A stretch of DNA of 64,000 nt from Phaeobacter sp. 11ANDIMAR09 (GTDB lineage Bacteria; Pseudomonadota; Alphaproteobacteria; Rhodobacterales; Rhodobacteraceae): assembly GCF_001294455.1 (NCBI RefSeq), contig NZ_LIKT01000011.1, positions 62,001 through 126,000 on the forward strand, in the 5' to 3' direction. The first letter of the stretch is position 1; each line of letters begins with the position of its first letter. This document shows, piece after piece, positions 1 to 64,000 of the stretch. The notes below the pieces were generated by a model. The model did no database searches. It worked only from the letters and a program-made list of their open reading frames with translations, and was not told where the DNA came from. The translations under genes and the position numbers were made by a program.

Positions 1-85
1 TGCGTGCGTTCTTTTTGGTCACGTAGAAGTGGCCGGTGCCCGCGGTCGAGTTCAGGCGGATCTTGATTGTGGTAGGCTTCGCCAT
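1..85 (-). CDS. rpmG: 50S ribosomal protein L33 (N-terminal part, cut by window edge)
   Basis: The minus strand from an ATG at 85 reads [20 protein letters not shown] followed by YVTKKNAR, the N-terminus of bacterial ribosomal protein L33, a small protein of the large subunit near the E site. Only 28 of about 55 residues lie inside the window. A purine-rich stretch (AGGAGAAGC on the minus strand) precedes the start at good spacing. No zinc-binding CXXC pair is visible in this part, so it looks like the cysteine-free form, but the remainder is off-window. The next gene upstream on the same strand is rnpB. Confidence 0.93.
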
Positions 86-145
86 GGTGCTTCTCCTGCG
101 TCCGAAAAGGCAGGGGCCTCTCGGTAAATTCCTATACGAGCGTGG

Positions 146-173
146 CTTGTACCCTGCCCAGCTCCCGAGTCAA
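146..173 (-). promoter_or_regulatory. Candidate sigma-70 promoter of rpmG
   Basis: On the minus strand a TTGACT box (168-173) is followed after 16 bases by TACAAG (146-151), about 60 bases upstream of the rpmG start. The -35 box is close to consensus and the -10 box is weaker. This is a motif match only. Confidence 0.4.
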
Positions 174-290
174 TAGGATTCCCACCGCTTTACCCCGGAA
201 TTCGTCCACCAAATCGGCTTTCACTCGCCGCATGGGGTGATTCCTATGATTCAGGTCCCAACAGGCTGCAAGAGCAACCGGTCAGGAAAA

Positions 291-716
291 TGCGCAGAAG
301 GCCTGTAAGCCGGATTTTGTCCCAGAGCTTGCGCTCCTTGGACGACCATTCCTCTGCGGCACATATTGCTATGTGCCTCTAGCTGCCAACCCGGTCCCTC
401 TCGGCTAAAGCAAGCCTAGCAGCGGTTTCGGCTGTCGCCGACCTGCCTGCGCGGGGACCCTATTTGGCATTGCTCCCGGTGGGGCTTGCCTTGCCACCCC
501 TGTTGCCAGCGGCGCGGTGGGCTCTTACCCCACCGTTTCACCCTTACCATGTCACACTAGGTGCCCTGGGGCGCCCGCGACATGGCGGTTTGTTTCTGTG
601 GCGCTATCCGTCGGGTCACCCCGCCCGGGCGTTACCCGGCACCGTTGCTTTAGGGAGTCCGGACTTTCCTCGCAAAGAGCCTGAGCCCCCGCGCGGCCGT
701 CCAGCCTTCTGCGCCC
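291..716 (-). ncRNA. rnpB: RNase P RNA (type A)
   Basis: Catalytic RNA that removes the 5' leader of pre-tRNAs. On the minus strand the conserved P4 segment GAGGAAAGTCCGGACTCC lies at about 657-674 and the conserved 3' segment AATCCGGCTTACAGGCC at about 301-317. The ends are set by a perfect 11-bp P1 helix: GCGCAGAAGGC (704-714, 5' strand) pairs with GCCTTCTGCGC (292-302, 3' strand). This gives about 426 nt, normal for alphaproteobacterial type A RNA. The exact ends are uncertain by a few bases. The open frames that cross this locus are not genes. Confidence 0.95.
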
Positions 717-722
717 TGCCCG

Positions 723-749
723 ACTATGCCTCCTTGCAACGCGCGTCAA
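723..749 (-). promoter_or_regulatory. Candidate promoter of rnpB
   Basis: On the minus strand TTGACG (744-749) and CATAGT (723-728) are separated by 15 bases and end about seven bases before the predicted 5' end of rnpB. Distance and -35 quality fit a sigma-70 promoter, though the spacing is short. Confidence 0.4.
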
Positions 750-802
750 GGCGCTAGCCGCCTAGGGGTTCTGCCCCTCTTGGCCCCTGGCCAATTCACC
801 CT

Positions 803-859
803 GGGATATTTGGGGCCAAATGAAATAGGGAGCGGCTTTCATTTGGCCAAAAATATCCC
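803..859. repeat. Long imperfect palindrome (23-bp stem, 11-nt loop)
   Basis: The left arm 803-825 and right arm 837-859 are inverted copies that differ at two adjacent positions (GG against TT in the middle), around an 11-base loop. The inner part carries GGCCAAATGAAA / TTTCATTTGGCC. It lies between the 3' end of the amidase gene and the 5' side of rnpB. It could act as a strong transcription barrier or be a dispersed palindromic element. No second copy was noticed in this window. Confidence 0.75.
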
Positions 860-864
860 GGAGC

Positions 865-881
865 GCGAGGCAGAGCCTCGC
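865..881 (-). terminator. Hairpin directly after the amidase stop codon
   Basis: A perfect 7-bp stem, GCGAGGC (865-871) and GCCTCGC (875-881) with a 3-base loop, abuts the amidase stop codon at 882-884. No U-run follows directly. With the long palindrome at 803-859 it probably ends minus-strand transcription before rnpB. Confidence 0.5.
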
Positions 882-1601
882 TTAAAGCCAGATATCAGAC
901 TGCGCCAAGGGCGCCAGATCCTCAGCCGTCAGAGGTCCTTTTGCCCAGGGTCGATACCTGAGACGCAGAACTGACAAGAGCGTCGCATCATCTACAGAAG
1001 CAGTATAGCCTAGATCGCGCGCATACCGGCGAAACAGTTCCTCAAGCGCACTCCCCGGATCAACAAGGTTTGCAGCAGGTCCTGTCGGTCCGGCGCGCGC
1101 CAAGCCAAGACATGCAAGCCTTGCCCAGTCAAAACGGGCGCCAGGATCACTCTTGCGCCCTGGCGCCATATCTGAATGCGCGATAACACCCTCGGGTGGA
1201 ATGGACCAACGTTTCAAAATCTGGCCCAGCAATACTTCCAGCACTGCCATTTGCGCCTCGGAAAACGGGTGCCCCCCGGTATTGTCCAGCTCGATCCCAA
1301 TTGAGCGCGAGTTGATATCCTCCAACCCAGCCCATTCTCCGGCCCCCGCGTGCCAGGCCCGCTGGCTTTCGGCCACCATCTGCCAAAGCCGCCCATCGCG
1401 GCCAATCAAATAATGCGCGGAGACCTCCGCCTCGGCGTCGCAAAGGCGGGTGAGTGCCGCTTCAGCGTTTGCCATAGCAGTATAATGCAGAACAACCAGA
1501 CTAGGGCGCAGGCCGTCGCGCCGCGCGCCCTGATTGGGGCTCGGATGCCAGATAGGCTCGAAAGCCGCCAGTGGCTCAGCTGCAGGCCCTCGCTGGGTCA
1601 T
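882..1601 (-). CDS. N-acetylmuramoyl-L-alanine amidase, AmpD-like (Amidase_2)
   Basis: A 239-residue zinc amidase predicted to cleave the bond between (anhydro)MurNAc and L-alanine in peptidoglycan fragments. Zinc ligands are visible as His39 (VVLHYTA), His142 (AHSD) and Asp152 (KSDPG), with Glu104 in IGIELDN. No signal peptide is seen, which fits a cytoplasmic, AmpD-like recycling enzyme rather than a periplasmic autolysin. The ATG overlaps the stop codon of the upstream lipoprotein gene by one base (TAATG), so the two are probably translationally coupled. A role in muropeptide recycling is inferred from the family. Confidence 0.88.
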   Translation of the reverse strand: MTQRGPAAEPLAAFEPIWHPSPNQGARRDGLRPSLVVLHYTAMANAEAALTRLCDAEAEVSAHYLIGRDGRLWQMVAESQRAWHAGAGEWAGLEDINSRSIGIELDNTGGHPFSEAQMAVLEVLLGQILKRWSIPPEGVIAHSDMAPGRKSDPGARFDWARLACLGLARAGPTGPAANLVDPGSALEELFRRYARDLGYTASVDDATLLSVLRLRYRPWAKGPLTAEDLAPLAQSDIWL

Positions 1602-2386
1602 TAGGAGTTGCCGCGCAGCGCCAATCGATAGGGACTGGGATCCCAGCCGCAGGCATAGCCATCCCCATCAGGATCAAGCGCCTGCCGGTCCCGCTTGGGC
1701 CCACCGGCCTGGAGAAAGGCAATCTGCGCCTGGTCCGAGGAGTGAAAACCGGCACAGTTGCGGGCCGAACGGGACCGCAGATTGATACCCGCCCGGCTGT
1801 AGAGCTTGGTGCCCACCGGATGCGAGGTGCTGAGCGCATATTTGACGATATTGGGATCCCGGCTGCCTGTCTGACTTGGCAAGGCGGTGGGAGCAACCTG
1901 CTGATACTGCGAGCGCTGCCTCGCCAGACGCTCTGCATCGCTCTCAATGGTTTGGCGCGCACTCACCGCATCAAAACTGTTTTCATCCGAGATGCCGGGG
2001 TTGCCAATCAGATTGGGGGCCGGGTTTGATGGGCTGGCCTCAAGTGGGGCCTGTCCGGAATTGCTGCTTGCGGCCCTTAGGGCTGCCTGGGTTTCAGCCG
2101 CAATATCAGCAGCAGAACTGCCCGTTCCATAGCTTGAGGCTGAACTGCTGCTGCCCGGGCTGCGCGGAGCCCGCGGCAAGGGCTCATCGCTCACGGGCAG
2201 GCTTTCGCTGGAGATCCGTACCGGCGGCACCAGAGGATCGCCATTGATCGTCGTGCCGACGGCGGGTGGCGGGGCAAAGGGGTCGCCATCCAGGCCAACC
2301 CCTGCCGCGCTATCCGGCACCGGAGGGCTGCATGCTGCGAGAGAAAAGACACTGCCCAGGGCAGCAAGTGTAGCAACGACACGCAT
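1601..2386 (-). CDS. Lipoprotein with C-terminal excalibur calcium-binding motif
   Basis: A 261-residue protein that starts with a lipoprotein signal peptide; the lipobox LAAC puts the lipidated cysteine at residue 19. A long Pro/Ser/Ala-rich, probably disordered region follows. Near the C-terminus residues 238-248 read DPDGDGYACGW, the excalibur motif, a short EF-hand-like calcium loop also found in bacterial surface proteins and nucleases. No catalytic residues are apparent. It is the upstream partner of the amidase (one-base overlap), so the pair may act on the envelope. The precise role is unknown. Confidence 0.8.
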   Translation of the reverse strand: MRVVATLAALGSVFSLAACSPPVPDSAAGVGLDGDPFAPPPAVGTTINGDPLVPPVRISSESLPVSDEPLPRAPRSPGSSSSASSYGTGSSAADIAAETQAALRAASSNSGQAPLEASPSNPAPNLIGNPGISDENSFDAVSARQTIESDAERLARQRSQYQQVAPTALPSQTGSRDPNIVKYALSTSHPVGTKLYSRAGINLRSRSARNCAGFHSSDQAQIAFLQAGGPKRDRQALDPDGDGYACGWDPSPYRLALRGNS

Positions 2387-2425
2387 GAGATCTACCTGTT
2401 TATCTGCTCTTCTTTGAGGAGATCC

Positions 2426-3913
2426 TTACCACCATTTCCCTGGCTTTGCCACAAATCCCGTGGATTGCTCCAGGGCATAGGCGGTGTTCAGCAGATCACC
2501 CTCTTCCCAGGGACGACCAATCAGCTGCAAGCCAAGCGGCAGGCCTTGGCTATCAAGTCCAGCAGGCAGGGCGATCCCGGGCAGTCCAGCCAAGTTTACG
2601 GTGACAGTAAAGACATCCAGCAGATACATTGCAACAGGATCTGCATCCGACATCTCGCCCAGGCCAAAGGCTGCCGAAGGCGTTGCCGGTGTCAGGATGG
2701 CATCAACGCCTGCGGCAAAGACGTTTTCAAAGTCTTTCTTGATCAGGCTGCGCACCCGGCGGGCACGGTTGTAGTAGGCGTCGTAGAAGCCCGCGGAGAG
2801 CACATAGGTGCCGACCATCACCCGACGCTTGACCTCGTCACCAAAGCCCTGGGCCCGGGTTTTTTCATACATTTCGGTGATGCCATCGCCCGCTTCCAGC
2901 GTGGCGCGGTTGCCGTAGCGCACACCGTCATAGCGCGCCAGGTTCGACGAGGCCTCAGCCGGAGCAATCACGTAGTAGGCCGGCAAAGCATATTTTGTAT
3001 GGGGCAGCGAGATATCGACGATCTCGGCACCCGCAGCTTTCAGCATCGCGGTCCCTTCGGCCCAGAGCTTTTCGATCTCGGCGGGCATGCCCTCCATGTG
3101 GTATTCCTTGGGGATACCGATCTTCTTGCCGCGAATATCGCCCGTCAGCATGGCCTCAAAATTTGGCACCGCCAGATCGGCGCTGGTGCTGTCCTTGGGA
3201 TCATGGCCCGACATGGCCTCCAGCATGATGGCGGCATCGCGCACCGATTTGGTCATCGGACCGGCCTGATCCAGCGAGGAGGCAAAGGCAACAACGCCCC
3301 AGCGCGAGCAGCGCCCATAGGTGGGCTTGATGCCAACCGTGCCGGTAAAGGCGGCAGGCTGGCGGATCGAGCCACCAGTATCGGTGCCGGTGGCCGCCAG
3401 ACAGAGATCTGCCGCCACAGCCGCAGCCGAACCACCGGAGGAGCCGCCCGGGGTCAGCGGGGTGGCTTCGGTGCTGCGCCGCCAGGGGCTGACGGCATTG
3501 CCATAGGTCGAGGTCTCGTTCGAGGAGCCCATGGCAAATTCATCCATGTTCAGCTTGCCCAGCATCACCGCGCCATTGTCGGCCAGCTGCTGTGAAACGG
3601 TGGATTCATACTCCGGCACAAAACCGTCCAGGATCTTGGAGGCGGCCTGGCTGGCCACGCCTTTGGTACAGAAAAGATCCTTGATCCCCACGGGAAGACC
3701 GCACATCGCGGGCGCCTCCCCATGCTTCAGGCGCGCATCCGCAGCTGCGGCGCGCTCCAGCGCAATTTCGGGTGTCTTGTGGACAAAGGCGTTCAGGGCA
3801 TCGGCCTTGTCGATGGCTGTCAGGCAGGCCTGGGTCAGTTCCACCGAGGTGGTTTCGCCTTTGCGCAGCGCGTCGCGGGCCTCAGACAGGCCAAGTTTGT
3901 TCAGATCGCTCAT
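2426..3913 (-). CDS. gatA: Asp-tRNA(Asn)/Glu-tRNA(Gln) amidotransferase subunit A
   Basis: Glutaminase subunit of the GatCAB complex, which converts misacylated Glu-tRNA(Gln) or Asp-tRNA(Asn) to the amide forms. At 495 residues it has the normal length. The amidase-signature triad is visible: Lys78 in LPVGIKDL, the cis-serine in [11 protein letters not shown] (about 158) and the nucleophile Ser182 in [12 protein letters not shown]. It starts three bases after the gatC stop, so the two form an operon; gatB is not nearby, which is common in alphaproteobacteria. Cytoplasmic. Confidence 0.97.
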
Positions 3914-3916
3914 GTC

Positions 3917-4204
3917 TTATTCCACCACTTTGGGGACAGCAAAGAAGCCCTCGCGGGCGTCCGGTGCATTGGCCAGGACCTTGTCCTGCTGGCCGCCATC
4001 ATTGACCTCATCGACCCGGCGCTTGAGCCGCTGCGGTGTCACGGAAGTCATTGGCTCAACCCCTTCGACATCCACTTCATTCAGCTGCTCGATGAAGTCC
4101 AGGATCGTGTTGAATTCGGCGGCCAGGGCTGGCAGCGCATCGTCTTCAACCTTGATCCGGGCCAGTTTGGCCACTTTGGCGGCGGTGTTTTGGTCAATCG
4201 ACAT
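3917..4204 (-). CDS. gatC: Asp-tRNA(Asn)/Glu-tRNA(Gln) amidotransferase subunit C
   Basis: Small GatCAB subunit (95 residues) that wraps around and stabilises GatA and GatB. The start MSIDQNTAAKVAKLARI matches the family N-terminus, so the ATG at 4204 is preferred over an in-frame start at 4261, which would add a non-conserved leader. Typical features follow: EFNTILDFIEQLNEVD and VEPMTSVTPQRLKRR. It is first in the gatC-gatA operon. The 236 bases to the divergent UPF0173 gene must hold both promoters; no clear boxes were identified. Confidence 0.95.
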   Translation of the reverse strand: MSIDQNTAAKVAKLARIKVEDDALPALAAEFNTILDFIEQLNEVDVEGVEPMTSVTPQRLKRRVDEVNDGGQQDKVLANAPDAREGFFAVPKVVE

Positions 4205-4440
4205 GGAAACCCTCATCTCGTGTTCAATCTGGCATTTACCGGGGTGGCGGCTCAGCTGCAAGCCTGTGCTGGCGGACTGCGGCAGGTTTCTCTGGTTCAG
4301 TCGGCAATTTCTGCTGGATTTTGGGCGGTTTCCTCGGCGTCATCGTTTCCCTGCCTGCCACCGCGCTGAACACTGGCAAAATGAACAGACGCTGATAGTC
4401 TGCGTTCAGGACCGTGACATTTCGACAGGGAGATTATGTG

Positions 4441-5133
4441 ATGAAGATCATTTGGCTGGGCCATGGCAGCTTTCGTATAGAAACTGCAGGACAGGTGCTG
4501 CTGATCGATCCCTGGCTCAGCGGCAACCCCGCGCTGGCCGAAAGCCAGTACGAAGCGGCGCTGGCCGGGGCGACGCATATTATTCTCACCCATACCCATT
4601 TTGACCATGTGGTGGATGTCCTGCCCCTGGCCAAAACGCGCAAGCTGCCCGTTGTGGGGCAATATGATCTGATGGGCTATTGGGGCGAGAGCGAAGGCAT
4701 CACCACCATCGGGTTCAACAAGGGCGGCACGGTGGATCTGGGCGGGCCAAAACTGGCCATGGTTCCGGCCTCGCATAGCTCAACCTTCACCACCGAAGAG
4801 GGGCTGCGCGCCAGCGGATCCGAGGTCGGCTATATGCTGATGAGCGAAGGCAAGACGCTCTATATTTCAGGCGATACCGGGGTGATGGCGGATATGGAGT
4901 GGATGGGCGACTATTATCAGCCTGAGATCGGCATCCTGAGCGCTGGCGGCCATTTCACCATGGACATGAAGCAGACCGCCTATGCCGCCAAACGCTACTT
5001 CAATTTCAAGACCCTGATCCCCTGCCATTACGCCACCTTCCCGATCCTGGAGCAAAGCGCCGCCCATCTGGTACAAGCCCTGCCAGATGTCGAAGTAATC
5101 GAGCCACAGGTCATGACCGCAATTGAGGTTTGA
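4441..5133 (+). CDS. UPF0173 metal-dependent hydrolase (metallo-beta-lactamase fold)
   Basis: A 230-residue protein of the UPF0173 family. It begins MKIIWLGHGSFRIET and carries the metal-binding motif THTHFDHV, the downstream SGDTGVMADM and the late CHYATFP, all expected for the binuclear metallo-beta-lactamase fold. The start at 4441 is chosen because GGGAG lies about 8 bases upstream and homologues begin MKI at this point; the frame is open further back. The physiological substrate of this family is unknown. It stands alone, divergent from gatCA. Confidence 0.9.
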   Translation: MKIIWLGHGSFRIETAGQVLLIDPWLSGNPALAESQYEAALAGATHIILTHTHFDHVVDVLPLAKTRKLPVVGQYDLMGYWGESEGITTIGFNKGGTVDLGGPKLAMVPASHSSTFTTEEGLRASGSEVGYMLMSEGKTLYISGDTGVMADMEWMGDYYQPEIGILSAGGHFTMDMKQTAYAAKRYFNFKTLIPCHYATFPILEQSAAHLVQALPDVEVIEPQVMTAIEV

Positions 5134-5208
5134 GGCCGGGAGAATTGAAGCCAGATCCTCCCGCCCATCTCGCTTGCTTTTTCAAAGCACCATCGCCGGT
5201 TGGGCCCA

Positions 5209-5269
5209 GCGCGCTTTGTGCCTGAAAGGCACAAAGCGCGCGAGTCGCTTCGGGCAAAGCCCGAAGCGA
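5209..5269. repeat. Tandem pair of perfect hairpins
   Basis: Two back-to-back inverted repeats with five-base loops. The first has a 14-bp stem, GCGCGCTTTGTGCC (5209-5222) with its complement at 5228-5241. The second has a 10-bp stem, TCGCTTCGGG (5245-5254) with its complement at 5260-5269. They lie between two convergent genes (UPF0173 and tag), so they may serve as a bidirectional transcription stop, but neither has a U-run. Confidence 0.75.
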
Positions 5270-5315
5270 AACCGCTCTGGCCAGGGCCCTCGCTAGAGAA
5301 TGAGTGGCGATGCCT

Positions 5316-5930
5316 TTAGGCAGATGTTGGCACCACAAAATGCCGCCGACGTTCAGCGGCCTTTCCCCGACAGCAACACCCAACCGCATGATCATTGATC
5401 AACCCCATGGCCTGCATGAAGGCAAAAGCCGTGGTGGGGCCGACAAATTTCCACCCCCGTTTCTTCAAGGCCTTAGACAGCGCAATGGATTCGGCGCTGG
5501 TGGTCTGCGTCTGAGGTTCAGGCTGCCCCTCGGGGTCCGGCTCAAAGCTCCAGAAAAACGCAGCCAGCGAGCCAAACTCCACCACCAATTCCTGAGCCCG
5601 ACGAGCATTGTTTATGGTGGCTTCGATCTTGCCCCGATGGCGGATGATACCGGCGTCTTGCAACAATCGCTGCACGTCCCCTTCGTCAAAGGTCGCCAGC
5701 CTATTCCAGTCAAAGCCGCAAAAGGCGGCCCGAAAATTCTCGCGTTTGGCCAGAATGGTGCGCCAGCTCAACCCCGATTGGAAACTCTCCAGGCAAAGCT
5801 TTTCAAACAGGCGAATATCCTCGCCAACGGGATAGCCCCATTCCTCGTCATGATAGGCATCAAACTCCGGCGCCGAAGCACTCCAGGCACAGCGTGCCTT
5901 CCCATCCGCCCCGGCCAAGATCTTAGACAT
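5316..5930 (-). CDS. tag: DNA-3-methyladenine glycosylase I
   Basis: Base-excision repair glycosylase that removes N3-methyladenine from alkylated DNA. The 204-residue protein has the Tag hallmarks: ARCAWSAS near the N-terminus (Cys14), YHDEEWG (His27) and C-terminal LINDHAVGCCCR. These supply the Cys/His ligands of the Tag zinc site. The catalytic core FEKLCLESFQSGLSWRTIL is intact. The ATG at 5930 gives the usual N-terminus MSKILAG; an in-frame ATG six codons earlier is less likely. It is convergent with UPF0173 and not obviously in an operon. Confidence 0.95.
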   Translation of the reverse strand: MSKILAGADGKARCAWSASAPEFDAYHDEEWGYPVGEDIRLFEKLCLESFQSGLSWRTILAKRENFRAAFCGFDWNRLATFDEGDVQRLLQDAGIIRHRGKIEATINNARRAQELVVEFGSLAAFFWSFEPDPEGQPEPQTQTTSAESIALSKALKKRGWKFVGPTTAFAFMQAMGLINDHAVGCCCRGKAAERRRHFVVPTSA

Positions 5931-6043
5931 CGCGCCCTCCAAAACCACAATTCAACCGGATCCGCCTATTGCTAGCCCGGACCAGAATTCGGAACATTAA
6001 GTGAACAATTGCAATCGTGCAACCGAGCATCATTCTCCTCACC

Positions 6044-6814
6044 TCATCCCCTCTGCCACTGCAGCAATAGGTGCAGCAGCTCTTGATCCTGTTCCACATC
6101 CTTCCAGACCCGCGACAGGGCTGTCTTGATCGCCGCCCATTGGCACAGCTGCATCGGCGAACACCCCAAGGCGCCGGACCATTGTTCAAGCCTCCGGTTG
6201 ATCACCTCCGCTGTCAAAATCTCAGCCCTGCAGCCACGGGGATGGCGAAACGCATTGGCCAACTCAAAACCCGGTGGACCCAATACCCCCTTTGCATCAA
6301 TAACTTGCCAACCGTCCTTTGCCTGCAGCACATTGTCAAAATGCAGGTCCCCATGCAGCGCGACCTGGTGCGAGACCTGCCCAAGCAAGCTCCGAGCCAA
6401 AAGCTGCGCCTCTTGGAGATCAGGATCCTCAAACTTCGGCTGCACAAGTGCGGAGAACAGCGCAGTCAACGGTGCCAGCCCCTCACATTTCATCTCGCGG
6501 GCCAAGAGTTTTTGCGCGATATCGGCTAAGGCCTGATCTGCCAAGCAAAGATGCCCTGCGCGCGCAAAATTCCCCAATGAACTGCCATCGCACCAGGCCA
6601 TGAGAATGGCATCCCTGCTGCGGTCGAGAATCGGAACCGCCAGATCACCGGCACGTTGCAAATAGGTGCCTCCTGAGGTTTCGTTCCCCATATGACCGCT
6701 GGAGTAGTGCTTTAAGGCGGCCTCCTGTCCGGAGCCCAATCTGACCCGCCAAACCGTGGCGATGACGCTTTGGGCCACACAGCCCCCCTCAACAACATCA
6801 AAGCGATGGCGCAA
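6044..6814 (-). CDS. APH(6)/hydroxyurea-type antibiotic kinase family protein
   Basis: A 256-residue protein of the aminoglycoside 6-phosphotransferase/hydroxyurea kinase family. The catalytic loop HGDLHFDNVL (Asp156, Asn161), the metal-binding VIDAKGVLGPPGFELANAFR (Asp173) and a candidate ATP-binding Lys35 (AALKHY) are all present, so it is probably an active small-molecule kinase. The ATG at 6814 lies about 24 bases downstream of the tadA stop on the same strand. Members include streptomycin 6-kinases, but chromosomal copies in environmental bacteria usually have unknown substrates, so a resistance function is not claimed. Confidence 0.75.
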   Translation of the reverse strand: MRHRFDVVEGGCVAQSVIATVWRVRLGSGQEAALKHYSSGHMGNETSGGTYLQRAGDLAVPILDRSRDAILMAWCDGSSLGNFARAGHLCLADQALADIAQKLLAREMKCEGLAPLTALFSALVQPKFEDPDLQEAQLLARSLLGQVSHQVALHGDLHFDNVLQAKDGWQVIDAKGVLGPPGFELANAFRHPRGCRAEILTAEVINRRLEQWSGALGCSPMQLCQWAAIKTALSRVWKDVEQDQELLHLLLQWQRG

Positions 6815-6837
6815 TCGATGGGGTAACCCGAGAGGAT

Positions 6838-7284
6838 CTAGCGACGCGATGCAAAGAACTCCTGCAGGATCTGGGCACAGGCGCTTTCGTTGATGCCCTC
6901 ATAAACCTCGGGCGCATGATGGGCCTGGGGGTGTGAAAAAACACAGGCGCCATGGGCCACCCCGCCGGATTTGGGATCAGAGGCTCCATAATAAACCCGC
7001 CGGATACGGGCCGCCGCGATCGCAGCGGCACACATGGCGCAGGGTTCCAGCGTCACATAGAGATCAAAGCCTTGCAATCGCTCTGTCTTACCAGCCGCGC
7101 AGGCCTGGCGCAGCACCAACACCTCGGCATGGGCAGTGGGATCGGACAGCTCGCGGGTGCGGTTGCCCGCGCGGGCAACGATCCCCCCCTTGGGATCCAC
7201 CAATACCGCCCCCACTGGCACCTCGCCCCGCGCCGCCGCGGCTTGCGCCTCCGCCAGAGCGGCATCCATATGCGATTTGAACAT
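6838..7284 (-). CDS. tadA: tRNA adenosine(34) deaminase
   Basis: Deaminates A34 to inosine in tRNA-Arg(ACG), an essential wobble modification. The 148-residue protein has the zinc deaminase signature: HAE at residues 52-54 (His ligand and proton-shuttling Glu) and PCAMC with ligands Cys82 and Cys85. The start MFKSHMDAALAEA (7284) is chosen because the extra residues from 7341 resemble no family member and overlap the divergent gene's leader. It is divergent from the pseudouridine synthase gene, 81 bases apart, an arrangement often seen in alphaproteobacteria. Confidence 0.95.
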   Translation of the reverse strand: MFKSHMDAALAEAQAAAARGEVPVGAVLVDPKGGIVARAGNRTRELSDPTAHAEVLVLRQACAAGKTERLQGFDLYVTLEPCAMCAAAIAAARIRRVYYGASDPKSGGVAHGACVFSHPQAHHAPEVYEGINESACAQILQEFFASRR

Positions 7285-7365
7285 GGCGGCTTTGTCCTCC
7301 TCCCCCCTACCTGCCTCGGAATGGGAGCTTTCGCAAGCCACAGGAATGCTCTATGTCCCGAGACC

Positions 7366-8523
7366 ATGAGCAAAGCACCCGGATCCCCCAAAGGCAAAGC
7401 CCCCGCACGGGCCAAAGCCTCCGCCAAATCAGCCGCCAAACCGGCTCCCGTCGCGCAAAACAAAGGTGACAGCGCCCCCACCGGGGACCGCATCGCCAAG
7501 GTGTTGTCGCGGGCTGGCGTTGCTTCGCGCCGCGAAGCCGAGCGCATGATCGCCGAAGGCCGCGTCAAGGTGAATGGCACCCTGATCGACAGCCCGGCGC
7601 TGAATGTAACCAGTGCAGATCGCATCATCGTTGATGGCAAGCCCCTGCCCCAGGCCGAGGCCCCCCGGCTGTGGCTTTACAACAAACCAACGGGCCTGGT
7701 GACATCCAACAGCGATGAAAAGGGACGTCGTACCATCTTTGACGAACTGCCCGAAGATCTGCCCCGGGTGATGACTGTTGGCCGGCTTGACCTGAACTCC
7801 GAAGGCCTGCTGCTGCTGACCAATGATGGCGGCATCAAAAGACGTCTCGAGCTGCCTTCGACCGGCTGGTTGCGCCGCTACCGTGTGCGCATCAATGGCC
7901 GCCCCAGGGACGAAGACTTTGAACCGCTGCGCAAAGGTATGGTGATTGACGGTGAACGCTTTCAACCCATGACCGTGGCGCTGGATCGTCAGCAGGGCGC
8001 CAATGCCTGGCTGACCATAGGGCTGCGCGAAGGCAAGAACCGCGAAATCCGCCGGGCTCTGGAAGACATTGGCTTTAACGTCAATCGCCTGCTGCGCCTC
8101 TCCTATGGGCCTTTCCAGCTGGGCTCGCTAAAGCTTGGTGAAGTGGAAGAGCTGCGCCCGAAAGTGGTACGGGATCAATTGGGACTTGAACCTGAAGATA
8201 TGGAAGAGGCGCCAGCTGCCCGCCCCACACGCGGCCGCCCCGGCGCCAAGCCGGGTCAAAAGCCTGGTGCCAGGCCCGGATCCCAAACAGGTGGCAAGAC
8301 CTTTGGCAAGCCTGCGGGAAAACCGACAGGCAGACCAACGGAGAATCCAACTGGCAGACCAACTGGCAAGCCCGGGGGCAGGCCAAGTGGCAAGCCCGGG
8401 GCTCGATCTGGCGGCTATGGTGACAAACCCAGCGGCCCAGGTAGCAACACCCGCAGGGACAAACCCGCATCCCGCGGCGATAGCTCAAAATCGCGCCCTG
8501 GCGGCAAAAATCCCCGCCGCTGA
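7366..8523 (+). CDS. 23S rRNA pseudouridine synthase, RsuA/RluB family, with a long basic C-terminal tail
   Basis: A 385-residue enzyme predicted to isomerise a uridine in 23S rRNA (RluB-like). After a Lys/Ala-rich leader come an S4 RNA-binding domain (about 40-95: RIAKVLSRAGVASRREAERM), then the catalytic domain with GRLDLNSEGLLLLTND, where the aspartate is the nucleophile, and GKNREIRRALE. The last 100 residues are a Gly/Pro/Lys/Arg tail with degenerate KPTGRP-like units, probably a disordered RNA-contacting extension. The ATG at 7366 is preferred; the frame is open upstream across tadA, but that part is antisense sequence. Confidence 0.92.
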   Translation: MSKAPGSPKGKAPARAKASAKSAAKPAPVAQNKGDSAPTGDRIAKVLSRAGVASRREAERMIAEGRVKVNGTLIDSPALNVTSADRIIVDGKPLPQAEAPRLWLYNKPTGLVTSNSDEKGRRTIFDELPEDLPRVMTVGRLDLNSEGLLLLTNDGGIKRRLELPSTGWLRRYRVRINGRPRDEDFEPLRKGMVIDGERFQPMTVALDRQQGANAWLTIGLREGKNREIRRALEDIGFNVNRLLRLSYGPFQLGSLKLGEVEELRPKVVRDQLGLEPEDMEEAPAARPTRGRPGAKPGQKPGARPGSQTGGKTFGKPAGKPTGRPTENPTGRPTGKPGGRPSGKPGARSGGYGDKPSGPGSNTRRDKPASRGDSSKSRPGGKNPRR

Positions 8524-8617
8524 GGCGGTTCTGCCAGACTTCCCCCTAGCAAGTGCCCTTCGCATCCCTTAGTTTCTTGGTAACTTAAGAGAACTTTCCT
8601 TTGCGAGGGGACCCCGC

Positions 8618-8692
8618 GTGCAGAAAATTGCCTTTGTCGCTTTGTTACTCCTGATGTTCGGTCTCAGCACCGGCTTGATCCTGGGAGGCTAA
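8618..8692 (+). CDS. Possible 24-residue membrane micropeptide
   Basis: A short frame starts at GTG 8618 with GAGGGG seven bases upstream and ends at TAA 8690-8692, four bases before the XpaC-like ATG. The peptide reads MQKIAFVALLLLMFGLSTGL then ILGG: one basic residue followed by an uninterrupted hydrophobic stretch long enough for one membrane segment. The ribosome binding site and the tight spacing support translation, possibly as a leader that couples into the next gene. Such a short frame can arise by chance, so confidence is limited. Confidence 0.4.
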   Translation: MQKIAFVALLLLMFGLSTGLILGG

Positions 8693-8696
8693 AGAC

Positions 8697-9632
8697 ATGG
8701 CAAAACAGTTTGGTGGCAAATTCAGCCCGCGCAGCAAATCCGGCCCAACAGCATCAAACCTGGGCTCAGATGGCGCCGCCGATGCCTCGGCCTCCCGCCG
8801 CGCCCATCCGGCCAGCCGAAATGCCAAGGTCGACCCTGTCGGGGTGCGCTCAAACCTGATGTTTGTGCCCGGCGGGCTGTTGCTTTTGCTCTCCGTCACG
8901 GATGAACCAGGCAGCATGGCACTGGGAATGATCGCCGCCGGAATATGGACAGCAGGTGCCTATATGTTGCGCGAGGGCCTGCGGGCCACCGTTGCCTTTG
9001 AAGAACGCCGCGTGGCGCGCAAACCCGCACTGCCCCGCAAGATCCTTGCGGCTCTGTTGGTTGGCATTGGCGCCTCGCTTGCGGCCCTCAAGGGAGAGCC
9101 CAACATTCTGACGGCCCTGCTCTACGGGGCCGCGACCTGTGGTCTGCATCTAGCGGCCTTTGGGCTTGACCCTCTCAAGGACAAGGGCACCGAAGGCATT
9201 GACGACTTCCAGCAAAACCGGGTGGCCCGCGCTGTAGAGGAAGCTGAATTTAGCCTGGATGCTATGACCGATGCCGCGATGCGGGCCCGCGATCGTATCG
9301 TCGAAGAGCGGGTCGAACAGTTTCAGGCCGTGGCCCGCGAACTGTTTCGAACCGTCGAAGAAGACCCCCGCGACCTGACAGCCGCCCGCAAATACCTGAC
9401 GGTCTATTTGCAGGGAGCCAAGGATGCGACAGTGAAATTTGCCGATATCTACAGCCGCAGCGGAGATGCCGCTGCAAAGGCAGATTATCTCTCCTTACTG
9501 ACTGATCTGGAAGACAATTTTGCGGCCCGGACCCGCAAGCTTCTGCTTGAAGATCGCAGCGACCTCACGGTTGAAATTGATGTGCTGCGCGACCGGCTGC
9601 AGCGTGAAGGCGTCCATCTGGATCGCAGCTAA
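8697..9632 (+). CDS. XpaC-family (5-bromo-4-chloroindolyl phosphate hydrolysis) membrane protein
   Basis: A 311-residue protein. After a polar N-terminus come hydrophobic segments at about 58-102 and 120-160. The second half (about 175-311) is a long charged, helical, probably coiled-coil domain with the XpaC-like stretch VEEAEFSLDAMTDAAMRARDR cut by Arg/Glu-rich helices. In Bacillus xpaC neighbours the TelA-like gene yaaN, and the same pairing is seen here with the TelA homologue 30 bases downstream. The family name comes from a Bacillus phenotype and says little about mechanism. A membrane-associated partner of TelA is the best inference. Confidence 0.78.
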   Translation: MAKQFGGKFSPRSKSGPTASNLGSDGAADASASRRAHPASRNAKVDPVGVRSNLMFVPGGLLLLLSVTDEPGSMALGMIAAGIWTAGAYMLREGLRATVAFEERRVARKPALPRKILAALLVGIGASLAALKGEPNILTALLYGAATCGLHLAAFGLDPLKDKGTEGIDDFQQNRVARAVEEAEFSLDAMTDAAMRARDRIVEERVEQFQAVARELFRTVEEDPRDLTAARKYLTVYLQGAKDATVKFADIYSRSGDAAAKADYLSLLTDLEDNFAARTRKLLLEDRSDLTVEIDVLRDRLQREGVHLDRS

Positions 9633-9662
9633 CCCATTTGCCTCATTTGCAAGGAACTTTAC

Positions 9663-10853
9663 ATGTCTGAGACCATCCAAAAACAAGCCGCTGAAGCCGA
9701 GGCCCAGGTCATGGCAGTCGCTGCAAATACCCTGCCCGAACCCGTTGCAGAAGTGCAGCCGCTGGAGACCGCCACGCCGGAGGTCAGTGCCGCCATCACC
9801 AGCCGCATTGGTGAGATCGACATGGGTGACAGCAATTCGATCATCCGCTTTGGCTCTGGTGCGCAGGCCGAACTGCAGACCATCAGCCAAGCGATGCTGA
9901 CAGATGTGCGCAACAAGGATGTCGGTCCAGCCGGTGACAGCCTGCGCGGCATCGTCACCACCATTCGCGGCTTTTCCGTCTCGGAACTTGACGTTCGGCG
10001 CAAACCCACCTTCTGGGAGCGCCTGCTGGGCCGGGCCGCGCCTTTTGCCAAATTCACCGCCCGGTTTGAAACCATCCAGAGCCAGATCGACAAGATCACT
10101 GATGATCTGCTGGGCCATGAGCACACCCTGCTGAAAGACATCAAATCGCTGGATTTGCTCTATGAAAAGACCCTGAACTTCTATGATGAGTTGGCGCTGT
10201 ATATCGCCGCCGGCGAGGCCAAACTGGCCCATCTGGACGCCAATGACATCCCGGCGCTGGACGCCGCCGTTGCCGCCGCCCCTGAGGCGGATCAGGTGAT
10301 CAAAGCACAGGAGCTGCGGGACCTGCGCGCTGCGCGCGACGATCTGGAGCGCCGGGTGCATGATCTCAAGCTTACCCGCCAGGTGACCATGCAGTCCCTG
10401 CCCTCGATCCGTTTGGTGCAGGAAAACGACAAGAGCCTGGTGACCAAGATTAACTCGACCCTGGTCAATACCGTGCCGCTCTGGGAGACGCAGCTGGCCC
10501 AGGCCGTAACCATCCAGCGCTCGGCCGAGGCCGCAAAGGCGGTGAGTGCTGCCAATGATCTCACCAATGAGCTGTTGACTTCGAATGCCGCCAATCTGCG
10601 TCAGAGCAACAAGATGATCCGGGAAGAAATGGAGCGCGGCGTCTTTGATATCGAGGCGGTAAAACAGGCCAATGCCGATTTGATCGGCACCATTCAGGAA
10701 AGCCTGCAGATCGCCGATGAAGGCAAGGCCCGCCGCGCCGCTGCCGAGGAAGAGCTGAAAAAGATGGAAGGCGAGCTGCGCGACACCCTGGCCTCGGCCA
10801 AGGCCCGCAAAGACGGGGTTGGCGACAATGCCGGCACCGCCGTTCCCGGCTGA
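9663..10853 (+). CDS. Toxic anion resistance protein, TelA/KlaA family
   Basis: A 396-residue soluble protein that matches the TelA family over its length: an N-terminal acidic region, then FWERLLGRAAPFAKFTARFE, KITDDLLGHEHTLLKDIKSLD, and the C-terminal helical part AAKAVSAANDLTNELLTSNA. It is predicted to be almost entirely alpha-helical with coiled coil. Plasmid TelA is linked to tellurite resistance; chromosomal members are linked to stress tolerance by unknown means. It lies directly between the XpaC-like gene and the DUF2927 gene, whose ATG follows the stop with no gap. Confidence 0.88.
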   Translation: MSETIQKQAAEAEAQVMAVAANTLPEPVAEVQPLETATPEVSAAITSRIGEIDMGDSNSIIRFGSGAQAELQTISQAMLTDVRNKDVGPAGDSLRGIVTTIRGFSVSELDVRRKPTFWERLLGRAAPFAKFTARFETIQSQIDKITDDLLGHEHTLLKDIKSLDLLYEKTLNFYDELALYIAAGEAKLAHLDANDIPALDAAVAAAPEADQVIKAQELRDLRAARDDLERRVHDLKLTRQVTMQSLPSIRLVQENDKSLVTKINSTLVNTVPLWETQLAQAVTIQRSAEAAKAVSAANDLTNELLTSNAANLRQSNKMIREEMERGVFDIEAVKQANADLIGTIQESLQIADEGKARRAAAEEELKKMEGELRDTLASAKARKDGVGDNAGTAVPG

Positions 10854-11813
10854 ATGATGCGCCGGGGTGTAGGGGCAGTATTGCGAGCCGCAAGGCTCCT
10901 GGTGGTGGCCTCCCTTGCCGGGAGCGCCCTGACCGCTTGCCTGCCCAGCAGCCCCGGCACCTCTTTGATGCCCGAACAGCGGCCGCAGATCCTGCCGGCC
11001 GCCTATCATCCGCCATCGGCTGAGAGCGCCGAGCTGCGCAATTATTACCGGGTATTGCAACAGGATTTGCTCACCCGCGGCCTGCTGCGCACCGATGGTG
11101 GCGGGCCGGAAACCCCCTATGATGCCAAAGATCTGGCCGAAAACTTTGAAGCCATCGCCTTTTACAATGAATATGCCGGGCGCAGTGGATCTGGGGCAAC
11201 GGGCGGTTTGAGTCGCTGGTCTGGTCCGGTAAAACTGGTCGCGGATTTTGGCCCCTCGGTGCCGGAAAGCCAGCGGCTGCGTGACCAGGGTGTGCTGAAC
11301 GCCTATGCGGCACGCCTGTCACGCCTCACTGGCCACACAATTGCCACGGCGCCCAAGCGGGGCAATTTTCACGTCATTTTTGCAAGCGCAGATGACCGCG
11401 CCTATGTGGCCGAAAAAGTGCGTGATCTTTTGCCCAACCTCAGCGCCAATGATCTACAGCTTTTTGTTAACCCGCCCCGTACGCATTATTGTTTTGTGCT
11501 GGCGGGCGGCCCACAGAATGCGCCCTTTGATTATATTCGCGGCGTAGCCCTGATCCGGGCCGAGCATCCGGACCTGGTGCGCGACAGCTGCGTCCATGAA
11601 GAGGTGGCTCAGGGGTTGGGTCTGTTGAACGACACCCCGCGCGCGCGGCCATCAATCTTTAACGACGATGACGAATTTGCCTATCTGACCAGCCATGACG
11701 AATTGCTGCTCAAGATGCTCTACGATCCGAGGTTGCGCACCGGTATGAGCGCTGAAGAAGCCCGCCCCCTCATCCATATCCTCGCCCGCGAGGCAATGGG
11801 GCAGCCGCTGTAG
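10854..11813 (+). CDS. DUF2927 lipoprotein
   Basis: A 319-residue protein. The N-terminus has arginines, a hydrophobic stretch and a lipobox (SALTAC, Cys at about 29), so it is probably an outer-membrane or periplasmic lipoprotein. The DUF2927 domain covers about 120-280, with the conserved SCVHEEVAQGLGLLND. This HEExxxG stretch resembles a zinc-protease helix but lacks the second histidine of HExxH. The start follows the telA-like stop directly (TGA ATG ATG), so the two are coupled; either ATG is possible. Function of DUF2927 is unknown. Confidence 0.8.
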   Translation: MMRRGVGAVLRAARLLVVASLAGSALTACLPSSPGTSLMPEQRPQILPAAYHPPSAESAELRNYYRVLQQDLLTRGLLRTDGGGPETPYDAKDLAENFEAIAFYNEYAGRSGSGATGGLSRWSGPVKLVADFGPSVPESQRLRDQGVLNAYAARLSRLTGHTIATAPKRGNFHVIFASADDRAYVAEKVRDLLPNLSANDLQLFVNPPRTHYCFVLAGGPQNAPFDYIRGVALIRAEHPDLVRDSCVHEEVAQGLGLLNDTPRARPSIFNDDDEFAYLTSHDELLLKMLYDPRLRTGMSAEEARPLIHILAREAMGQPL

Positions 11814-11866
11814 CCGCGCCAGCCCTCAATCAACTGATTCAGACGAGAAGAAAAAGGACCAGAAAC

Positions 11867-13045
11867 ATGGGAATATTTGACTTTCTCAAAGGCGAATTCA
11901 TCGATGTCATTCACTGGACCGATGACACCCGCGACACCATGGTCTGGCGGTTCGAACGCGAAGCCCATGAGATCAAATACGGTGCCAAACTGACTGTGCG
12001 CGAAGGTCAGGCGGCGGTCTTTGTGCACGAAGGGCAGCTGGCGGATGTCTTTACGCCCGGGCTGTACATGCTCGAAACCAACAACATGCCGGTAATGACA
12101 ACGCTGCAACATTGGGACCACGGCTTTCAATCGCCCTTTAAAAGCGAGATCTATTTTGTAAACACCACCCGGTTCAACAATCTGAAATGGGGCACCAAGA
12201 ACCCCATCATCTGCCGGGATCCGGAATTCGGGCCAGTGCGTTTGCGCGCCTTTGGCAGCTATACAATCCGGGTCGTGGATGCAGCGCGCTTTCTGACCGA
12301 AATCGTCGGCACTGATGGTGAATTCACCATGGATGAGATTTCCTTCCAGATCCGCAATATCATTGTGCAGGAGTTTTCCCGCGCGGTGGCGGGATCCGGC
12401 ATCCCGGTGCTGGATATGGCGGCCAATACCTCCGATCTGGGCAAGTTGATTGCCACTGAAATCGCCCCGACCCTGGCCGAATACGGGCTGGCTATCCCCG
12501 AGCTCTACATCGAGAATATCTCGCTGCCCCCGGCCGTTGAGCAGGCTATGGACAAGCGCACCCAGATGGGCATCGTGGGGGATCTGGGACGTTACACCCA
12601 GTTTGCCGCTGCCGAGGCCATGGGCGCTGCGGCGCAGACCCCCAACAGTGGTATGGGGGCCGGTATCGGAATGGGCATGGGCATGGCCATGGCCCAGCAG
12701 ATGGGACAGCACCTGCAGCCCCAGGCAGCGGGGCAGGCCTCTGGTCCATGGGGTGCCCGCCCCGCTGCAGGCGCAGCCGCACCGCAGGCGGCACCGGCGC
12801 AGGCCGCCCCCGTCGCCCCCCCACCGCCACCGGTGGAACATGTCTGGCACACTGCCGAAAACGGCACCACCTCTGGCCCCTATTCCAAAGCCCGCATGGG
12901 GCGAATGGCACAGGAGGGCAGCCTGACCCGCGACACCCATGTCTGGACCCCCGGTCAGGACGGCTGGATGCGCGCAGGCGATGTCGCCGAGCTGGCGCAG
13001 CTGTTCACTATTTTGCCGCCACCACCGCCGCCACCAGCCCCCTAG
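11867..13045 (+). CDS. SPFH/band-7 family protein with C-terminal GYF_2 domain
   Basis: A 392-residue protein. Residues 1-220 are an SPFH domain of the virion core protein-like/YdjI type, starting MGIFDFLKGEFIDVIHWTDD. A Gly/Met/Gln/Ala-rich linker (about 245-300) and a Pro run lead to a GYF_2 domain (about 323-382: VWHTAENGTTSGPYSKARMG), and the protein ends in ILPPPPPPPAP. GYF domains bind proline-rich ligands, and two Pro runs flank the domain in the same chain, so self- or inter-subunit binding is possible. Such SPFH proteins form oligomeric membrane scaffolds. AAGGACC precedes the ATG. Confidence 0.88.
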   Translation: MGIFDFLKGEFIDVIHWTDDTRDTMVWRFEREAHEIKYGAKLTVREGQAAVFVHEGQLADVFTPGLYMLETNNMPVMTTLQHWDHGFQSPFKSEIYFVNTTRFNNLKWGTKNPIICRDPEFGPVRLRAFGSYTIRVVDAARFLTEIVGTDGEFTMDEISFQIRNIIVQEFSRAVAGSGIPVLDMAANTSDLGKLIATEIAPTLAEYGLAIPELYIENISLPPAVEQAMDKRTQMGIVGDLGRYTQFAAAEAMGAAAQTPNSGMGAGIGMGMGMAMAQQMGQHLQPQAAGQASGPWGARPAAGAAAPQAAPAQAAPVAPPPPPVEHVWHTAENGTTSGPYSKARMGRMAQEGSLTRDTHVWTPGQDGWMRAGDVAELAQLFTILPPPPPPPAP

Positions 13046-13056
13046 AAACACATATT

Positions 13057-13099
13057 AGCCAAGGGCGGGCACAGATTTCCTGCTCCCCCTTGGCTTTAT
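13057..13099. terminator. Bidirectional terminator
   Basis: AGCCAAGGG (13057-13065) pairs with CCCTTGGCT (13087-13095), followed by TTTAT on the plus strand and preceded by an A/T-rich stretch on the other. It sits between the convergent SPFH and CZB genes and could stop transcription from both sides. Confidence 0.6.
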
Positions 13100-13124
13100 G
13101 CGCTTATTGAAAAACGAAGGGAAA

Positions 13125-13490
13125 TCAGACCTGTGCTTGCCAATCTGCAAGGGCTGCTTCTAGTTCCCGGCTCGAGGTCGTGTAGGCGCTGCCCTCCAGA
13201 GCAGCGATCGCCATCGTCGGATTGCCATCGGCAATCTGCTGGGCCACTAGCCCCGCCGCTGTGTGAAAATCGCTGTGCAGCGTTTTGACTGAATTGAGAA
13301 AACTGCGGTTTCGCTCGTTCGGAATGACTCCCGCCAGCCACTTGCCAAAACGACATCGATCGTCGCGACATATGTCCTGCACTGGCAAGTCGGTTTCATT
13401 GTTCAACGCAGCAGTCTGCAGCCGGTGCTTCCAAGCCGCATGGGCGCGGATTGCTTCTGAGATTTCGTCGCGGAAAGCATCGTCGGACAT
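13125..13490 (-). CDS. Stand-alone CZB (chemoreceptor zinc-binding) domain protein
   Basis: A 121-residue protein that is little more than one CZB domain. The expected zinc ligands are present: His17 (IRAHAAWK), Cys46 in the CxFGKWL signature, and His72 and His76 in LHSDFH. CZB domains are usually fused to chemoreceptors or diguanylate cyclases and sense zinc or hypochlorous acid. Here nothing is attached, so it must act in trans or as a zinc-binding sensor of its own. The ATG at 13490 has GGAGTGACC upstream and is preferred over an in-frame start at 13595. It is transcribed opposite to the flanking genes. Confidence 0.82.
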   Translation of the reverse strand: MSDDAFRDEISEAIRAHAAWKHRLQTAALNNETDLPVQDICRDDRCRFGKWLAGVIPNERNRSFLNSVKTLHSDFHTAAGLVAQQIADGNPTMAIAALEGSAYTTSSRELEAALADWQAQV

Positions 13491-13715
13491 TGGGGTCACT
13501 CCAGGTGTCGTGGCGTCAAGCAGAATGCACTGAGAAACATAACAGATCGTTCTCTCCCTGTCGAAACACCGACACGCATGCTCAAAACACCGCAAAAACT
13601 GGCGCAGCTATCCGCTTGCGGGGTTTCTCGTTTAAAGCCGACGAAACACTGAGGACATCCGCAAAAGCGGCTGTTATAAGCCTTTTAAACGTCTCAGCTA
13701 GATTTTGGAGCTCCT

Positions 13716-14852
13716 GTGACTGACACGCCTCCTCCTCTCGGACCCCTGTCTCAAACACCGCCTGATGCCCCGCAGGAGACCAAGCGGTTTCCCTGCGAGC
13801 AATGTGGCGCAGATTATCGCTTTGATCCCAAAGCAGGGACATTGACCTGCAGCCACTGCGGCCACATCCAGGTGTTGCAGGAGGAGGTGGATCTGGGCAG
13901 CCCTCTGCGCGAGCTGGACTTCAAGGCCGCACTCGCACAGCAGTTGCCTGAGGCCGAGATGGAAATCACCCGGGTCACAAGCTGCCCCAATTGTGCCGCT
14001 CAGGTCGAATTCTCTCCTGAAGTCCACGCCTTGGAATGCCCCTTTTGCGCGACACCGGTGGTGGCGGACACCGGAGAGAGCCGCCATATCAAACCCAAGG
14101 GTGTGATCCCCTTTCAACTGGAAGAACGGGCCGCACATGAGGCAATGAGTGACTGGCTTGGCGCATTGTGGTTTGCCCCAAATGGCCTGCAGGCCTATGC
14201 TCGCAAAGGCCGTGCGATGGAGGGGATCTATGTTCCCTTCTGGACCTATGACGCCGATAGCAAAAGCCGCTACTCCGGGCAGCGCGGCACCACCTATTAT
14301 GTCACGGAAACGGTGATGGTGGACGGCAAGACCGAACAGCGACAGGTTGCCAAAATCCGCTGGACTCCTGTGTCCGGGCGGGTGCGCCGCTTCTTTGATG
14401 ATGTTTTGGTTTTGGCCTCCAAAAGCCTGCCCAAGCGCTATACTGATGCGCTGGAACCCTGGGACCTGTCAGCACTGGCGCCCTATCAGCCGCAGTTTCT
14501 TGCCGGGTTTCGGGCCGAAGCCTATGCCGTCGATCTGGAAGAGGGCTTTCGCGAGGCACAGGTGCATATGGACCGAGTGATTGAACGGGATGTACGGTTT
14601 GACATCGGCGGTGACCGCCAGCGTATTGCTCAGATCGACACGCAGCTGTCTGACATCACCTTTAAACATGTGCTGCTGCCGGTCTGGCTTGCCGCCTATA
14701 AGTATCGTGGCAAGACTTATCGTTTCGTGGTCAATGGCCAGAGCGGCCGCGTGCAGGGTGAGCGTCCCTATTCCGCATGGAAGATCGCCGCTGCGGTGGC
14801 GCTGGGGCTCGCGGCCGTCGGGCTGGCAGCTTATTTCGGAAGCCAAGGCTAG
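13716..14852 (+). CDS. Membrane-anchored protein with two zinc ribbons (YdjG-like)
   Basis: A 378-residue protein. Two zinc-ribbon motifs are visible: Cys27/Cys30 with Cys45/Cys48, and Cys90/Cys93 with Cys108/Cys111. A middle domain of about 220 residues includes YVPFWTYDADSKSRYSGQRG and a basic YKYRGKTYRFVVNGQSGRV. One transmembrane helix (about 354-374) ends the chain, placing the ribbons in the cytosol as a tail-anchored protein. It resembles B. subtilis YdjG, whose operon also encodes an SPFH protein, as here. The start is GTG 13716 with GGAG eight bases upstream. It is often misannotated as a helicase because of the ribbons. Confidence 0.8.
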   Translation: MTDTPPPLGPLSQTPPDAPQETKRFPCEQCGADYRFDPKAGTLTCSHCGHIQVLQEEVDLGSPLRELDFKAALAQQLPEAEMEITRVTSCPNCAAQVEFSPEVHALECPFCATPVVADTGESRHIKPKGVIPFQLEERAAHEAMSDWLGALWFAPNGLQAYARKGRAMEGIYVPFWTYDADSKSRYSGQRGTTYYVTETVMVDGKTEQRQVAKIRWTPVSGRVRRFFDDVLVLASKSLPKRYTDALEPWDLSALAPYQPQFLAGFRAEAYAVDLEEGFREAQVHMDRVIERDVRFDIGGDRQRIAQIDTQLSDITFKHVLLPVWLAAYKYRGKTYRFVVNGQSGRVQGERPYSAWKIAAAVALGLAAVGLAAYFGSQG

Positions 14853-15005
14853 GGGCCAATCAAAGGCCCGTGGCATCTGCGCCGACTTGTGGGGCCTGGC
14901 CGCTGACCAGCTCTTGACCTTTTCCTCTGCCACTCTGCGCAGACCTACATTGTAAAAACTGGGCGCTATTCATCCAAGCCCAGGACCGTACAGGATCCTT
15001 TAGAC

Positions 15006-15692
15006 ATGACTGTTCCACATCCCCCCTCTCTGGCTGATCTGCAGGCCCTGTTCACCTCCCGCCACAGCTGCCGCGCCTTTCTACCTGAGCAGCTGCCCCG
15101 GAAGGTCATCGAGGACATTCTGACCTGTGCGCAACGTGTCCCGTCCTGGTGCAATGCCCAGCCCTGGAAGCTGACCATCACCAGCGGCGCCGAGACAGAG
15201 CGCCTGCGCCAGGCGCTAAGGCAGGCCGCCCAAGCCGGGGGCCATAGCCCCGACCTCGCTTTTCCAAGCCGCTATGAAAACGAATACCAAACACGGCGCC
15301 GCAAATGCGGCTGGGCGCTGTATCAGGCCGTTGGGGTGCAAAAGGGCGACCGCGCTGCCTCTCAGGCTCAGATGATGGAGAACTTTTCGCTGTTTGGAGC
15401 CCCCCATTGTGCGATCCTATCCACACCGGCAACACTTGGGGGATATGGGGCAATGGATTGCGGCGGCTTTGTTGCAGGCTTTACATTGGCCGCCCAGGCC
15501 GCCGGGGTAGCAACAATTCCGCAGGCTGCGGTGGCCTCCTATGCGCCTTTGCTGCACGAGCTGCTGGAGATCCCCGAGGATCGGACCATCCTCTGCGCCC
15601 TCTCCTTTGGGTATGGCGACCCTGATCATGCCGCCAATCAGTTTCGAACCAGCCGGGCTACCTTGCCCGAATTCACCGAGTGGCGCGACTAG
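15006..15692 (+). CDS. Nitroreductase-family FMN oxidoreductase
   Basis: A 228-residue protein of the nitroreductase superfamily, FMN-dependent and using NAD(P)H. The phosphate-contacting N-terminal motif FTSRHSCRAFLPEQLPRKVI and VPSWCNAQPWKL (residues about 15-60) are typical. The middle AQMMENFSLFGAPHCAIL and late ILCALSFGYGDPDHAAN fit the nitrobenzoate reductase-like branch. The substrate cannot be told from sequence. The start has AGGATCC about ten bases upstream. It lies 56 bases ahead of dtd on the same strand. Confidence 0.88.
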   Translation: MTVPHPPSLADLQALFTSRHSCRAFLPEQLPRKVIEDILTCAQRVPSWCNAQPWKLTITSGAETERLRQALRQAAQAGGHSPDLAFPSRYENEYQTRRRKCGWALYQAVGVQKGDRAASQAQMMENFSLFGAPHCAILSTPATLGGYGAMDCGGFVAGFTLAAQAAGVATIPQAAVASYAPLLHELLEIPEDRTILCALSFGYGDPDHAANQFRTSRATLPEFTEWRD

Positions 15693-15748
15693 GCCCACGA
15701 CCATCCCGCGCAGCCCAAACTGCGTCGACACAATAAAAAGTCATCCCC

Positions 15749-16195
15749 ATGCGCGCCGTCATTCAACGTGTATCCGAAGCCTCCGTGACCGTGGACCAAC
15801 AGATCATCGGCCAGATCCAGGCCGGGCTGCTGGTGTTGGTCTGCGCCATGCGCGGCGACGACAAGGATCAGGCGGATTACCTGGTCAAAAAGATCGCCAA
15901 GCTGCGCATCTTTCAAGATGAGACGGGCAAGATGAACCGGTCTGTCCACGATATTGCAGGATCGGTTCTGGTGATCAGCCAATTCACCCTGGCTGCCGAA
16001 ACCCATCGTGGCAACCGGCCTGGATTTTCAACTGCTGCGCCACCGGCCGAGGGGGAGGCCCTCTACACCTATTTCGCCGATCAGCTTGCGGCTCAGGGGG
16101 TTCCGGTTGCACGCGGCAGCTTTGGCGCCGACATGAAGGTCAGATTGCTCAACGATGGTCCTGTCACCATATGGATGGACAGCACCGAGCGCTGA
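15749..16195 (+). CDS. dtd: D-aminoacyl-tRNA deacylase
   Basis: Hydrolyses D-aminoacyl-tRNAs (and mischarged Gly-tRNA-Ala), protecting translation. The 148-residue length is standard for the homodimeric DTD. The active-site motifs are intact: [20 protein letters not shown] and the C-terminal [13 protein letters not shown], whose Gly-Pro forms the cross-subunit chiral filter. It begins [16 protein letters not shown]. Cytoplasmic. Downstream lies a 476-base gap before the ABC transporter operon. Confidence 0.97.
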
Positions 16196-16671
16196 CTCTC
16201 TGCTTTTCCCGGGTCGTTTGCCCGCAACACTGGCCCATTTTCCCTCTGTTTTGCGCGCGGCGTTTCCCCCGGTTTTTCGCCGGGCAAATCGCTATGTCGC
16301 AAACGGACCATAGCGCGCTGCTCGATCGAATAACGACCAGAGATTCTTTTCATTTTTGTGACAAATCCCGCTCACCGTGGGCTTTCAGAAGCAAAAAACA
16401 CCTGCGTAACGTCACAAGTCACAAAAACTTATCCGATAGGAAAAATAGGGGCAAAATGGCGGTTTACCTCACAAATGCGGCATGACACCTTGAGAAGGCG
16501 ACACCAATTAGATTTCGAGGCTTTGCAGAAGTTTCGTCAAACGAGGCGTGTCGTTATTAAAGCTTGCGAGGTCGCAACAAATGCGCAAATCTTGGTGCAT
16601 CATACAAGAATAAGCCGCAGAAATCGCAGGTCGCGATTGCAAGCTGCAGGAACTAAAACTGGGAGACATCG
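16196..16671 (+). promoter_or_regulatory. 476-base gene-free leader of the ABC transporter operon
   Basis: No convincing gene is seen. Just after dtd there is a small CCCGG/CCGGG hairpin around a TTTTTCG loop (about 16268-16287) that could slow dtd readthrough. The stretch from about 16345 to 16480 is markedly A/T-richer than its flanks and repeats GTCACAA-like words (ACGTCACAAGTCACAAAAAC), which suggests regulator binding. GGGAGACATCG gives the ribosome binding site before the ATG at 16672. No riboswitch family was recognised. Confidence 0.35.
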
Positions 16672-18255
16672 ATGAACGATCACCTTCATTATCTGGCGCG
16701 CCATGCCGTTGCCGGCAAATTGAGCCGCCGCGATTTCATGGCGAAAGCCGCTGCACTGGGCTTTTCTGCCGCAGCCGCCGGCACCCTGCTGACCACTGAA
16801 GCCCGCGCGGCTGGCCCGCAAAAAGGCGGCACCATGCGCATTGGCCTGCAAGGCGGTAGCACCACCGATAGCCTCGATCCGGCGCTGTCCACCAATCAGG
16901 TCACTCTGATGCTGGTTCGCCTGTGGGGCGAACCTCTGGTTGAGCTGAACGACGAAGGCGGCCTGGACGGCAAAGTTGCTGAAAGCTACGAAGCCTCGGC
17001 AGACGCCAAAATCTGGACCTTCAAGGTTCGCAAGGGCATCACCTTCTCCAACGGTCAATCCGTGACCGCAGAAGACGTGGCCAAGACGCTTGAGCGTCAC
17101 TCGGGTGAAGACACCAAATCCGGTGCTCTGGGCATCATGCGTGGCATCAAGAACATTTCCACCGAGGGTGACAATGTCATCGTCGAGCTGGACACGCCAA
17201 ACGCTGACCTTCCCTATCTGATGGCGGACTACCACCTGGTGATCCAGCCAGGCGGTGGCATGGATGACCCCTCTGCTGCAATTGGTACCGGCCCCTATAT
17301 CCTGAAGGATGTGGACATGGGTGTGCGCATTGTCGCTGAAAAGAACCCCAACTACTGGGGCGACATCGGCCATGCCGAAACCATCGAAATGATCGTGATC
17401 AACGATAACACTGCCCGCGTTGCCGCGCTGCAGTCGGGCCAGGTAGACATGATCGACCGGGTGCCCCCACGCACCGCCAAATTGGTTGCCCGTGCGCCCA
17501 ACATCAACGTGCATTCCACATCCGGACCTGGTCACTATGTGTTCATCATGCACTGCGACACCGCCCCCTTTAACAACAAGGACCTGCGTCTGGCGCTGAA
17601 ATACGGCATCAATCGTCAGGAAATGGTCGACAAGGTTCTGAACGGCTTTGGGTCGGTCGGCAACGACAGCCCGATCAACTCGTCCTATCCGATGTTCACC
17701 GCGGTCGAGCAGCGTGAGTTTGATCCAGAGAAGGCAATGCATCATCTGAAGGCCTCTGGCCATGAAGGTGAAGTCCTGCTGCGCACCTCGGATAACTCCT
17801 TCCCAGGCGCACCAGATGCTGCAGCTTTGTTCCAGCAGTCCTGTGCCACTGCCGGTATCAACCTGAACGTTAAGCGTGAGCCAAATGATGGCTACTGGTC
17901 CGAAGTCTGGAACACCCAGCCCTTCTGCACCAGCTACTGGGGTGGTCGTCCAACCCAGGACCAGATGTTCACCACGGCCTATCTCTCCTCGGCTGACTGG
18001 AACGACACCCGGTTCAAAAACGAGCAGTTCGACCAGTTGCTGCTGGCAGCCCGTGCCGAGCTGGACACAGCCAAGCGGACCCAGATGTATGCAGACATGG
18101 GTGAGATCCAGCGCGACGAAGGCGGCTTGATCTGCCCAATGTTCAACGACTTTGTTGATGCAACATCTGACCGTCTGGATGGCTGGGTCGAGAATGCAAA
18201 AGGCTTTGCACTCATGAACAGCTACTCACCTCTCAAGATGTGGGTGAAGGCATAA
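16672..18255 (+). CDS. Peptide-type ABC transporter substrate-binding protein, Tat-exported (SBP_bac_5)
   Basis: A 527-residue periplasmic binding protein of the DppA/OppA/NikA family. The N-terminus has a twin-arginine signal (SRRDFM, residues 18-23) followed by an Ala/Gly hydrophobic stretch, with probable cleavage near ARAAG (about 46), so it is exported folded. The mature part shows family features: LVELNDEGGLDGKVAESYE, WTFKVRKGITFSNGQSVTAEDV and the GTGPYILKDVD region. It leads a four-gene operon with permeases and a double ATPase. The ligand could be a peptide, opine or other solute; sequence alone does not decide. Confidence 0.9.
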   Translation: MNDHLHYLARHAVAGKLSRRDFMAKAAALGFSAAAAGTLLTTEARAAGPQKGGTMRIGLQGGSTTDSLDPALSTNQVTLMLVRLWGEPLVELNDEGGLDGKVAESYEASADAKIWTFKVRKGITFSNGQSVTAEDVAKTLERHSGEDTKSGALGIMRGIKNISTEGDNVIVELDTPNADLPYLMADYHLVIQPGGGMDDPSAAIGTGPYILKDVDMGVRIVAEKNPNYWGDIGHAETIEMIVINDNTARVAALQSGQVDMIDRVPPRTAKLVARAPNINVHSTSGPGHYVFIMHCDTAPFNNKDLRLALKYGINRQEMVDKVLNGFGSVGNDSPINSSYPMFTAVEQREFDPEKAMHHLKASGHEGEVLLRTSDNSFPGAPDAAALFQQSCATAGINLNVKREPNDGYWSEVWNTQPFCTSYWGGRPTQDQMFTTAYLSSADWNDTRFKNEQFDQLLLAARAELDTAKRTQMYADMGEIQRDEGGLICPMFNDFVDATSDRLDGWVENAKGFALMNSYSPLKMWVKA

Positions 18256-18256
18256 G

Positions 18257-19213
18257 ATGCCTCTCATTATCAAACTGTTGGCCCAGCGCATTGCGCTGGG
18301 CCTCATCCTGCTTCTCCTCGTCTCCGGGCTGATCTTTGCCGGAACGATGATCCTGCCGGGTGATGTCGCGCAGTCGATTCTGGGCCAATCGGCCACTCCT
18401 GAAGCGTTGGAAAACCTACGCGCCGAACTGGGGCTGAACGATCCTCCGCTGCAGCGCTATATTCAATGGCTCGGCGGTGCGATGACCGGCGATCTGGGTA
18501 CCGCTTTGACAAGTGGCGCCGATATCACAGCAAGCATAGCCAAACGTCTGTCCAACACCCTTTTCCTGGCCTTCTGGGCTGCGATCATTGCGGTGCCACT
18601 GGCGATCTTCCTCGGCCTTTTGGCCGTGCGGTTCAAAGACCGCTGGCCGGATAAGGCGATCTCGGCTGTGACTCTGGCTTCTATCTCTATTCCCGAATTC
18701 CTCATTGGCTATGTGCTGATGTATCTCATCGCAGTCAAACTGCGCTGGTTCCCCTCGGTGGCGATGATCAATGACAGCATGTCCTTGGGCGACAAGTTGA
18801 GCGCCATTGCTCTGCCCGTCACTGTGCTGACCCTGGTGGTTCTGGCGCATATGATGCGCATGACCCGTGCGGCGATCTTGAACGTGATGCAATCGGCCTA
18901 TATCGAGACGGCCGAACTGAAAGGCCTCAATGGCTTTCAGGTGATCTTTCGTCACGCCTTCCCCAATGCCATTGCCCCCATCGTCAACGTGGTGATGCTG
19001 AACCTCGCCTATCTGGTGGTTGGCGTTGTCGTGATCGAAGTGGTCTTTGTTTACCCTGGCATGGGGCAGTATCTGGTCGACCACGTGTCCAAACGTGATG
19101 TGCCGGTGGTGCAGGCCTGTGGTCTGATCTTTGCCGCAGTCTATATCGGTCTCAACATGGTGGCTGATGTTGTCGCCATCCTGTCGAACCCCCGTCTGAG
19201 GCATCCAAAATGA
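18257..19213 (+). CDS. ABC transporter permease, DppB type
   Basis: A 318-residue inner-membrane permease with about six transmembrane helices, the first at residues 10-32. The BPD_transp_1 coupling motif is present at about 214-232 (YIETAELKGLNGFQVIFRHA), contacting the ATPase. The N-terminal GDVAQSILGQSATPEALENL resembles the DppB TMD-N domain. It starts one base after the substrate-binding gene stop and overlaps the next permease by four bases (ATGA). Confidence 0.92.
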   Translation: MPLIIKLLAQRIALGLILLLLVSGLIFAGTMILPGDVAQSILGQSATPEALENLRAELGLNDPPLQRYIQWLGGAMTGDLGTALTSGADITASIAKRLSNTLFLAFWAAIIAVPLAIFLGLLAVRFKDRWPDKAISAVTLASISIPEFLIGYVLMYLIAVKLRWFPSVAMINDSMSLGDKLSAIALPVTVLTLVVLAHMMRMTRAAILNVMQSAYIETAELKGLNGFQVIFRHAFPNAIAPIVNVVMLNLAYLVVGVVVIEVVFVYPGMGQYLVDHVSKRDVPVVQACGLIFAAVYIGLNMVADVVAILSNPRLRHPK

Positions 19214-20025
19214 AGAATATCCCTATCTCCGCTATGATCGGGTTGTTCTTCACGGCCCTCTATTTTATCGCAGCCATCTTTGCGCCGCTGCTTGCCCCCT
19301 ATGGCATGGCCGAAGTGGTTGGTGATGTCTGGGAACCCTCCTCTGCAGAATTCCTGCTGGGCACCGACAATATCGGTCGTGATCTGCTCAGCCGGATGAT
19401 CTACGGCGGACGGACCACGATTTTCATCGCCACGGCGGCGACCATCCTGTCTTTCACCCTCGGCTCGGTGCTCGGCTTTTTTGCCGCCGTGGCCGGTGGC
19501 TGGGTGGATCAGATGCTGTCGCGTTTTGTCGATCTGGTGATGTCGATCCCAACCCTGATCTTTGCCCTGGTTGTGTTGTCGGTCATGCCTGTCACCGTGC
19601 CGGTGCTGATCCTGGTCATGGGTTTGCTGGATTCAACCCGTGTCTACCGCCTGGCCCGTGCCGTCGCGGTGGATATCGAAGTCATGGACTATGTCGAAGC
19701 GGCACGTCTGCGCGGCGAAAAAACCGCCTGGATCATCTTTCGTGAGATCCTGCCAAACGCCCTGTCGCCTTTGGTGGCAGAAATGGGCCTGCGGTTCATC
19801 TTTATGGTTCTCTTTGTCTCCACCCTGTCCTTCCTCGGCCTTGGCATCCAGCCACCGGAAGCGGACTGGGGCGGTATCGTGAAAGAAAACAAAGACGGTA
19901 TCGTCTACGGCATTCCCGCCGCACTGGCCCCTGCCTTTGCAATTGCCACGCTGGCCATCTCGGTCAACCTGGTGGCGGACTGGGTGTTGAACCGGACCAC
20001 ATCGCTGAAAGGAGGCCGCGGATGA
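19210..20025 (+). CDS. ABC transporter permease, DppC type
   Basis: A 271-residue permease, partner of the DppB-type subunit. It has the DppC-like opening APLLAPYGMAEVVG, the HXLGTD-like FLLGTDNIGRDLLSRMIYG stretch and the coupling loop DYVEAARLRGEKTAWIIFRE. About six membrane helices are predicted. Four-base overlaps with the genes on both sides indicate one transcript with coupled translation. Confidence 0.92.
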   Translation: MKNIPISAMIGLFFTALYFIAAIFAPLLAPYGMAEVVGDVWEPSSAEFLLGTDNIGRDLLSRMIYGGRTTIFIATAATILSFTLGSVLGFFAAVAGGWVDQMLSRFVDLVMSIPTLIFALVVLSVMPVTVPVLILVMGLLDSTRVYRLARAVAVDIEVMDYVEAARLRGEKTAWIIFREILPNALSPLVAEMGLRFIFMVLFVSTLSFLGLGIQPPEADWGGIVKENKDGIVYGIPAALAPAFAIATLAISVNLVADWVLNRTTSLKGGRG

Positions 20026-21659
20026 GCGAACCTTTGCTAAAAGTACGCGGCCTAAAAATCGGTGCAACCGTCTATCCCCCGGGTGAAAAGCCCCATGACA
20101 TTGACATCGTGCACGGGGTGGATTTCGACGTCCAAAAGGGCAAGGTGCTGGGCCTCATCGGGGAATCCGGTGCTGGCAAATCGACCATTGGCCTCGCCTC
20201 CATGGCCTATGGCCGGGGCGGCGTCAAAATCACTGGCGGTGAAGTTTGGGTCAATGGCCGAGACATCATGCAGTCCGGTATCGGCGATATCCGCAAGCTG
20301 CGCGGCGGTGAGGTGACCTATGTGTCGCAATCGGCTGCCGCCTCTTTCAACCCTGCCAAAAAGATCATTGATCAGGTGGTAGAGGCCGCGGTTGAACAGA
20401 AAAAGTTCAGCCGCAAAGAGGCCGAAGAGCGCGCGCGCGTCTTGTTTGACAAGCTGGGCCTGCCTGATCCGCAGAACATCGGCGATCGCTTTCCGCACCA
20501 GGTTTCAGGCGGTCAGCTGCAGCGTTGCATGACAGCGCTGGCGCTCTGCCCTGAGCCCGATCTTGTGGTCTTTGACGAGCCCACAACGGCGCTGGATGTG
20601 ACCACCCAGATTGACGTTCTGATGGCAATAAAGGAAGCCATCCGGGAAACCGGCGTTGCTGCGCTTTATATCACCCATGATCTGGCCGTTGTGGCCCAGG
20701 TCAGCGACGATATCATGGTGCTGCGTCACGGTAACATGGTGGAATATGGCTCGGTTGATCAGATCATCAACAGCCCGCAGGAAGAGTACACCCAGGCGCT
20801 TGTCTCCGTGCGCTCGATTGAGCACGAAGAAAAGCAACCCAATGGCGATCCGGTGCTGAGTGTGCGCAATATCACTGCGCGCTACAAAGGCACCCAGTTC
20901 GACGTCTTGCACAATGTGAATGTCGATCTCTACCCCGGTCAAACCCTGGCCGTGGTGGGGGAATCTGGCTCGGGGAAATCCACCCTTGCTCGTGTCATCA
21001 CCGGCCTTTTGCCACCGCGCGAAGGTGAGATCGAATTTGCCGGACGCACCCTCTCGTCCGATTTGGCGGGGCGCTCACGTGAAGATCTGCGTGAGCTGCA
21101 GATGATCTACCAGATGGCGGATGTGGCGATGAACCCACGTCAGACCGTGGGCACCATCATTGGTCGCCCGTTGGAGTTCTATTTCGACATGAAGGGCGAA
21201 GAGAAGCGCAAGCGGATCATCGAGCTGCTGGACGAGATCGAACTGGGCGAAGAGTTCATCGATCGCTACCCGGCGGAACTGTCGGGGGGGCAAAAACAGC
21301 GTGTCTGTATCGCCCGTGCCCTGGCCGCCAAGCCCAAGATGATCATCTGCGACGAGGTCACCTCGGCGCTGGATCCACTGGTGGCTGACGGCATCCTCAA
21401 ACTGCTGCTGGAGCTGCAAAAGATCGAGGATGTGGCCTATCTCTTCATCACCCATGATCTGGCGACCGTAAAAGCCATCTCTGACAACATCGCCGTGATG
21501 TATCAGGGCAAGGTTCAGCGTTATGGCGGCAAGTCACAGGTACTGTCACCGCCCTTTGATGATTACACCGACCTTTTGCTCAGCTCGGTGCCCGAGATGC
21601 GCCTAGGCTGGCTGGAAGACGTGATTGCCAACCGAAAAATGGAGAGTGCCGGGAACTGA
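20022..21659 (+). CDS. Fused double ATPase of the peptide-type ABC transporter (DppD-DppF in one chain)
   Basis: A 545-residue cytoplasmic protein holding two nucleotide-binding domains. The first has Walker A GESGAGKST (about 48-56), signature VSGGQLQR and Walker B LVVFDEPT. The second has GESGSGKST (about 314-322), signature LSGGQKQR and Walker B MIICDEVT. Both look catalytically complete. Many relatives encode DppD and DppF separately; here they are joined, giving a fixed heterodimer-like ATPase. It closes the operon and a strong terminator follows. Confidence 0.92.
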   Translation: MSEPLLKVRGLKIGATVYPPGEKPHDIDIVHGVDFDVQKGKVLGLIGESGAGKSTIGLASMAYGRGGVKITGGEVWVNGRDIMQSGIGDIRKLRGGEVTYVSQSAAASFNPAKKIIDQVVEAAVEQKKFSRKEAEERARVLFDKLGLPDPQNIGDRFPHQVSGGQLQRCMTALALCPEPDLVVFDEPTTALDVTTQIDVLMAIKEAIRETGVAALYITHDLAVVAQVSDDIMVLRHGNMVEYGSVDQIINSPQEEYTQALVSVRSIEHEEKQPNGDPVLSVRNITARYKGTQFDVLHNVNVDLYPGQTLAVVGESGSGKSTLARVITGLLPPREGEIEFAGRTLSSDLAGRSREDLRELQMIYQMADVAMNPRQTVGTIIGRPLEFYFDMKGEEKRKRIIELLDEIELGEEFIDRYPAELSGGQKQRVCIARALAAKPKMIICDEVTSALDPLVADGILKLLLELQKIEDVAYLFITHDLATVKAISDNIAVMYQGKVQRYGGKSQVLSPPFDDYTDLLLSSVPEMRLGWLEDVIANRKMESAGN

Positions 21660-21678
21660 TTTCCCGCCTTTCGACAGA

Positions 21679-21726
21679 AACGACCCTCCAGGCCCGTGCA
21701 TTTCGCGCGGGCCTGCGTCGTTTTGG
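21679..21726 (+). terminator. Rho-independent terminator of the ABC operon
   Basis: An extended hairpin: AACGAC (21679-21684) and CAGGCCCG (21689-21696) pair with CGGGCCTG (21708-21715) and GTCGTT (21717-21722), ending in TTTT. It lies 20 bases after the double-ATPase stop. Confidence 0.8.
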
Positions 21727-21799
21727 GGCTATACATTCCGTTTTTGGCATGTTTTAATATTCCGCAATTGGAATGTTACATCATCTAGGGAATCCGCCG

Positions 21800-23020
21800 A
21801 TGTCGAAATCCACCGTTTCCGCTGCAGACCAGAGCTATTCTCCGCTCTACTTCTTGGCCTCCCTCGGGGCCGGAGGTCTGGCTGTCACTTTCTTTATGTA
21901 TCTGATGTTCTGGGTCCCCCACCCCGGTCGTCCTGTGCCCGTTTTTGAGGACCTGATGGCAGTGCTGGCCAGTGGCAGCACCCCATTGAAAGCGGCCGTG
22001 GTGATCGCCATGGTTGGGATCGCGATCTTTGTCTTTCTGAACGTAAAGATGCTGATCTGGAATTTTGCCGCCCTGTCGCGCTTCAAGACCACTCCAGCCT
22101 ATGAGAAGCTGCGCCAGACCAATGGAGAAACCACCCTGCTCGCCGCACCTCTGGCCACGGCCATGACCATCAATGGTGGTTTTATCGTCGGCCTGGTCTT
22201 TGTGCCCCAGCTCTGGAGCGTGGTTGAATATCTCTTCCCCGCCGCCATGGTCGCCTTTGTGCTGGTGGGCATCTGGGCCTTCCGCCTGATTGGTCACTTC
22301 CTGGGGCGAGTGCTGGCCGAGGGGGGCGCCTTTGATATGACCGCGCATAACTCCTTTGCCCAGCTTCTGCCCGCCTTTGCCCTGTCAATGGTCGCCGTAG
22401 GCCTGTCGGCCCCGGCCGCAATGAGCGGCAATACCATTGTCGTTGGCATTGGGCTGGTTTTGTCGACCTTCTTTGGTGTGACCGCCATGCTCTATGCGGC
22501 CTATGCCTCTGTCACAGCCTTCTCTTCCATGTTGATGCATGGCACAGCGCGTGAGGCAGGCCCGACCCTGTTGGTCATGGTGCCGCTGCTGACCGTGCTG
22601 GGCATCATGATGTTGCGACAGGATCACGGGCTTCACACCGCCTTTGAGGTACATGGCGCCCCCGCCGAAACCCTGATCCTGCTGGCGCGGATCCTAACAA
22701 TCCAGATTGTCTTTTTGCTGCTGGGTCTTTTGGTCATGGCACGTCAGAAGTACTTCTCTGACTTCGTTTTTGGCAGCCAGCTGTCCCCCGGTTCCTATGC
22801 GCTGGTCTGCCCCGGTGTGGCCCTGTCGGTGATGCTGCATTTCTTCATCAACAAAGGCCTGGTTGGTGCGCAGATCGTTGACAAGTTCAGCCTCGCCTTC
22901 TGGGTGCTCACCGCCCTGGCATTGATGTTCCAAGCAGCCATGATCGCGCTCGTGCTACGCCTCAACCGCCAGCATTTCAAAGCATCGGTCCCAAGAACCA
23001 CTGCTGTTCCTGCCGAATGA
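21800..23020 (+). CDS. Polytopic membrane protein, about ten helices (possibly TsoY/TDT-like)
   Basis: A 406-residue, highly hydrophobic protein with about ten transmembrane helices spread over residues 15-395. No transporter signature was clear. Its size and pattern recall the TDT (TehA/SLAC1-like) group, and roseobacter proteins called TsoY family (seleno)protein; that link is from memory and uncertain. A single cysteine sits in ALVCPGVA, late in the chain. The start ATG 21800 has AGGGA about ten bases upstream; an in-frame ATG at 21773 lacks a good site. It lies between two terminators, so it is probably its own transcript. Confidence 0.6.
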   Translation: MSKSTVSAADQSYSPLYFLASLGAGGLAVTFFMYLMFWVPHPGRPVPVFEDLMAVLASGSTPLKAAVVIAMVGIAIFVFLNVKMLIWNFAALSRFKTTPAYEKLRQTNGETTLLAAPLATAMTINGGFIVGLVFVPQLWSVVEYLFPAAMVAFVLVGIWAFRLIGHFLGRVLAEGGAFDMTAHNSFAQLLPAFALSMVAVGLSAPAAMSGNTIVVGIGLVLSTFFGVTAMLYAAYASVTAFSSMLMHGTAREAGPTLLVMVPLLTVLGIMMLRQDHGLHTAFEVHGAPAETLILLARILTIQIVFLLLGLLVMARQKYFSDFVFGSQLSPGSYALVCPGVALSVMLHFFINKGLVGAQIVDKFSLAFWVLTALALMFQAAMIALVLRLNRQHFKASVPRTTAVPAE

Positions 23021-23055
23021 TCCCGGCGCTGACCTAAAGGAAACTGCAAAAAATG

Positions 23056-23084
23056 ACGGATGGCGACATCGCCATCCGTTTTTT
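23056..23084 (+). terminator. Rho-independent terminator
   Basis: Perfect 10-bp stem ACGGATGGCG (23056-23065) and CGCCATCCGT (23070-23079) with a 4-base loop, followed by TTTTTT. It is 36 bases after the stop of the polytopic membrane protein. Confidence 0.9.
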
Positions 23085-23151
23085 GAATGGCAATTCAAGT
23101 TTTTGTCGCAATGATGGTCCAAACAGCCCCGTAGAATAAAGGATTCGGGTC

Positions 23152-23988
23152 ATGGACAAGAAACTGCTTCTCATCATTCTGGATGGGGTTCCCTATCGGA
23201 ATTTTCGCCGGTTGTTCGGCAATCTTGAAGGCTGGGTCGACAGCGGCGATGCCCGCGTCTGGAAGCTGCGCGCAGTGCTGCCCTCGATTTCGGCCAGCTG
23301 CTATGCCTCTATCCACACCGGCGTCGCGCCTGCGGAGCATGGCTGCACCGGCAATGGCAATGTCTTTAAGCTGAGCCACAAGGATGTGTTTTCCCAGGTG
23401 CGCGAAGGCGGGGGTACAACCGGGGCTGTGGCCCATAGCTTCTGGTCGCAGTTCTTCAATCGCCACCCTTTCGACTATGTGCGCGACGTTGAATATGACG
23501 AGCCCGAGAGCAAAACCATCAACCACGGCCGGTTCCATTCGATGACCGGCTATGGCCAGGCCAATCAGATGACCCCCTCGGATGTGGATCTCTTTGGCAC
23601 CTTGACCAACCTTTGCCTGCGCTTTGGGCTGGACTACGGGATGCTGCATACCTGCACGCTCGACAGCATGGGGCATCGTTTCTTCCATGACTGCCAGGAG
23701 ATGGATCACGCCTGTTTTGTTATGGACGAGATGCTGGCCCCCTTCATCCCGCGCTGGCGGCAGCTGGGCTATGAGGTGATCGTCACCGCCGACCATGGTC
23801 AGGATGAGCGTGGCCATCACGGTGGGCGTGGCGCTTTGCAGCAAGAGACCGCTCTCTACTATTTTGGCGATGCCGAGGGGCCAGCCCAGGACGACGTGAT
23901 TGACCAGTTGCAGCTGGCACCCACCATTCTGACCCGTTTGGGGGCTCCCATCGCTGAAACCATGAAAGCGAAATCTTTCCTAAAGTAA
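23152..23988 (+). CDS. Alkaline phosphatase-superfamily phosphodiesterase / nucleotide pyrophosphatase
   Basis: A 278-residue enzyme of the type I phosphodiesterase/nucleotide pyrophosphatase family. Metal-binding motifs are visible: LLIILDG (residues 5-11), the nucleophile region PSISASCYASIHTG, where serine seems to replace the usual threonine, DSMGHRFFHD, and TADHGQDERGHHGG. No signal peptide is evident, so it is probably cytoplasmic. The substrate is unknown; phosphonate- or nucleotide-type phosphodiesters are possible. It lies just downstream of the ABC transporter and polytopic protein but behind a terminator. Confidence 0.82.
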   Translation: MDKKLLLIILDGVPYRNFRRLFGNLEGWVDSGDARVWKLRAVLPSISASCYASIHTGVAPAEHGCTGNGNVFKLSHKDVFSQVREGGGTTGAVAHSFWSQFFNRHPFDYVRDVEYDEPESKTINHGRFHSMTGYGQANQMTPSDVDLFGTLTNLCLRFGLDYGMLHTCTLDSMGHRFFHDCQEMDHACFVMDEMLAPFIPRWRQLGYEVIVTADHGQDERGHHGGRGALQQETALYYFGDAEGPAQDDVIDQLQLAPTILTRLGAPIAETMKAKSFLK

Positions 23989-23993
23989 GGTGC

Positions 23994-24067
23994 AAAAACT
24001 CCCGGCATCTGAGCGTCCTCGCATGATAGAATGCCGGGGACGCTATTCATTTGATACGGGAGTTTTT
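23994..24067 (+). promoter_or_regulatory. Structured leader that can sequester the YARHG gene ribosome binding site
   Basis: An 11-bp perfect inverted repeat, AAAAACTCCCG (23994-24004) and CGGGAGTTTTT (24057-24067), ends exactly one base before the ATG at 24068, so its right arm contains the GGGAG ribosome binding site. Inside it AGCGTCC (24012-24018) can pair with GGACGCT (24038-24044). A competing stem, CCCGGCAT (24001-24008) with ATGCCGGG (24031-24038), uses part of the outer arm, so the structures exclude each other. This looks like an attenuator or RNA switch, or a terminator of the upstream gene (CGGGAGTTTTT). No known riboswitch was recognised. Confidence 0.55.
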
Positions 24068-24640
24068 ATGCGCTTCAGCCCAATTGCCCTCGCCCTTGTT
24101 GCCCTGCCGCTCATGTCCGTAGCAGTCCAGGCCGACGAACGCTGCAATGACCTTTGGTTCACCCGCAACGCCATCATTGACCAGGCCGGCTATTGCTTTG
24201 GCTCCAACCTGGGAAAGGCGCTGTTTGACAATAGCGATTGTCAGGGCAAATCGGTGACGCTCAACCCCGAAGCCCAGCAACAGGTGGCGCAGATCCAGGA
24301 GATGGAAAAGCAAGCCCAGTGTCGCGTAAATAGCGCGGCGACCACGCTTGATCTGCAAGATCTGGCCCAGCGCAGGCAGCTGTGGCATTTTCCGATCTGG
24401 GATGACTATGAGAGCGCCTGCATTGGCTGGCTCAGCGCTCCGGCAGCGCTGCGCGCCGGGCATAGCCCGGAGGCACCCGTGATCGGTCAGATCCAAGTCG
24501 GCGACACCGTGCGCTACGGCCATATGGTCTGGGGAGACTGGAGCTATGCCATGATCTTTGATGGCAGCTGGACTTTCAAAACTGCAGGCTGGCTCAATTT
24601 CAACGAAGCCGATGAGGCCTGCGAGAAATTTGCCGGTTAA
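24068..24640 (+). CDS. Secreted YARHG-domain protein (DUF4453-like)
   Basis: A 190-residue protein with a Sec signal peptide (residues 1-22, MRFSPIALALVALPLMSVAV, cleavage near VQA-DE). The YARHG domain follows (about 24-60: CNDLWFTRNAIIDQAGYCFG), then a second domain with WHFPIWDDYESACIGWL and paired cysteines suited to periplasmic disulfides. The function of YARHG domains is unknown; they are thought to act in the envelope. The start at 24068 fits the signal peptide. Its ribosome binding site is buried in an inverted repeat (see leader). Confidence 0.8.
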   Translation: MRFSPIALALVALPLMSVAVQADERCNDLWFTRNAIIDQAGYCFGSNLGKALFDNSDCQGKSVTLNPEAQQQVAQIQEMEKQAQCRVNSAATTLDLQDLAQRRQLWHFPIWDDYESACIGWLSAPAALRAGHSPEAPVIGQIQVGDTVRYGHMVWGDWSYAMIFDGSWTFKTAGWLNFNEADEACEKFAG

Positions 24641-24691
24641 GCCCGCCACCGGTCGCAGAGATCCAAACGGGGCTGCCAGACATATCTGCCC

Positions 24692-25624
24692 CTAGTCGTA
24701 GGGCCAGACCCCCTGCCCCAGCGCTTCGACCGCAGCTGAAATACGTTCAAAACTGTCAGCGGCACGCCTGACCGAGTGTCGGGCGCGCAGATACCCATGC
24801 ACCAAACCCGGCTCGTTGATCCAATGGGCCTTACCGCCTGCCTGCAGGATTTGATCCCGGTAGTCCCGGCTGTCATCGCGCACCGGGTCGCAGTCCGCCG
24901 AGACCAGAACCGTGGGGGGCAATCCGGTGAAATCCCCGTCCTGCAGGGGGGCATAGGTCGCATCCGGTCCGACATCTCCTGCAGGCCGGCGCACGTCCAT
25001 ATAGAACAGGATTTCATCGCGGGTCAGCATCGGGGCCTGAGCATGTTCCAGATACGAGCCCGCATTCACATCGCCCCCAAAGGCCCCATAGATCAGCACC
25101 TGGCCCAAAAGGCAGGCGGAGAGGTCTGTATCGCCGCGCGCAGCATGAGACAGCGCTGCACAGAGATTGGCTCCGGCGCTGTCGCCCATCAGAACAATAC
25201 CTTCGCCATAGGTCGCCTGCACCCAGTGCAGCGCCGTCCAGGCATCTTCGAACATGGCTGGATGTTGATGTTCGGGGGCCAGGCGGTAGTCAACGGCAAC
25301 CACCCGGTAACCGGTTTGGGCACAGATCTCGGCGCAGACATCGTCATGACTGTCGAGACCGCCGACGACAAAGCCGCCACCATGACAAAACAGGACCGTA
25401 CGGCTGGGATCTCCGGCCGTATAGATGCGTATCGGAATCTGCTCCAGCAGGCGGTCTTCGCTCATTACAATGTCAGGACGCGGGGCCAGGAACTCCCGCG
25501 CCATTTCATTATAGACCGCGCGCTGCTCTTCGATGCTCAGCTCAACCGCGTCTTCCGGGTAGCATTCCCCTGTTTTGCGAATGAAGGCCCAGGTTTCCTC
25601 GTCGATCAGGCGCTCATAATCCAT
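24692..25624 (-). CDS. Alpha/beta hydrolase, hormone-sensitive-lipase family
   Basis: A 310-residue esterase-type enzyme. The oxyanion-hole motif HGGGF (residues 81-85), the nucleophile elbow GDSAG (Ser149), the acid in SADCDPVRDD and the histidine in GLVHGYLR form a complete catalytic set of the HSL (GDXAG) family. The substrate is probably a short acyl or aryl ester; the exact role is unknown. It is cytoplasmic, with no signal peptide. It follows the acyl-CoA synthetase on the same strand, but a terminator separates them. Confidence 0.9.
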   Translation of the reverse strand: MDYERLIDEETWAFIRKTGECYPEDAVELSIEEQRAVYNEMAREFLAPRPDIVMSEDRLLEQIPIRIYTAGDPSRTVLFCHGGGFVVGGLDSHDDVCAEICAQTGYRVVAVDYRLAPEHQHPAMFEDAWTALHWVQATYGEGIVLMGDSAGANLCAALSHAARGDTDLSACLLGQVLIYGAFGGDVNAGSYLEHAQAPMLTRDEILFYMDVRRPAGDVGPDATYAPLQDGDFTGLPPTVLVSADCDPVRDDSRDYRDQILQAGGKAHWINEPGLVHGYLRARHSVRRAADSFERISAAVEALGQGVWPYD

Positions 25625-25699
25625 AGCTGGTCTTTCATTGTTTTTGTTCTGTGCGACAGGTTAGGCCAGAGACCCCGGGCAAGGGAATGGCCAAAGTAC

Positions 25700-25731
25700 A
25701 AAAAAGGGCACGCCCTGCTGGGCGCGCCCCT
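25700..25731 (-). terminator. Rho-independent terminator of the acyl-CoA synthetase gene
   Basis: On the minus strand GGGCGCGCCC, a four-base loop and GGGCGTGCCC form a 10-bp stem with one G-U pair, followed by TTTTTT (25700-25705 on the plus strand as A). It lies about 45 bases past the synthetase stop. Confidence 0.8.
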
Positions 25732-25773
25732 GTTCTCAGGCAATCCAGGTCATGAGCTCCCTGTCGCGCTTTG

Positions 25774-27681
25774 TCAGGCGGCGGCTTCCGCGTCTGCATG
25801 ATGTTCCCAAGGGCGGATAAAGCCCCCCAGAACTGCAGAGATATCACTGTCGCTGGCGCCATTGGCCTCCAGCTGAGCAATCAATCCACGCTTCTTGTCG
25901 TCCAGTACGGCAACCACCCGTGCCGGTGAGCCAGCCTTGAGCAGGGCTTCGTTATACACCCGGGTGATGGCGTTTTTGCGCAGATCAGGTTTGAAGACCT
26001 TGCCCACTGCGGTTTTGGGAAGCTCATCCAATACCGTCAGATGTTTGGGAATGGCGGCGCGCTCATGCACGTGGATCTTACAGTATTCCAGCAGCTCATC
26101 CGCTGTGGCTGTGGCTCCTTCAACCAGTTCGACAAAGGCACAGGGCAGCTCGCCCGAATGGGCATCGGGCTGGCCAATCGCCCCGGCAAAAGCCACGGCC
26201 TCGTGGCCCAGAAGGGCTTCTTCGATTTCGGCCGGGTCAATGTTGTGACCACCGCGAATGATCAGATCTTTGGCCCGCCCCGTGATCCAGAGATAGCTGT
26301 CGCTGTCAAAGCGCCCCAGATCGCCGGTCCGCAGATATTTATCCTTGTAGTAGAGATCGACGTTCTTGTCGGTCTCGGTATAGGTATTGCCCGCATAGAC
26401 GCCTGGATTGGAGATGCAGATTTCGCCAATTTCATCAGTGCCGCATTCCACCAGCCCCTCGGGGGTGCCCTTGACGATCTTTACGTCCGTATAGGGGAAG
26501 GTGAGCCCGATCGAGCCGATTTTCTTTTCCCCGTCCACCGGATTGCAGGAGACCAGGCAGGTCGCCTCGGTCAGGCCGTAGCCTTCGATGATCTTGATGC
26601 CTGTCGCCTTTTCAAAGCGGTGGAACAGTTCTACCGGCAGCGGAGCCGACCCGGAAAAGGCCGTTTTCACAGATGAGATATCGGCATCCACTGGGCGCTG
26701 CATCTTGGCCGAGATCGCCGTAGGAACGGTGATGATAAAAGAGATCTTCCAGCGCTCGATCAGCTTCCAGAAATTGTCAAAGACGCCGTCACCACGATAC
26801 CCCTGTGGCGTTGGGAAGACCACATGCGCCCCCGAAGACAGCGAGGCCATCATGATCACATGACAGGCAAAGACGTGGAACAGGGGCAACGGGCACATGA
26901 TGTTGTCGTCTTCGGTGAACAGCAGGGTGTTGCCAATCCAGCCATTGTAGATCAGCCCCGAATATTTGTGCTGCGCCACCTTGGGCATGCCGGTGGTGCC
27001 ACCGGTATGGAAGTAGCAGGCCACCCGGTCTTCGGTGCTGTCAGCAAACTGCAACGTGGTTGGTTGTTTGCGCATCTCCTTGCGGAAGGATTTGTAATCC
27101 GCATGGGTGACCTTTTCCTTGTTCTCGATCTTGGGTCGGATCAGCGGCACAATCCAGGACTTTGGCGGTGTCAGGTAGCGGTTCAGATCCACTTCCAGAA
27201 CCGTGTTCACGCCGGGTGCATGGCGCACGGCCTCAGCCACCTTTTGCGCCACATCCGTCTTTGGGAAGGGCTTGAGCGTTACCACAACTTTGGCTTTGGT
27301 TTCACGCAGGATGGAGGCGATCTGTTCCGGTTCCAACAGCGGGTTGATCGGGTTGACGATCCCCGCAACCGCACCAGCCAACATGGTCACCAGCGTCTCA
27401 TTACAATTGGGCAGCACATAGGCCACCACATCCTTTTCACCGATGCCCATCTCACGAAACATATTGGCGGCCTGAGAGACCTGATCCTTGAGCTGGCTCC
27501 AGGTCAGTGTTTCCGCCTTATCCGTCGGCCCGGAAAAGATCTGATAGCTGACCGCATTATTGTTGGGAAACTTGCCGGTTGTGCGCGACAATAACTGGTA
27601 CAGGGTCACCGGGTTGTCCCGTTCCTCCCAGCTGGCTTCTTGCTCCATTGCGTTACGGTCATCAATCGTGGCAAATGCCAT
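25774..27681 (-). CDS. AMP-forming acyl-CoA synthetase
   Basis: A 635-residue adenylate-forming enzyme that activates a carboxylic acid to its CoA thioester via an acyl-AMP. The ATP-binding P-loop FHTGGTTGMPK, the A5 motif EGYGLTEATC, the A7 motif YLRTGDLGRFD, the hinge GRAKDLIIRGGHNIDP and the C-terminal catalytic Lys in PKTAVGKVFK are all intact. The acid substrate cannot be assigned; the family includes medium/long-chain and aromatic acid ligases. It starts at ATG 27681, transcribed opposite to the upstream region, and ends at its own terminator. Confidence 0.9.
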   Translation of the reverse strand: MAFATIDDRNAMEQEASWEERDNPVTLYQLLSRTTGKFPNNNAVSYQIFSGPTDKAETLTWSQLKDQVSQAANMFREMGIGEKDVVAYVLPNCNETLVTMLAGAVAGIVNPINPLLEPEQIASILRETKAKVVVTLKPFPKTDVAQKVAEAVRHAPGVNTVLEVDLNRYLTPPKSWIVPLIRPKIENKEKVTHADYKSFRKEMRKQPTTLQFADSTEDRVACYFHTGGTTGMPKVAQHKYSGLIYNGWIGNTLLFTEDDNIMCPLPLFHVFACHVIMMASLSSGAHVVFPTPQGYRGDGVFDNFWKLIERWKISFIITVPTAISAKMQRPVDADISSVKTAFSGSAPLPVELFHRFEKATGIKIIEGYGLTEATCLVSCNPVDGEKKIGSIGLTFPYTDVKIVKGTPEGLVECGTDEIGEICISNPGVYAGNTYTETDKNVDLYYKDKYLRTGDLGRFDSDSYLWITGRAKDLIIRGGHNIDPAEIEEALLGHEAVAFAGAIGQPDAHSGELPCAFVELVEGATATADELLEYCKIHVHERAAIPKHLTVLDELPKTAVGKVFKPDLRKNAITRVYNEALLKAGSPARVVAVLDDKKRGLIAQLEANGASDSDISAVLGGFIRPWEHHADAEAAA

Positions 27682-27847
27682 TGTAATCCTCCCCTGACCC
27701 CAGCTTTTGCCAGGATTTTCCTCTTCCGCCTTAATCTGAGGCCAAAAACCGGATCGTGCAAGCGCATGGGGCGGATCACGTCAAGGCAACGCCGCATTTT
27801 GACGTTGCGAAACAAGCAGCCCGACAGACGGGCCACTTGAAATTCCC

Positions 27848-29647
27848 TTATTCTGCAGCCAGCCCGTCGGTGAACTGAAGACGCGCCAGACGGGCATAAA
27901 GCCCGCCTTCGGCCACCAGACCATCATGGGTGCCGGTGGCAACCATCTGCCCGCCCTCCATGACCACGATCCGGTCGGCCTTCTTCACCGTTGCAAGGCG
28001 ATGCGCCACGATCAGTGTGGTGCGGCTTTGGCTCAGCTCATCCACAGCAGCCTGAACCAGCCGTTCGCTTTCGGCATCCAGCGCTGAGGTCGCCTCGTCC
28101 AGCAACAGCACTGGTGCGTCGCGCAGGATGGCGCGGGCAATGGCGATCCGTTGTTTCTGCCCGCCCGACAGCATCACGCCCCGTTCCCCTACAAAACTGT
28201 CATAGCCTTCGGGCAGCGCCGAGATAAACTCATGCGCGGCAGCAGCGGCGGCTGCGGCTTCGACCTCGGCATCTGTTGCCTCAGGCCGGCCAAAGCGAAT
28301 GTTTTCGCGCGCTGATGCGGCAAAGATGACTGGATCCTGTGGCACCATGGCCAGGTGCTGGCGAAAATCATCCCGCTGCAGGTCCGGCAAAGCGACCCCA
28401 TCCAACAAAATGGCGCCCTGATCCGGGTCGTAAAACCGTTGGATCATCTGGATGATGGTTGTCTTACCCGCGCCTGAAGGCCCGACAAAGGCAACCGTTT
28501 CCCCAGGCTTCACCGTCAGGTTCACCTCATTCAGAGCCTGAACGCCAGGCCGGGCGGGATAGGCAAAAGAGACATCTTCAAAGGTGATCTCGCCCCGGAC
28601 AGGCTGCGCCAGAGTCTGGGCCGCCTTGGGATCCTTGACGGTATCGGTGGCGTTCAACAGCTCGATCAATCGCTCGGTGGCGCCTGCTGCACGTTGCAGC
28701 TCGCTCCAGATTTCCGACAGCGCCGCCACCGATCCCGCAACCAACACCGCGTAGATCACAAACTGGATCAATGTGCCTTCGCTCATCAGTCCGGCGCGCA
28801 CATCATTGGCCCCCATCCAGAGCACACCGACAATGCCGGAGAACACCAGAAAAATCACAATGACGGTCAAATAGGCGCGGGTTCTGATCCGGTTTACCGA
28901 GACATCAAAGGCTGTTTCGGTCATTTTGGAGAACTGCGCACGGCTGGCGTTTTCATGGGTAAAGGCCTGCACCGTCTGCACGGCGCCAAGCGCTTCGCCC
29001 GCATTGCCCGAAGAGGCTGCAATCCAATCCTGGTTTTCACGGCTGATGCCCCGCAGCCGCCGCCCCAGCACCATGATTGGCACGATTACGGCAGGGACAA
29101 TTAGCAGCACGAGCCCGGTGAGCTTGGCCGAGGTCAACAGCATCAGCACCATGCCACCGATAAAGATCAGCAGATTACGCAGCGCAATCGAGACCGAAGA
29201 GCCCAGCACCGATTGAATCAGCGTGGTGTCCGTGGTGATCCGGCTCAGGACTTCACCCGTCATGATCTTTTCAAAAAAGGCCGGGCTCATGCCGATTACG
29301 CGGTCAAAAACCGCTTTGCGGATATCCGAAACCACGCGTTCCCCCAGCCGGGTCACCAAGGCATAGCGCAGGCCCGTGCCCAGGGCCAGCATGGCAGCAA
29401 TACCAAGTGCGGCCACAAAATACTGGTTCAACAGCGCGCTTTCGGAGACGCGAAAATTATCCACCACGCGCCGCACCGCCAGCGGCAGCGTCAAAGACAG
29501 GCCTGCGGTCAAAACCAGGGCGCAGGTGGCCGCAAACATCAACAGTCGATAGGGACGCATAAAGGGCCACAGGGCCCCGATTACCCCTATGTCACGCGAG
29601 GTTTCACGTTCATCTTCTGTTGTGGGAGCAGGCTGATTGCGCGCCAT
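27848..29647 (-). CDS. ABC exporter, fused membrane and ATP-binding domains (MsbA-like)
   Basis: A 599-residue half-transporter that works as a homodimer. About six transmembrane helices (residues 25-310) are followed by a nucleotide-binding domain with Walker A VGPSGAGKTT, Q-loop MVPQDPVIF, signature LSGGQKQR and Walker B PVLLLDEATSALD. The family exports lipids, lipid A precursors, peptides or drugs; this member resembles the alphaproteobacterial group simply named ABC transporter ATP-binding/permease protein. Its substrate is unknown. It is monocistronic by its context. Confidence 0.9.
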   Translation of the reverse strand: MARNQPAPTTEDERETSRDIGVIGALWPFMRPYRLLMFAATCALVLTAGLSLTLPLAVRRVVDNFRVSESALLNQYFVAALGIAAMLALGTGLRYALVTRLGERVVSDIRKAVFDRVIGMSPAFFEKIMTGEVLSRITTDTTLIQSVLGSSVSIALRNLLIFIGGMVLMLLTSAKLTGLVLLIVPAVIVPIMVLGRRLRGISRENQDWIAASSGNAGEALGAVQTVQAFTHENASRAQFSKMTETAFDVSVNRIRTRAYLTVIVIFLVFSGIVGVLWMGANDVRAGLMSEGTLIQFVIYAVLVAGSVAALSEIWSELQRAAGATERLIELLNATDTVKDPKAAQTLAQPVRGEITFEDVSFAYPARPGVQALNEVNLTVKPGETVAFVGPSGAGKTTIIQMIQRFYDPDQGAILLDGVALPDLQRDDFRQHLAMVPQDPVIFAASARENIRFGRPEATDAEVEAAAAAAAAHEFISALPEGYDSFVGERGVMLSGGQKQRIAIARAILRDAPVLLLDEATSALDAESERLVQAAVDELSQSRTTLIVAHRLATVKKADRIVVMEGGQMVATGTHDGLVAEGGLYARLARLQFTDGLAAE

Positions 29648-30293
29648 ATCGGGTCCTTTTAACAGTTTGTCCTGCGCGGGCCTGGTGCCCTCGTGGTCCA
29701 GAAAGGTTCATGGCGTCCTGAGCCCATCAGGTCAAGCAACTCTGGCGCCATTCCCCGGAACAAACCGGGGCCATGCCCTGCCAAACCCCTGTTTTGGTCA
29801 AAAGGACGCAACAGGATTGCCCCAGGCCTGGATCTAGTCACACAGGGATTGGGCCGCGCAAACCCTCGCAGACCTTTGCCGTTTCAGGACTCTCTTCATG
29901 AGGCTCTGCCTGCATCAGGCCGCTACCCTTTAACCGGTCCTATAACCATGCCGGACCCGGTAACGCGCCCGCCCCTATGGTTAGCAATCACGTCGGGTTG
30001 ACCTGCCAGGCTCAGATTCCGTTGCGTCGTCCGCAGTTTTCCGAAAACAAGGCCGCGAATCGAATCCTATCTCTCAAAAAGGGAAGCCCCTGCACCTCAA
30101 GATATGCACTCTTAAAGAACACGAGACAGTCAAACTCTCCCTATGCGAATGCCTAAAGCCTCATTTTGAGGCTTAATGCCACCGAGGGTGCAAGTCACTG
30201 CTCTTGCAAAACTACCGGGGATTGTTCTTTGCGCTTCCTTAACGATTGGACTGCCATCCGTAAGTCGTGCCTGGTAAATCTGTGGAGCGATAA
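29648..30293. other. 646-base intergenic region with a hairpin before the chemoreceptor
   Basis: No gene is supported here. It holds the promoters of two divergent genes. A perfect hairpin, AAGCCTCA (30156-30163) and TGAGGCTT (30167-30174) with a 3-base loop, lies 120 bases upstream of the chemoreceptor ATG and is followed by ACCGAGGGTGCAAGTCACTG. The stretch 29750-29850 has short CCCGG/CCGGG inverted words. No riboswitch or small RNA family was recognised. Confidence 0.4.
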
Positions 30294-32633
30294 ATGTTAA
30301 ATCTCATTTCGGTGAAACTCTCGAAGAAGCTCCCGCTCTTCATTGTTGGCTTTAGCGCCCTAATAGGCGCGATCCTTATTGCGTTCAGCCTGGTAAACTT
30401 TCAACGCCAGGCCTTTCAGAATGTGCAACAGCAGATGTCTTCGATGGTCGCGGACCGCAAGGCGGCTGTGCGACAGCTGATGAATAGCGTTCATTCCGAT
30501 CTATTGACCCTCGGAGCATCCCCCGCAACCAGCGGAGCGTTGGCTGCCTTTGACCAGGCCTGGAACGAGTTGGGCGATCCCGCAAGAACTCTCAACCATG
30601 CCTACATCAAAGACAACCCAAACAAGACGGGCGAAAAGCATCTGCTTGATCGCGCCCCTGGGGATCAGACCTATCATGAGACCCATGGCATCTATCACCC
30701 CGGCCTGAGGACGATCATTGATACCAAAGGCTATTATGATGCCTTTCTGATCAACCCCGCCGGCGAGATTGTCTATTCAGTGTTCAAGGAAATGGACTAC
30801 GCCACCAGCCTGACCACAGGCGCCTATAAGGACTCCGGTCTGGGTGTGGTGTTCCGCGAAGCGGCAAAGGGCCGCGCTGGCAAGGTCTATTTTGCCGATA
30901 TGGAACCCTATGCGCCCAGTTTTGGAGCCGCCGCCGCCTTTGTTGCCACCCCAGTTTTTGATGCCAATGGCACGCTGCAAGGCGTTGCAGCCCTGCAGAT
31001 CCCGGTCGCCCTGCTGGGAGAGATCGTCAACAATTCAGATGGCTTAGGCGCTACTACCGAGATCTATATTATCGGTCAGGACGGTCTTGCGCGGACGACC
31101 TCGCGGTTTGAAGACGGCTACCAAGTGCTGCAGCCCCTGCCCGCAAGCGACCATGTGGTTGCGGCTCAGCAAGGGGAAGACACCTATAGCTCCGACGCAG
31201 TAGGCCTCGGCGAGAAACAGGTTGTTGCCTATGCCAGACCTCTGGAGCTGAGCTTTGCTGATTGGGTGATTGTCGCCGAACAGGATGTCGCCGAAATCAT
31301 GGGACCCGTTGCTAAAAAGCGCAATGTTCTTATGATGATTGGACTTGGCGTCACCCTGATCATGTCGCTCTTGGGCTGGTTGTTTGCACGCTCCATCACC
31401 AAGCCGATCAACCGGATCTGTCACAGCATGGAAGCCGTTTCTTCCGGAGATCTGGATACCGAAGTCACCGAGGCGATCCGAGGCGACGAGATTGGTCAGA
31501 TCGGCAAGACCTTGGTGTCCATGCAGGGCGACCTGAAACAGGCACGGAGCGCCGAAGAGGAGCGCGCCGAGCAGCAACGCCAGCAGCAGCATGTGGTGGA
31601 AACCCTCAGCGCTGGCCTGTTGCGCCTGTCAGAGGGAGACTTCTCCAAAAACATCGAAGAGCCTTTCACGGGAGAGCATGAAAAGCTGCGGGCCGATTTC
31701 AACACAACGGTTCAGACGCTGAATGATACCCTTTCTAAGGTGGTTGATTCCGCTGCAAGTATCAGAAACGGAGCAAATGAAATCAGCCAATCCTCGGATG
31801 ATCTGTCGACCCGGACCGAAAGCCAGGCAGCAACCCTGGAAGAAACAGCCGCAGCACTGGAAGAAATGACTGCGAGTGTAAAATCAGCCGCCGAAGGGGC
31901 GCGCAGCGTTGAAAAGATCGTTGGCGAGGCCAAAGCCGAAGCCGAAGTCAGCGGCACCGTGGTGAAAAATGCGGTTTCTGCCATGACCGAAATTGAGCAG
32001 TCTTCGACCCATATTTCCCAGATTATCAGCGTGATTGATGATATCGCGTTCCAGACCAACCTTCTGGCGCTCAATGCAGGCGTAGAAGCCGCCCGGGCAG
32101 GGGAAGCCGGGCGCGGGTTTGCGGTGGTTGCCTCCGAGGTGCGCGCTTTGGCACAGCGGTCCTCCGACGCGGCCATGGAGATCAAAACCTTGATCGGCGA
32201 CAGCTCCAAACAGGTTGAACAGGGGGTAGATCTGGTCGGACAGGCCGGCACCGCTTTGCAAAGCATCGTAGATCGTGTCGGCCATATCTCGACGCTGGTG
32301 ACCGATATTGCCAGAGGCGCGGTTGAACAATCCACTGGGTTGGGGGAAATCAACACCGGCGTTGTCCAGCTGGACCAGGTCACCCAGCAAAATGCTGCCA
32401 TGGTCGAAGAAGCAACAGCCGCAGGTCATCTGCTCAAGAGCGATGCAACCGAATTGACCACCCTGGTGGGGAGATTTCAAATCTCAGGGCAACCCGCCCA
32501 CAAGTCCCCCGCTGTTGAGACGGCCCTCCCTGCCCCATCAGCCCATGGTGCGGAGGACTGGGATATGGACATCCCAGACACCGCGCCCTCCGCAACTGGG
32601 ACAGATGGCGCGAACACCTGGCAGGATTTCTAG
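30294..32633 (+). CDS. Methyl-accepting chemotaxis protein
   Basis: A 779-residue transmembrane chemoreceptor. Helix one is at residues 14-34, followed by a periplasmic sensor of about 310 residues with a dCache-like pattern ([32 protein letters not shown]). Helix two is at about 343-363, then HAMP (364-416) and a second HAMP-like segment (430-485). The signalling domain carries the conserved hairpin tip [20 protein letters not shown]. The chain ends NTWQDF, close to the WxxF pentapeptide that tethers CheR/CheB in some receptors. The ligand is unknown. No che genes are nearby. Confidence 0.93.
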
Positions 32634-33189
32634 TTCCTGACATATATGGCCTGCGGCACAGACCAAATTGGCGCTGTGCTGCAGTCTGCAACGAGCCCAG
32701 CCCCGTTTCCCTAGGGTAGCCACATTGGCCGGGGATCAAGGCTGGGCTTCTGCGGTCGGTGCTAGCGCATACCAACAGATGTGACGAGCCAGGCACTTAA
32801 TCGTCGATGCCTCTCCCGAGCAAGGTTCTAAGCTGGAAGATCGGAGTATAGCTAAACCCAAGCCGAAACTCACCACGCAGACCATCTTTCGATGCAATCA
32901 CATTTACGGCCTCTTTGGGGCCATCAAGAGTACCCCCCAGCAACCTCACCACCTACACGGGGCCCCGCTATACCGAATGTGGAGGCCGGGAGTGAGCTCT
33001 ACAAATGCATGTGATTGGTCCACGAAAAAGCCCGCCGGGCCTTCGTCGAAGTGGAATTCGCAGACCTATTTCCGGAAATGTTCAATCACAGCCTTGAACA
33101 ATCGACAATGTGCAGGCTGCGCAAGCCACTGACAAAGCGAGCGCATGAGTAGCATAGGGCCACAGTCAATTGCAATTTCAAGAGATCCA
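32634..33189. other. 556-base gene-free stretch between the chemoreceptor and tRNA-Gly
   Basis: No frame here has a plausible start site, family resemblance or coding bias. A short GCCCGCCGGGC inverted word occurs at about 33029-33039. No integrase, attachment-site duplication or insertion sequence end was seen. Confidence 0.4.
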
Positions 33190-33263
33190 TGGAGCGGGCG
33201 GCGGGAATCGAACCCGCGTCATTAGCTTGGAAGGCTAAGGTCTTACCACTACACAACGCCCGC
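33190..33263 (-). tRNA. tRNA-Gly(UCC)
   Basis: The minus strand folds as a complete tRNA. The acceptor stem is GCGGGCG/CGCCCGC, the D-arm contains AGTGGTAAG, the anticodon stem is TTAGC/GCTAA around loop CTTCCAA (anticodon TCC), and the T-arm is GCGGGTTCGATTCCCGC. The discriminator is T and the 3' CCA is encoded. The identity is glycine, reading GGA/GGG. The variable loop is short. Confidence 0.97.
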
Positions 33264-33662
33264 TCATTGAGGCACTACCTATTTCATTGATTTTTGGGCG
33301 TCAAGCCAAGATGCGTAGACTTTTGCAAAGCTTGCGAAATTGATTTCTGAAACCAAACTCTGCCCGTCAAACTCTGGGCCAAGCCCTTCAGAATGATGGC
33401 ATGCCTGTGGCCCAATCCATCCCTATGTGCCTCCGGTCAGCCCTTTGCTGCGGAACTGGTTAGGGATCAACTGATTGGCGATTGCTGCTGGAGGGTTGCG
33501 CGATGGATTCACAGGCAAAAAACCTTTCACGCGGAAATTCCGCACGGTTTCGAACATGAAGCAATATTGTCCGCATTTTTTACGCCAACGCTCCATTTTT
33601 TGCGCAATCCGCGCACGGGTTTTCACGTATCACCTAGGGAATCGCGACAGGAGTAAGCCCCG
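33264..33662. other. 399-base intergenic region upstream of the ThDP enzyme
   Basis: No gene is supported. The first 100 bases are A/T-rich, as expected for a promoter, and CAGGAGTAAGCCCCG supplies a ribosome binding site for the gene at 33663. No tRNA-end duplication that would mark an integrated element was found. Confidence 0.35.
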
Positions 33663-35285
33663 ATGACCAAAAACATGCATGTCTATCAAGCTATTGCCCA
33701 AGCAACTGCCGACCATGGGGTCGATACGATGTTTGGATTGATGGGCGACGCCAATCTTTTCATGGTGGATAGTTTTGTACGCGATTGCGACGGACGGTTT
33801 GTCCCGGCCGCCCATGAGGGCAGCTCTGTACTGATGGCTCTGGCCTATGCCCATGTCGCAGGGAAGGTTGCTGTTGCGACCGTGACCCATGGCCCGGCAT
33901 TGACCAATTGTGTCACTGCCCTGACCGAGGGCGCGCGCGGGCATATCCCGATGGTGCTGCTTGCCGGGGACACCCCGGTGGCTAATCCGCGTCACCTGCA
34001 GGGAATTGACCAGCGCGAAGTGGTCAAGGCCACCGGCGCCGGCTTTGTACAGCTGCGCGCGCCGGAAACCGTGGCCATGGATGTGGCGCAGGCCTTTTAC
34101 CGGGCGCAGGTCGAACGCCGCCCAATCGTCCTGAACATGCCGGCTGATTTCATGTGGCAAGAGGCCGAGCACAAAGCCCAGGTCCTGGAAGTCTTCACCG
34201 CACCCGGCGGTGTCGCCCCTGGTGATATTCTGGACGAGGCCATTGGCATGATCGCCTCGGCGCGGCGCCCGCTGATCCTGGCCGGAGGTGGTGCCGTGGC
34301 AGCCCGCGACCAGCTGATCAAACTGGCCGACCGTCTAGAGGCGCCTTTGGCCACCACGCTCAAGGCCAAAGGCCTGTTCAACGGCCACCCCTATAACATC
34401 GACATCTTTGGCACCCTATCTACGCCCGCCGCCTATGATCTCATTGCCCAGTCCGATTGCATCATTTGCTTTGGCACCGCCCTGCATGATTTCACCACCG
34501 ACCGCGGCAAGCTGATGACAGACAAACGCATCATTCAGGTCGATATCGAGCCGACCGCCATTGGCGGCGGGCTGCACCCTGATGCCGCGCTGGTGGCCGA
34601 TTCCGGGCTGACGGCAGACACAATCCTCTATTGGCTGGACGAGGCAGAGATCGCCGCCAGCGGCTTCACTCGCGAATTGGACATTGAAACGCTCACCGCA
34701 CATCCCCTGGGATCAAACAAAACCGCAGAGGGCTATGTGAACTACGTTCAGGCCTTGGAACGTCTGGAAGAGGCGCTGCCAAAGGATCGGGCCCTGGTCA
34801 CCGATGGCGGCCGTTTTATGACCGAGGTCTGGTGCCGCATCTCTGCCCCCAACCCGCAAAGCTTTGTTGTAACGGCCAATTTCGGCTCCATCGGTCTGGG
34901 CCTGCAAGAGGCCATCGGCGCAGGCCTGGCGGCCCCTGATCAGCCTGTCGTGATGTTCAGCGGCGATGGTGGTTTCATGATGGGGGGGATCAACGAATTC
35001 AACACAGCCGTGCGCCTCGGCCTGGATCTCATCGTCATTGTTGCCAACGACTCCGCCTATGGCGCCGAGCACATCCAGTTTCTGGATCGCAAGATGGACC
35101 CCAGCCTGACAGAGTTCCACTGGCCCTCCTTTGCCGGGATTGCCAAATCTCTGGGAGGCGAGGGCATCGAGGTGCGTAACAGCACAGATCTGGAAGAGGC
35201 CATTGCGGGGTTGAAAACCCGCAAAGGACCAACCCTGATCGAGCTTCACCTTGATCCACATGACGTGCCGCGCATGCGGATCTGA
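33663..35285 (+). CDS. Thiamine diphosphate-dependent enzyme, acetolactate synthase-like
   Basis: A 540-residue enzyme with the three-domain layout of the ALS/benzoylformate decarboxylase superfamily: an N-terminal PYR domain with the activating glutamate in AAHEGSSVLM (about residue 53), a central domain with ILAGGGAVAARDQLIKLAD, and a C-terminal PP domain with the ThDP/Mg motif SGDGGFMMGGINEFNTAVRL and about 25 residues later VANDSAYG. The reaction is ThDP-dependent C-C cleavage or ligation of a 2-keto acid, but the substrate is not clear. It lacks an adjacent small regulatory subunit, which argues against the biosynthetic IlvB. GGAG precedes the ATG. Confidence 0.85.
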   Translation: MTKNMHVYQAIAQATADHGVDTMFGLMGDANLFMVDSFVRDCDGRFVPAAHEGSSVLMALAYAHVAGKVAVATVTHGPALTNCVTALTEGARGHIPMVLLAGDTPVANPRHLQGIDQREVVKATGAGFVQLRAPETVAMDVAQAFYRAQVERRPIVLNMPADFMWQEAEHKAQVLEVFTAPGGVAPGDILDEAIGMIASARRPLILAGGGAVAARDQLIKLADRLEAPLATTLKAKGLFNGHPYNIDIFGTLSTPAAYDLIAQSDCIICFGTALHDFTTDRGKLMTDKRIIQVDIEPTAIGGGLHPDAALVADSGLTADTILYWLDEAEIAASGFTRELDIETLTAHPLGSNKTAEGYVNYVQALERLEEALPKDRALVTDGGRFMTEVWCRISAPNPQSFVVTANFGSIGLGLQEAIGAGLAAPDQPVVMFSGDGGFMMGGINEFNTAVRLGLDLIVIVANDSAYGAEHIQFLDRKMDPSLTEFHWPSFAGIAKSLGGEGIEVRNSTDLEEAIAGLKTRKGPTLIELHLDPHDVPRMRI

Positions 35286-35410
35286 CGCCCGCTCAGCTTT
35301 CGGCCCTCAGATGTCGGCTGCAAGGATAGCGAAGCAACGCCCCCCTCTTCCGATATCGGGACTGGGGGGACATCGCAAAAAGAGGAGCAGTCCGAATTGA
35401 AACTGCCCCC

Positions 35411-35956
35411 CTAGAGTTCGGCTTTCCAATTGGCGGGGGTGACATAGACAACGCTGTCATCCGCGCTGAGCATCACCTCTCCATCCTGGATATTCACCTG
35501 CAGCCGCATTGAGCGATTGGCCAGCTGTGCCAAGGCCTGGGTTTCCGTCTCCGGGAAGTTGACAACCCTGAGATTGTCAAACCGGGTGGTGCTGTTTCGG
35601 GTCTTGTCCCACCAGATCTCCGCCGGTTTGCCGCCATAGCTATAGACGATCACCTCTTTGGCCTTACCACAGGATTGGCGCAGGATCTTTTCACTCGGAA
35701 GCCCCAGGGCAACCCAGAGTTCAAGCTCGCCGCTCAAGCTCTTTTGCCAGATGTCCGGCTCGTCATCGCTCGACAGCCCCTTGGTCATTTCCAGGTGCTC
35801 GTGAGCGTTCAGAGCAAAAGCCAACAGACGCACCATCAATCGCTCGTCCGTTTCTGAAGGGTGTTTAGCGACTGTCAGCCTGTGGGTCTCGTAGTAGTGG
35901 CGATCCATATCGGAAACGGACAGCTCAACTTTATAGATGGTCGCTTTTTGCGCCAT
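35411..35956 (-). CDS. yaeQ: YaeQ family protein
   Basis: A 181-residue protein that matches YaeQ along its whole length: an opening MAQKATIYKVELSVSDMDRHYYETH, cut here by family-typical spacing before TDERLMVRLLAFALNA, then DIWQKSLSGELELWVALG, and a C-terminal part ending YVTPANWKAEL. YaeQ has a PD-(D/E)XK-like fold, but its biochemical role is not established; the E. coli gene was noted as a suppressor of RfaH loss. It is monocistronic, ending 125 bases from the convergent ThDP enzyme gene. Confidence 0.92.
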   Translation of the reverse strand: MAQKATIYKVELSVSDMDRHYYETHRLTVAKHPSETDERLMVRLLAFALNAHEHLEMTKGLSSDDEPDIWQKSLSGELELWVALGLPSEKILRQSCGKAKEVIVYSYGGKPAEIWWDKTRNSTTRFDNLRVVNFPETETQALAQLANRSMRLQVNIQDGEVMLSADDSVVYVTPANWKAEL

Positions 35957-36126
35957 GGTTTTTCCAAATCTCCAAGATCGCTTGTCTTCAGCTGCCCCAG
36001 CCCTGCCAGTAAAACTCTTTCATATGCAACCCCGTCGTCACGTTTAACCGCTCAAAGTTTCAGTCGCATCAAAGTCAACCCGTACTCAGGCGAGTGATCA
36101 GAAGCCAACTAGACCCAGGCAACACA

Positions 36127-36606
36127 CTAGAAAATTGAAATTGAGGTTAAGAACTGTCCGTCGGCAGAGTTTTTGGTTTTAAAGGTCACCTGAACTAAGA
36201 GAGTGTCTCGCTCATCTGGTTGGTTTGATTGTGCGGCGCGTCGCCTGTGATGCAAGCGGCGCGCTACGAGCGTCTTTCGTTTGGTCCTTTCTCGGTGTTG
36301 TAGAATGGCTTTCTCCCGTCCGAAATAGAGGTCGGCCGGTGTGACGTTGTTCCGGCTTTCGTGGTGGCGATGATGATTGTAGTTATCGACGAAGGCTTCG
36401 TTTTGGGCTTCGAGATCACCTCGCAAGAAGTAGTTTTCCAACAAGATGCGGTTCTTCAAGGTTTGATGCCAACGTTCGGTTTTACCTTGTGCCTGAGGGT
36501 GATAGGGCGCGCCGCGAGACTGGACGCAGTGCGGTGAGCATCCACGTACCGTGATCTGGTGAACAGTATCACGTCTAAAATCGTCACTGAAATCTGGCTT
36601 CCCCAA
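36127..36606 (-). pseudogene. IS3-family transposase remnant with internal deletion
   Basis: A 159-codon frame that joins two distant pieces of an IS3 transposase. Its first 22 residues resemble the start of the OrfA helix-turn-helix protein (FSDDFRRDTVHQITVRG). After about eight odd residues it jumps to the end of the OrfB integrase core: RGAPYHPQAQGKTERWHQTL, then RILLENYFLRGDLEAQNEAF and VDNYNHHRHHES with the catalytic glutamate region. The rest of OrfA and the first two acidic catalytic residues are missing, so it cannot be active. The first codon is TTG, so even the start is doubtful. It directly adjoins the IS5-family element. Confidence 0.8.
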
Positions 36607-36640
36607 AAAGGACTCCTTGCCTCAAAACTAGGGTCAGGAC

Positions 36641-37045
36641 TCATAACCAGAATATGACTGTTGCGGCGAGAGCGATTGCTGACAGGAAGACCTTTGGGCA
36701 GCGGTCATAACGGGTTGAGACACGTCGCCAGTCTTTGAGCCTGCCGAACATCCTTTCGATGCGGTTGCGACGTTTGTATCGGCGCTTGTCGTACTTGATG
36801 GTCGTCTTGCGCGATTTGCGTCCGGGGATGCAGGGCTTTGTGCCCTTATCTATAAGGGTTTCGCGGAACCAATCGGCGTCATACCCTCGATCAGCGAGAA
36901 GCCATTCGGCTTTTGGCAGCCCGTTCATCAAGGCCGCAGCGCCAGTATAATCGCTCACTTGGCCTGCGGTAATGAACAGGCGGACTGGACGGCCGATGGT
37001 ATCTGTAATGGCGTGCAATTTGGTGTTCATCCCCCCTTTGGTCAA
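36641..37045 (-). CDS. IS5-family transposase, downstream frame (OrfB)
   Basis: Carries the second part of the DDE catalytic domain: LLADRGYDADWFRE with the second aspartate, and RNRIERMFGRLKDWRR with the glutamate in the IS5-family Y-(2)-R-(3)-E-(6)-K arrangement. Translation is expected from OrfA by a -1 shift at the A5G6 run (37064-37074 on the minus strand). After the shift the frame reads GRGRLIGLTKGGMNTK, joining the two halves smoothly. The internal ATG at 37045 is probably not a true start. Confidence 0.88.
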   Translation of the reverse strand: MTKGGMNTKLHAITDTIGRPVRLFITAGQVSDYTGAAALMNGLPKAEWLLADRGYDADWFRETLIDKGTKPCIPGRKSRKTTIKYDKRRYKRRNRIERMFGRLKDWRRVSTRYDRCPKVFLSAIALAATVIFWL

Positions 37046-37050
37046 GCCGA

Positions 37051-37398
37051 TCAGGCGTCCGCGCCCCCCTTTTTCAATCGCAGGCTGGAGGCCGTGCGAT
37101 GCGCTTTGAGGTATGTTGCATCAATTGAGATGGTTGTGTTGTCAGGGTCCTGTTCAGACAATCCCATCATGATCCGGGCAAACACGCCCATATCACTCCA
37201 ACGCTTCCAGCGATTATACAATGTCTTTGGTGGGCCATACTCGGCAGGTGCATCGCGCCACCTTAAACCATTGCGATTGATGAATATAATGCCACTTAGA
37301 ACGCGGCGATCGTCAACGCGAGCACGACCTCGACTCTTTGGAAAGAATGGCCGGAGACGCGCCATCTGCGCCTCCGTAAGCCAGTACAAGTTGCTCAT
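37051..37398 (-). CDS. IS5-family transposase, upstream frame (OrfA)
   Basis: The first 115 residues of the transposase from MSNLYWLTEAQMARLRPFF. It includes the DUF4096-type DNA-binding region (VDDRRVLSGIIFINRNGLRW) and the first catalytic aspartate in ISIDATYLKAH. It ends shortly after the A5G6 slippery run, whose -1 shift would continue into OrfB. The ATG at 37398, preceded by GGGGGG, is preferred over an in-frame start 11 codons earlier. Confidence 0.88.
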   Translation of the reverse strand: MSNLYWLTEAQMARLRPFFPKSRGRARVDDRRVLSGIIFINRNGLRWRDAPAEYGPPKTLYNRWKRWSDMGVFARIMMGLSEQDPDNTTISIDATYLKAHRTASSLRLKKGGADA

Positions 37399-37570
37399 AA
37401 CATCCCCCCGAAACTCGGGATCGTGAACCATAACAACGCGACAAGCTCAATCGGATAATGCGTCCTGACCCTAGGGAACAAAATGTCTAAAATAGTAGCG
37501 GCTATTCAGATCAATGGCTACGAAGAGGTAAAACTTGCCCTCAAACAGGGTTTGGCAGATGCAACCAGCC

Positions 37571-38215
37571 TCAACTATCACCTATTATTTTTGCGTCCAG
37601 CTGCGCTGAGTAATAGTAGGCGATTGCTTGGGCCCGGTTTCTGACAGAGAGCTTCTCGTAGATATTGGACAGGTGAAACTTGACCGTGTTTGTCGAAATC
37701 AGCAACTCCTTTGAAAGCTCACGATTTGACAACCCCTTTGACAGCGCCTCAAGGATGACCCGCTCTTTGCGGGACAGGCTATTAATTGGATCCTGCTGCA
37801 TCTTACGCACGTCGATGAAGGGAAACACCATCTTGCCCGCGGCCACGTCTGCGCAGGTTTCCAGCAACCCCTCGACCTCACCCGACCGGGAGGCAAACCC
37901 CGCAGCTCCTGCCTGCATTGCAAGACGTGGGATATCGCCAACCTCGTCACCGTAAACGACAAACCGAGGCTTGTTTTCCTGTTCCCGCAGAACTTCAATC
38001 AGCTTGGCGGCTCCAAGAACAGGCAGGTTCCAAGAGATCACGCAAACCTGCACCGGAACGCGCATCACCGCCCCCAGGAAGCCTTCGGCCGTTGAAGAGG
38101 TGGCCACCAGAGAGAATCGTGGATCCCGTTCAAAAATTTCTGACATCGCCGACAAGACCAAGGGGTTGTTATCGGCAAGCATGACATCAATCGATTGCGG
38201 CGAAGGTCCTGACAT
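37571..38215 (-). CDS. LuxR/NarL-type regulator with a degenerate receiver domain
   Basis: A 214-residue protein with a response-regulator fold followed by a LuxR-type HTH (about 145-205: LSRKERVILEALSKGLSNRE and TNTVKFHLSNIYEKLSVRNR). The receiver keeps Asp15-Asn16, but the phosphorylatable aspartate expected near residue 61 is replaced (VCVISWNLP has Ser-Trp) and the conserved lysine near 108 is also missing (GFASRS). It is therefore probably not controlled by phosphorylation. No histidine kinase is adjacent. It diverges from the serine-cycle operon across 218 bases, so it is the natural candidate to regulate that operon. Confidence 0.85.
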   Translation of the reverse strand: MSGPSPQSIDVMLADNNPLVLSAMSEIFERDPRFSLVATSSTAEGFLGAVMRVPVQVCVISWNLPVLGAAKLIEVLREQENKPRFVVYGDEVGDIPRLAMQAGAAGFASRSGEVEGLLETCADVAAGKMVFPFIDVRKMQQDPINSLSRKERVILEALSKGLSNRELSKELLISTNTVKFHLSNIYEKLSVRNRAQAIAYYYSAQLDAKIIGDS

Positions 38216-38433
38216 TGATTTTACACCCGAATTTCAAAAATACTACCCATTTGGGTGGCGATATACTCGGTATACTGCGGTATTCTAGCCCAAACAGGTA
38301 GGTATTTTGCTACCATATTAGAAGCCCCAAAGCAGTATTAAGTTACGTTGTGCAATGCTGCAAGCGGCGCTTTTGTGATCCTCAACACGATAAATGGGCG
38401 TGGTGAACCACCCCGACGACCAAGGAGGATCAA
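38216..38433 (+). promoter_or_regulatory. Divergent control region of the serine-cycle operon
   Basis: 218 bases, A/T-richer than the genes on either side. Two CGGTAT words at 38268-38273 and 38278-38283 repeat with a period of ten bases, one helical turn. Nearby, ACCCATTTGGGT (about 38254-38265) is a 5-bp inverted repeat with a two-base centre, and GGTATTTTGCTACC (about 38301-38314) is another short dyad. These are plausible binding sites for the adjacent LuxR-type regulator. AAGGAGG (38424-38430) directly precedes the sgaA ATG as its ribosome binding site. Confidence 0.5.
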
Positions 38434-39675
38434 ATGACGTTCCAAATTTACCCCACCCTCGAAATTCCCGAGACGCTGGCGGCCGGGCCGGGGCCGGGCA
38501 ATACTGATGCCCGTGTTCTGCAGGCGTTTTCCAGCGCAGGTGTGGCGGATCACATGCAGGGTGACGTTCTACGCGGCATGGTCGAATGTAAGCTCATGCT
38601 GCGCGAAATCTGGGGCACCTCGAACACATATACCTTTGCGGTTGCCGGCACCGGCTGGAGCGCGCTGGACACCATGTTCTCTGCTGTCATGCCGGGTGAC
38701 AAGGTCGTTGCTTTCAACAATGGCACCTTTTCCGGCATCGACACGCTCACCCTCAGGATCAAGGCCGCAACTCCAGAAGAGCACGCCACCGCCCCCCTGA
38801 ACCCGCAGGCCGCCAGCGTCATCGTGATTGATGTCCCACATGGACAATCCGTAACCGGCGACATGGTCGAGGCCGCTCTGGCGGAACATAAGCCCAAATG
38901 GGCCTTCATGGCGCATTGGGAAACGGGATCAGGACGCATCAACGATCTGCGGGGCTTCTCCGATGCCTGTGAACGTCATGGCGCAATGGGGCTGACCGAT
39001 GCAGTCTCCTCGCTGGGTGTCGAAGATTTCCGCATCGACGACTACCCCGGTATCGCTGGCTGGGCATCCTGTCCGCAAAAAGGCCTGTGTTGTCTGCCTC
39101 TGACCTATGCGCCCGTCAGTTTTACCGACGCTTACATGAACAGCCTGAAGGCAACAGGCGCCTACAGCTATGTCCACAACCCAATCTTCGAGGCTCGCCA
39201 CTGGGGCATTGTGGATGGTGCGGATGTTGAACGCGGCACCTATCACCGGACCCATTCCGGCTATGCCGTTGCCGCTTTCCACGAGTCTCTTCGTCTCACG
39301 CTGGCAGAAGGGCTGGCAAAGCGGTCCGCCGCCTATCGCACCCACGAAAAGATCCTGCGTGACGCCGTAACTGCGATGGGCTGCGAGGTGACCTCGGACA
39401 TGCCTAGTCTGCTGGTGCTCAATCTGCCAGCAGATCTGGCAGGCCGCGAGATGGAGCTGGTGCAGAACTGCCGCGCCCGTGAGTTTGGCATCTGGCCGAC
39501 ACTTAGCGCCCCGGTTCAGGTCCGCATTGGCATCCTCAACCAGCTGAACCGCCATGCCATCAGCCAGATCATCCGACTGTTTTCCGAAGCCATCAGCGAA
39601 CTGGGGGGCACGGTCGATATGGAAGAGATCGAGGCCCTGCTCGAAAGCCGCTACGGCACATCGATCGCGGCTTGA
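38434..39675 (+). CDS. sgaA: Serine-glyoxylate aminotransferase (serine cycle)
   Basis: A 413-residue PLP enzyme of the class V aminotransferases that makes hydroxypyruvate and glycine from serine and glyoxylate. Lys216 in [10 protein letters not shown] is the PLP-binding lysine and Asp189 in LTDAVSSLG contacts the pyridine nitrogen. The substrate-loop [11 protein letters not shown] and the N-terminal [13 protein letters not shown] are typical of the glyoxylate-using branch. It is first in a six-gene serine-cycle operon, and its place next to mtkAB, hprA, ppc and mcl supports the methylotrophic role over photorespiratory-like alanine:glyoxylate transamination. Confidence 0.93.
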
Positions 39676-39703
39676 ACGCACTGCAAAAACGAAAGGATTG
39701 CAG

Positions 39704-40903
39704 ATGGATATTCATGAGTATCAGGCAAAAGAGGTTCTTTCGAATTTCGGCGTTGCCATACCATCTGGGGCGCTTGCCTACAGCCCGGAACAGGCCGCCT
39801 ATCGTGCGCGAGAGCTGGGCGGTGATCGGTGGATTGTCAAAGCTCAGGTTCATGCAGGCGGCCGCGGCAAAGCCGGTGGCGTAAAGCTGTGCAACAGTGA
39901 GAATGAGATTCATGAGGCCTGCGACAACCTGTTCGGACGCAAGCTGGTGACCCATCAGACCGGCCCGGAAGGCAAAGGCATCTATCGCGTCTATGTCGAA
40001 TCCGCCGTGCCGATTGACCGCGAGATTTATCTGGGCTTCGTGCTGGATCGCTCCAGCCAGCGTGTGATGATTGTAGCCTCCTCTGAGGGGGGTATGGAGA
40101 TCGAAGAGATTTCCGCAGAACGCCCCGACAGTATCGTACGTTCCATCGTGGAACCTGCGGTTGGCCTGCAGGAGTTTCAGGCCCGTGAAATCGCCTTTGA
40201 TCTGGGGCTGGAACCCCGGCTGGTGCAGCAGATGGTGCGGACGCTGCAGGGCTGTTACGCAGCCTTCAGCGAACTGGATGCAACCATGGTTGAAATCAAC
40301 CCGCTGGTCATCACCGGGGACGACCGAGTTCTGGCGCTGGATGCCAAGATGAGCTTTGACGACAACGCTCTGTTCCGTCACCCGCAGATCGCAGAGTTGC
40401 GTGACAAAAGCCAGGAAGACCCACGCGAAAGCCGTGCTGCCGACCGGGGGTTGTCCTATGTGGGGCTAGATGGAAACATCGGCTGTATCGTCAACGGTGC
40501 CGGTCTGGCAATGGCCACAATGGACACCATCAAACTGGCTGGTGGCGAACCTGCGAATTTCCTTGATATTGGCGGCGGAGCCTCACCGGAACGCGTGGCA
40601 AAGGCCTTTCGTCTGGTGTTGTCGGACAAGAATGTGCAGGCCGTACTGGTCAACATCTTCGCTGGCATCAACCGCTGTGACTGGGTTGCCGAAGGCGTTG
40701 TCCAGGCCCTGCGCGAACTGGAAATCGACATTCCGGTCATTGTGCGTCTGGCCGGGACCAATGTTGAGGAAGGCCAGAAAATTCTGGCCAAATCAGGTCT
40801 GCCGATCATTCGCGCCACAACTCTAATGGAAGCCGCAGAACGCGCTGTGGGCGCCTGGCAGCGCGACCTGACCCAAAATACCAAAGTGAGGGCTGTACAG
40901 TGA
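39704..40903 (+). CDS. mtkA: Malate-CoA ligase (malate thiokinase) beta subunit
   Basis: A 399-residue ATP-grasp subunit related to succinyl-CoA synthetase beta. It starts [20 protein letters not shown] and keeps the nucleotide-binding [20 protein letters not shown], the metal-binding [20 protein letters not shown] and the GIVNG-like [15 protein letters not shown]. By sequence alone it could be SucC, but with mtkB, ppc, hprA and mcl in one operon it is best called MtkA, which activates malate to malyl-CoA. It begins 28 bases after sgaA and overlaps mtkB by four bases (GTGA). Confidence 0.92.
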
Positions 40904-41790
40904 GCATTCTTCTTGACCGCGACTCCCGCGTTATCGTTCAGGGCATCACCGGACGCATGGCCCGGTTCCACACCAAGGACATGCTGGCATATGGCACCAA
41001 TGTCGTCGGCGGCGTAGTCCCTGGAAAGGGTGGCGAAACCGTAGAGGGCGTGCCTGTTTTTGATACCGTCAAGCAGGCTGTCGAAGCCACCGGGGCCGAT
41101 GCCAGCCTTGTTTTTGTGCCGCCGCCCTTTGCCGCAGATTCAATCATGGAGGCCGCAGATGCCGGTATCAGGTATTGTGTCTGCATCACGGATGGTATCC
41201 CCGCGCAGGACATGATCCGCGTCAAACGCTACATGTACCGCTACCCCAAGGACAAGCGTATGGTGCTGACCGGGCCGAACTGTGCCGGAACTATCAGCCC
41301 CGGCAAGGCCTTGCTGGGGATCATGCCCGGCCATATCTACCTGCCTGGCAATGTCGGCATCATTGGTCGGTCAGGCACGCTGGGCTATGAGGCCGCAGCA
41401 CAGCTGAAAGAGCGCGGCATTGGTGTTTCCACCAGTGTCGGCATCGGAGGGGATCCGATCAACGGCTCATCCTTCCGTGATGTTCTCGAACGTTTCGAGA
41501 ATGATGACGACACCGAAGTGATCGCCATGATTGGCGAAATTGGGGGTCCTCAGGAAGCTGAGGCGGCAGAGTTCATCCGCGATCACATCACCAAACCGGT
41601 GATTGCCTATGTGGCTGGTCTGACCGCCCCCAAGGGCCGGACCATGGGCCATGCCGGCGCAATCATTTCAGCATTTGGTGAAAGCGCCTCCGAAAAAGTT
41701 GAAATCCTGTCAGCCGCCGGTGTGACCGTGGCCGAAAATCCCGCAGTCATCGGTGAAACGATTGCACGGGTTATGGGAAAGGCTGCGTGA
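40900..41790 (+). CDS. mtkB: Malate-CoA ligase alpha subunit
   Basis: A 296-residue CoA-binding subunit. The N-terminal CoA fold [20 protein letters not shown] and the phosphohistidine loop [11 protein letters not shown] (His251) are intact, as is the [16 protein letters not shown] stretch. It starts at GTG 40900, overlapping mtkA's stop by four bases, and its own stop overlaps the ATG of hprA (TGATG). With MtkA it converts malate, ATP and CoA to malyl-CoA, which Mcl then cleaves. Confidence 0.93.
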
Positions 41791-42761
41791 TGGTCAAACC
41801 TTCCGTTTTTGTCACCCGTCGCTGGCCTGCTGCAGTCGAAGCTCAGCTGGCTGAAACCTACAATACCGTGCTCAATACCGGGGACAAACCGATGTCCCCG
41901 GCCGAGATACGCGAAGCGCTGAAACGCTATGACGCGGTGCTGCCCACGGTCACGGACAGCCTCAGCTCCGAGGCGCTGGATGTACCCGCAGCTCAGACCA
42001 AGATCCTTGCCAATTATGGTGTGGGATATAGCCATATTTGCGAGCCATCCGCTCGCAATCTTGGCATGACCGTGACCAACACACCCGACGTCCTGTCCGA
42101 ATGCACAGCGGATCTGGCCATGACACTGCTCTTGATGGCAGCCCGCCGTGCTGGCGAAGGGGAGCGTGAGCTGCGCGCGGGAGACTGGTCTGGCTGGCGT
42201 CCGACCCATCTAGTGGGCACAAAGGTCAGCTGTAAAACGCTAGGTATCATCGGCTTTGGCCGCATCGGTCAGGAAATGGCACGGCGCGCGCATCACGGCT
42301 TTGGCATGAAGATTCTGGTCCAAAACCGCAGCCGGATTTCGCCGGATGTTCTGCATCAATACAATGCAACGCAGGTGGAAACGGTTGATGACCTGTTGCC
42401 GCACTGTGATTTTGTTTCGCTGCACTGTCCAGGCGGTGCCGCCAACCGGCATCTGATCAATTCTCGCCGCTTCGATCTGATGAAACCGGACGCCTTTCTG
42501 ATCAATACCGCACGTGGTGAGATTGTGGATGAGCACGCCCTAATTCAGGCGCTAATGTTTGATGTCATCGGTGGAGCCGCTCTGGACGTCTTTGATGGCG
42601 AACCCCGGATCAGCCCGGATCTGATGCACAGCGACAACCTTGTGATGTTGCCACATCTAGGCAGCGCCACCCGTGAATCCCGTGAGGCGATGGGGTTTCG
42701 TGTTCTGGATAACCTGAGTGACTTTTTTGCAGGCCGCGCCCCGCGGGATCAGGTGATCTGA
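41790..42761 (+). CDS. hprA: Hydroxypyruvate/glyoxylate reductase (D-isomer 2-hydroxyacid dehydrogenase)
   Basis: A 323-residue NAD(P)H-dependent reductase that turns hydroxypyruvate into D-glycerate. The Rossmann motif GFGRIGQ lies at about 153-159. The catalytic Arg (NTARGEIVDE), Glu and His (LPHLGSATRE) are present. The ATG at 41790 overlaps the mtkB stop; a GTG one codon upstream is also possible. In Methylobacterium the same enzyme is encoded beside sga; here it sits between mtkB and ppc. Its product needs glycerate 2-kinase, whose gene in this cluster is broken. Confidence 0.9.
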   Translation: MVKPSVFVTRRWPAAVEAQLAETYNTVLNTGDKPMSPAEIREALKRYDAVLPTVTDSLSSEALDVPAAQTKILANYGVGYSHICEPSARNLGMTVTNTPDVLSECTADLAMTLLLMAARRAGEGERELRAGDWSGWRPTHLVGTKVSCKTLGIIGFGRIGQEMARRAHHGFGMKILVQNRSRISPDVLHQYNATQVETVDDLLPHCDFVSLHCPGGAANRHLINSRRFDLMKPDAFLINTARGEIVDEHALIQALMFDVIGGAALDVFDGEPRISPDLMHSDNLVMLPHLGSATRESREAMGFRVLDNLSDFFAGRAPRDQVI

Positions 42762-45391
42762 TGCAAGCGCTGGCCCGGTCCCTTCAGTCCCCTTCCGACC
42801 CATCAGGCTATGCCGAAGGGTTGCGTGCAGAACTGCGCGCCCTATGGCGGAATATCCTGCTGAAGCGGGCGCCTCATGTGGAGACATGGGCTGAGGCCAG
42901 GCCATTGCCGCCGATCCCGACGGGGCCCGAGGCAACCCCCTATCTGCAGGCCCTGTCGATCTGGTTCCAGCTGCTGCGCATCGTTGACGAAAACGCCGAG
43001 GTGCGGAACCGCCGCCTGAGTGAAACCCAAAACGGTGCCGAAGCCGTCGAAGGTGGGTTTGCCAAGGTTCTGTCTGATCTGTCCCTATCGGTCACTCAGA
43101 CAGAAGACCTGACCGCACCGCTATGCGTTGGCCCGACTCTGACCGCACATCCGACCGAGGCCAAGCGGGTGACCGTGCTAGAAATTCACCGCCGGATTTA
43201 TCGCAATCTGGTTGGTCTTGAATCCCAGCGCTGGACTCCGACCGAACGCGTAGAACTGTTAAATGCTCTGGAAGGTGAAATCGATCTGTTGTGGCTGACG
43301 GGGGAGCTGCGCCTGTCACGCCCCAGCCTGAAGGACGAGATCGAATGGGGACTGCAGTTCTTTCGCGATGCGATCTTTGACGCTGTTCCTCAGGTCATGG
43401 AACGTTTTGATCAGGCTTGTCTGCATGTGCTTGGGCAGGTTTTGACCAAAACTCCCGACATTCGTTTTCACAGCTGGATCGGGGGCGACCGGGACGGCAA
43501 TCCGAATGTTACCACCGAAATGACTGCGCAGGCCTTGAAGCGCGGGCGCGAAACAGTGTTGGATCTGTATCAACAGGCGCTTGTTCAGGCTGCCGGCAGG
43601 TTGAGCATCAGTGCCCTCATACTGCCGCTGCCTGAAACAGACCGGGCGCGCCTGCATGGCATCATTGACGCGGCACCTGATGCGTGTCGGAACCAGAATG
43701 AACCCTTCCGGCAGGCTTTGAATGCCATAGGTCATAGGCTGAGCAATGACGGTTATGATCACATTGCGCAATTCCTGGGTGATCTGGACAGCCTTGATGC
43801 CGCTTTATGTGCGGTCAACGCAGATCTTCTGGCCCGTCGACATATCCGCCCCCTCCGCCGAGCCGCTGCGGTCTTTGGCTTTCGCTGCACGACACTGGAC
43901 ATTCGCCAGAACTCGACCGTCACAACCGTGGTCTTGGCCGAGATCTGGTCGCAATCCGGCCAGGCGCCGGAATATGGCACCCCGGAATGGTCCGGGCGTT
44001 TGCGTCGGGAATTGGTGGATCAGAACCTGCCCTATCAAGAGCGTGAGACGCTCAGCGATCAGGCCCAGGAATTGCTTGACCTTTTGACCCTGGTTCATAG
44101 CGTTCGATCTGGGCCAGATCCACGCGCTGTCGGGCCATTTATCCTGTCGATGACGCGCTCAGCCGATGATATTCTTGGTGTCTACCTCTTGGCCCGCTAC
44201 GCCGGGCTTGGGGCTGAGACACTTGATTTCTCTGTGGTTCCCCTCTTTGAGACAATTGCCGATCTGCGCAATGCCCCCGCGATCCTGCTGGCTGTACTAG
44301 ATGTTCCCCTGGCCCGTCGCAGCCTGAAGACCGAGGGCAATGTGATCGAGGTGATGCTGGGTTATTCAGACAGCGGCAAGGATGGGGGCTATTTCTGCTC
44401 GACTTGGGAGTTGGAGCGCGCGCAACGGCGGATCATGACCGCGCTGGCTTCGCAGGGTTTCAAGCCCCGGTTTTTCCATGGCAGCGGGGGCTCGGTCAGC
44501 CGGGGCGGTGCCCCCACCGGGCGCGCCATCGCCGCCCAACCCAGTGGCACAATTGCCGGGCAGCTGCGGGTTACGGAACAGGGCGAGGTTGTGTCGGCCA
44601 AATATGCCAATCGTGGCACCGCCGCCGCGCATCTGGAACTGCTCCTCTCTAGCACTCTGCGCCATACTGCCAGCCCGTGCAAAACCCCTGCCTGTCCCGA
44701 GTTTGATGATGCGCTGGATGCCCTGTCAGAGCTGTCGCAGACGGCCTATGTCTCCCTTTTGCAGAGGCCTGAATTTCTCGAATACTTCCAGCAGGCCAGC
44801 CCAGTGGAAGAGCTGGCTCGGCTGAAAATCGGCTCTCGCCCGACCCGCCGTTTTGGCGCCGCCAGTCTGGAGGATCTGCGGGCTATCCCTTGGGTCTTTG
44901 CCTGGTCACAGAACCGCCACCTGATCACCGGCTGGTATGGGTTTGGCGCTGCGATGGCCAGCTTTCGCAAGTTCCGAGGCACGCATGGTGATGATGTCTT
45001 GCAGGGGATGTTTCAGCATTCGCACCTGTTCCGCCTGGCTGTCGATGAGATGGAAAAGTCGCTGTATCAGGCCGATATGGGCATCGCAGCGCAATACAGT
45101 GAACTGGTGGATGACAGTGAAATCTGCCGCAGCGTGTCGCTGAATATTCAGGCGGAATACGACAGCGCATGCAAGGCGGTGCAGTTTCTGACCGGCGGTC
45201 AACCCATAGGGCATCGCTTCCCCCGCCTGTGCGAGCGTTTTGATCGCAAACGCGATGAACTGGCCCGCATTCATGCCCTGCAGATCGACCTGCTACGACA
45301 GGCAAGACAGGATCCGCAGGTCGCAACTGTGCCCGTTCCCCTGCTGCAATCCATGAACGCCATTTCCGCTGGCCTTGGCTGGACCGGTTAA
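42761..45391 (+). CDS. ppc: Phosphoenolpyruvate carboxylase
   Basis: An 876-residue PEP carboxylase that fixes bicarbonate onto PEP to give oxaloacetate. The catalytic motifs are complete: LTAHPTEAKRV (His130), the active-site GGDRDGNPNVT, FHGSGGSVSRGGAPTGRAI and the EQGEVVSAKYANRGTAAAHL region. The chain ends GLGWTG, a variation on the usual C-terminal NTG. It is the CO2-entry step of the serine cycle. The start overlaps the hprA stop by one base (TGATG), so expression is coupled. Confidence 0.95.
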   Translation: MQALARSLQSPSDPSGYAEGLRAELRALWRNILLKRAPHVETWAEARPLPPIPTGPEATPYLQALSIWFQLLRIVDENAEVRNRRLSETQNGAEAVEGGFAKVLSDLSLSVTQTEDLTAPLCVGPTLTAHPTEAKRVTVLEIHRRIYRNLVGLESQRWTPTERVELLNALEGEIDLLWLTGELRLSRPSLKDEIEWGLQFFRDAIFDAVPQVMERFDQACLHVLGQVLTKTPDIRFHSWIGGDRDGNPNVTTEMTAQALKRGRETVLDLYQQALVQAAGRLSISALILPLPETDRARLHGIIDAAPDACRNQNEPFRQALNAIGHRLSNDGYDHIAQFLGDLDSLDAALCAVNADLLARRHIRPLRRAAAVFGFRCTTLDIRQNSTVTTVVLAEIWSQSGQAPEYGTPEWSGRLRRELVDQNLPYQERETLSDQAQELLDLLTLVHSVRSGPDPRAVGPFILSMTRSADDILGVYLLARYAGLGAETLDFSVVPLFETIADLRNAPAILLAVLDVPLARRSLKTEGNVIEVMLGYSDSGKDGGYFCSTWELERAQRRIMTALASQGFKPRFFHGSGGSVSRGGAPTGRAIAAQPSGTIAGQLRVTEQGEVVSAKYANRGTAAAHLELLLSSTLRHTASPCKTPACPEFDDALDALSELSQTAYVSLLQRPEFLEYFQQASPVEELARLKIGSRPTRRFGAASLEDLRAIPWVFAWSQNRHLITGWYGFGAAMASFRKFRGTHGDDVLQGMFQHSHLFRLAVDEMEKSLYQADMGIAAQYSELVDDSEICRSVSLNIQAEYDSACKAVQFLTGGQPIGHRFPRLCERFDRKRDELARIHALQIDLLRQARQDPQVATVPVPLLQSMNAISAGLGWTG

Positions 45392-45456
45392 CCCTTTTTC
45401 AGCCTTGTGAACTTTTCCCTCTTTTCCCGAACCTGTAAGACGAAGGAGCCAACCCC

Positions 45457-46434
45457 ATGAGTTTTCACCCCATTGACCAAGCCCCAGCCCGGCTGAACCG
45501 CAGCGAATTGGCGGTGCCCGGCAGCCAGCCCGGAATGTTTGAAAAGGCCGCGCAATCGGATGTGGATGTCATTTTCCTTGATCTCGAAGATGCGGTCGCG
45601 CCTGATGAAAAGGAACAGGCGCGCAAGAACATCATCGAAGCCCTGAATGACATCGACTGGGGCAGCAAAACCATGTCGGTGCGGATCAACGGGCTGGACA
45701 CTCATTACATGTATCGTGACGTGGTGGATGTGGTCGAACAGGCTGGCAAACGGCTGGACTTGATCATGATCCCCAAGGTTGGCACGGCTGCGGATGTCTA
45801 TGCCGTCGACATGATGGTGACCCAGATCGAAGATGCCAAAGGCTATGACAAACGTATCGGCTTTGAGCATATCGTTGAAACCGCACTTGGCATGCAGAAT
45901 GTCAGTGAAATCGCAGCGGCCTCAAAGCGCAATGAAAGCCTGCATTTTGGTGTGGCCGACTATGCCGCCTCTACGCGTGCGCGCACGACCATCATTGGCG
46001 GGGTAAATCCGGACTATTCGGTGCTGACGGACGCTGACGCAGAGGGTGGGCGGATGACCCATTGGGGCGATATGTGGCACTATGCCCTTGCCCGGATGGT
46101 GGTCGCAGCACGCGCCAACGGGCTACGTCCCATTGATGGGCCCTTTGGTGATTTTCAGGATCCCGAAGGTTACAAAGCTGCCACAAAACGGGCTGCGGTT
46201 CTGGGGTGCGAAGGAAAATGGGCGATCCATCCCAGCCAGATTGCACTGGCAAACGAAGTCATGTCGCCGGGGGATGCAGAAGTCACCAAGGCTCAACGCA
46301 TTCTTGAGGCAATGGCCGAGGCCGAAGCGGCAGGAAAAGGCGCGGTTTCGCTGGACGGACGCCTGATCGATTATGCTTCGATCCGACAAGCCGAAGTCAT
46401 GGTCGAAAAAGCGCGTCAGATCGCAGCGGCCTGA
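45457..46434 (+). CDS. mcl: Malyl-CoA lyase
   Basis: A 325-residue HpcH/HpaI-family lyase that splits malyl-CoA into acetyl-CoA and glyoxylate, the step that regenerates glyoxylate. Conserved features include RSELAVPGSQPGMFEKA, the metal-binding DVIFLDLEDAVAPDEK, the substrate-contacting GFEHIVETALGMQN and GVADYAASTRAR. AAGGAGCC precedes the ATG. It is the last intact gene of the serine-cycle operon. Related enzymes also act on beta-methylmalyl-CoA in the ethylmalonyl-CoA pathway, so dual use is possible. Confidence 0.94.
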   Translation: MSFHPIDQAPARLNRSELAVPGSQPGMFEKAAQSDVDVIFLDLEDAVAPDEKEQARKNIIEALNDIDWGSKTMSVRINGLDTHYMYRDVVDVVEQAGKRLDLIMIPKVGTAADVYAVDMMVTQIEDAKGYDKRIGFEHIVETALGMQNVSEIAAASKRNESLHFGVADYAASTRARTTIIGGVNPDYSVLTDADAEGGRMTHWGDMWHYALARMVVAARANGLRPIDGPFGDFQDPEGYKAATKRAAVLGCEGKWAIHPSQIALANEVMSPGDAEVTKAQRILEAMAEAEAAGKGAVSLDGRLIDYASIRQAEVMVEKARQIAAA

Positions 46435-46439
46435 ATCCG

Positions 46440-46790
46440 GTGACGGAGCAAGCGCTGGACATAAAACGCACCGATGCAAAGGCCATCTTTGCGGAAGCCG
46501 TTGCAGCTGCAGATCCTGCGCTTGCTCTGCGTAATAAACTGATCACTTGCCCCTTCTCCCCCCCCGCAAAAAAGCAGGGCGCAGTATTGTGATTGCGGTT
46601 GGGAAAGCTGCCCCCGCGATGTTGCGAGAAGCCTTGCGGCACATCCGTGGGGGCCACACAGCCATAGCCGTTACCCAATCCGACATCCGATCCCGAACGA
46701 AGACGGGCTGCAGGCGGGGCGCCAGATTATAGAGCTGTTGTCTGAAGCAAGAGAACAGGATCAGGTCATTGCTCTGTTCGCTCCGGGGAT
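46440..46790 (+). pseudogene. gck: Remnant of glycerate 2-kinase (MOFRL family), frameshifted and 3'-truncated
   Basis: From a GTG at 46440, five bases after the mcl stop, the frame reads KRTDAKAIFAEAVAAADPAL, the usual opening of MOFRL-type glycerate kinases, then hits TGA at 46590. One extra C in the C7 run near 46560 would restore a frame reading GRSIVIAVGKAAPAM, a core family motif. A third frame from 46684 continues HPIPNEDGLQAGRQIIELLS and EAREQDQVIAL, where about 17 residues are missing. Similarity stops where SGGGSAL should follow, and the next bases belong to the convergent glxA gene. It cannot make an active enzyme. Confidence 0.8.
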
Positions 46791-46821
46791 CGGGACAGTC
46801 GTTTCGTTGCCAAGCCATCAA

Positions 46822-47826
46822 TCAAGATGGCTGGCAATCCTCAAATTCTACACGGAAACTGTCTTGCGCTTTTCGTTCGTCTCTTGGTGTCGCGCCAAAG
46901 GCTTCACGGTAATGTCGGCGGAATGTGCCAGACGAAGAATACCCGACCATGATTGCCACTTGTGCAATAGAATCATTGGTAAAAAGAACAAGTTGGCGAG
47001 CCTGTTTCATGCGCATCTTGCGATAATACTGCAAAGGGCTTTGGCCAGTTGCCTCTTTGAAGCTGCGTTCAAGATTTCTGGTGGAAATGCCAATCGCTCG
47101 GGCGACTTTGGTCATTGATACCGGGTTTTCGATGTTCTCGGCAAAGTAGCGGATCGCGTGATCAACCTGTTTTGGCAAAAGGTCCTGGCTTTTGGCCGTG
47201 GCCAATGCGGGCTGTTTTTGTGGAAAGGTGGGGCTACGCACAAATGGATGTTGAAACCAACAAGCAGCTTCCGCCATAACTTCTGGGCCCAGATGCTCTC
47301 CAACTAAGGAAAGCATATGATCGAAGGCTGCCAACGCGCCAGAAATGCTTGTAAAATCATCAGATTGACAGATGACGCTGCTTTCTACTGGCACATATGG
47401 AAATTCTGCCTGAAAGGCCGCTGTGTAACACCAGTGAACGGACATAGGCTGCGCCTTTTGCAGGCCAGTCCGCACCAAAGGAAATACACCTCCACTGATC
47501 GCACCTAGGCGCGTTCCCTGTCGCAGAATCCGCTGAAGGGCCGCATGAGACCGAGCCGGTTTTAGAAACCGAGCCTTGGGGCCAGAAGCGAAAAAAAGGT
47601 GATCCAAAGCGCCCACGTCTGACAGAGATGCGTCCGGCATGATCGGAACACCAGCAGAAGAAGTCACCGGCTCGTCCTTTTCAGAGACAATAAGCCACCG
47701 AAATGCCTCTCTTCCGGTGATTTCATTTGCCGCGCGTAAGGGTTCTACAAAGGAGGACAGTGCAGCCATGGGAAAGCCAGGAAAGATCAAGAGGCCCAAT
47801 GACATAGGGGGTTTTTCTTCTCTCAT
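46822..47826 (-). CDS. GlxA-family AraC-type transcriptional regulator
   Basis: A 334-residue regulator with an N-terminal DJ-1/PfpI-like domain (about 10-185) and two C-terminal AraC HTH motifs (about 215-320: VSMTKVARAIGISTRNLERS and SIAQVAIMVGYSSSGTFRRH). The catalytic cysteine of DJ-1 enzymes is replaced in AISGGVFPL, as expected for a ligand-sensing domain. Relatives such as GbdR and ArgR2-like proteins respond to betaines and other amines. It follows tdm by 57 bases on the same strand, so it is probably the last gene of the TMAO operon. AAGGAG before ATG 47826 supports this start. Confidence 0.88.
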   Translation of the reverse strand: MREEKPPMSLGLLIFPGFPMAALSSFVEPLRAANEITGREAFRWLIVSEKDEPVTSSAGVPIMPDASLSDVGALDHLFFASGPKARFLKPARSHAALQRILRQGTRLGAISGGVFPLVRTGLQKAQPMSVHWCYTAAFQAEFPYVPVESSVICQSDDFTSISGALAAFDHMLSLVGEHLGPEVMAEAACWFQHPFVRSPTFPQKQPALATAKSQDLLPKQVDHAIRYFAENIENPVSMTKVARAIGISTRNLERSFKEATGQSPLQYYRKMRMKQARQLVLFTNDSIAQVAIMVGYSSSGTFRRHYREAFGATPRDERKAQDSFRVEFEDCQPS

Positions 47827-47883
47827 CTCTGTCTCCTTCTCGCTATCCTCTGCTCGGTCTTCTCAAGGGTTTCTTGGGATTTG

Positions 47884-50256
47884 CTACTCGTAATTGCCTT
47901 TCACCCGCTCTTTTCGTGGATCAAAATGCGGAAAGGGCACGATCTTTGCACGCAGCCGCTTTTGCTGCCCGTCGAGCTGGCCGATTTCAAGTTCCGTTCC
48001 GATCTCCGCATGCGTAGTAGCGACCCGGCCCAGAGCGATGACCTTCCCCAGGATGGGGGATTTCATCGCACTGGTGATTTCGCCCACCTGCGCGCGCCCA
48101 ATGCGGATGCAATCGCCAGGCGCCGGAATTGTGCCGCCTTCGACCTCAAAGCCCACGAGTTTGCGGTGCGGATGCGCCTTGCGCTCTTCAATGGCAGCAC
48201 GGCCGATAAAGTCATCTTCCTTGGACTTCAGCGGCACCGTGAAGCCGATGCCCGCTTCAAAGGGGTCGGTCTGGTCGTCAAACTCTGAGCCGGAAAAGAT
48301 CAGCCCGCCTTCGATACGCAGCATATCCAGCGCTTCCAGCCCCAGCGGGGTGATGCCGAACTCCTGACCCTCTTCCCAGACCCTGTCAAAGATCTCCACC
48401 GCGTCCTTGGGATGGCAAAAGATCTCATAGCCTAGCTCACCAGAGTAGCCGGTGCGCGAGATCACCACCGAGGTGCCGGAAACGCCCCCCACTCGCGCCA
48501 CGGCCAGCCGGAACCAGGGCAGTTCACCAATGGTGGGCTGCTGAGGTGGGGTCCATAAGATACGGCTGAGGATCTCGCGGCTATGGCGACCCTGCACCGC
48601 GATATTATGCAGCTGATCCGTCGAGTTGCGCACCCAGACATTGAGGCCGAGTTTGCGCGCCTGCTCCTGCAGCCAAAGACCACTGGTGTCATTGCCGCCG
48701 ATCCAGCGGAAATTGGTCTCACCCAGCCGGTAGACGGTACCATCGTCAATCATGCCGCCGTGTTCATAGCACATGGCGGTATAGACCACCTGTCCCACAC
48801 TCAGCTTTTTCATGTTGCGGGTCACACAGAGCTGCATCAGCTCTTCGGCATCGGGGCCTGTCACCTCATATTTGCGCAGCGGGCTCAGATCCATCACCGC
48901 CACCTTGTCGCGGCAGGCCCAGTATTCGGCGATGGCACCGTGGTTGGTCATTGTATTGGGCAGCCAATAGCCATTGTATTCGATGAAATCGCGGGTATGG
49001 CGCGCAAAACACTCATGAAACGCGGTTTTCTTAGTTTCTTCCACATCCGCCTCCGCAGATTTTCTGTAGCCAATGGAGCGGGAGAAATCTTCCCCCGCCT
49101 TGTAGGTGCGGACTTGTATGTCCGTTGGGTTCCAGCCATTGGCCGGGTCGATGTCGCAGGGACAGGCGGTGCTGACGCAGACCAGATCAGTGAGCGCGCG
49201 CAACAGCACATAGTCGCCGGGACGGGACCAGGGATCGTCCATGCCGATCGAATTGGTCTCGTCCAGCAGGGTGTTGAAAAAGAAGTTGATGGCCGGCCAG
49301 CCGCCGCGCGGCTTGATGTCGTATTGTGCCAGATCTTGGTTGATATTGTCCGAGCAGTTGATGTGGCCGGGATAGCCGAGGTCCTCATAGTAGCGGGCGG
49401 TACAGGCAAGCCCGAAGGTATCGTGCCGCCCGCAGGTATCCTGCACGATCTCGACCAGGGGCTCCTGATCCACCGACCAGTATTTGGAAAATACCCCCGG
49501 CGTCGGATAGAGGTTGCCCATCAGACTGCGGGTCGTGGTCGGATCGATTTCCCGCTCCACCCCTTTGTCCAGGGCGCGCAGGCTGAAGGCCTGAAAATCC
49601 GAGCATTCGCGGCCCTTAACGTCTAGAATCTGGATGTACTCGCCCGCCTTAACCTCATAGCTTTGGGCATTGCCCGGCAAAATATTGTAGTCCTGCAAGG
49701 GGTCCGACAGCGGCTCCGGGGCAATGATATCCGGCTTCTCCCGCCCGCGTGCGGCGCGTTTCACATAGAGAATGATGTCTGTTGGCGGGTTCTGCTCTTC
49801 GGGACGCATCGGCGCGCCCGGGGCCGCCACAATCAAAAGGCCATCGACCTCAGCGGAGAAGGTCACCATGTCGCCGGCCTGTGAGCCTTCTTCAAAGGCA
49901 CGGATGGCATCCCCTTGACCGATGTCGAACCCAGCCTGTTCCAGCGCCCGCAATACCTTGCGGCCAGAGCGGGAGCCATTGGCCAGGGTGGCGATGATCC
50001 CATCAGGCCGCCCCTGCCCTGCAGCGCCCAGATATCCGGCGCGCGAGCTGCGGTCCGGGGCAAAACAGACCACCTCTGCCTTCTGCATGCCGTCGCGGTC
50101 CAAAAGGGTGATCTGATCCCCCTTTGCAATGGCGATAGCGCGGGAGCCTGCGCCCGGAACCGGGTGGCGCTCTACCCCGTGGGGCAGGATGGGCAGGCCA
50201 GGGGCCAGCACGCCGCGCCGCTCAAAGGGAGCTTCAAAGATCGGTTGCACGTTCAT
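47884..50256 (-). CDS. tdm: Trimethylamine N-oxide demethylase
   Basis: A 790-residue two-part enzyme that converts TMAO to dimethylamine and formaldehyde. Residues about 20-400 are DUF1989-type modules, with candidate zinc-binding cysteines Cys275 (DTCGRHD), Cys365 and Cys367 (TACPCD). Residues about 420-785 form a GcvT/aminomethyltransferase-like folate-binding domain with VAVMDLSPLRKYEVTGPDAE and GYSGELGYEIF, which can take formaldehyde to 5,10-methylene-THF. This domain order and length are those of Tdm rather than DmdA or GcvT, and the adjacent TMAO transporter supports the call. It starts 21 bases after tmoW. Confidence 0.92.
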   Translation of the reverse strand: MNVQPIFEAPFERRGVLAPGLPILPHGVERHPVPGAGSRAIAIAKGDQITLLDRDGMQKAEVVCFAPDRSSRAGYLGAAGQGRPDGIIATLANGSRSGRKVLRALEQAGFDIGQGDAIRAFEEGSQAGDMVTFSAEVDGLLIVAAPGAPMRPEEQNPPTDIILYVKRAARGREKPDIIAPEPLSDPLQDYNILPGNAQSYEVKAGEYIQILDVKGRECSDFQAFSLRALDKGVEREIDPTTTRSLMGNLYPTPGVFSKYWSVDQEPLVEIVQDTCGRHDTFGLACTARYYEDLGYPGHINCSDNINQDLAQYDIKPRGGWPAINFFFNTLLDETNSIGMDDPWSRPGDYVLLRALTDLVCVSTACPCDIDPANGWNPTDIQVRTYKAGEDFSRSIGYRKSAEADVEETKKTAFHECFARHTRDFIEYNGYWLPNTMTNHGAIAEYWACRDKVAVMDLSPLRKYEVTGPDAEELMQLCVTRNMKKLSVGQVVYTAMCYEHGGMIDDGTVYRLGETNFRWIGGNDTSGLWLQEQARKLGLNVWVRNSTDQLHNIAVQGRHSREILSRILWTPPQQPTIGELPWFRLAVARVGGVSGTSVVISRTGYSGELGYEIFCHPKDAVEIFDRVWEEGQEFGITPLGLEALDMLRIEGGLIFSGSEFDDQTDPFEAGIGFTVPLKSKEDDFIGRAAIEERKAHPHRKLVGFEVEGGTIPAPGDCIRIGRAQVGEITSAMKSPILGKVIALGRVATTHAEIGTELEIGQLDGQQKRLRAKIVPFPHFDPRKERVKGNYE

Positions 50257-50277
50257 TTTCTGATCTTCCCTGCTCTG

Positions 50278-52260
50278 TCAGTCCAGGCCCAGGGCCTGTT
50301 TGCGGCGCTCCGCCCAAGCGGTGATTGCCATGTCAAAGGTGAGCGCCATCAAAGAGACGTTGAGCCCCAGCACAAAGTTCTTGCCCAGCTCGGTTCCCGC
50401 CAGTGTTCGTTGCAACTCTTGGCCCAGATCCTGGGTGCCGATGAAGGCGGCGATGATGACCATGAAAAAGGCAAACATGATGGCCTGGTTGAAGCCGACA
50501 GCCATGGTGGGAAGCGCCAGAGGCAGCTGCACCGACAGAAGCTTCTGCCGCCGGGTCGAGCCGGACATATCCGCCGCTTCGGTCAGTTCGGCAGGCACAG
50601 TGCGCAGCCCCTCGACCGTGTAGCGGGTCAGCGGCACCGTGGCGAAGATCAGGATCGAGAAAATCACCGCCACATCGTTGACGCCAAAGAGCATGATCGC
50701 CGGGATCAGATAGATGAAGCTGGGGAAGGTCTGCGCCGTATCGCAGGCCAGGAGCACCCTTCTCGACCAGGCCTCGGAACGCGAGGCCAGAATGCCCAGC
50801 GGAATGCCTATCATCAGTGCCAGCACCACCGCCGAGATCACCGCATAAAGCGTGATGATTGAGCGGTCCCACCAGCCGGAAAAGGCCACGATGGTGAAAA
50901 AGATCGCCGCAAACACCGCCGGACGGCGTCCCCCCAGCCAGTAAGAGAAGCTGACCACCATGAGGATGAAGGCGGGTGTCGGAATCGACAGCAGGGTATC
51001 GCGGAAGGGGATCAGCACTTTGACATTGAGGAACCAACGCAGCCACTCGGTCACCGCACGGATACCGTCCATGGCCAGAAAGCCTTTGATCAGAAAGTCG
51101 ATTTCCTTGCCTTGGCTAAAGTGCTGCTTGCGCCCGATGCTGCCCAGGATCGGGAAAAGCTGCGCCAGAAGGAGAAAACCGACAAAGACTCCCAGCGCCA
51201 GAAGGGGCATCCGGTGACGGATCCACCAGGGCGTGCCCTTGTCAAAATGCGCCGGCTGCTTGACTACCCAGGCCTTGGACATCCGGTCCAGAGTCACCGC
51301 AAGCAGCACGATCGTAATCCCGATTTCAAACGAGCGGCCCAGCTTGAAGCTGCCCATCATCGCCAGGAGTTTTGCCCCCAGCCCCGGCATGCCAATAAAG
51401 GCGGTGAGAACCACCATGGCAAGGCAAAGCATGATCACCTGGTTCACGCCCACCAGGATCTCGGTCCGGGCGGCGGGCACATAGACATGGCGCAGCATCT
51501 GCCAGCGCGAACAGCCCGACATCTTGCCGGCCTCGATCACTTCGGGGCTGACCTTTTTCAAACCCAGGGTTGTCATCAGGATCATCGGCGGGATGGCAAA
51601 GATCACCGTTGCCACAGCGCCTGCAGTTGGACCGACCTTGAAAAAGATCACTGCCGGCAGAAGATAGGTGAAGAAGGGCAGGGTCTGTAGCACGCTGAGC
51701 ATGGGTTTCAGTAGCCGCTCAACCCAGGCGTATTTCCAGGCGGCGATGCCCAGACCCAGACCGATGGCAAAGGCCAGCGGAGCCGCAACGGTCAACACTG
51801 ACATGGTCTGCATTGCCATTTTCCATTGGCCGATCAAGGCAGTCCAAATAAAGGTCCCGGCGCCAAGTGCCGCCAGCCGCCAACCACCAAGCGCATAGCC
51901 AACCACCGCAGCCACCCCAGCCACTGCTGTCCAGGGCACCGGCCCCAGATAGGGCCAACGGCGCTTGCCCTCCAGCAAGTTGGCTGAGGTATCCAAGAGG
52001 AACTCCAGTGGTCCTTCGGCAATGAAGCGCGTCACATGGATGAGACCCAGGTCATTCTGAACAAAGGCAAAAGCAGCGTCCAAGACCTGCGCAGTGGGGG
52101 GGATCATCTCTTTGGGTAACCGGTGCAGCCATGCGGGCAGCAGGCTCAAGTATTGCGCTAGGGTCAAAAGGAGTGCCGTGCCAAGCAACAGACACAAAAC
52201 CTGGCTCCTGGTACTGGCTCCCTGCGCCTTTTGTGGCAAATCGGTTGAAAGCGTCGCCAT
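50278..52260 (-). CDS. tmoW: TMAO ABC transporter permease, two permease domains fused
   Basis: A 660-residue inner-membrane protein made of two ProW-like permease units in tandem, each with its own ATPase-coupling loop: KMSGCSRWQMLRHVYVPAAR in the first half and DMSGSTRRQKLLSVQLPLAL in the second. Most betaine-type permeases are single-unit homodimers, so this fused form provides both halves in one chain. The start overlaps the ATPase stop by one base (TGATG). The letter is assigned by analogy with ProVWX and could be swapped with tmoV in some naming. Confidence 0.88.
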   Translation of the reverse strand: MATLSTDLPQKAQGASTRSQVLCLLLGTALLLTLAQYLSLLPAWLHRLPKEMIPPTAQVLDAAFAFVQNDLGLIHVTRFIAEGPLEFLLDTSANLLEGKRRWPYLGPVPWTAVAGVAAVVGYALGGWRLAALGAGTFIWTALIGQWKMAMQTMSVLTVAAPLAFAIGLGLGIAAWKYAWVERLLKPMLSVLQTLPFFTYLLPAVIFFKVGPTAGAVATVIFAIPPMILMTTLGLKKVSPEVIEAGKMSGCSRWQMLRHVYVPAARTEILVGVNQVIMLCLAMVVLTAFIGMPGLGAKLLAMMGSFKLGRSFEIGITIVLLAVTLDRMSKAWVVKQPAHFDKGTPWWIRHRMPLLALGVFVGFLLLAQLFPILGSIGRKQHFSQGKEIDFLIKGFLAMDGIRAVTEWLRWFLNVKVLIPFRDTLLSIPTPAFILMVVSFSYWLGGRRPAVFAAIFFTIVAFSGWWDRSIITLYAVISAVVLALMIGIPLGILASRSEAWSRRVLLACDTAQTFPSFIYLIPAIMLFGVNDVAVIFSILIFATVPLTRYTVEGLRTVPAELTEAADMSGSTRRQKLLSVQLPLALPTMAVGFNQAIMFAFFMVIIAAFIGTQDLGQELQRTLAGTELGKNFVLGLNVSLMALTFDMAITAWAERRKQALGLD

Positions 52261-53333
52261 CAGGCGTCTCCCAGCAGAAGATCAAGCGCCTTTTGCCGCT
52301 GCAGCACGCCGGTCACGGCGCCTTTGGCATCAGCGACGGGAAGATGGGCTCGGGTGTCATTGATCAAGAGACGTGCCAGATTATGGATCGTGGCGCCGCC
52401 ATCGATTGCCGTGCCCTCCACGGCGGTGCCATTCAGCGGTGAGGCCAGCCCACGAGCATGGACGACGCGGGCCTTGTCGATCTCTTCGGTGAATTTGGCG
52501 ACATATTCGGTGGCTGGATTCATCACGATCTGGTCTGGGGTGTCGCATTGCTCCACCGCGCCATTACGCATGATGGCAATGCGGTCAGCCAGGCGCAGGG
52601 CTTCGTCAAAGTCATGGGTGATAAAGACAATGGTCTTACCCAGCATCTCTTGCAGGCGCAGGAATTCATCCTGCATCTCGCGGCGGATAAGTGGGTCCAG
52701 CGCCGAGAACGGTTCATCCAGGAACCAGATGTCCGGCTCAATCGCCAATGAACGCGCGATGCCCACGCGCTGCTGCTGACCCCCGGAAAGTTCGCGCGGG
52801 AAGTACTCTTCCCGCCCCTCAAGCCCGACCAGTTGGATCACCTCCAGCGCCCGCGCACGGCGTTCGTGGCGGTCCTGGCCCCGCATCTCCAGGGGGAAGG
52901 CAACGTTGTCCAGAACTGTGCGATGCGGCAGCAGTCCGAAAGATTGAAACACCATTCCCATCTTGTTGCGGCGCAGCTCGATCAGCTCGCGTTCATCCAT
53001 GGCCATGATATCCTGGCCTTCGACCTCAATTGTCCCGCCGGTGATGTCGTGCAACCGGGAGAAACAGCGCACCAAGGTGGATTTTCCGGAACCGGACAGC
53101 CCCATGATCACCAGCATCTCGCCGCGCCCGACCTCGATCGAGACATCCTTGACCCCGGCGATATAGCCGTCGGCGCGGATGTCATCATAGGAGCGGCCCG
53201 GAGTCATATTGGTTAGGTATCTTTGGGGGGAAGCTCCAAAGAGCTTCCAGACGTTTTTGGCTGAGATCACAGGGGATGTGCTGGGCATGAGATAGTCCGC
53301 GTATTTGGGCACACGCGGCCTGACGGTTCGCAC
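52260..53333 (-). CDS. tmoV: TMAO ABC transporter ATP-binding protein
   Basis: A ProV-like ATPase of up to 357 residues. Walker A GLSGSGKST (about 78-86), Q-loop VFQSFGLLPHRTV, signature LSGGQQQRVGIARSLA and Walker B IWFLDEPFSALDP are intact. An N-terminal extension and a C-terminal region resembling a single degenerate CBS unit (HLPVADAKGAVTGVLQRQKAL) suggest regulation, as in osmotic betaine transporters. The start is unclear: GTG 53333 or ATG 53288 (MPSTSPVISAKN), neither with a strong site. It lies between tmoX and tmoW in one operon. Confidence 0.88.
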   Translation of the reverse strand: MRTVRPRVPKYADYLMPSTSPVISAKNVWKLFGASPQRYLTNMTPGRSYDDIRADGYIAGVKDVSIEVGRGEMLVIMGLSGSGKSTLVRCFSRLHDITGGTIEVEGQDIMAMDERELIELRRNKMGMVFQSFGLLPHRTVLDNVAFPLEMRGQDRHERRARALEVIQLVGLEGREEYFPRELSGGQQQRVGIARSLAIEPDIWFLDEPFSALDPLIRREMQDEFLRLQEMLGKTIVFITHDFDEALRLADRIAIMRNGAVEQCDTPDQIVMNPATEYVAKFTEEIDKARVVHARGLASPLNGTAVEGTAIDGGATIHNLARLLINDTRAHLPVADAKGAVTGVLQRQKALDLLLGDA

Positions 53334-53363
53334 CGCAGGCCACGCAATGGCTGGTTTAAAGAA

Positions 53364-54568
<1,205 letters not shown>

Positions 54569-55510
54569 ATGCTGAGCAAGAAGAAAATTCTGCCGCCCCT
54601 GGACTATCTTTTAGCCTTTGAAGCGGCGGCCAAGACGGGCAGTTTTGCTCGCGCCAGCGATGAGCTGAACATCTCGGAGACCGCAATCAGTCGCAAAGTG
54701 CGCCTTTTGGAGCAGCACTACAATGTCCCACTTTTTGTGCGCGGCAACCGTTCGATCACTCTCACGCAGCAGGGCGGGACGCTGCTTACCTCGGTTGAGC
54801 GCTCGATGGATATCCTGCGCGAGGCCAGTCGGGATATGTTTGCCAACCACCAGGCCAATTCGATCAATCTGGCAGCAACTAACTCAGTCGCCGCGCTCTG
54901 GTTGATGCCACGCCTGCACAAGTTCAACCGCTCGAACGCGCGGGTGAAGATCACCCTGGTGTCCTCTGACAGCGATGCAGAGTGCCTCTCCAATGAAATG
55001 GACCTCTCGATCCTGCGCGGAGAAGGCGATTGGCCCGGCTATGAGGCGCATATGCTGTTTGGCGAAACGGTGTTTCCTGTTTGTAGTCCGCGGTTTTTGG
55101 CACGCGACTCAAATGTGACAAATTTAAAGTCTCTGCCGGATCTAGATCTGATCGAGGTGACCAGCAGTCATGTGGAGTGGATGACCTGGAAGACCTGGCT
55201 GGGCCACAATGGTATCAGCGACGCGCCGTTAGAGCGCGCGGTGGCCTTTAACACTTACCCTCTGGCAATCCAGGCAGCACTGGATGGGCTGGGTGTGGTC
55301 CTTGGCTGGGGTCATCTGGTGGATCACCTGCTGGAGTCCGGAGAACTGGTCCGCCCCCTTGGTGACCAGGCCGTTCGGACGGAGTCCGGCTACTACCTGC
55401 TGAAAAATGCCAGCCACAAGGGTTTTCCGGAAAAGCAGATTGTCGAGAACTGGCTGATCGAGCAAAGCGCGCAGCGCAAACGTTATGTCGGCCGGGTTGC
55501 GGGAGCCTGA
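54569..55510 (+). CDS. LysR-family transcriptional regulator (GcvA-like)
   Basis: A 313-residue regulator. The winged HTH covers about residues 10-65 (LAFEAAAKTGSFARASDELN and ISETAISRKVRLLEQHYNVP), followed by a substrate-binding domain from about 90 to 295. The ATG at 54569 is preferred because GGAG lies 11 bases upstream; a GTG at 54557 would overlap that site. It diverges from tmoX and is the likely controller of the TMAO operon. The ligand is not known. Confidence 0.88.
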   Translation: MLSKKKILPPLDYLLAFEAAAKTGSFARASDELNISETAISRKVRLLEQHYNVPLFVRGNRSITLTQQGGTLLTSVERSMDILREASRDMFANHQANSINLAATNSVAALWLMPRLHKFNRSNARVKITLVSSDSDAECLSNEMDLSILRGEGDWPGYEAHMLFGETVFPVCSPRFLARDSNVTNLKSLPDLDLIEVTSSHVEWMTWKTWLGHNGISDAPLERAVAFNTYPLAIQAALDGLGVVLGWGHLVDHLLESGELVRPLGDQAVRTESGYYLLKNASHKGFPEKQIVENWLIEQSAQRKRYVGRVAGA

Positions 55511-55536
55511 ACGTCTGCCTTTCCTGACCGGTCCTC

Positions 55537-56388
55537 TCAGTAAGCCAGCACGGCGATACCGGCAAAGGCTGCAACACAGCCCAGCCACTGCTGCAGGCGC
55601 ATCGTCTCGCGCAGGAAGGCCCAGGCCAGAACAACCGTCAGCATACCAAAGATCGAAGAGACAACAGAGGCAAATTCAGCCTGTGGCATGCTTCCTGCTG
55701 CCAGCACCGATTGCAGCGCCACCCCATCCAAAAGCCCCATCACAATAAGGATTGGTAAGGGTTTCAGCCCTGGCCAGAAAGACTGCCGGGTTATCATCAT
55801 CAGCACCAGTAAGAGGGTTAGCGCAGTGAAGCGAGTGAGCAGATTTGCGGCCCCCGGATCTGCCTGCGCAGCAGTCTGTCCAAGCGCAAAGGTGCTGGCA
55901 AAACCAGCCGCTGCAATCAGAGACAAAGTCACGGCAACGGCCCCTCCGCCTGTTTCATCGCTTTCAGTCGCAGGCTCGGTCTCGCCGCCGGCTGCAAAGC
56001 CAACCCCGGCCACGATGAGCACAACCGCCAGCCATTGCCACAGGGGGATCTCTGCTCCCTGCCAGAGCGCAAAAAGCACCGAGAGGATAGGGTAGCTTGC
56101 GATCAATGGCGCCACCAGGGCAACCGGCCCGCGCCGGAAAGCCGCATAAAGCGCCAGGCCAGCGATCAGATAGCACAGCCCCGCAGCCATGGCATAGGAG
56201 GCAGCACCGAGCGACGACAACAGCCCCTCACCCGCGGCTGCCATACCACCGGCCTCGTAGAGCAGCCCCACTGTGAGGACCACCATAAGCGAGCCCATCA
56301 GCGGCACCTGATCCTTCAGAAACCGCACTGAGAAATCATGCAGGCCCCAACACAAGGCTGCAATCAAGCCTAAACCGAGTGCACTCAT
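55537..56388 (-). CDS. EamA/DMT-family transporter
   Basis: A 283-residue membrane protein with about ten transmembrane helices arranged as two EamA repeats (about 5-125 and 145-280), the drug/metabolite transporter layout. It starts MSALGLGLIAALCWGLHDFS and ends AGIAVLAY. The ATG at 56388 has GGAGGG seven bases upstream, so it is preferred to an in-frame start at 56430. The substrate is unknown; an amine or amino acid exporter would suit the context, but this is inference. It converges on the LysR gene. Confidence 0.88.
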   Translation of the reverse strand: MSALGLGLIAALCWGLHDFSVRFLKDQVPLMGSLMVVLTVGLLYEAGGMAAAGEGLLSSLGAASYAMAAGLCYLIAGLALYAAFRRGPVALVAPLIASYPILSVLFALWQGAEIPLWQWLAVVLIVAGVGFAAGGETEPATESDETGGGAVAVTLSLIAAAGFASTFALGQTAAQADPGAANLLTRFTALTLLLVLMMITRQSFWPGLKPLPILIVMGLLDGVALQSVLAAGSMPQAEFASVVSSIFGMLTVVLAWAFLRETMRLQQWLGCVAAFAGIAVLAY

Positions 56389-56522
56389 GAGCCCTCCAGA
56401 AACTCTGCGCAGGCAACAAAGAACCCGCATGAAACCCTATCCAAAGACTTGCCCAAAGACTCGGCAGAGGCAATACTCTTGTTAAATTATCTTTCACAAC
56501 AGGAATACCCTGGAGACCGAAG

Positions 56523-56954
56523 GTGAAAAGCGCAGTAGATCAGATCGGCGGGGAAATCCAACTGCGAAACCTGGTGGAGCGGTTCTACGACCGGATGGAA
56601 ACCGATCCTGCGGTGCATGCCCTGCACCGGTTGCACTTCCGCGGCCATGGTCTCAACCATACCCGCCAGGCGCAGTTCGAATTCCTCTGCGGTTTCCTGG
56701 GCGGGCGTGCTTACTACAAAGAGCGGTTTGGCCATATGAACATGCGGGAAATCCACGCCCATGTGCCGATCCGCGAGGCGGATGCAGAATTGTGGCTTGA
56801 GACCTTTGATGCAGCCCTTCACGACTGCGCCATGGAGGGCCCGGCGGTCGAGCGTCTGCGCGCCAGCCTGCGGCGGGCAGCACTCTCGTTGGTGAACGAT
56901 GTGCCGGACTGGCGGTTGGAGGCCCCGGCGCACCAGGCCCCTGCATCCAACTGA
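56523..56954 (+). CDS. Truncated haemoglobin, group II-like
   Basis: A 143-residue protein of the truncated globin family. It has the N-terminal helix pattern IQLRNLVERFYDRMETDP, the AQFEFLCGFLGGRAYYKERF region and the proximal histidine in IHAHVPI, typical of group II. Such globins bind O2 or NO and act in protection or oxygen supply. It starts at GTG 56523 with GGAG nine bases upstream. It is convergent with gmaS, and the two share a terminator. No partner oxidase is seen nearby. Confidence 0.85.
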   Translation: MKSAVDQIGGEIQLRNLVERFYDRMETDPAVHALHRLHFRGHGLNHTRQAQFEFLCGFLGGRAYYKERFGHMNMREIHAHVPIREADAELWLETFDAALHDCAMEGPAVERLRASLRRAALSLVNDVPDWRLEAPAHQAPASN

Positions 56955-56964
56955 TGACCTGAAA

Positions 56965-56995
56965 CAAAAAAGCCCCGGCCGCAAAGCCGGGGTTT
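56965..56995. terminator. Bidirectional terminator between the globin and gmaS
   Basis: CCCCGGC (56973-56979) pairs with GCCGGGG (56986-56992) around six bases. On the minus strand it is followed by CTTTTTT, a good terminator for gmaS; on the plus strand TTTGG follows. Confidence 0.85.
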
Positions 56996-57042
56996 GGACA
57001 GGGAGGAAACCTGGGGATCTTGGCCCTGTCAAAGCTCTGGAT

Positions 57043-58371
57043 TTAGATATCCAGCGTGTTCTCACGCTCCCAACGGCTGAAGTGGCTCACAAAGGAATTC
57101 CATTCCTGCTGCTTCATCTTCAGATAGGCGTTGGAGAACTCCATGCCCATCATTGCCTTCAGCTCTTCGTCCTTGTCGTATTCGCGCAGGGCGTCGAGCA
57201 TGTTGAGCGGCAGTTTGGGCGCATCGGTGATGGTATGGCCTTCGGCATACATATCGATGTCATGGCGCTGCCCCGGGTCTGCCTGTGAACGGATACCAGA
57301 CAGGCCCGCGGCGATGATCACCGCCTGCAACAGATAGGGGTTTGTGGCTCCATCCGGCAGTCGTAGCTCAAACCGGCCAGGCCCAGGTACGCGCACCATA
57401 TGGGTTCGGTTATTGCCGGTCCAGGTCACGGTATTGGGCGCCCAGGTAGCACCGGACATGGTGCGCGGCGCGTTGATCCGCTTGTAGCTGTTTACCGTCG
57501 GGTTGGTGATCGCGGCCAGGGCAGAGGCATGCCTCATGATGCCGCCCAGGAAGTGTTTGCCGCGTTCGCCGAGGCCCACTTCGCCGGTCGGCCCCTCGCC
57601 CTCGCCTGCAAAGACATTCACACTGGCATCCGAGCCCGCTGCATCCCAGACCGAAATATGTGCGTGGCAGCCGTTGCCCGTCAGACCCTCGATCGGCTTG
57701 GGCATGAAGGTGGCGCGGAAGCCATGCTTTTCGGCGACGGATTTCGCCATGAACTTGAAGAAACTGTGCTTGTCCGCAGTTTTCAGCGCATCGTCAAAAT
57801 CCCAGTTCATCTCCCACTGGCCATTGGCATCTTCGTGGTCGTTCTGGTAGGCACCCCAACCCAGTTCAAGCATATAGTCGCTGATTTCCTGAATCACATC
57901 CAATCGGCGCATCATTGCCTGCTGATCATAGCAGGGTTTTTCGGCGCTATCGAAGGGGTCCGAGATCTGCTCACCGTCCGGGGTCAGCAGGAAGAATTCA
58001 GCCTCAATTCCGGTCTTGACGTGCAGGCCTTGGTCCGCAGCTTCTTTGATTAGACGGCGCAGCACATTGCGAGGCGCCTGCGCGACGTCTTCGCCTTCCA
58101 TTACGCAATTGCCGGGCACCCAAGCGATCTCGGAGTTCCATGGCAACTGAATCACTGCCTCTGGATCCGGCACTGCCAGCATGTCCGGATGCGCCGGAGT
58201 GAGGTCAAGCCAGGTGGCAAAACCAGCAAAACCCGCGCCATCCTCTTGCATATCAGCGATTGCCCGCGCCGGAACCAGCTTGGCCCGCTGCCCACCGAAC
58301 AGATCGGTGAAGGATATCATGAAATACTTGACGCCTTTTTCTTTGGCGAAAGCAGCCAGATCTATCGTCAT
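57043..58371 (-). CDS. gmaS: Gamma-glutamylmethylamide synthetase
   Basis: A 442-residue glutamine synthetase homologue (GlnT/type III-like) that ligates monomethylamine to glutamate with ATP to give gamma-glutamylmethylamide. Metal and glutamate sites are visible in GIEAEFFLL and NDHEDANGQWEMNWDF, with the NGCHAHISVWD and RRLP-like FELRLPDGATNPYLL motifs. True GlnA is ruled out mainly by context: mgsABC lie directly upstream, and this combination defines the N-methylglutamate pathway. The ATG at 58371 has GGGGAG seven bases upstream. A strong terminator lies between mgsC and this gene. Confidence 0.92.
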   Translation of the reverse strand: MTIDLAAFAKEKGVKYFMISFTDLFGGQRAKLVPARAIADMQEDGAGFAGFATWLDLTPAHPDMLAVPDPEAVIQLPWNSEIAWVPGNCVMEGEDVAQAPRNVLRRLIKEAADQGLHVKTGIEAEFFLLTPDGEQISDPFDSAEKPCYDQQAMMRRLDVIQEISDYMLELGWGAYQNDHEDANGQWEMNWDFDDALKTADKHSFFKFMAKSVAEKHGFRATFMPKPIEGLTGNGCHAHISVWDAAGSDASVNVFAGEGEGPTGEVGLGERGKHFLGGIMRHASALAAITNPTVNSYKRINAPRTMSGATWAPNTVTWTGNNRTHMVRVPGPGRFELRLPDGATNPYLLQAVIIAAGLSGIRSQADPGQRHDIDMYAEGHTITDAPKLPLNMLDALREYDKDEELKAMMGMEFSNAYLKMKQQEWNSFVSHFSRWERENTLDI

Positions 58372-58410
58372 GGTCTGTCTCCCCTTTCCCTGTTGTCTTG
58401 TTTTCATCTG

Positions 58411-58440
58411 AAAAAGGCGCGGCAATCGGTCTGCCGCGCC
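58411..58440 (-). terminator. Intra-cluster terminator/attenuator between mgsC and gmaS
   Basis: On the minus strand GGCGCGGCA (58432-58440) and TGCCGCGCC (58416-58424) form a perfect 9-bp stem with a 7-base loop, followed at once by TTTTT. It lies 15 bases after the mgsC stop and 40 bases ahead of the gmaS start, so it would cut or reduce readthrough into gmaS. Confidence 0.88.
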
Positions 58441-58454
58441 CCTGTATTCGCTGT

Positions 58455-59792
58455 TTAGAAACCGGGTTTGCCCGGATACCAGTCCGTCCCCGCCAAGGGC
58501 ACTTTGGCCATGGCTGCCGCTTCCATCGTCAAAGCGCAGAGGTCCTCTGGCTCAAGATTGTGGAGGTGATTATGGCCACAGGCGCGCGCAATGGTTTGCG
58601 CCTCCAGCGTCATCACGCTGAGGTAATTGCGCAACCGGCGACCGGCTTCGACTGGGTCCAGACGGGACGCGAGTTTCGCTTCCTGGGTGGTGATGCCCGC
58701 CGGATCCTGGCCTTCGTGCCAGTCATCATAGGCGCCAGTGGTGGAGCCAAGCTTTTGGTATTCCTCTTCCCACTTGGGATCATTGTCGCCGATGGCAACC
58801 ATGGCAGCGGTGCCGATAGAGACCGCATCAGCCCCCAGGGCCATGGCCTTGGCCACATCGGCACCGGTACGGATGCCGCCGGAAACCACCAGCTGCACCT
58901 CACGGTGCACGCCCAGATCCTGCAGCGCCTGCACGGCAGGGCGGATACAGGCCAGGGTTGGCAGGCCCACATGTTCGATGAAGACATCCTGGGTAGCAGC
59001 GGTGCCGCCCTGCATGCCGTCCAGAACTACCACATCGGCGCCGGCCTTCACCGCCAGCGCGGTGTCATAATATGGCCGGGTACCGCCAACTTTGATGTAG
59101 ATCGGTTTTTCCCAATTGGTGATTTCGCGCAGCTCCAGGATCTTGATCTCCAGATCATCGGGGCCGGTCCAATCCGGGTGGCGGCAGGCAGAGCGCTGGT
59201 CGATACCCTTTGGCAAAGTGCGCATTTCCGCCACCCGGTCAGAGATTTTCTGACCAAGCAGCATGCCACCGCCGCCGGGCTTGGCGCCCTGACCCACCAC
59301 GATTTCAATCGCGTCAGCCTTGCGCAGGTCATTGGGGTTCATGCCGTAGCGCGAGGGCAGGTACTGATAGACCAACTGAGTGGAATGGCCGCGTTCCTCA
59401 GGCGTCATGCCGCCGTCGCCGGTGGTGGTCGAGGTGCCCGCCATCGAGGCACCGCGCCCCAGGGCTTCTTTCGCTGGTCCGGACAATGCGCCAAAACTCA
59501 TCCCGGCGATGGTGATCGGGATCTCCAGCTCGATCGGCTTTTTGGCAAAGCGGGTGCCCAGGGTAACCTTGGTCTCGCATTTCTCCCGGTAGCCTTCCAG
59601 CGGGTAGCGCGAGATCGAGGCGCCCAGGAACAGGAGATCATCGAAATGCGGAACCCGGCGTTTGGCGCCACCGCCGCGGATGTCATAGATCCCAGTGGCC
59701 GCAGCACGGCGGATTTCGGCGTTGATCGGATTGCTGAAGGTTGCCGACTGGATCGGAACCGTGCGGGGAATGCCGTGATTGTCGTCTTTCAT
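58455..59792 (-). CDS. mgsC: N-methylglutamate synthase subunit C (glutamate synthase large-subunit-like)
   Basis: A 445-residue FMN-binding domain of the glutamate synthase type. It carries ITIAGMSFGALSGPAKEALG, the FMN/2-oxo acid region VGQGAKPGGGGMLLGQKI, and the barrel motif ELVVSGGIRTGADVAKAMAL in slightly varied form. With MgsA and MgsB it forms N-methylglutamate from methylamine or its glutamyl amide. The ATG at 59792 is chosen because GAGGGG lies six bases upstream; an ATG two codons earlier would overlap that site. The frame upstream is antisense-like sequence within mgsB. Ten bases separate it from mgsB. Confidence 0.92.
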   Translation of the reverse strand: MKDDNHGIPRTVPIQSATFSNPINAEIRRAAATGIYDIRGGGAKRRVPHFDDLLFLGASISRYPLEGYREKCETKVTLGTRFAKKPIELEIPITIAGMSFGALSGPAKEALGRGASMAGTSTTTGDGGMTPEERGHSTQLVYQYLPSRYGMNPNDLRKADAIEIVVGQGAKPGGGGMLLGQKISDRVAEMRTLPKGIDQRSACRHPDWTGPDDLEIKILELREITNWEKPIYIKVGGTRPYYDTALAVKAGADVVVLDGMQGGTAATQDVFIEHVGLPTLACIRPAVQALQDLGVHREVQLVVSGGIRTGADVAKAMALGADAVSIGTAAMVAIGDNDPKWEEEYQKLGSTTGAYDDWHEGQDPAGITTQEAKLASRLDPVEAGRRLRNYLSVMTLEAQTIARACGHNHLHNLEPEDLCALTMEAAAMAKVPLAGTDWYPGKPGF

Positions 59793-59802
59793 CTCCATCC
59801 CC

Positions 59803-60480
59803 TCAGTAAGCGTTGTCGATGTTGAAGTTGTAAAGCTTGCGGGCCGAGCCATAGCGTTTGAACTCGTCCGGTTTGGCGTCGCAGCCACCGCGCTCCAAGA
59901 GCTCCGCCAAGAGTTCCAGATGCTCAGGCCGCATCTCTTTTTCGATGCAGTCCGCACCCAGCGATTTGACCGAGCCGCGCACAAAGAGGCGGGCCTCGTA
60001 AAGGCTGTCGCCCAGAGCGTCGCCGGCATCGCCGCAGACCACCAGATTGCCAGATTGCGCCATGAAGGCGGACATATGGCCGATATTGCCATGCACGATG
60101 ATGTCGATACCCTTCATGGAGATACCACAACGTGAGGAGGCATTGCCTTTGATCACCAGGGTGCCGCCATGACCGGTGGCGCCAGCATATTGTGAGGCAT
60201 CGCCTTCAACAATCACTGTACCACTCATCATGTTCTCGGCCACGCCCGGCCCGGCGGAGCCATGCACATGCACTGTAGCCTGCTGGTTCATGCCGGCACA
60301 GTAATAGCCGGTGGAGCCCTTCACATTGACCTCAATCGGGGCATCGAGACCTACCGCGATGGCATGGCTGCCGCGCGGGTTCATCACTTCCCATTGGGTT
60401 TGGTTGCTGATGCCCGCCTGCTCATGCAGGGTCGCGTTGAGGGCGCGCAGCCCCTGTGCTTCCAGATCAAATAGCTGCAT
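59803..60480 (-). CDS. mgsB: N-methylglutamate synthase subunit B (GXGXG domain)
   Basis: A 225-residue protein resembling the C-terminal GXGXG beta-helix domain of glutamate synthase. Glycine-rich turns repeat along the chain (VKGSTGYYCAGMNQQATVHV; GDASQYAGATGHGGTLVIKG; GNIGHMSAFMAQSGNLVVCG). It has no active site of its own and presumably structures the MgsABC complex. The ATG at 60480 follows the mgsA stop with one base between; starting at 60516 would overlap mgsA for no gain. Confidence 0.92.
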   Translation of the reverse strand: MQLFDLEAQGLRALNATLHEQAGISNQTQWEVMNPRGSHAIAVGLDAPIEVNVKGSTGYYCAGMNQQATVHVHGSAGPGVAENMMSGTVIVEGDASQYAGATGHGGTLVIKGNASSRCGISMKGIDIIVHGNIGHMSAFMAQSGNLVVCGDAGDALGDSLYEARLFVRGSVKSLGADCIEKEMRPEHLELLAELLERGGCDAKPDEFKRYGSARKLYNFNIDNAY

Positions 60481-60481
60481 A

Positions 60482-61411
60482 TCAGGCCGCCTTGTCCTGA
60501 GAGGTTGGAGCATCATTGTGGCTCCAGAAATAGACCGTTGCGGGCTCTGGCTCCCAAACCCGGGCTTCTTCGATGCCGGGCAGGTTGACCAGGGCGCGGT
60601 ATTCCGAGCCGAAGGCTACATATTGGTCTGTTTCAGCCATCACCGCGGGCTTGCAGGCAATCGGGTCACGCACCACGCCAAAGCCATCTTTGGTGCCAAC
60701 CACAAAGGTGAAGAACCCGTCAAGATCGTCGAGGCTGGATTCCAGAGCTTCGCCCAATGAGGCCCCCTCGCGCATTTTCCAGGTCAAATAAGCGGCACCC
60801 ACTTCTGTGTCGTTCTCGGTCTGGATATGCACCCCTTCGCGGCGCAGTTTGCGGCGCAGAGAGTTGTGATTGGAGAGCGAGCCATTGTGCACCAGGCACT
60901 GGTCCAGGCCAGTGTTGAACGGGTGCGCACCCATGGTGGTGACAGCGGATTCCGTGGCCATGCGAGTATGGCCGATACCATGGGTGCCGCTCATGCCGCT
61001 GAGATCAAAACGCTCCGCCACATCCTTGGGCAGGCCCACTTCTTTGTAGATCTCTAAGCTCTCACCTTCGCTCATCACCCGCACGCTGTCATGGTGCGCC
61101 ACCAGATTCTCTCGTGCAGCAGCGAGCTTCTCCGAGGCCAGATCCAAAACCGCATGGGTGTCTGTTCGGTGGATTAAAACCTGATCCTGCAGCGCTTCGC
61201 TGAGGTCTGCAGCCAGGGTTTCAAAATCGGCATCTGGACTATGCGACTGCACAGTGAGCTTGGCCCGGCCCGTTTCGCTACCGCCATAGATTGCGATGCC
61301 GGCACTATCCGGTCCGCGGTCGGTCATGGTGATCAGCATGTCTGTCAGCATGGCGCCAAGCTGGGGCGCCAGCGATTGGTCTTTGAGGAATAATCCTACA
61401 ATCCCGCACAT
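60482..61411 (-). CDS. mgsA: N-methylglutamate synthase subunit A (class II glutamine amidotransferase)
   Basis: A 309-residue protein homologous to the glutaminase domain of glutamate synthase. Cys2 after the initiator Met (MCGIVGLFLK) is the N-terminal nucleophile, and TDRGPDSAGIAIYG and the late GTHGIGHTRMATES are the family's substrate-loop motifs. It is thought to release methylamine from gamma-glutamylmethylamide for the synthase. The start at 61411 is fixed by the need to expose Cys2 and by GGAGG eight bases upstream; an in-frame start at 61477 is rejected. It leads the mgsABC transcript. Confidence 0.94.
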   Translation of the reverse strand: MCGIVGLFLKDQSLAPQLGAMLTDMLITMTDRGPDSAGIAIYGGSETGRAKLTVQSHSPDADFETLAADLSEALQDQVLIHRTDTHAVLDLASEKLAAARENLVAHHDSVRVMSEGESLEIYKEVGLPKDVAERFDLSGMSGTHGIGHTRMATESAVTTMGAHPFNTGLDQCLVHNGSLSNHNSLRRKLRREGVHIQTENDTEVGAAYLTWKMREGASLGEALESSLDDLDGFFTFVVGTKDGFGVVRDPIACKPAVMAETDQYVAFGSEYRALVNLPGIEEARVWEPEPATVYFWSHNDAPTSQDKAA

Positions 61412-61485
61412 GGAATTCAGTCCTCCGTCAGGGTGTTTCGTTGATTCGACGCTATCACCAACGCCAAGCTCAATCAATAATCTAG

Positions 61486-61502
61486 GGAATATTTATTTCC
61501 TG
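61486..61502 (-). promoter_or_regulatory. Candidate operator upstream of mgsA
   Basis: The minus strand reads CAGGAAATAAATATTCC, a near-palindromic GGAA...TTCC box with an A/T centre, 75 bases before the mgsA start and right after the terminator of the amt transcript. Nearly the same sequence lies upstream of the LysR gene at 54502-54517, and a related AGGATAAACAATTTCC lies upstream of amt at 63223-63238. Confidence 0.45.
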
Positions 61503-61506
61503 TAAG

Positions 61507-61536
61507 AAAAAGAGCGGCCGGATAACCAACCGCTCT
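61507..61536 (-). terminator. Terminator of the amt-small protein transcript
   Basis: On the minus strand AGAGCGG (61530-61536) pairs with CCGCTCT (61511-61517), followed by TTTTC. It sits 27 bases after the small-protein stop and just ahead of the mgsA control region. Confidence 0.75.
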
Positions 61537-61562
61537 CTCTGTTCTTCACAATGGGGATACGG

Positions 61563-61778
61563 TCAGTATTTTTCCAATATTTCCCGAACCTTATCCGGAT
61601 CGCCAGCGCGGCGGGCCTCCTCCAGGTGTTTGCCTTCCCGGACAAACTGGATGCGATGCCAGCCGACCCAGAAGATCACCCCAAATATGGTCATCAGCAC
61701 TTCAGAGCCCTGGAAGGGGTAGACAGCACCGACCTCGGCCAGATCCACGGCCCAGCTTTCATATCCAATGGTAGACAT
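61563..61778 (-). CDS. Small membrane protein of the methylamine cluster
   Basis: A 71-residue protein with one hydrophobic helix at about residues 25-42 (GSEVLMTIFGVIFWVGWHRI) and a charged, helical C-terminal tail (FVREGKHLEEARRAGDPDKV). The N-terminus is acidic, so the tail is probably cytoplasmic. It lies 12 bases after amt, with GGAAAGAG before its ATG, and therefore shares the amt transcript. I do not recognise its family. A small accessory subunit of the ammonium transporter is a reasonable guess only. Confidence 0.75.
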   Translation of the reverse strand: MSTIGYESWAVDLAEVGAVYPFQGSEVLMTIFGVIFWVGWHRIQFVREGKHLEEARRAGDPDKVREILEKY

Positions 61779-61790
61779 AACGCTCTTTCC

Positions 61791-63164
61791 TTATTCTGCG
61801 GGGGTTGCACTTGCGGCCAGATGGGCCTTGTCAGCTTCGATGATCGCCGCCTTGGCATCCTCGTAGGCGTGGTGTTCGGCGTAATCGAGACCCTGGAGTT
61901 CAACCTCCTCTGGGATCCGCAGAACACCAGCGGCGGCCTGCATCTTGGCAACGCACCAGGCGGGGACAAAGCCGAGACCAAAGAACATGATCAGGGCGCC
62001 AAGGGTCTGACCCAGCGGATTGATCGATGCATAACCCTCGAAAGGAGAGGCAGGCACACCCCAGAGCATAAAGCCAGAGATGATCAAGCCAACAACCCCG
62101 GCATAGCCATGCACCGCAACCGCTCCAACCGCATCGTCCAGCTTGAAGCGGCGCTCGACCCAGTAGTGCAGGTTATAGACGATGACAACGCCAACGGCTG
62201 CCACCAGCATCGCCTGGATCGGGTGGTAGAGGTCATTGCCTGCCGAAGCGGTGATGACCCCTGCCAAGCCACCGGAGAAGGTCCAGAAGGCATCCCCGCG
62301 CGAGACCACATAGGCCGCCATCAACCCACCAGACAGGGACATCAGGAAGTTAAAGGTGATCGCCGACAGTGACGTGGGCGCCAGATAGATATTGGTTGCG
62401 GTCCAGGTGGTACCGGTGATCTGTCCGCCGATCGCTTCGGGTGAAATCGCGGGCACGTTGCAAGCCGCATAGAAGCCCCAAAAGCCGGTGTAGATCAGGA
62501 AGATCCCGATGGTCAGCATCCAGGGGTTATGAGGCGGGATATCGCGCGGCGTGCCATCCTTGGCGAATTTGCCGATGCGGGGTCCCAGCACCATGATCAC
62601 ACCCAGGGCATAACCGCCGGCAATGGCGTGAATCACACCAGAGGCATAGGCATCGTGATAGCCAAGGTATTTGACCATCCAGCCGGCATAGTGCCAGCCC
62701 CAGGCGGCATCGATGATCCACCAGACGGAACCGATGAGAACCGCATGCACCCAGAGAGCCGAAGAGCGAATCCGTTCGATAACCGCCCCGGAGACGATGG
62801 AGGCCGCAGTCCAGGAGAACAGCAAGAAGGCCGCCCAAAACACACCGGTGATTCGGTCGCTCAGGTTGGTGCCCATGGTCTCGGACCAGGGGAGATTCGC
62901 ATTGCCTGCCTCATGGTTGAGGCCGCCGAAGAAGGGGAAATCCGGGAAGGCCCAGTAGATCCACCATCCGAAGAAGAAGAAGGTGACGGTCACCAAAGGG
63001 ATGACCATAACGTTTTTCATCAGCGTATGCATATGGTTGCGGTGGCGACTGGCGCCCACCTCATACATGCAGAAGCCGACATGAATTAAGAACATAAAGA
63101 CGACGGTCACCCAGTAATAAAACTCGGTAAAAACTGTCGTCAGCGCGTTGAGATTTCCGTCCAC
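61791..63164 (-). CDS. amt: Ammonium transporter (Amt/Mep/Rh family)
   Basis: A 457-residue protein with about eleven transmembrane helices. The twin pore histidines are present in SGVIHAIAGGYALGV and VAVHGYAGVVG, and the aromatic vestibule pattern TGVFWAAFLLFSWTAASIVS is consistent. The start is set at GTG 63164 (VDGNLNALTTVF) because GGAGAGG lies six bases upstream; an in-frame ATG at 63221 would add 19 non-conserved polar residues. Its place by gmaS and mgsABC suggests it recovers ammonium released from methylamine, or takes up methylammonium itself. Confidence 0.92.
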   Translation of the reverse strand: MDGNLNALTTVFTEFYYWVTVVFMFLIHVGFCMYEVGASRHRNHMHTLMKNVMVIPLVTVTFFFFGWWIYWAFPDFPFFGGLNHEAGNANLPWSETMGTNLSDRITGVFWAAFLLFSWTAASIVSGAVIERIRSSALWVHAVLIGSVWWIIDAAWGWHYAGWMVKYLGYHDAYASGVIHAIAGGYALGVIMVLGPRIGKFAKDGTPRDIPPHNPWMLTIGIFLIYTGFWGFYAACNVPAISPEAIGGQITGTTWTATNIYLAPTSLSAITFNFLMSLSGGLMAAYVVSRGDAFWTFSGGLAGVITASAGNDLYHPIQAMLVAAVGVVIVYNLHYWVERRFKLDDAVGAVAVHGYAGVVGLIISGFMLWGVPASPFEGYASINPLGQTLGALIMFFGLGFVPAWCVAKMQAAAGVLRIPEEVELQGLDYAEHHAYEDAKAAIIEADKAHLAASATPAE

Positions 63165-63524
63165 GGTTTCCTCTCCCTGTTCGCTTTTGGTCGTTGGAAC
63201 TTGTCGTCTTACTTTCCTCATGGGAAATTGTTTATCCTAAGAGGATATAGTGCGCCCGGAGCTGTCAACTGTTTTGTGAGGGCGTTCATCTTGCCGCATT
63301 GCCGCACTGAGATGCCGTATTTGAGCTCAGATCCCTGTGAAATAGGGGCGATCGGTCATTCTGCGCTGCAATAAACGCCCTGGGTTTGCCCAAATATTTT
63401 ATGGGCTGAGCCACGAATTATTCCTGCCAGGAAAAAATTATGCGCTTGAGTATTGATTTTAATTCCAATCTCAGCCTGAATATTGGCAGCGAACACGAGA
63501 AGAGATCTTAGGGAGAATGCAGAT
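63165..63524. promoter_or_regulatory. Divergent control region between amt and the GcvT-family gene
   Basis: About 360 bases with no gene. Two dyads stand out: GGAAATTGTTTATCCT (63223-63238), whose reverse complement fits the AGGA...TTCC box seen before mgsA, and TTCCTGCCAGGAA (63421-63433), a perfect 6-bp inverted repeat around one base. The second half is strongly A/T-rich, as for a promoter of the plus-strand gene. Confidence 0.45.
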
Positions 63525-64000
63525 GGCCATTATGTGGAGAAGGTCTGCCTTGGCGCAGCGCCATGCGGAGATTGGCGGAGAGCTGGAGGACTGGAACGGC
63601 ATGGGAACCGCCTGGTTCTATGACCACAGTCCGGAGCGGGCCAAGGCTGACTATGAGGCCATTCGCACCAAGGCGGGGCTGATGGATGTTTCCGGCCTGA
63701 AAAAGGTGCATGTGATGGGCGAGCACGCTGCCCAGGTCATCGACCGGGTCACCACCCGCAATGTCGAAAAGATCATGCCCGGCCGCTCCACCTATGCCTC
63801 GATCCTGAATGATCAGGGCAAATTCGTGGATGACTGCATCATCTACCGCCTGTCGGTAAATTCCTGGATGGTGGTGCATGGCACCGGCACCGGAATGGAG
63901 CAACTCTCGACCGTAGCCGCCTCCAAAAACTGCGCGGTGATCTTTGACGATGACCTGCACGATATGTCGCTGCAGGGGCCCGTTGCGGTGGACTTCCTGG
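63525..64000 (+). CDS. GcvT-family folate-dependent methyltransferase (5' part, runs off window)
   Basis: An open frame from ATG 63525, with AGGGAGA six bases upstream, continues past the edge; 158 codons are visible. The protein has an aminomethyltransferase-type folate-binding N-domain: MGTAWFYDHSPERAKADYEA, then RTKAGLMDVSGLKKVHVMG and STYASILNDQGKFVDDCIIY. It belongs to the GcvT/DmdA/sarcosine-dimethylglycine demethylase superfamily. Its place beside the methylamine genes suggests demethylation of a methylated amine or sulfonium compound with transfer to THF. It is not a copy of tdm, since the DUF1989 part is absent. The exact substrate is open. Confidence 0.82.

Follow-up and report, generated by a model that had tools for sequence, protein, structure and literature searches.

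The window analysed here, a stretch of 64,000 nucleotides from Phaeobacter sp. 11ANDIMAR09, carries a serine-cycle operon whose last gene, mcl, is followed by what appears to be a broken glycerate 2-kinase gene (gck). The locus therefore raises the question of whether glycerate can still be returned to 2-phosphoglycerate in this organism and, if so, by which enzyme. The operon was assigned as follows:

38434-46434, forward strand: serine-cycle operon sga, mtkA, mtkB, hpr, ppc, mcl, assigned from the annotation of Ruegeria conchae M340 together with gene order and identities

The short gene names follow the first-pass annotation, a reading of the window made from its letters alone, and the gene order in R. 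conchae M340: sga denotes the aminotransferase, mtkA and mtkB the beta and alpha-type subunits of malate-CoA ligase, hpr a protein of glycerate dehydrogenase type, ppc PEP carboxylase, and mcl a CoA ester lyase. The products of mtkA and mtkB pass a curated NCBIfam cut-off; the NCBIfam matches of the other four products all stay below the cut-offs. All six genes are open frames with full-length matches to R. conchae M340 and R. atlantica. In the R. conchae M340 operon, ppc and mcl flank a glyA gene. This gene is absent from the window operon, where ppc and mcl are separated by 65 bases (45392-45456), and the genus mate G002 (locus L172) likewise has no glyA near mcl. A full glyA (SHMT), 85% identical to the R. 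conchae operon gene, is located on contig C27, and formate-THF ligase, SHMT, and crotonyl-CoA reductase (ethylmalonyl-CoA route) are all present in the genome. Upstream of the operon, 36127-37431 contains transposase fragments assigned to the IS5 type and, with matches under the cut-off, to the IS481/IS3 type. They adjoin a regulator gene (37571-38215) that is 90% identical to a response regulator occupying the equivalent position in R. conchae M340.

The open frame of mcl closes at 46434. Five bases past its stop, at 46440, lies a GTG start. The kinase-like sequence that begins there is arranged as follows:

46440-46557, forward strand: gck remnant piece 1, in frame A, matching the intact kinase from residue 1 to about residue 39
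46558-46565, forward strand: a run of eight C's (C8) marking the approximate site of the frame change; the surrounding interval has a net two extra bases relative to both intact Ruegeria orthologues
46566-46680, forward strand: gck remnant piece 2, in frame B, with the GKAAPAM motif and its conserved lysine, ending at a 43-base deletion
46681-46812, forward strand: gck remnant piece 3, in frame C, over the PF13660 cut-off, with the SGGGSAL motif unrecognisable and the 3' two thirds of the gene missing

Pieces 2 and 3 occupy the two forward frames that piece 1 does not, and about 124 codons' worth of gck sequence is left across the three. In a frame-tolerant protein-to-DNA alignment, 46440-46812 aligns with residues 1-138 of the 427-residue R. 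conchae TW15 kinase, 74 of 123 aligned residues being identical; with the R. atlantica CECT 4292 kinase, 74 of 114 aligned residues are identical. When the first 145 residues of the TW15 kinase are used as the query, the remnant scores 306. By comparison, 150 dinucleotide shuffles of the remnant score 30 on average and 44 at most, other stretches of the window, 78 in all from both strands at 39 places, reach at most 49, and the opposite strand of the remnant scores 29. The excess over the shuffles upholds the earlier proposal that three pieces in three frames make up the N-terminal part of a glycerate kinase. Profile and database searches speak for the individual pieces. Piece 3 alone (46681-46821) matches PF13660 with 29.7 bits against a cut-off of 23, over profile positions 89-133 of 234 and thus only part of the domain, and the same stretch is recovered by a whole-genome search (E 1.7e-5). 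Neither piece 1 nor piece 2, each taken alone, matches any Pfam family up to an E of 1; tblastn with intact mcl-linked kinases as queries finds pieces 2 and 3, at E 9e-10 in one search and 3e-22 in another, both against small local databases. Translated searching of 46440-46820 has thus found glycerate kinase similarity by tblastn, PF13660, and frame-tolerant alignment. PF05161, the MOFRL domain, is absent from the remnant; genome-wide, it is matched on contig C5 alone.

Judged by its sequence, 46440-46812 is a pseudogene, the 5' third of a class II glycerate 2-kinase gene; a MOFRL-type (class II) gck has decayed directly after mcl at the end of the serine-cycle operon, as had been supposed. 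The remnant contains no single open reading frame of about 400 residues, being spread over three frames, with its first frame closed by a TGA after 50 codons and its 3' two thirds gone. Its product would be at most a 50-residue peptide and no kinase.

The lesions were sized as anchored distances relative to the orthologues of R. conchae TW15 and R. atlantica, both of which gave the same values. The first interval measures 109 bases in the window and 107 in both Ruegeria orthologues, a net gain of two bases that probably sits at or near the C8 run. The first-pass annotation had invoked a one-base loss in a C7 run, which yields the identical frame but the wrong length, for the run has eight C's and the change is a gain of two. 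The second interval measures 93 bases in the window versus 136 in the Ruegeria orthologues, giving a deletion of 43 bases, or 14 codons plus one base; an internal deletion had been correctly noticed, but its size had been put at about 17 codons. At the 3' side, residues 139-427 of the kinase are lost, the MOFRL domain included. The SGGGSAL motif is unreadable past about 46776, and the final 12 aligned codons (36 bases) are doubtful and may be either decayed gene or foreign sequence. If the frame changes were assembly or sequencing errors and the gene were in fact intact, a first lesion at or near a C8 run, a typical site of such errors, would be consistent with this. However, the 43-base deletion, the 289 residues missing on the 3' side, and the changed SGGGSAL motif go beyond what one homopolymer error can produce, making an error of this kind extremely unlikely.

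Beyond the remnant, three further features are relevant:

46807-46837, no strand assigned: hairpin spanning the end of the remnant and the stop codon of the convergent regulator gene
46822-47826, reverse strand: AraC-type regulator with a DJ-1/PfpI domain, convergent with the operon, whose stop bounds the remnant
47884-50256, reverse strand: trimethylamine N-oxide demethylase (NF053776, 1200.7 bits, cut-off 1100)

The sequence from 46822 onward is the 3' end of the regulator gene, and the remnant is cut close to that end, in agreement with the 3' truncation first described. The neighbour had been named glxA; a convergent gene is indeed present, but its identity is that of an AraC-type regulator with a DJ-1/PfpI domain, located beside the demethylase gene. 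The downstream region also encodes a type III glutamate-ammonia ligase, and the demethylase and the ligase would fit a methylated-amine island. It was probably through a rearrangement that gck lost its 3' end, because a related regulator and demethylase pair is found at another place in the genus mate G006: a regulator that is 77% identical, with a trimethylamine N-oxide demethylase neighbour that is 94% identical, sits on the contig that carries mcl there, about 119 kb away from it. The remnant's end might have been retained as a terminator or spacer between the operon and the convergent regulator gene. The hairpin covers the remnant end together with the regulator stop, and the 71-base stretch 46790-46860, which contains a second small hairpin, has a folding z of -4.2, with only 1 of 200 shuffles folding as well. 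Yet the hairpin at 46807-46837 shows no consensus terminator and takes in only the last few bases of the remnant, and retention for such a function is very unlikely.

The rest of the genome was searched for gck and garK. This search yielded one intact class II kinase, a protein of 420 residues encoded on contig C5, and no class I match. In a single frame, the C5 kinase matches PF13660 with 225.8 bits and PF05161 with 121.7 bits, and it matches the solved relatives 1x3l and 2b8n, the latter a putative glycerate kinase, with 213 and 200.5 bits, respectively. When it is aligned to 2b8n, its Lys50 and Arg324 fall within the conserved GKAA and GGRNQE motifs; the corresponding residues of the Thermotoga enzyme, a lysine and an arginine, are regarded as catalytic. 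Against NF040791 and NF041176, the two curated NCBIfam equivalog models for glycerate 2-kinase, which look archaeal by their short names, the C5 kinase stays far below the cut-offs, with 197.8 bits (cut-off 670) and 193.3 bits (cut-off 550). A class I glycerate kinase (GarK/GlxK) was considered as a substitute and rejected, as there is no PF02595 match in the genome.

Each of the 12 genus genomes compared, the window's included, carries one full kinase, and a serine-type mcl is present in only 3 of the 12. A sulfatase gene lies directly upstream of the kinase in the window's genome (L114 6319-9463, on contig C5) and in 11 of 11 genus mates, and on the strength of that shared neighbour the C5 kinase is regarded as the resident locus. 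The conserved sulfatase neighbour suggests another primary role for the C5 kinase; it is possible that the two genes belong to a pathway in which a sulfate ester is converted to glycerate.

The relationship between the remnant and the intact kinases was examined in a tree of 84 kinases, where the remnant has residues in just 25% of the columns. In this tree it clusters, at 100/100, with the mcl-linked kinases of R. conchae TW15 and R. atlantica CECT 4292; its closer join to R. conchae, at 100/71, is not firm. The 12 C5-type kinases of the genus form one clade (100/88), whose sister group (100/99) consists of three mcl-linked kinases, one of them from Leisingera aquimarina, and the enclosing clade (99/96) contains all 22 linked kinases and one further unlinked kinase. 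Because of this position within the linked clade, the resident C5 enzyme can be assigned to the linked-kinase lineage. The idea that the remnant is a recent duplicate of the C5 gene was rejected, given that the C5 query finds no match at the remnant and that the tree places the remnant with the linked Ruegeria copies.

The remnant had been called the missing enzyme of the cycle, with the alternatives that another kinase substitutes or that the cycle is open. The description as the missing enzyme is not supported, given the intact kinase of the same clade on contig C5, and substitution by that class II kinase is the likely answer. An open cycle would mean that glycerate is not returned to 2-phosphoglycerate and that the operon serves glyoxylate/C2 handling only or is itself decaying. 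Its support within this genome is limited to the dead linked gck and the glyA missing from the operon, and whole operons of this type do decay, the related plasmid operon of Parasedimentitalea marina being broken in several genes. Against this stand the intact class II kinase of the linked clade and the fact that sga, mtkA, mtkB, hpr, ppc, and mcl have all remained open and full-length; an open cycle is therefore very unlikely, and the C5 kinase would carry the serine-cycle flux.

How often a linked kinase is lost was addressed by a census of 83 genomes with a serine-type mcl, comprising 77 named loci, five relatives (G002, G006, G012, G013, and G021), and the window's own genome. The named loci derive from the best 80 of at least 586 relatives of Mcl, after L068, L096, and L099, with 14, 193, and 1 bases after mcl, were left out; a kinase start is visible in the 193 bases of L096. 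R. conchae M340 stands outside the census. An intact kinase directly follows mcl in 22 of the 83 genomes, and a remnant does so in 3 (the window's, HTCC2083, and a Planktomarina MAG). One genome (L072) is cut by a contig end and was left unclassed, and in the other 57 there is no kinase in the stretch after mcl, which covers 1.6 kb (0.9 kb in L069 and 1.5 kb in G012). The genus mates G002 and G006 have neither a linked kinase nor a remnant in the 1.6 kb after mcl. Among the 57, another kinase with an open frame of at least 367 residues is found in 52; two have only pieces at contig ends, one MAG has two pieces in different frames, and two, metagenome bins of 2.6 and 1.6 Mb, yielded no kinase. 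All three remnant genomes have another full kinase, as do 8 of the 22 genomes with an intact linked copy, the remaining 14 being without one. A remnant is thus present in 3 of 11 genomes with a further kinase versus 0 of 14 without (one-sided exact p 0.07, for genomes that are not independent).

The best explanation of these observations, and one that we consider very probable, is that the operon gck is a dead gene, made superfluous by the resident C5 kinase acting in trans. The resident kinase, a member of the linked clade, would make the operon copy redundant; selection on the operon gck would lapse, and the gene would decay. The C5 enzyme would then phosphorylate glycerate to 2-phosphoglycerate in trans, as proposed for the gck of Paracoccus aminophilus. 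Loss of glyA from the operon would reflect the same redundancy, which its absence fits because a full glyA is present on contig C27. As the cause of decay, redundancy would be read from a correlation only, and a counterpoint is that 8 genomes keep an intact linked copy despite having another kinase. With an intact kinase of this kind retained at another place in the genome, the loss of the operon gck was probably harmless and fairly ordinary.

The history of the operon itself was approached through a tree built from five proteins of the operon at 38 loci. The window operon falls in a clade of six at 100/100, together with four Ruegeria operons and one alphaproteobacterial MAG, and the R. conchae M340 operon lies next to that clade (98.9/100). 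Outside the window's clade, the operons of the genus mates G002 and G006 pair with each other (100/100). The window aminotransferase is 86-91% identical to the four Ruegeria copies and 72-73% identical to those of G002 and G006. Among plasmid records, the nearest match is an R. conchae replicon of 787 kb, with 81.4% identity at the DNA level. The simplest reading would be that the operon was acquired from outside the genus and that duplicates were then lost, acquisition from outside being drawn from one five-gene protein tree; alternatively, it is possible that the window operon is old and was displaced. The reading that best accommodates both would be that the operon either came in or was displaced, and that those of its genes that were redundant decayed. 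The more specific scenario, in which a Ruegeria-type operon entered a genus with a resident kinase in its sulfatase locus, the resident took over, and gck and glyA were the first genes lost, is plausible but tentative, falling somewhat short of probable.

Two observations were made on related operons. On the P. marina plasmid pW43C (L157 8017-17257), sga, mtkA, mtkB, hpr, and ppc are each in several pieces; mcl is intact, and no kinase match follows it. A gck remnant there was rejected, its frame-tolerant score of 41 being at chance level. Six Ruegeria contigs (L033, L036, L037, L039, L040, and L042) end 49-92 bases before mcl, which suggests a repeat at that position.

These results close an apparent gap in a methylotrophy pathway, in that the right kind of kinase is in the genome, far from the operon, and they add one more decaying linked gck to a small Rhodobacterales set. 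If take-over by a resident enzyme with early loss of the duplicating genes is a general pattern, the genes already present on the host chromosome would allow the make-up of such Rhodobacterales operons to be predicted. In R. conchae TW15 and R. atlantica CECT 4292, gck likewise lies directly after mcl and belongs to the same clade as the remnant; these Ruegeria genes are intact, encoding 427 and 425 residues, whereas the window's copy is broken. The same post-mcl gene is cut or frameshifted in R. conchae M340, in Rhodobacteraceae bacterium HTCC2083, and in the Planktomarina MAG, but the lesions differ, consisting of one frameshifting deletion in M340 and of 3' truncations in the other two, both of which retain another kinase, as the window's genome does. 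The M340 linked copy is identical to that of TW15 at 414 of 423 residues, and the only part of it entered in the M340 record is a MOFRL piece of 444 bases. In HTCC2083 (L084, about 9972-10400), the linked-kinase match ends at residue 126; by eye, the gene is cut just before SGGGSAL, at nearly the same place as in the window. A literature search found no work joining the serine cycle, Ruegeria, and glycerate kinase. One earlier study describes class II glycerate kinases as members of the serine cycle in methylotrophs, where they form 2-phosphoglycerate (PMC2063504). An unlinked gck is itself not new, having been published for Paracoccus aminophilus JCM 7686; there the serine-cycle cluster lacks gck, and an unlinked gck on the chromid pAMI5, judged to be horizontally acquired, has a transcript that rises 5.9-fold in methylotrophic growth (PMC4543880). 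The window's genome resembles P. aminophilus in having a cluster without a functional gck and a gck elsewhere in the genome; unlike that of P. aminophilus, its unlinked kinase is common to all 12 genus genomes compared, and its role in the cycle is a predicted one.
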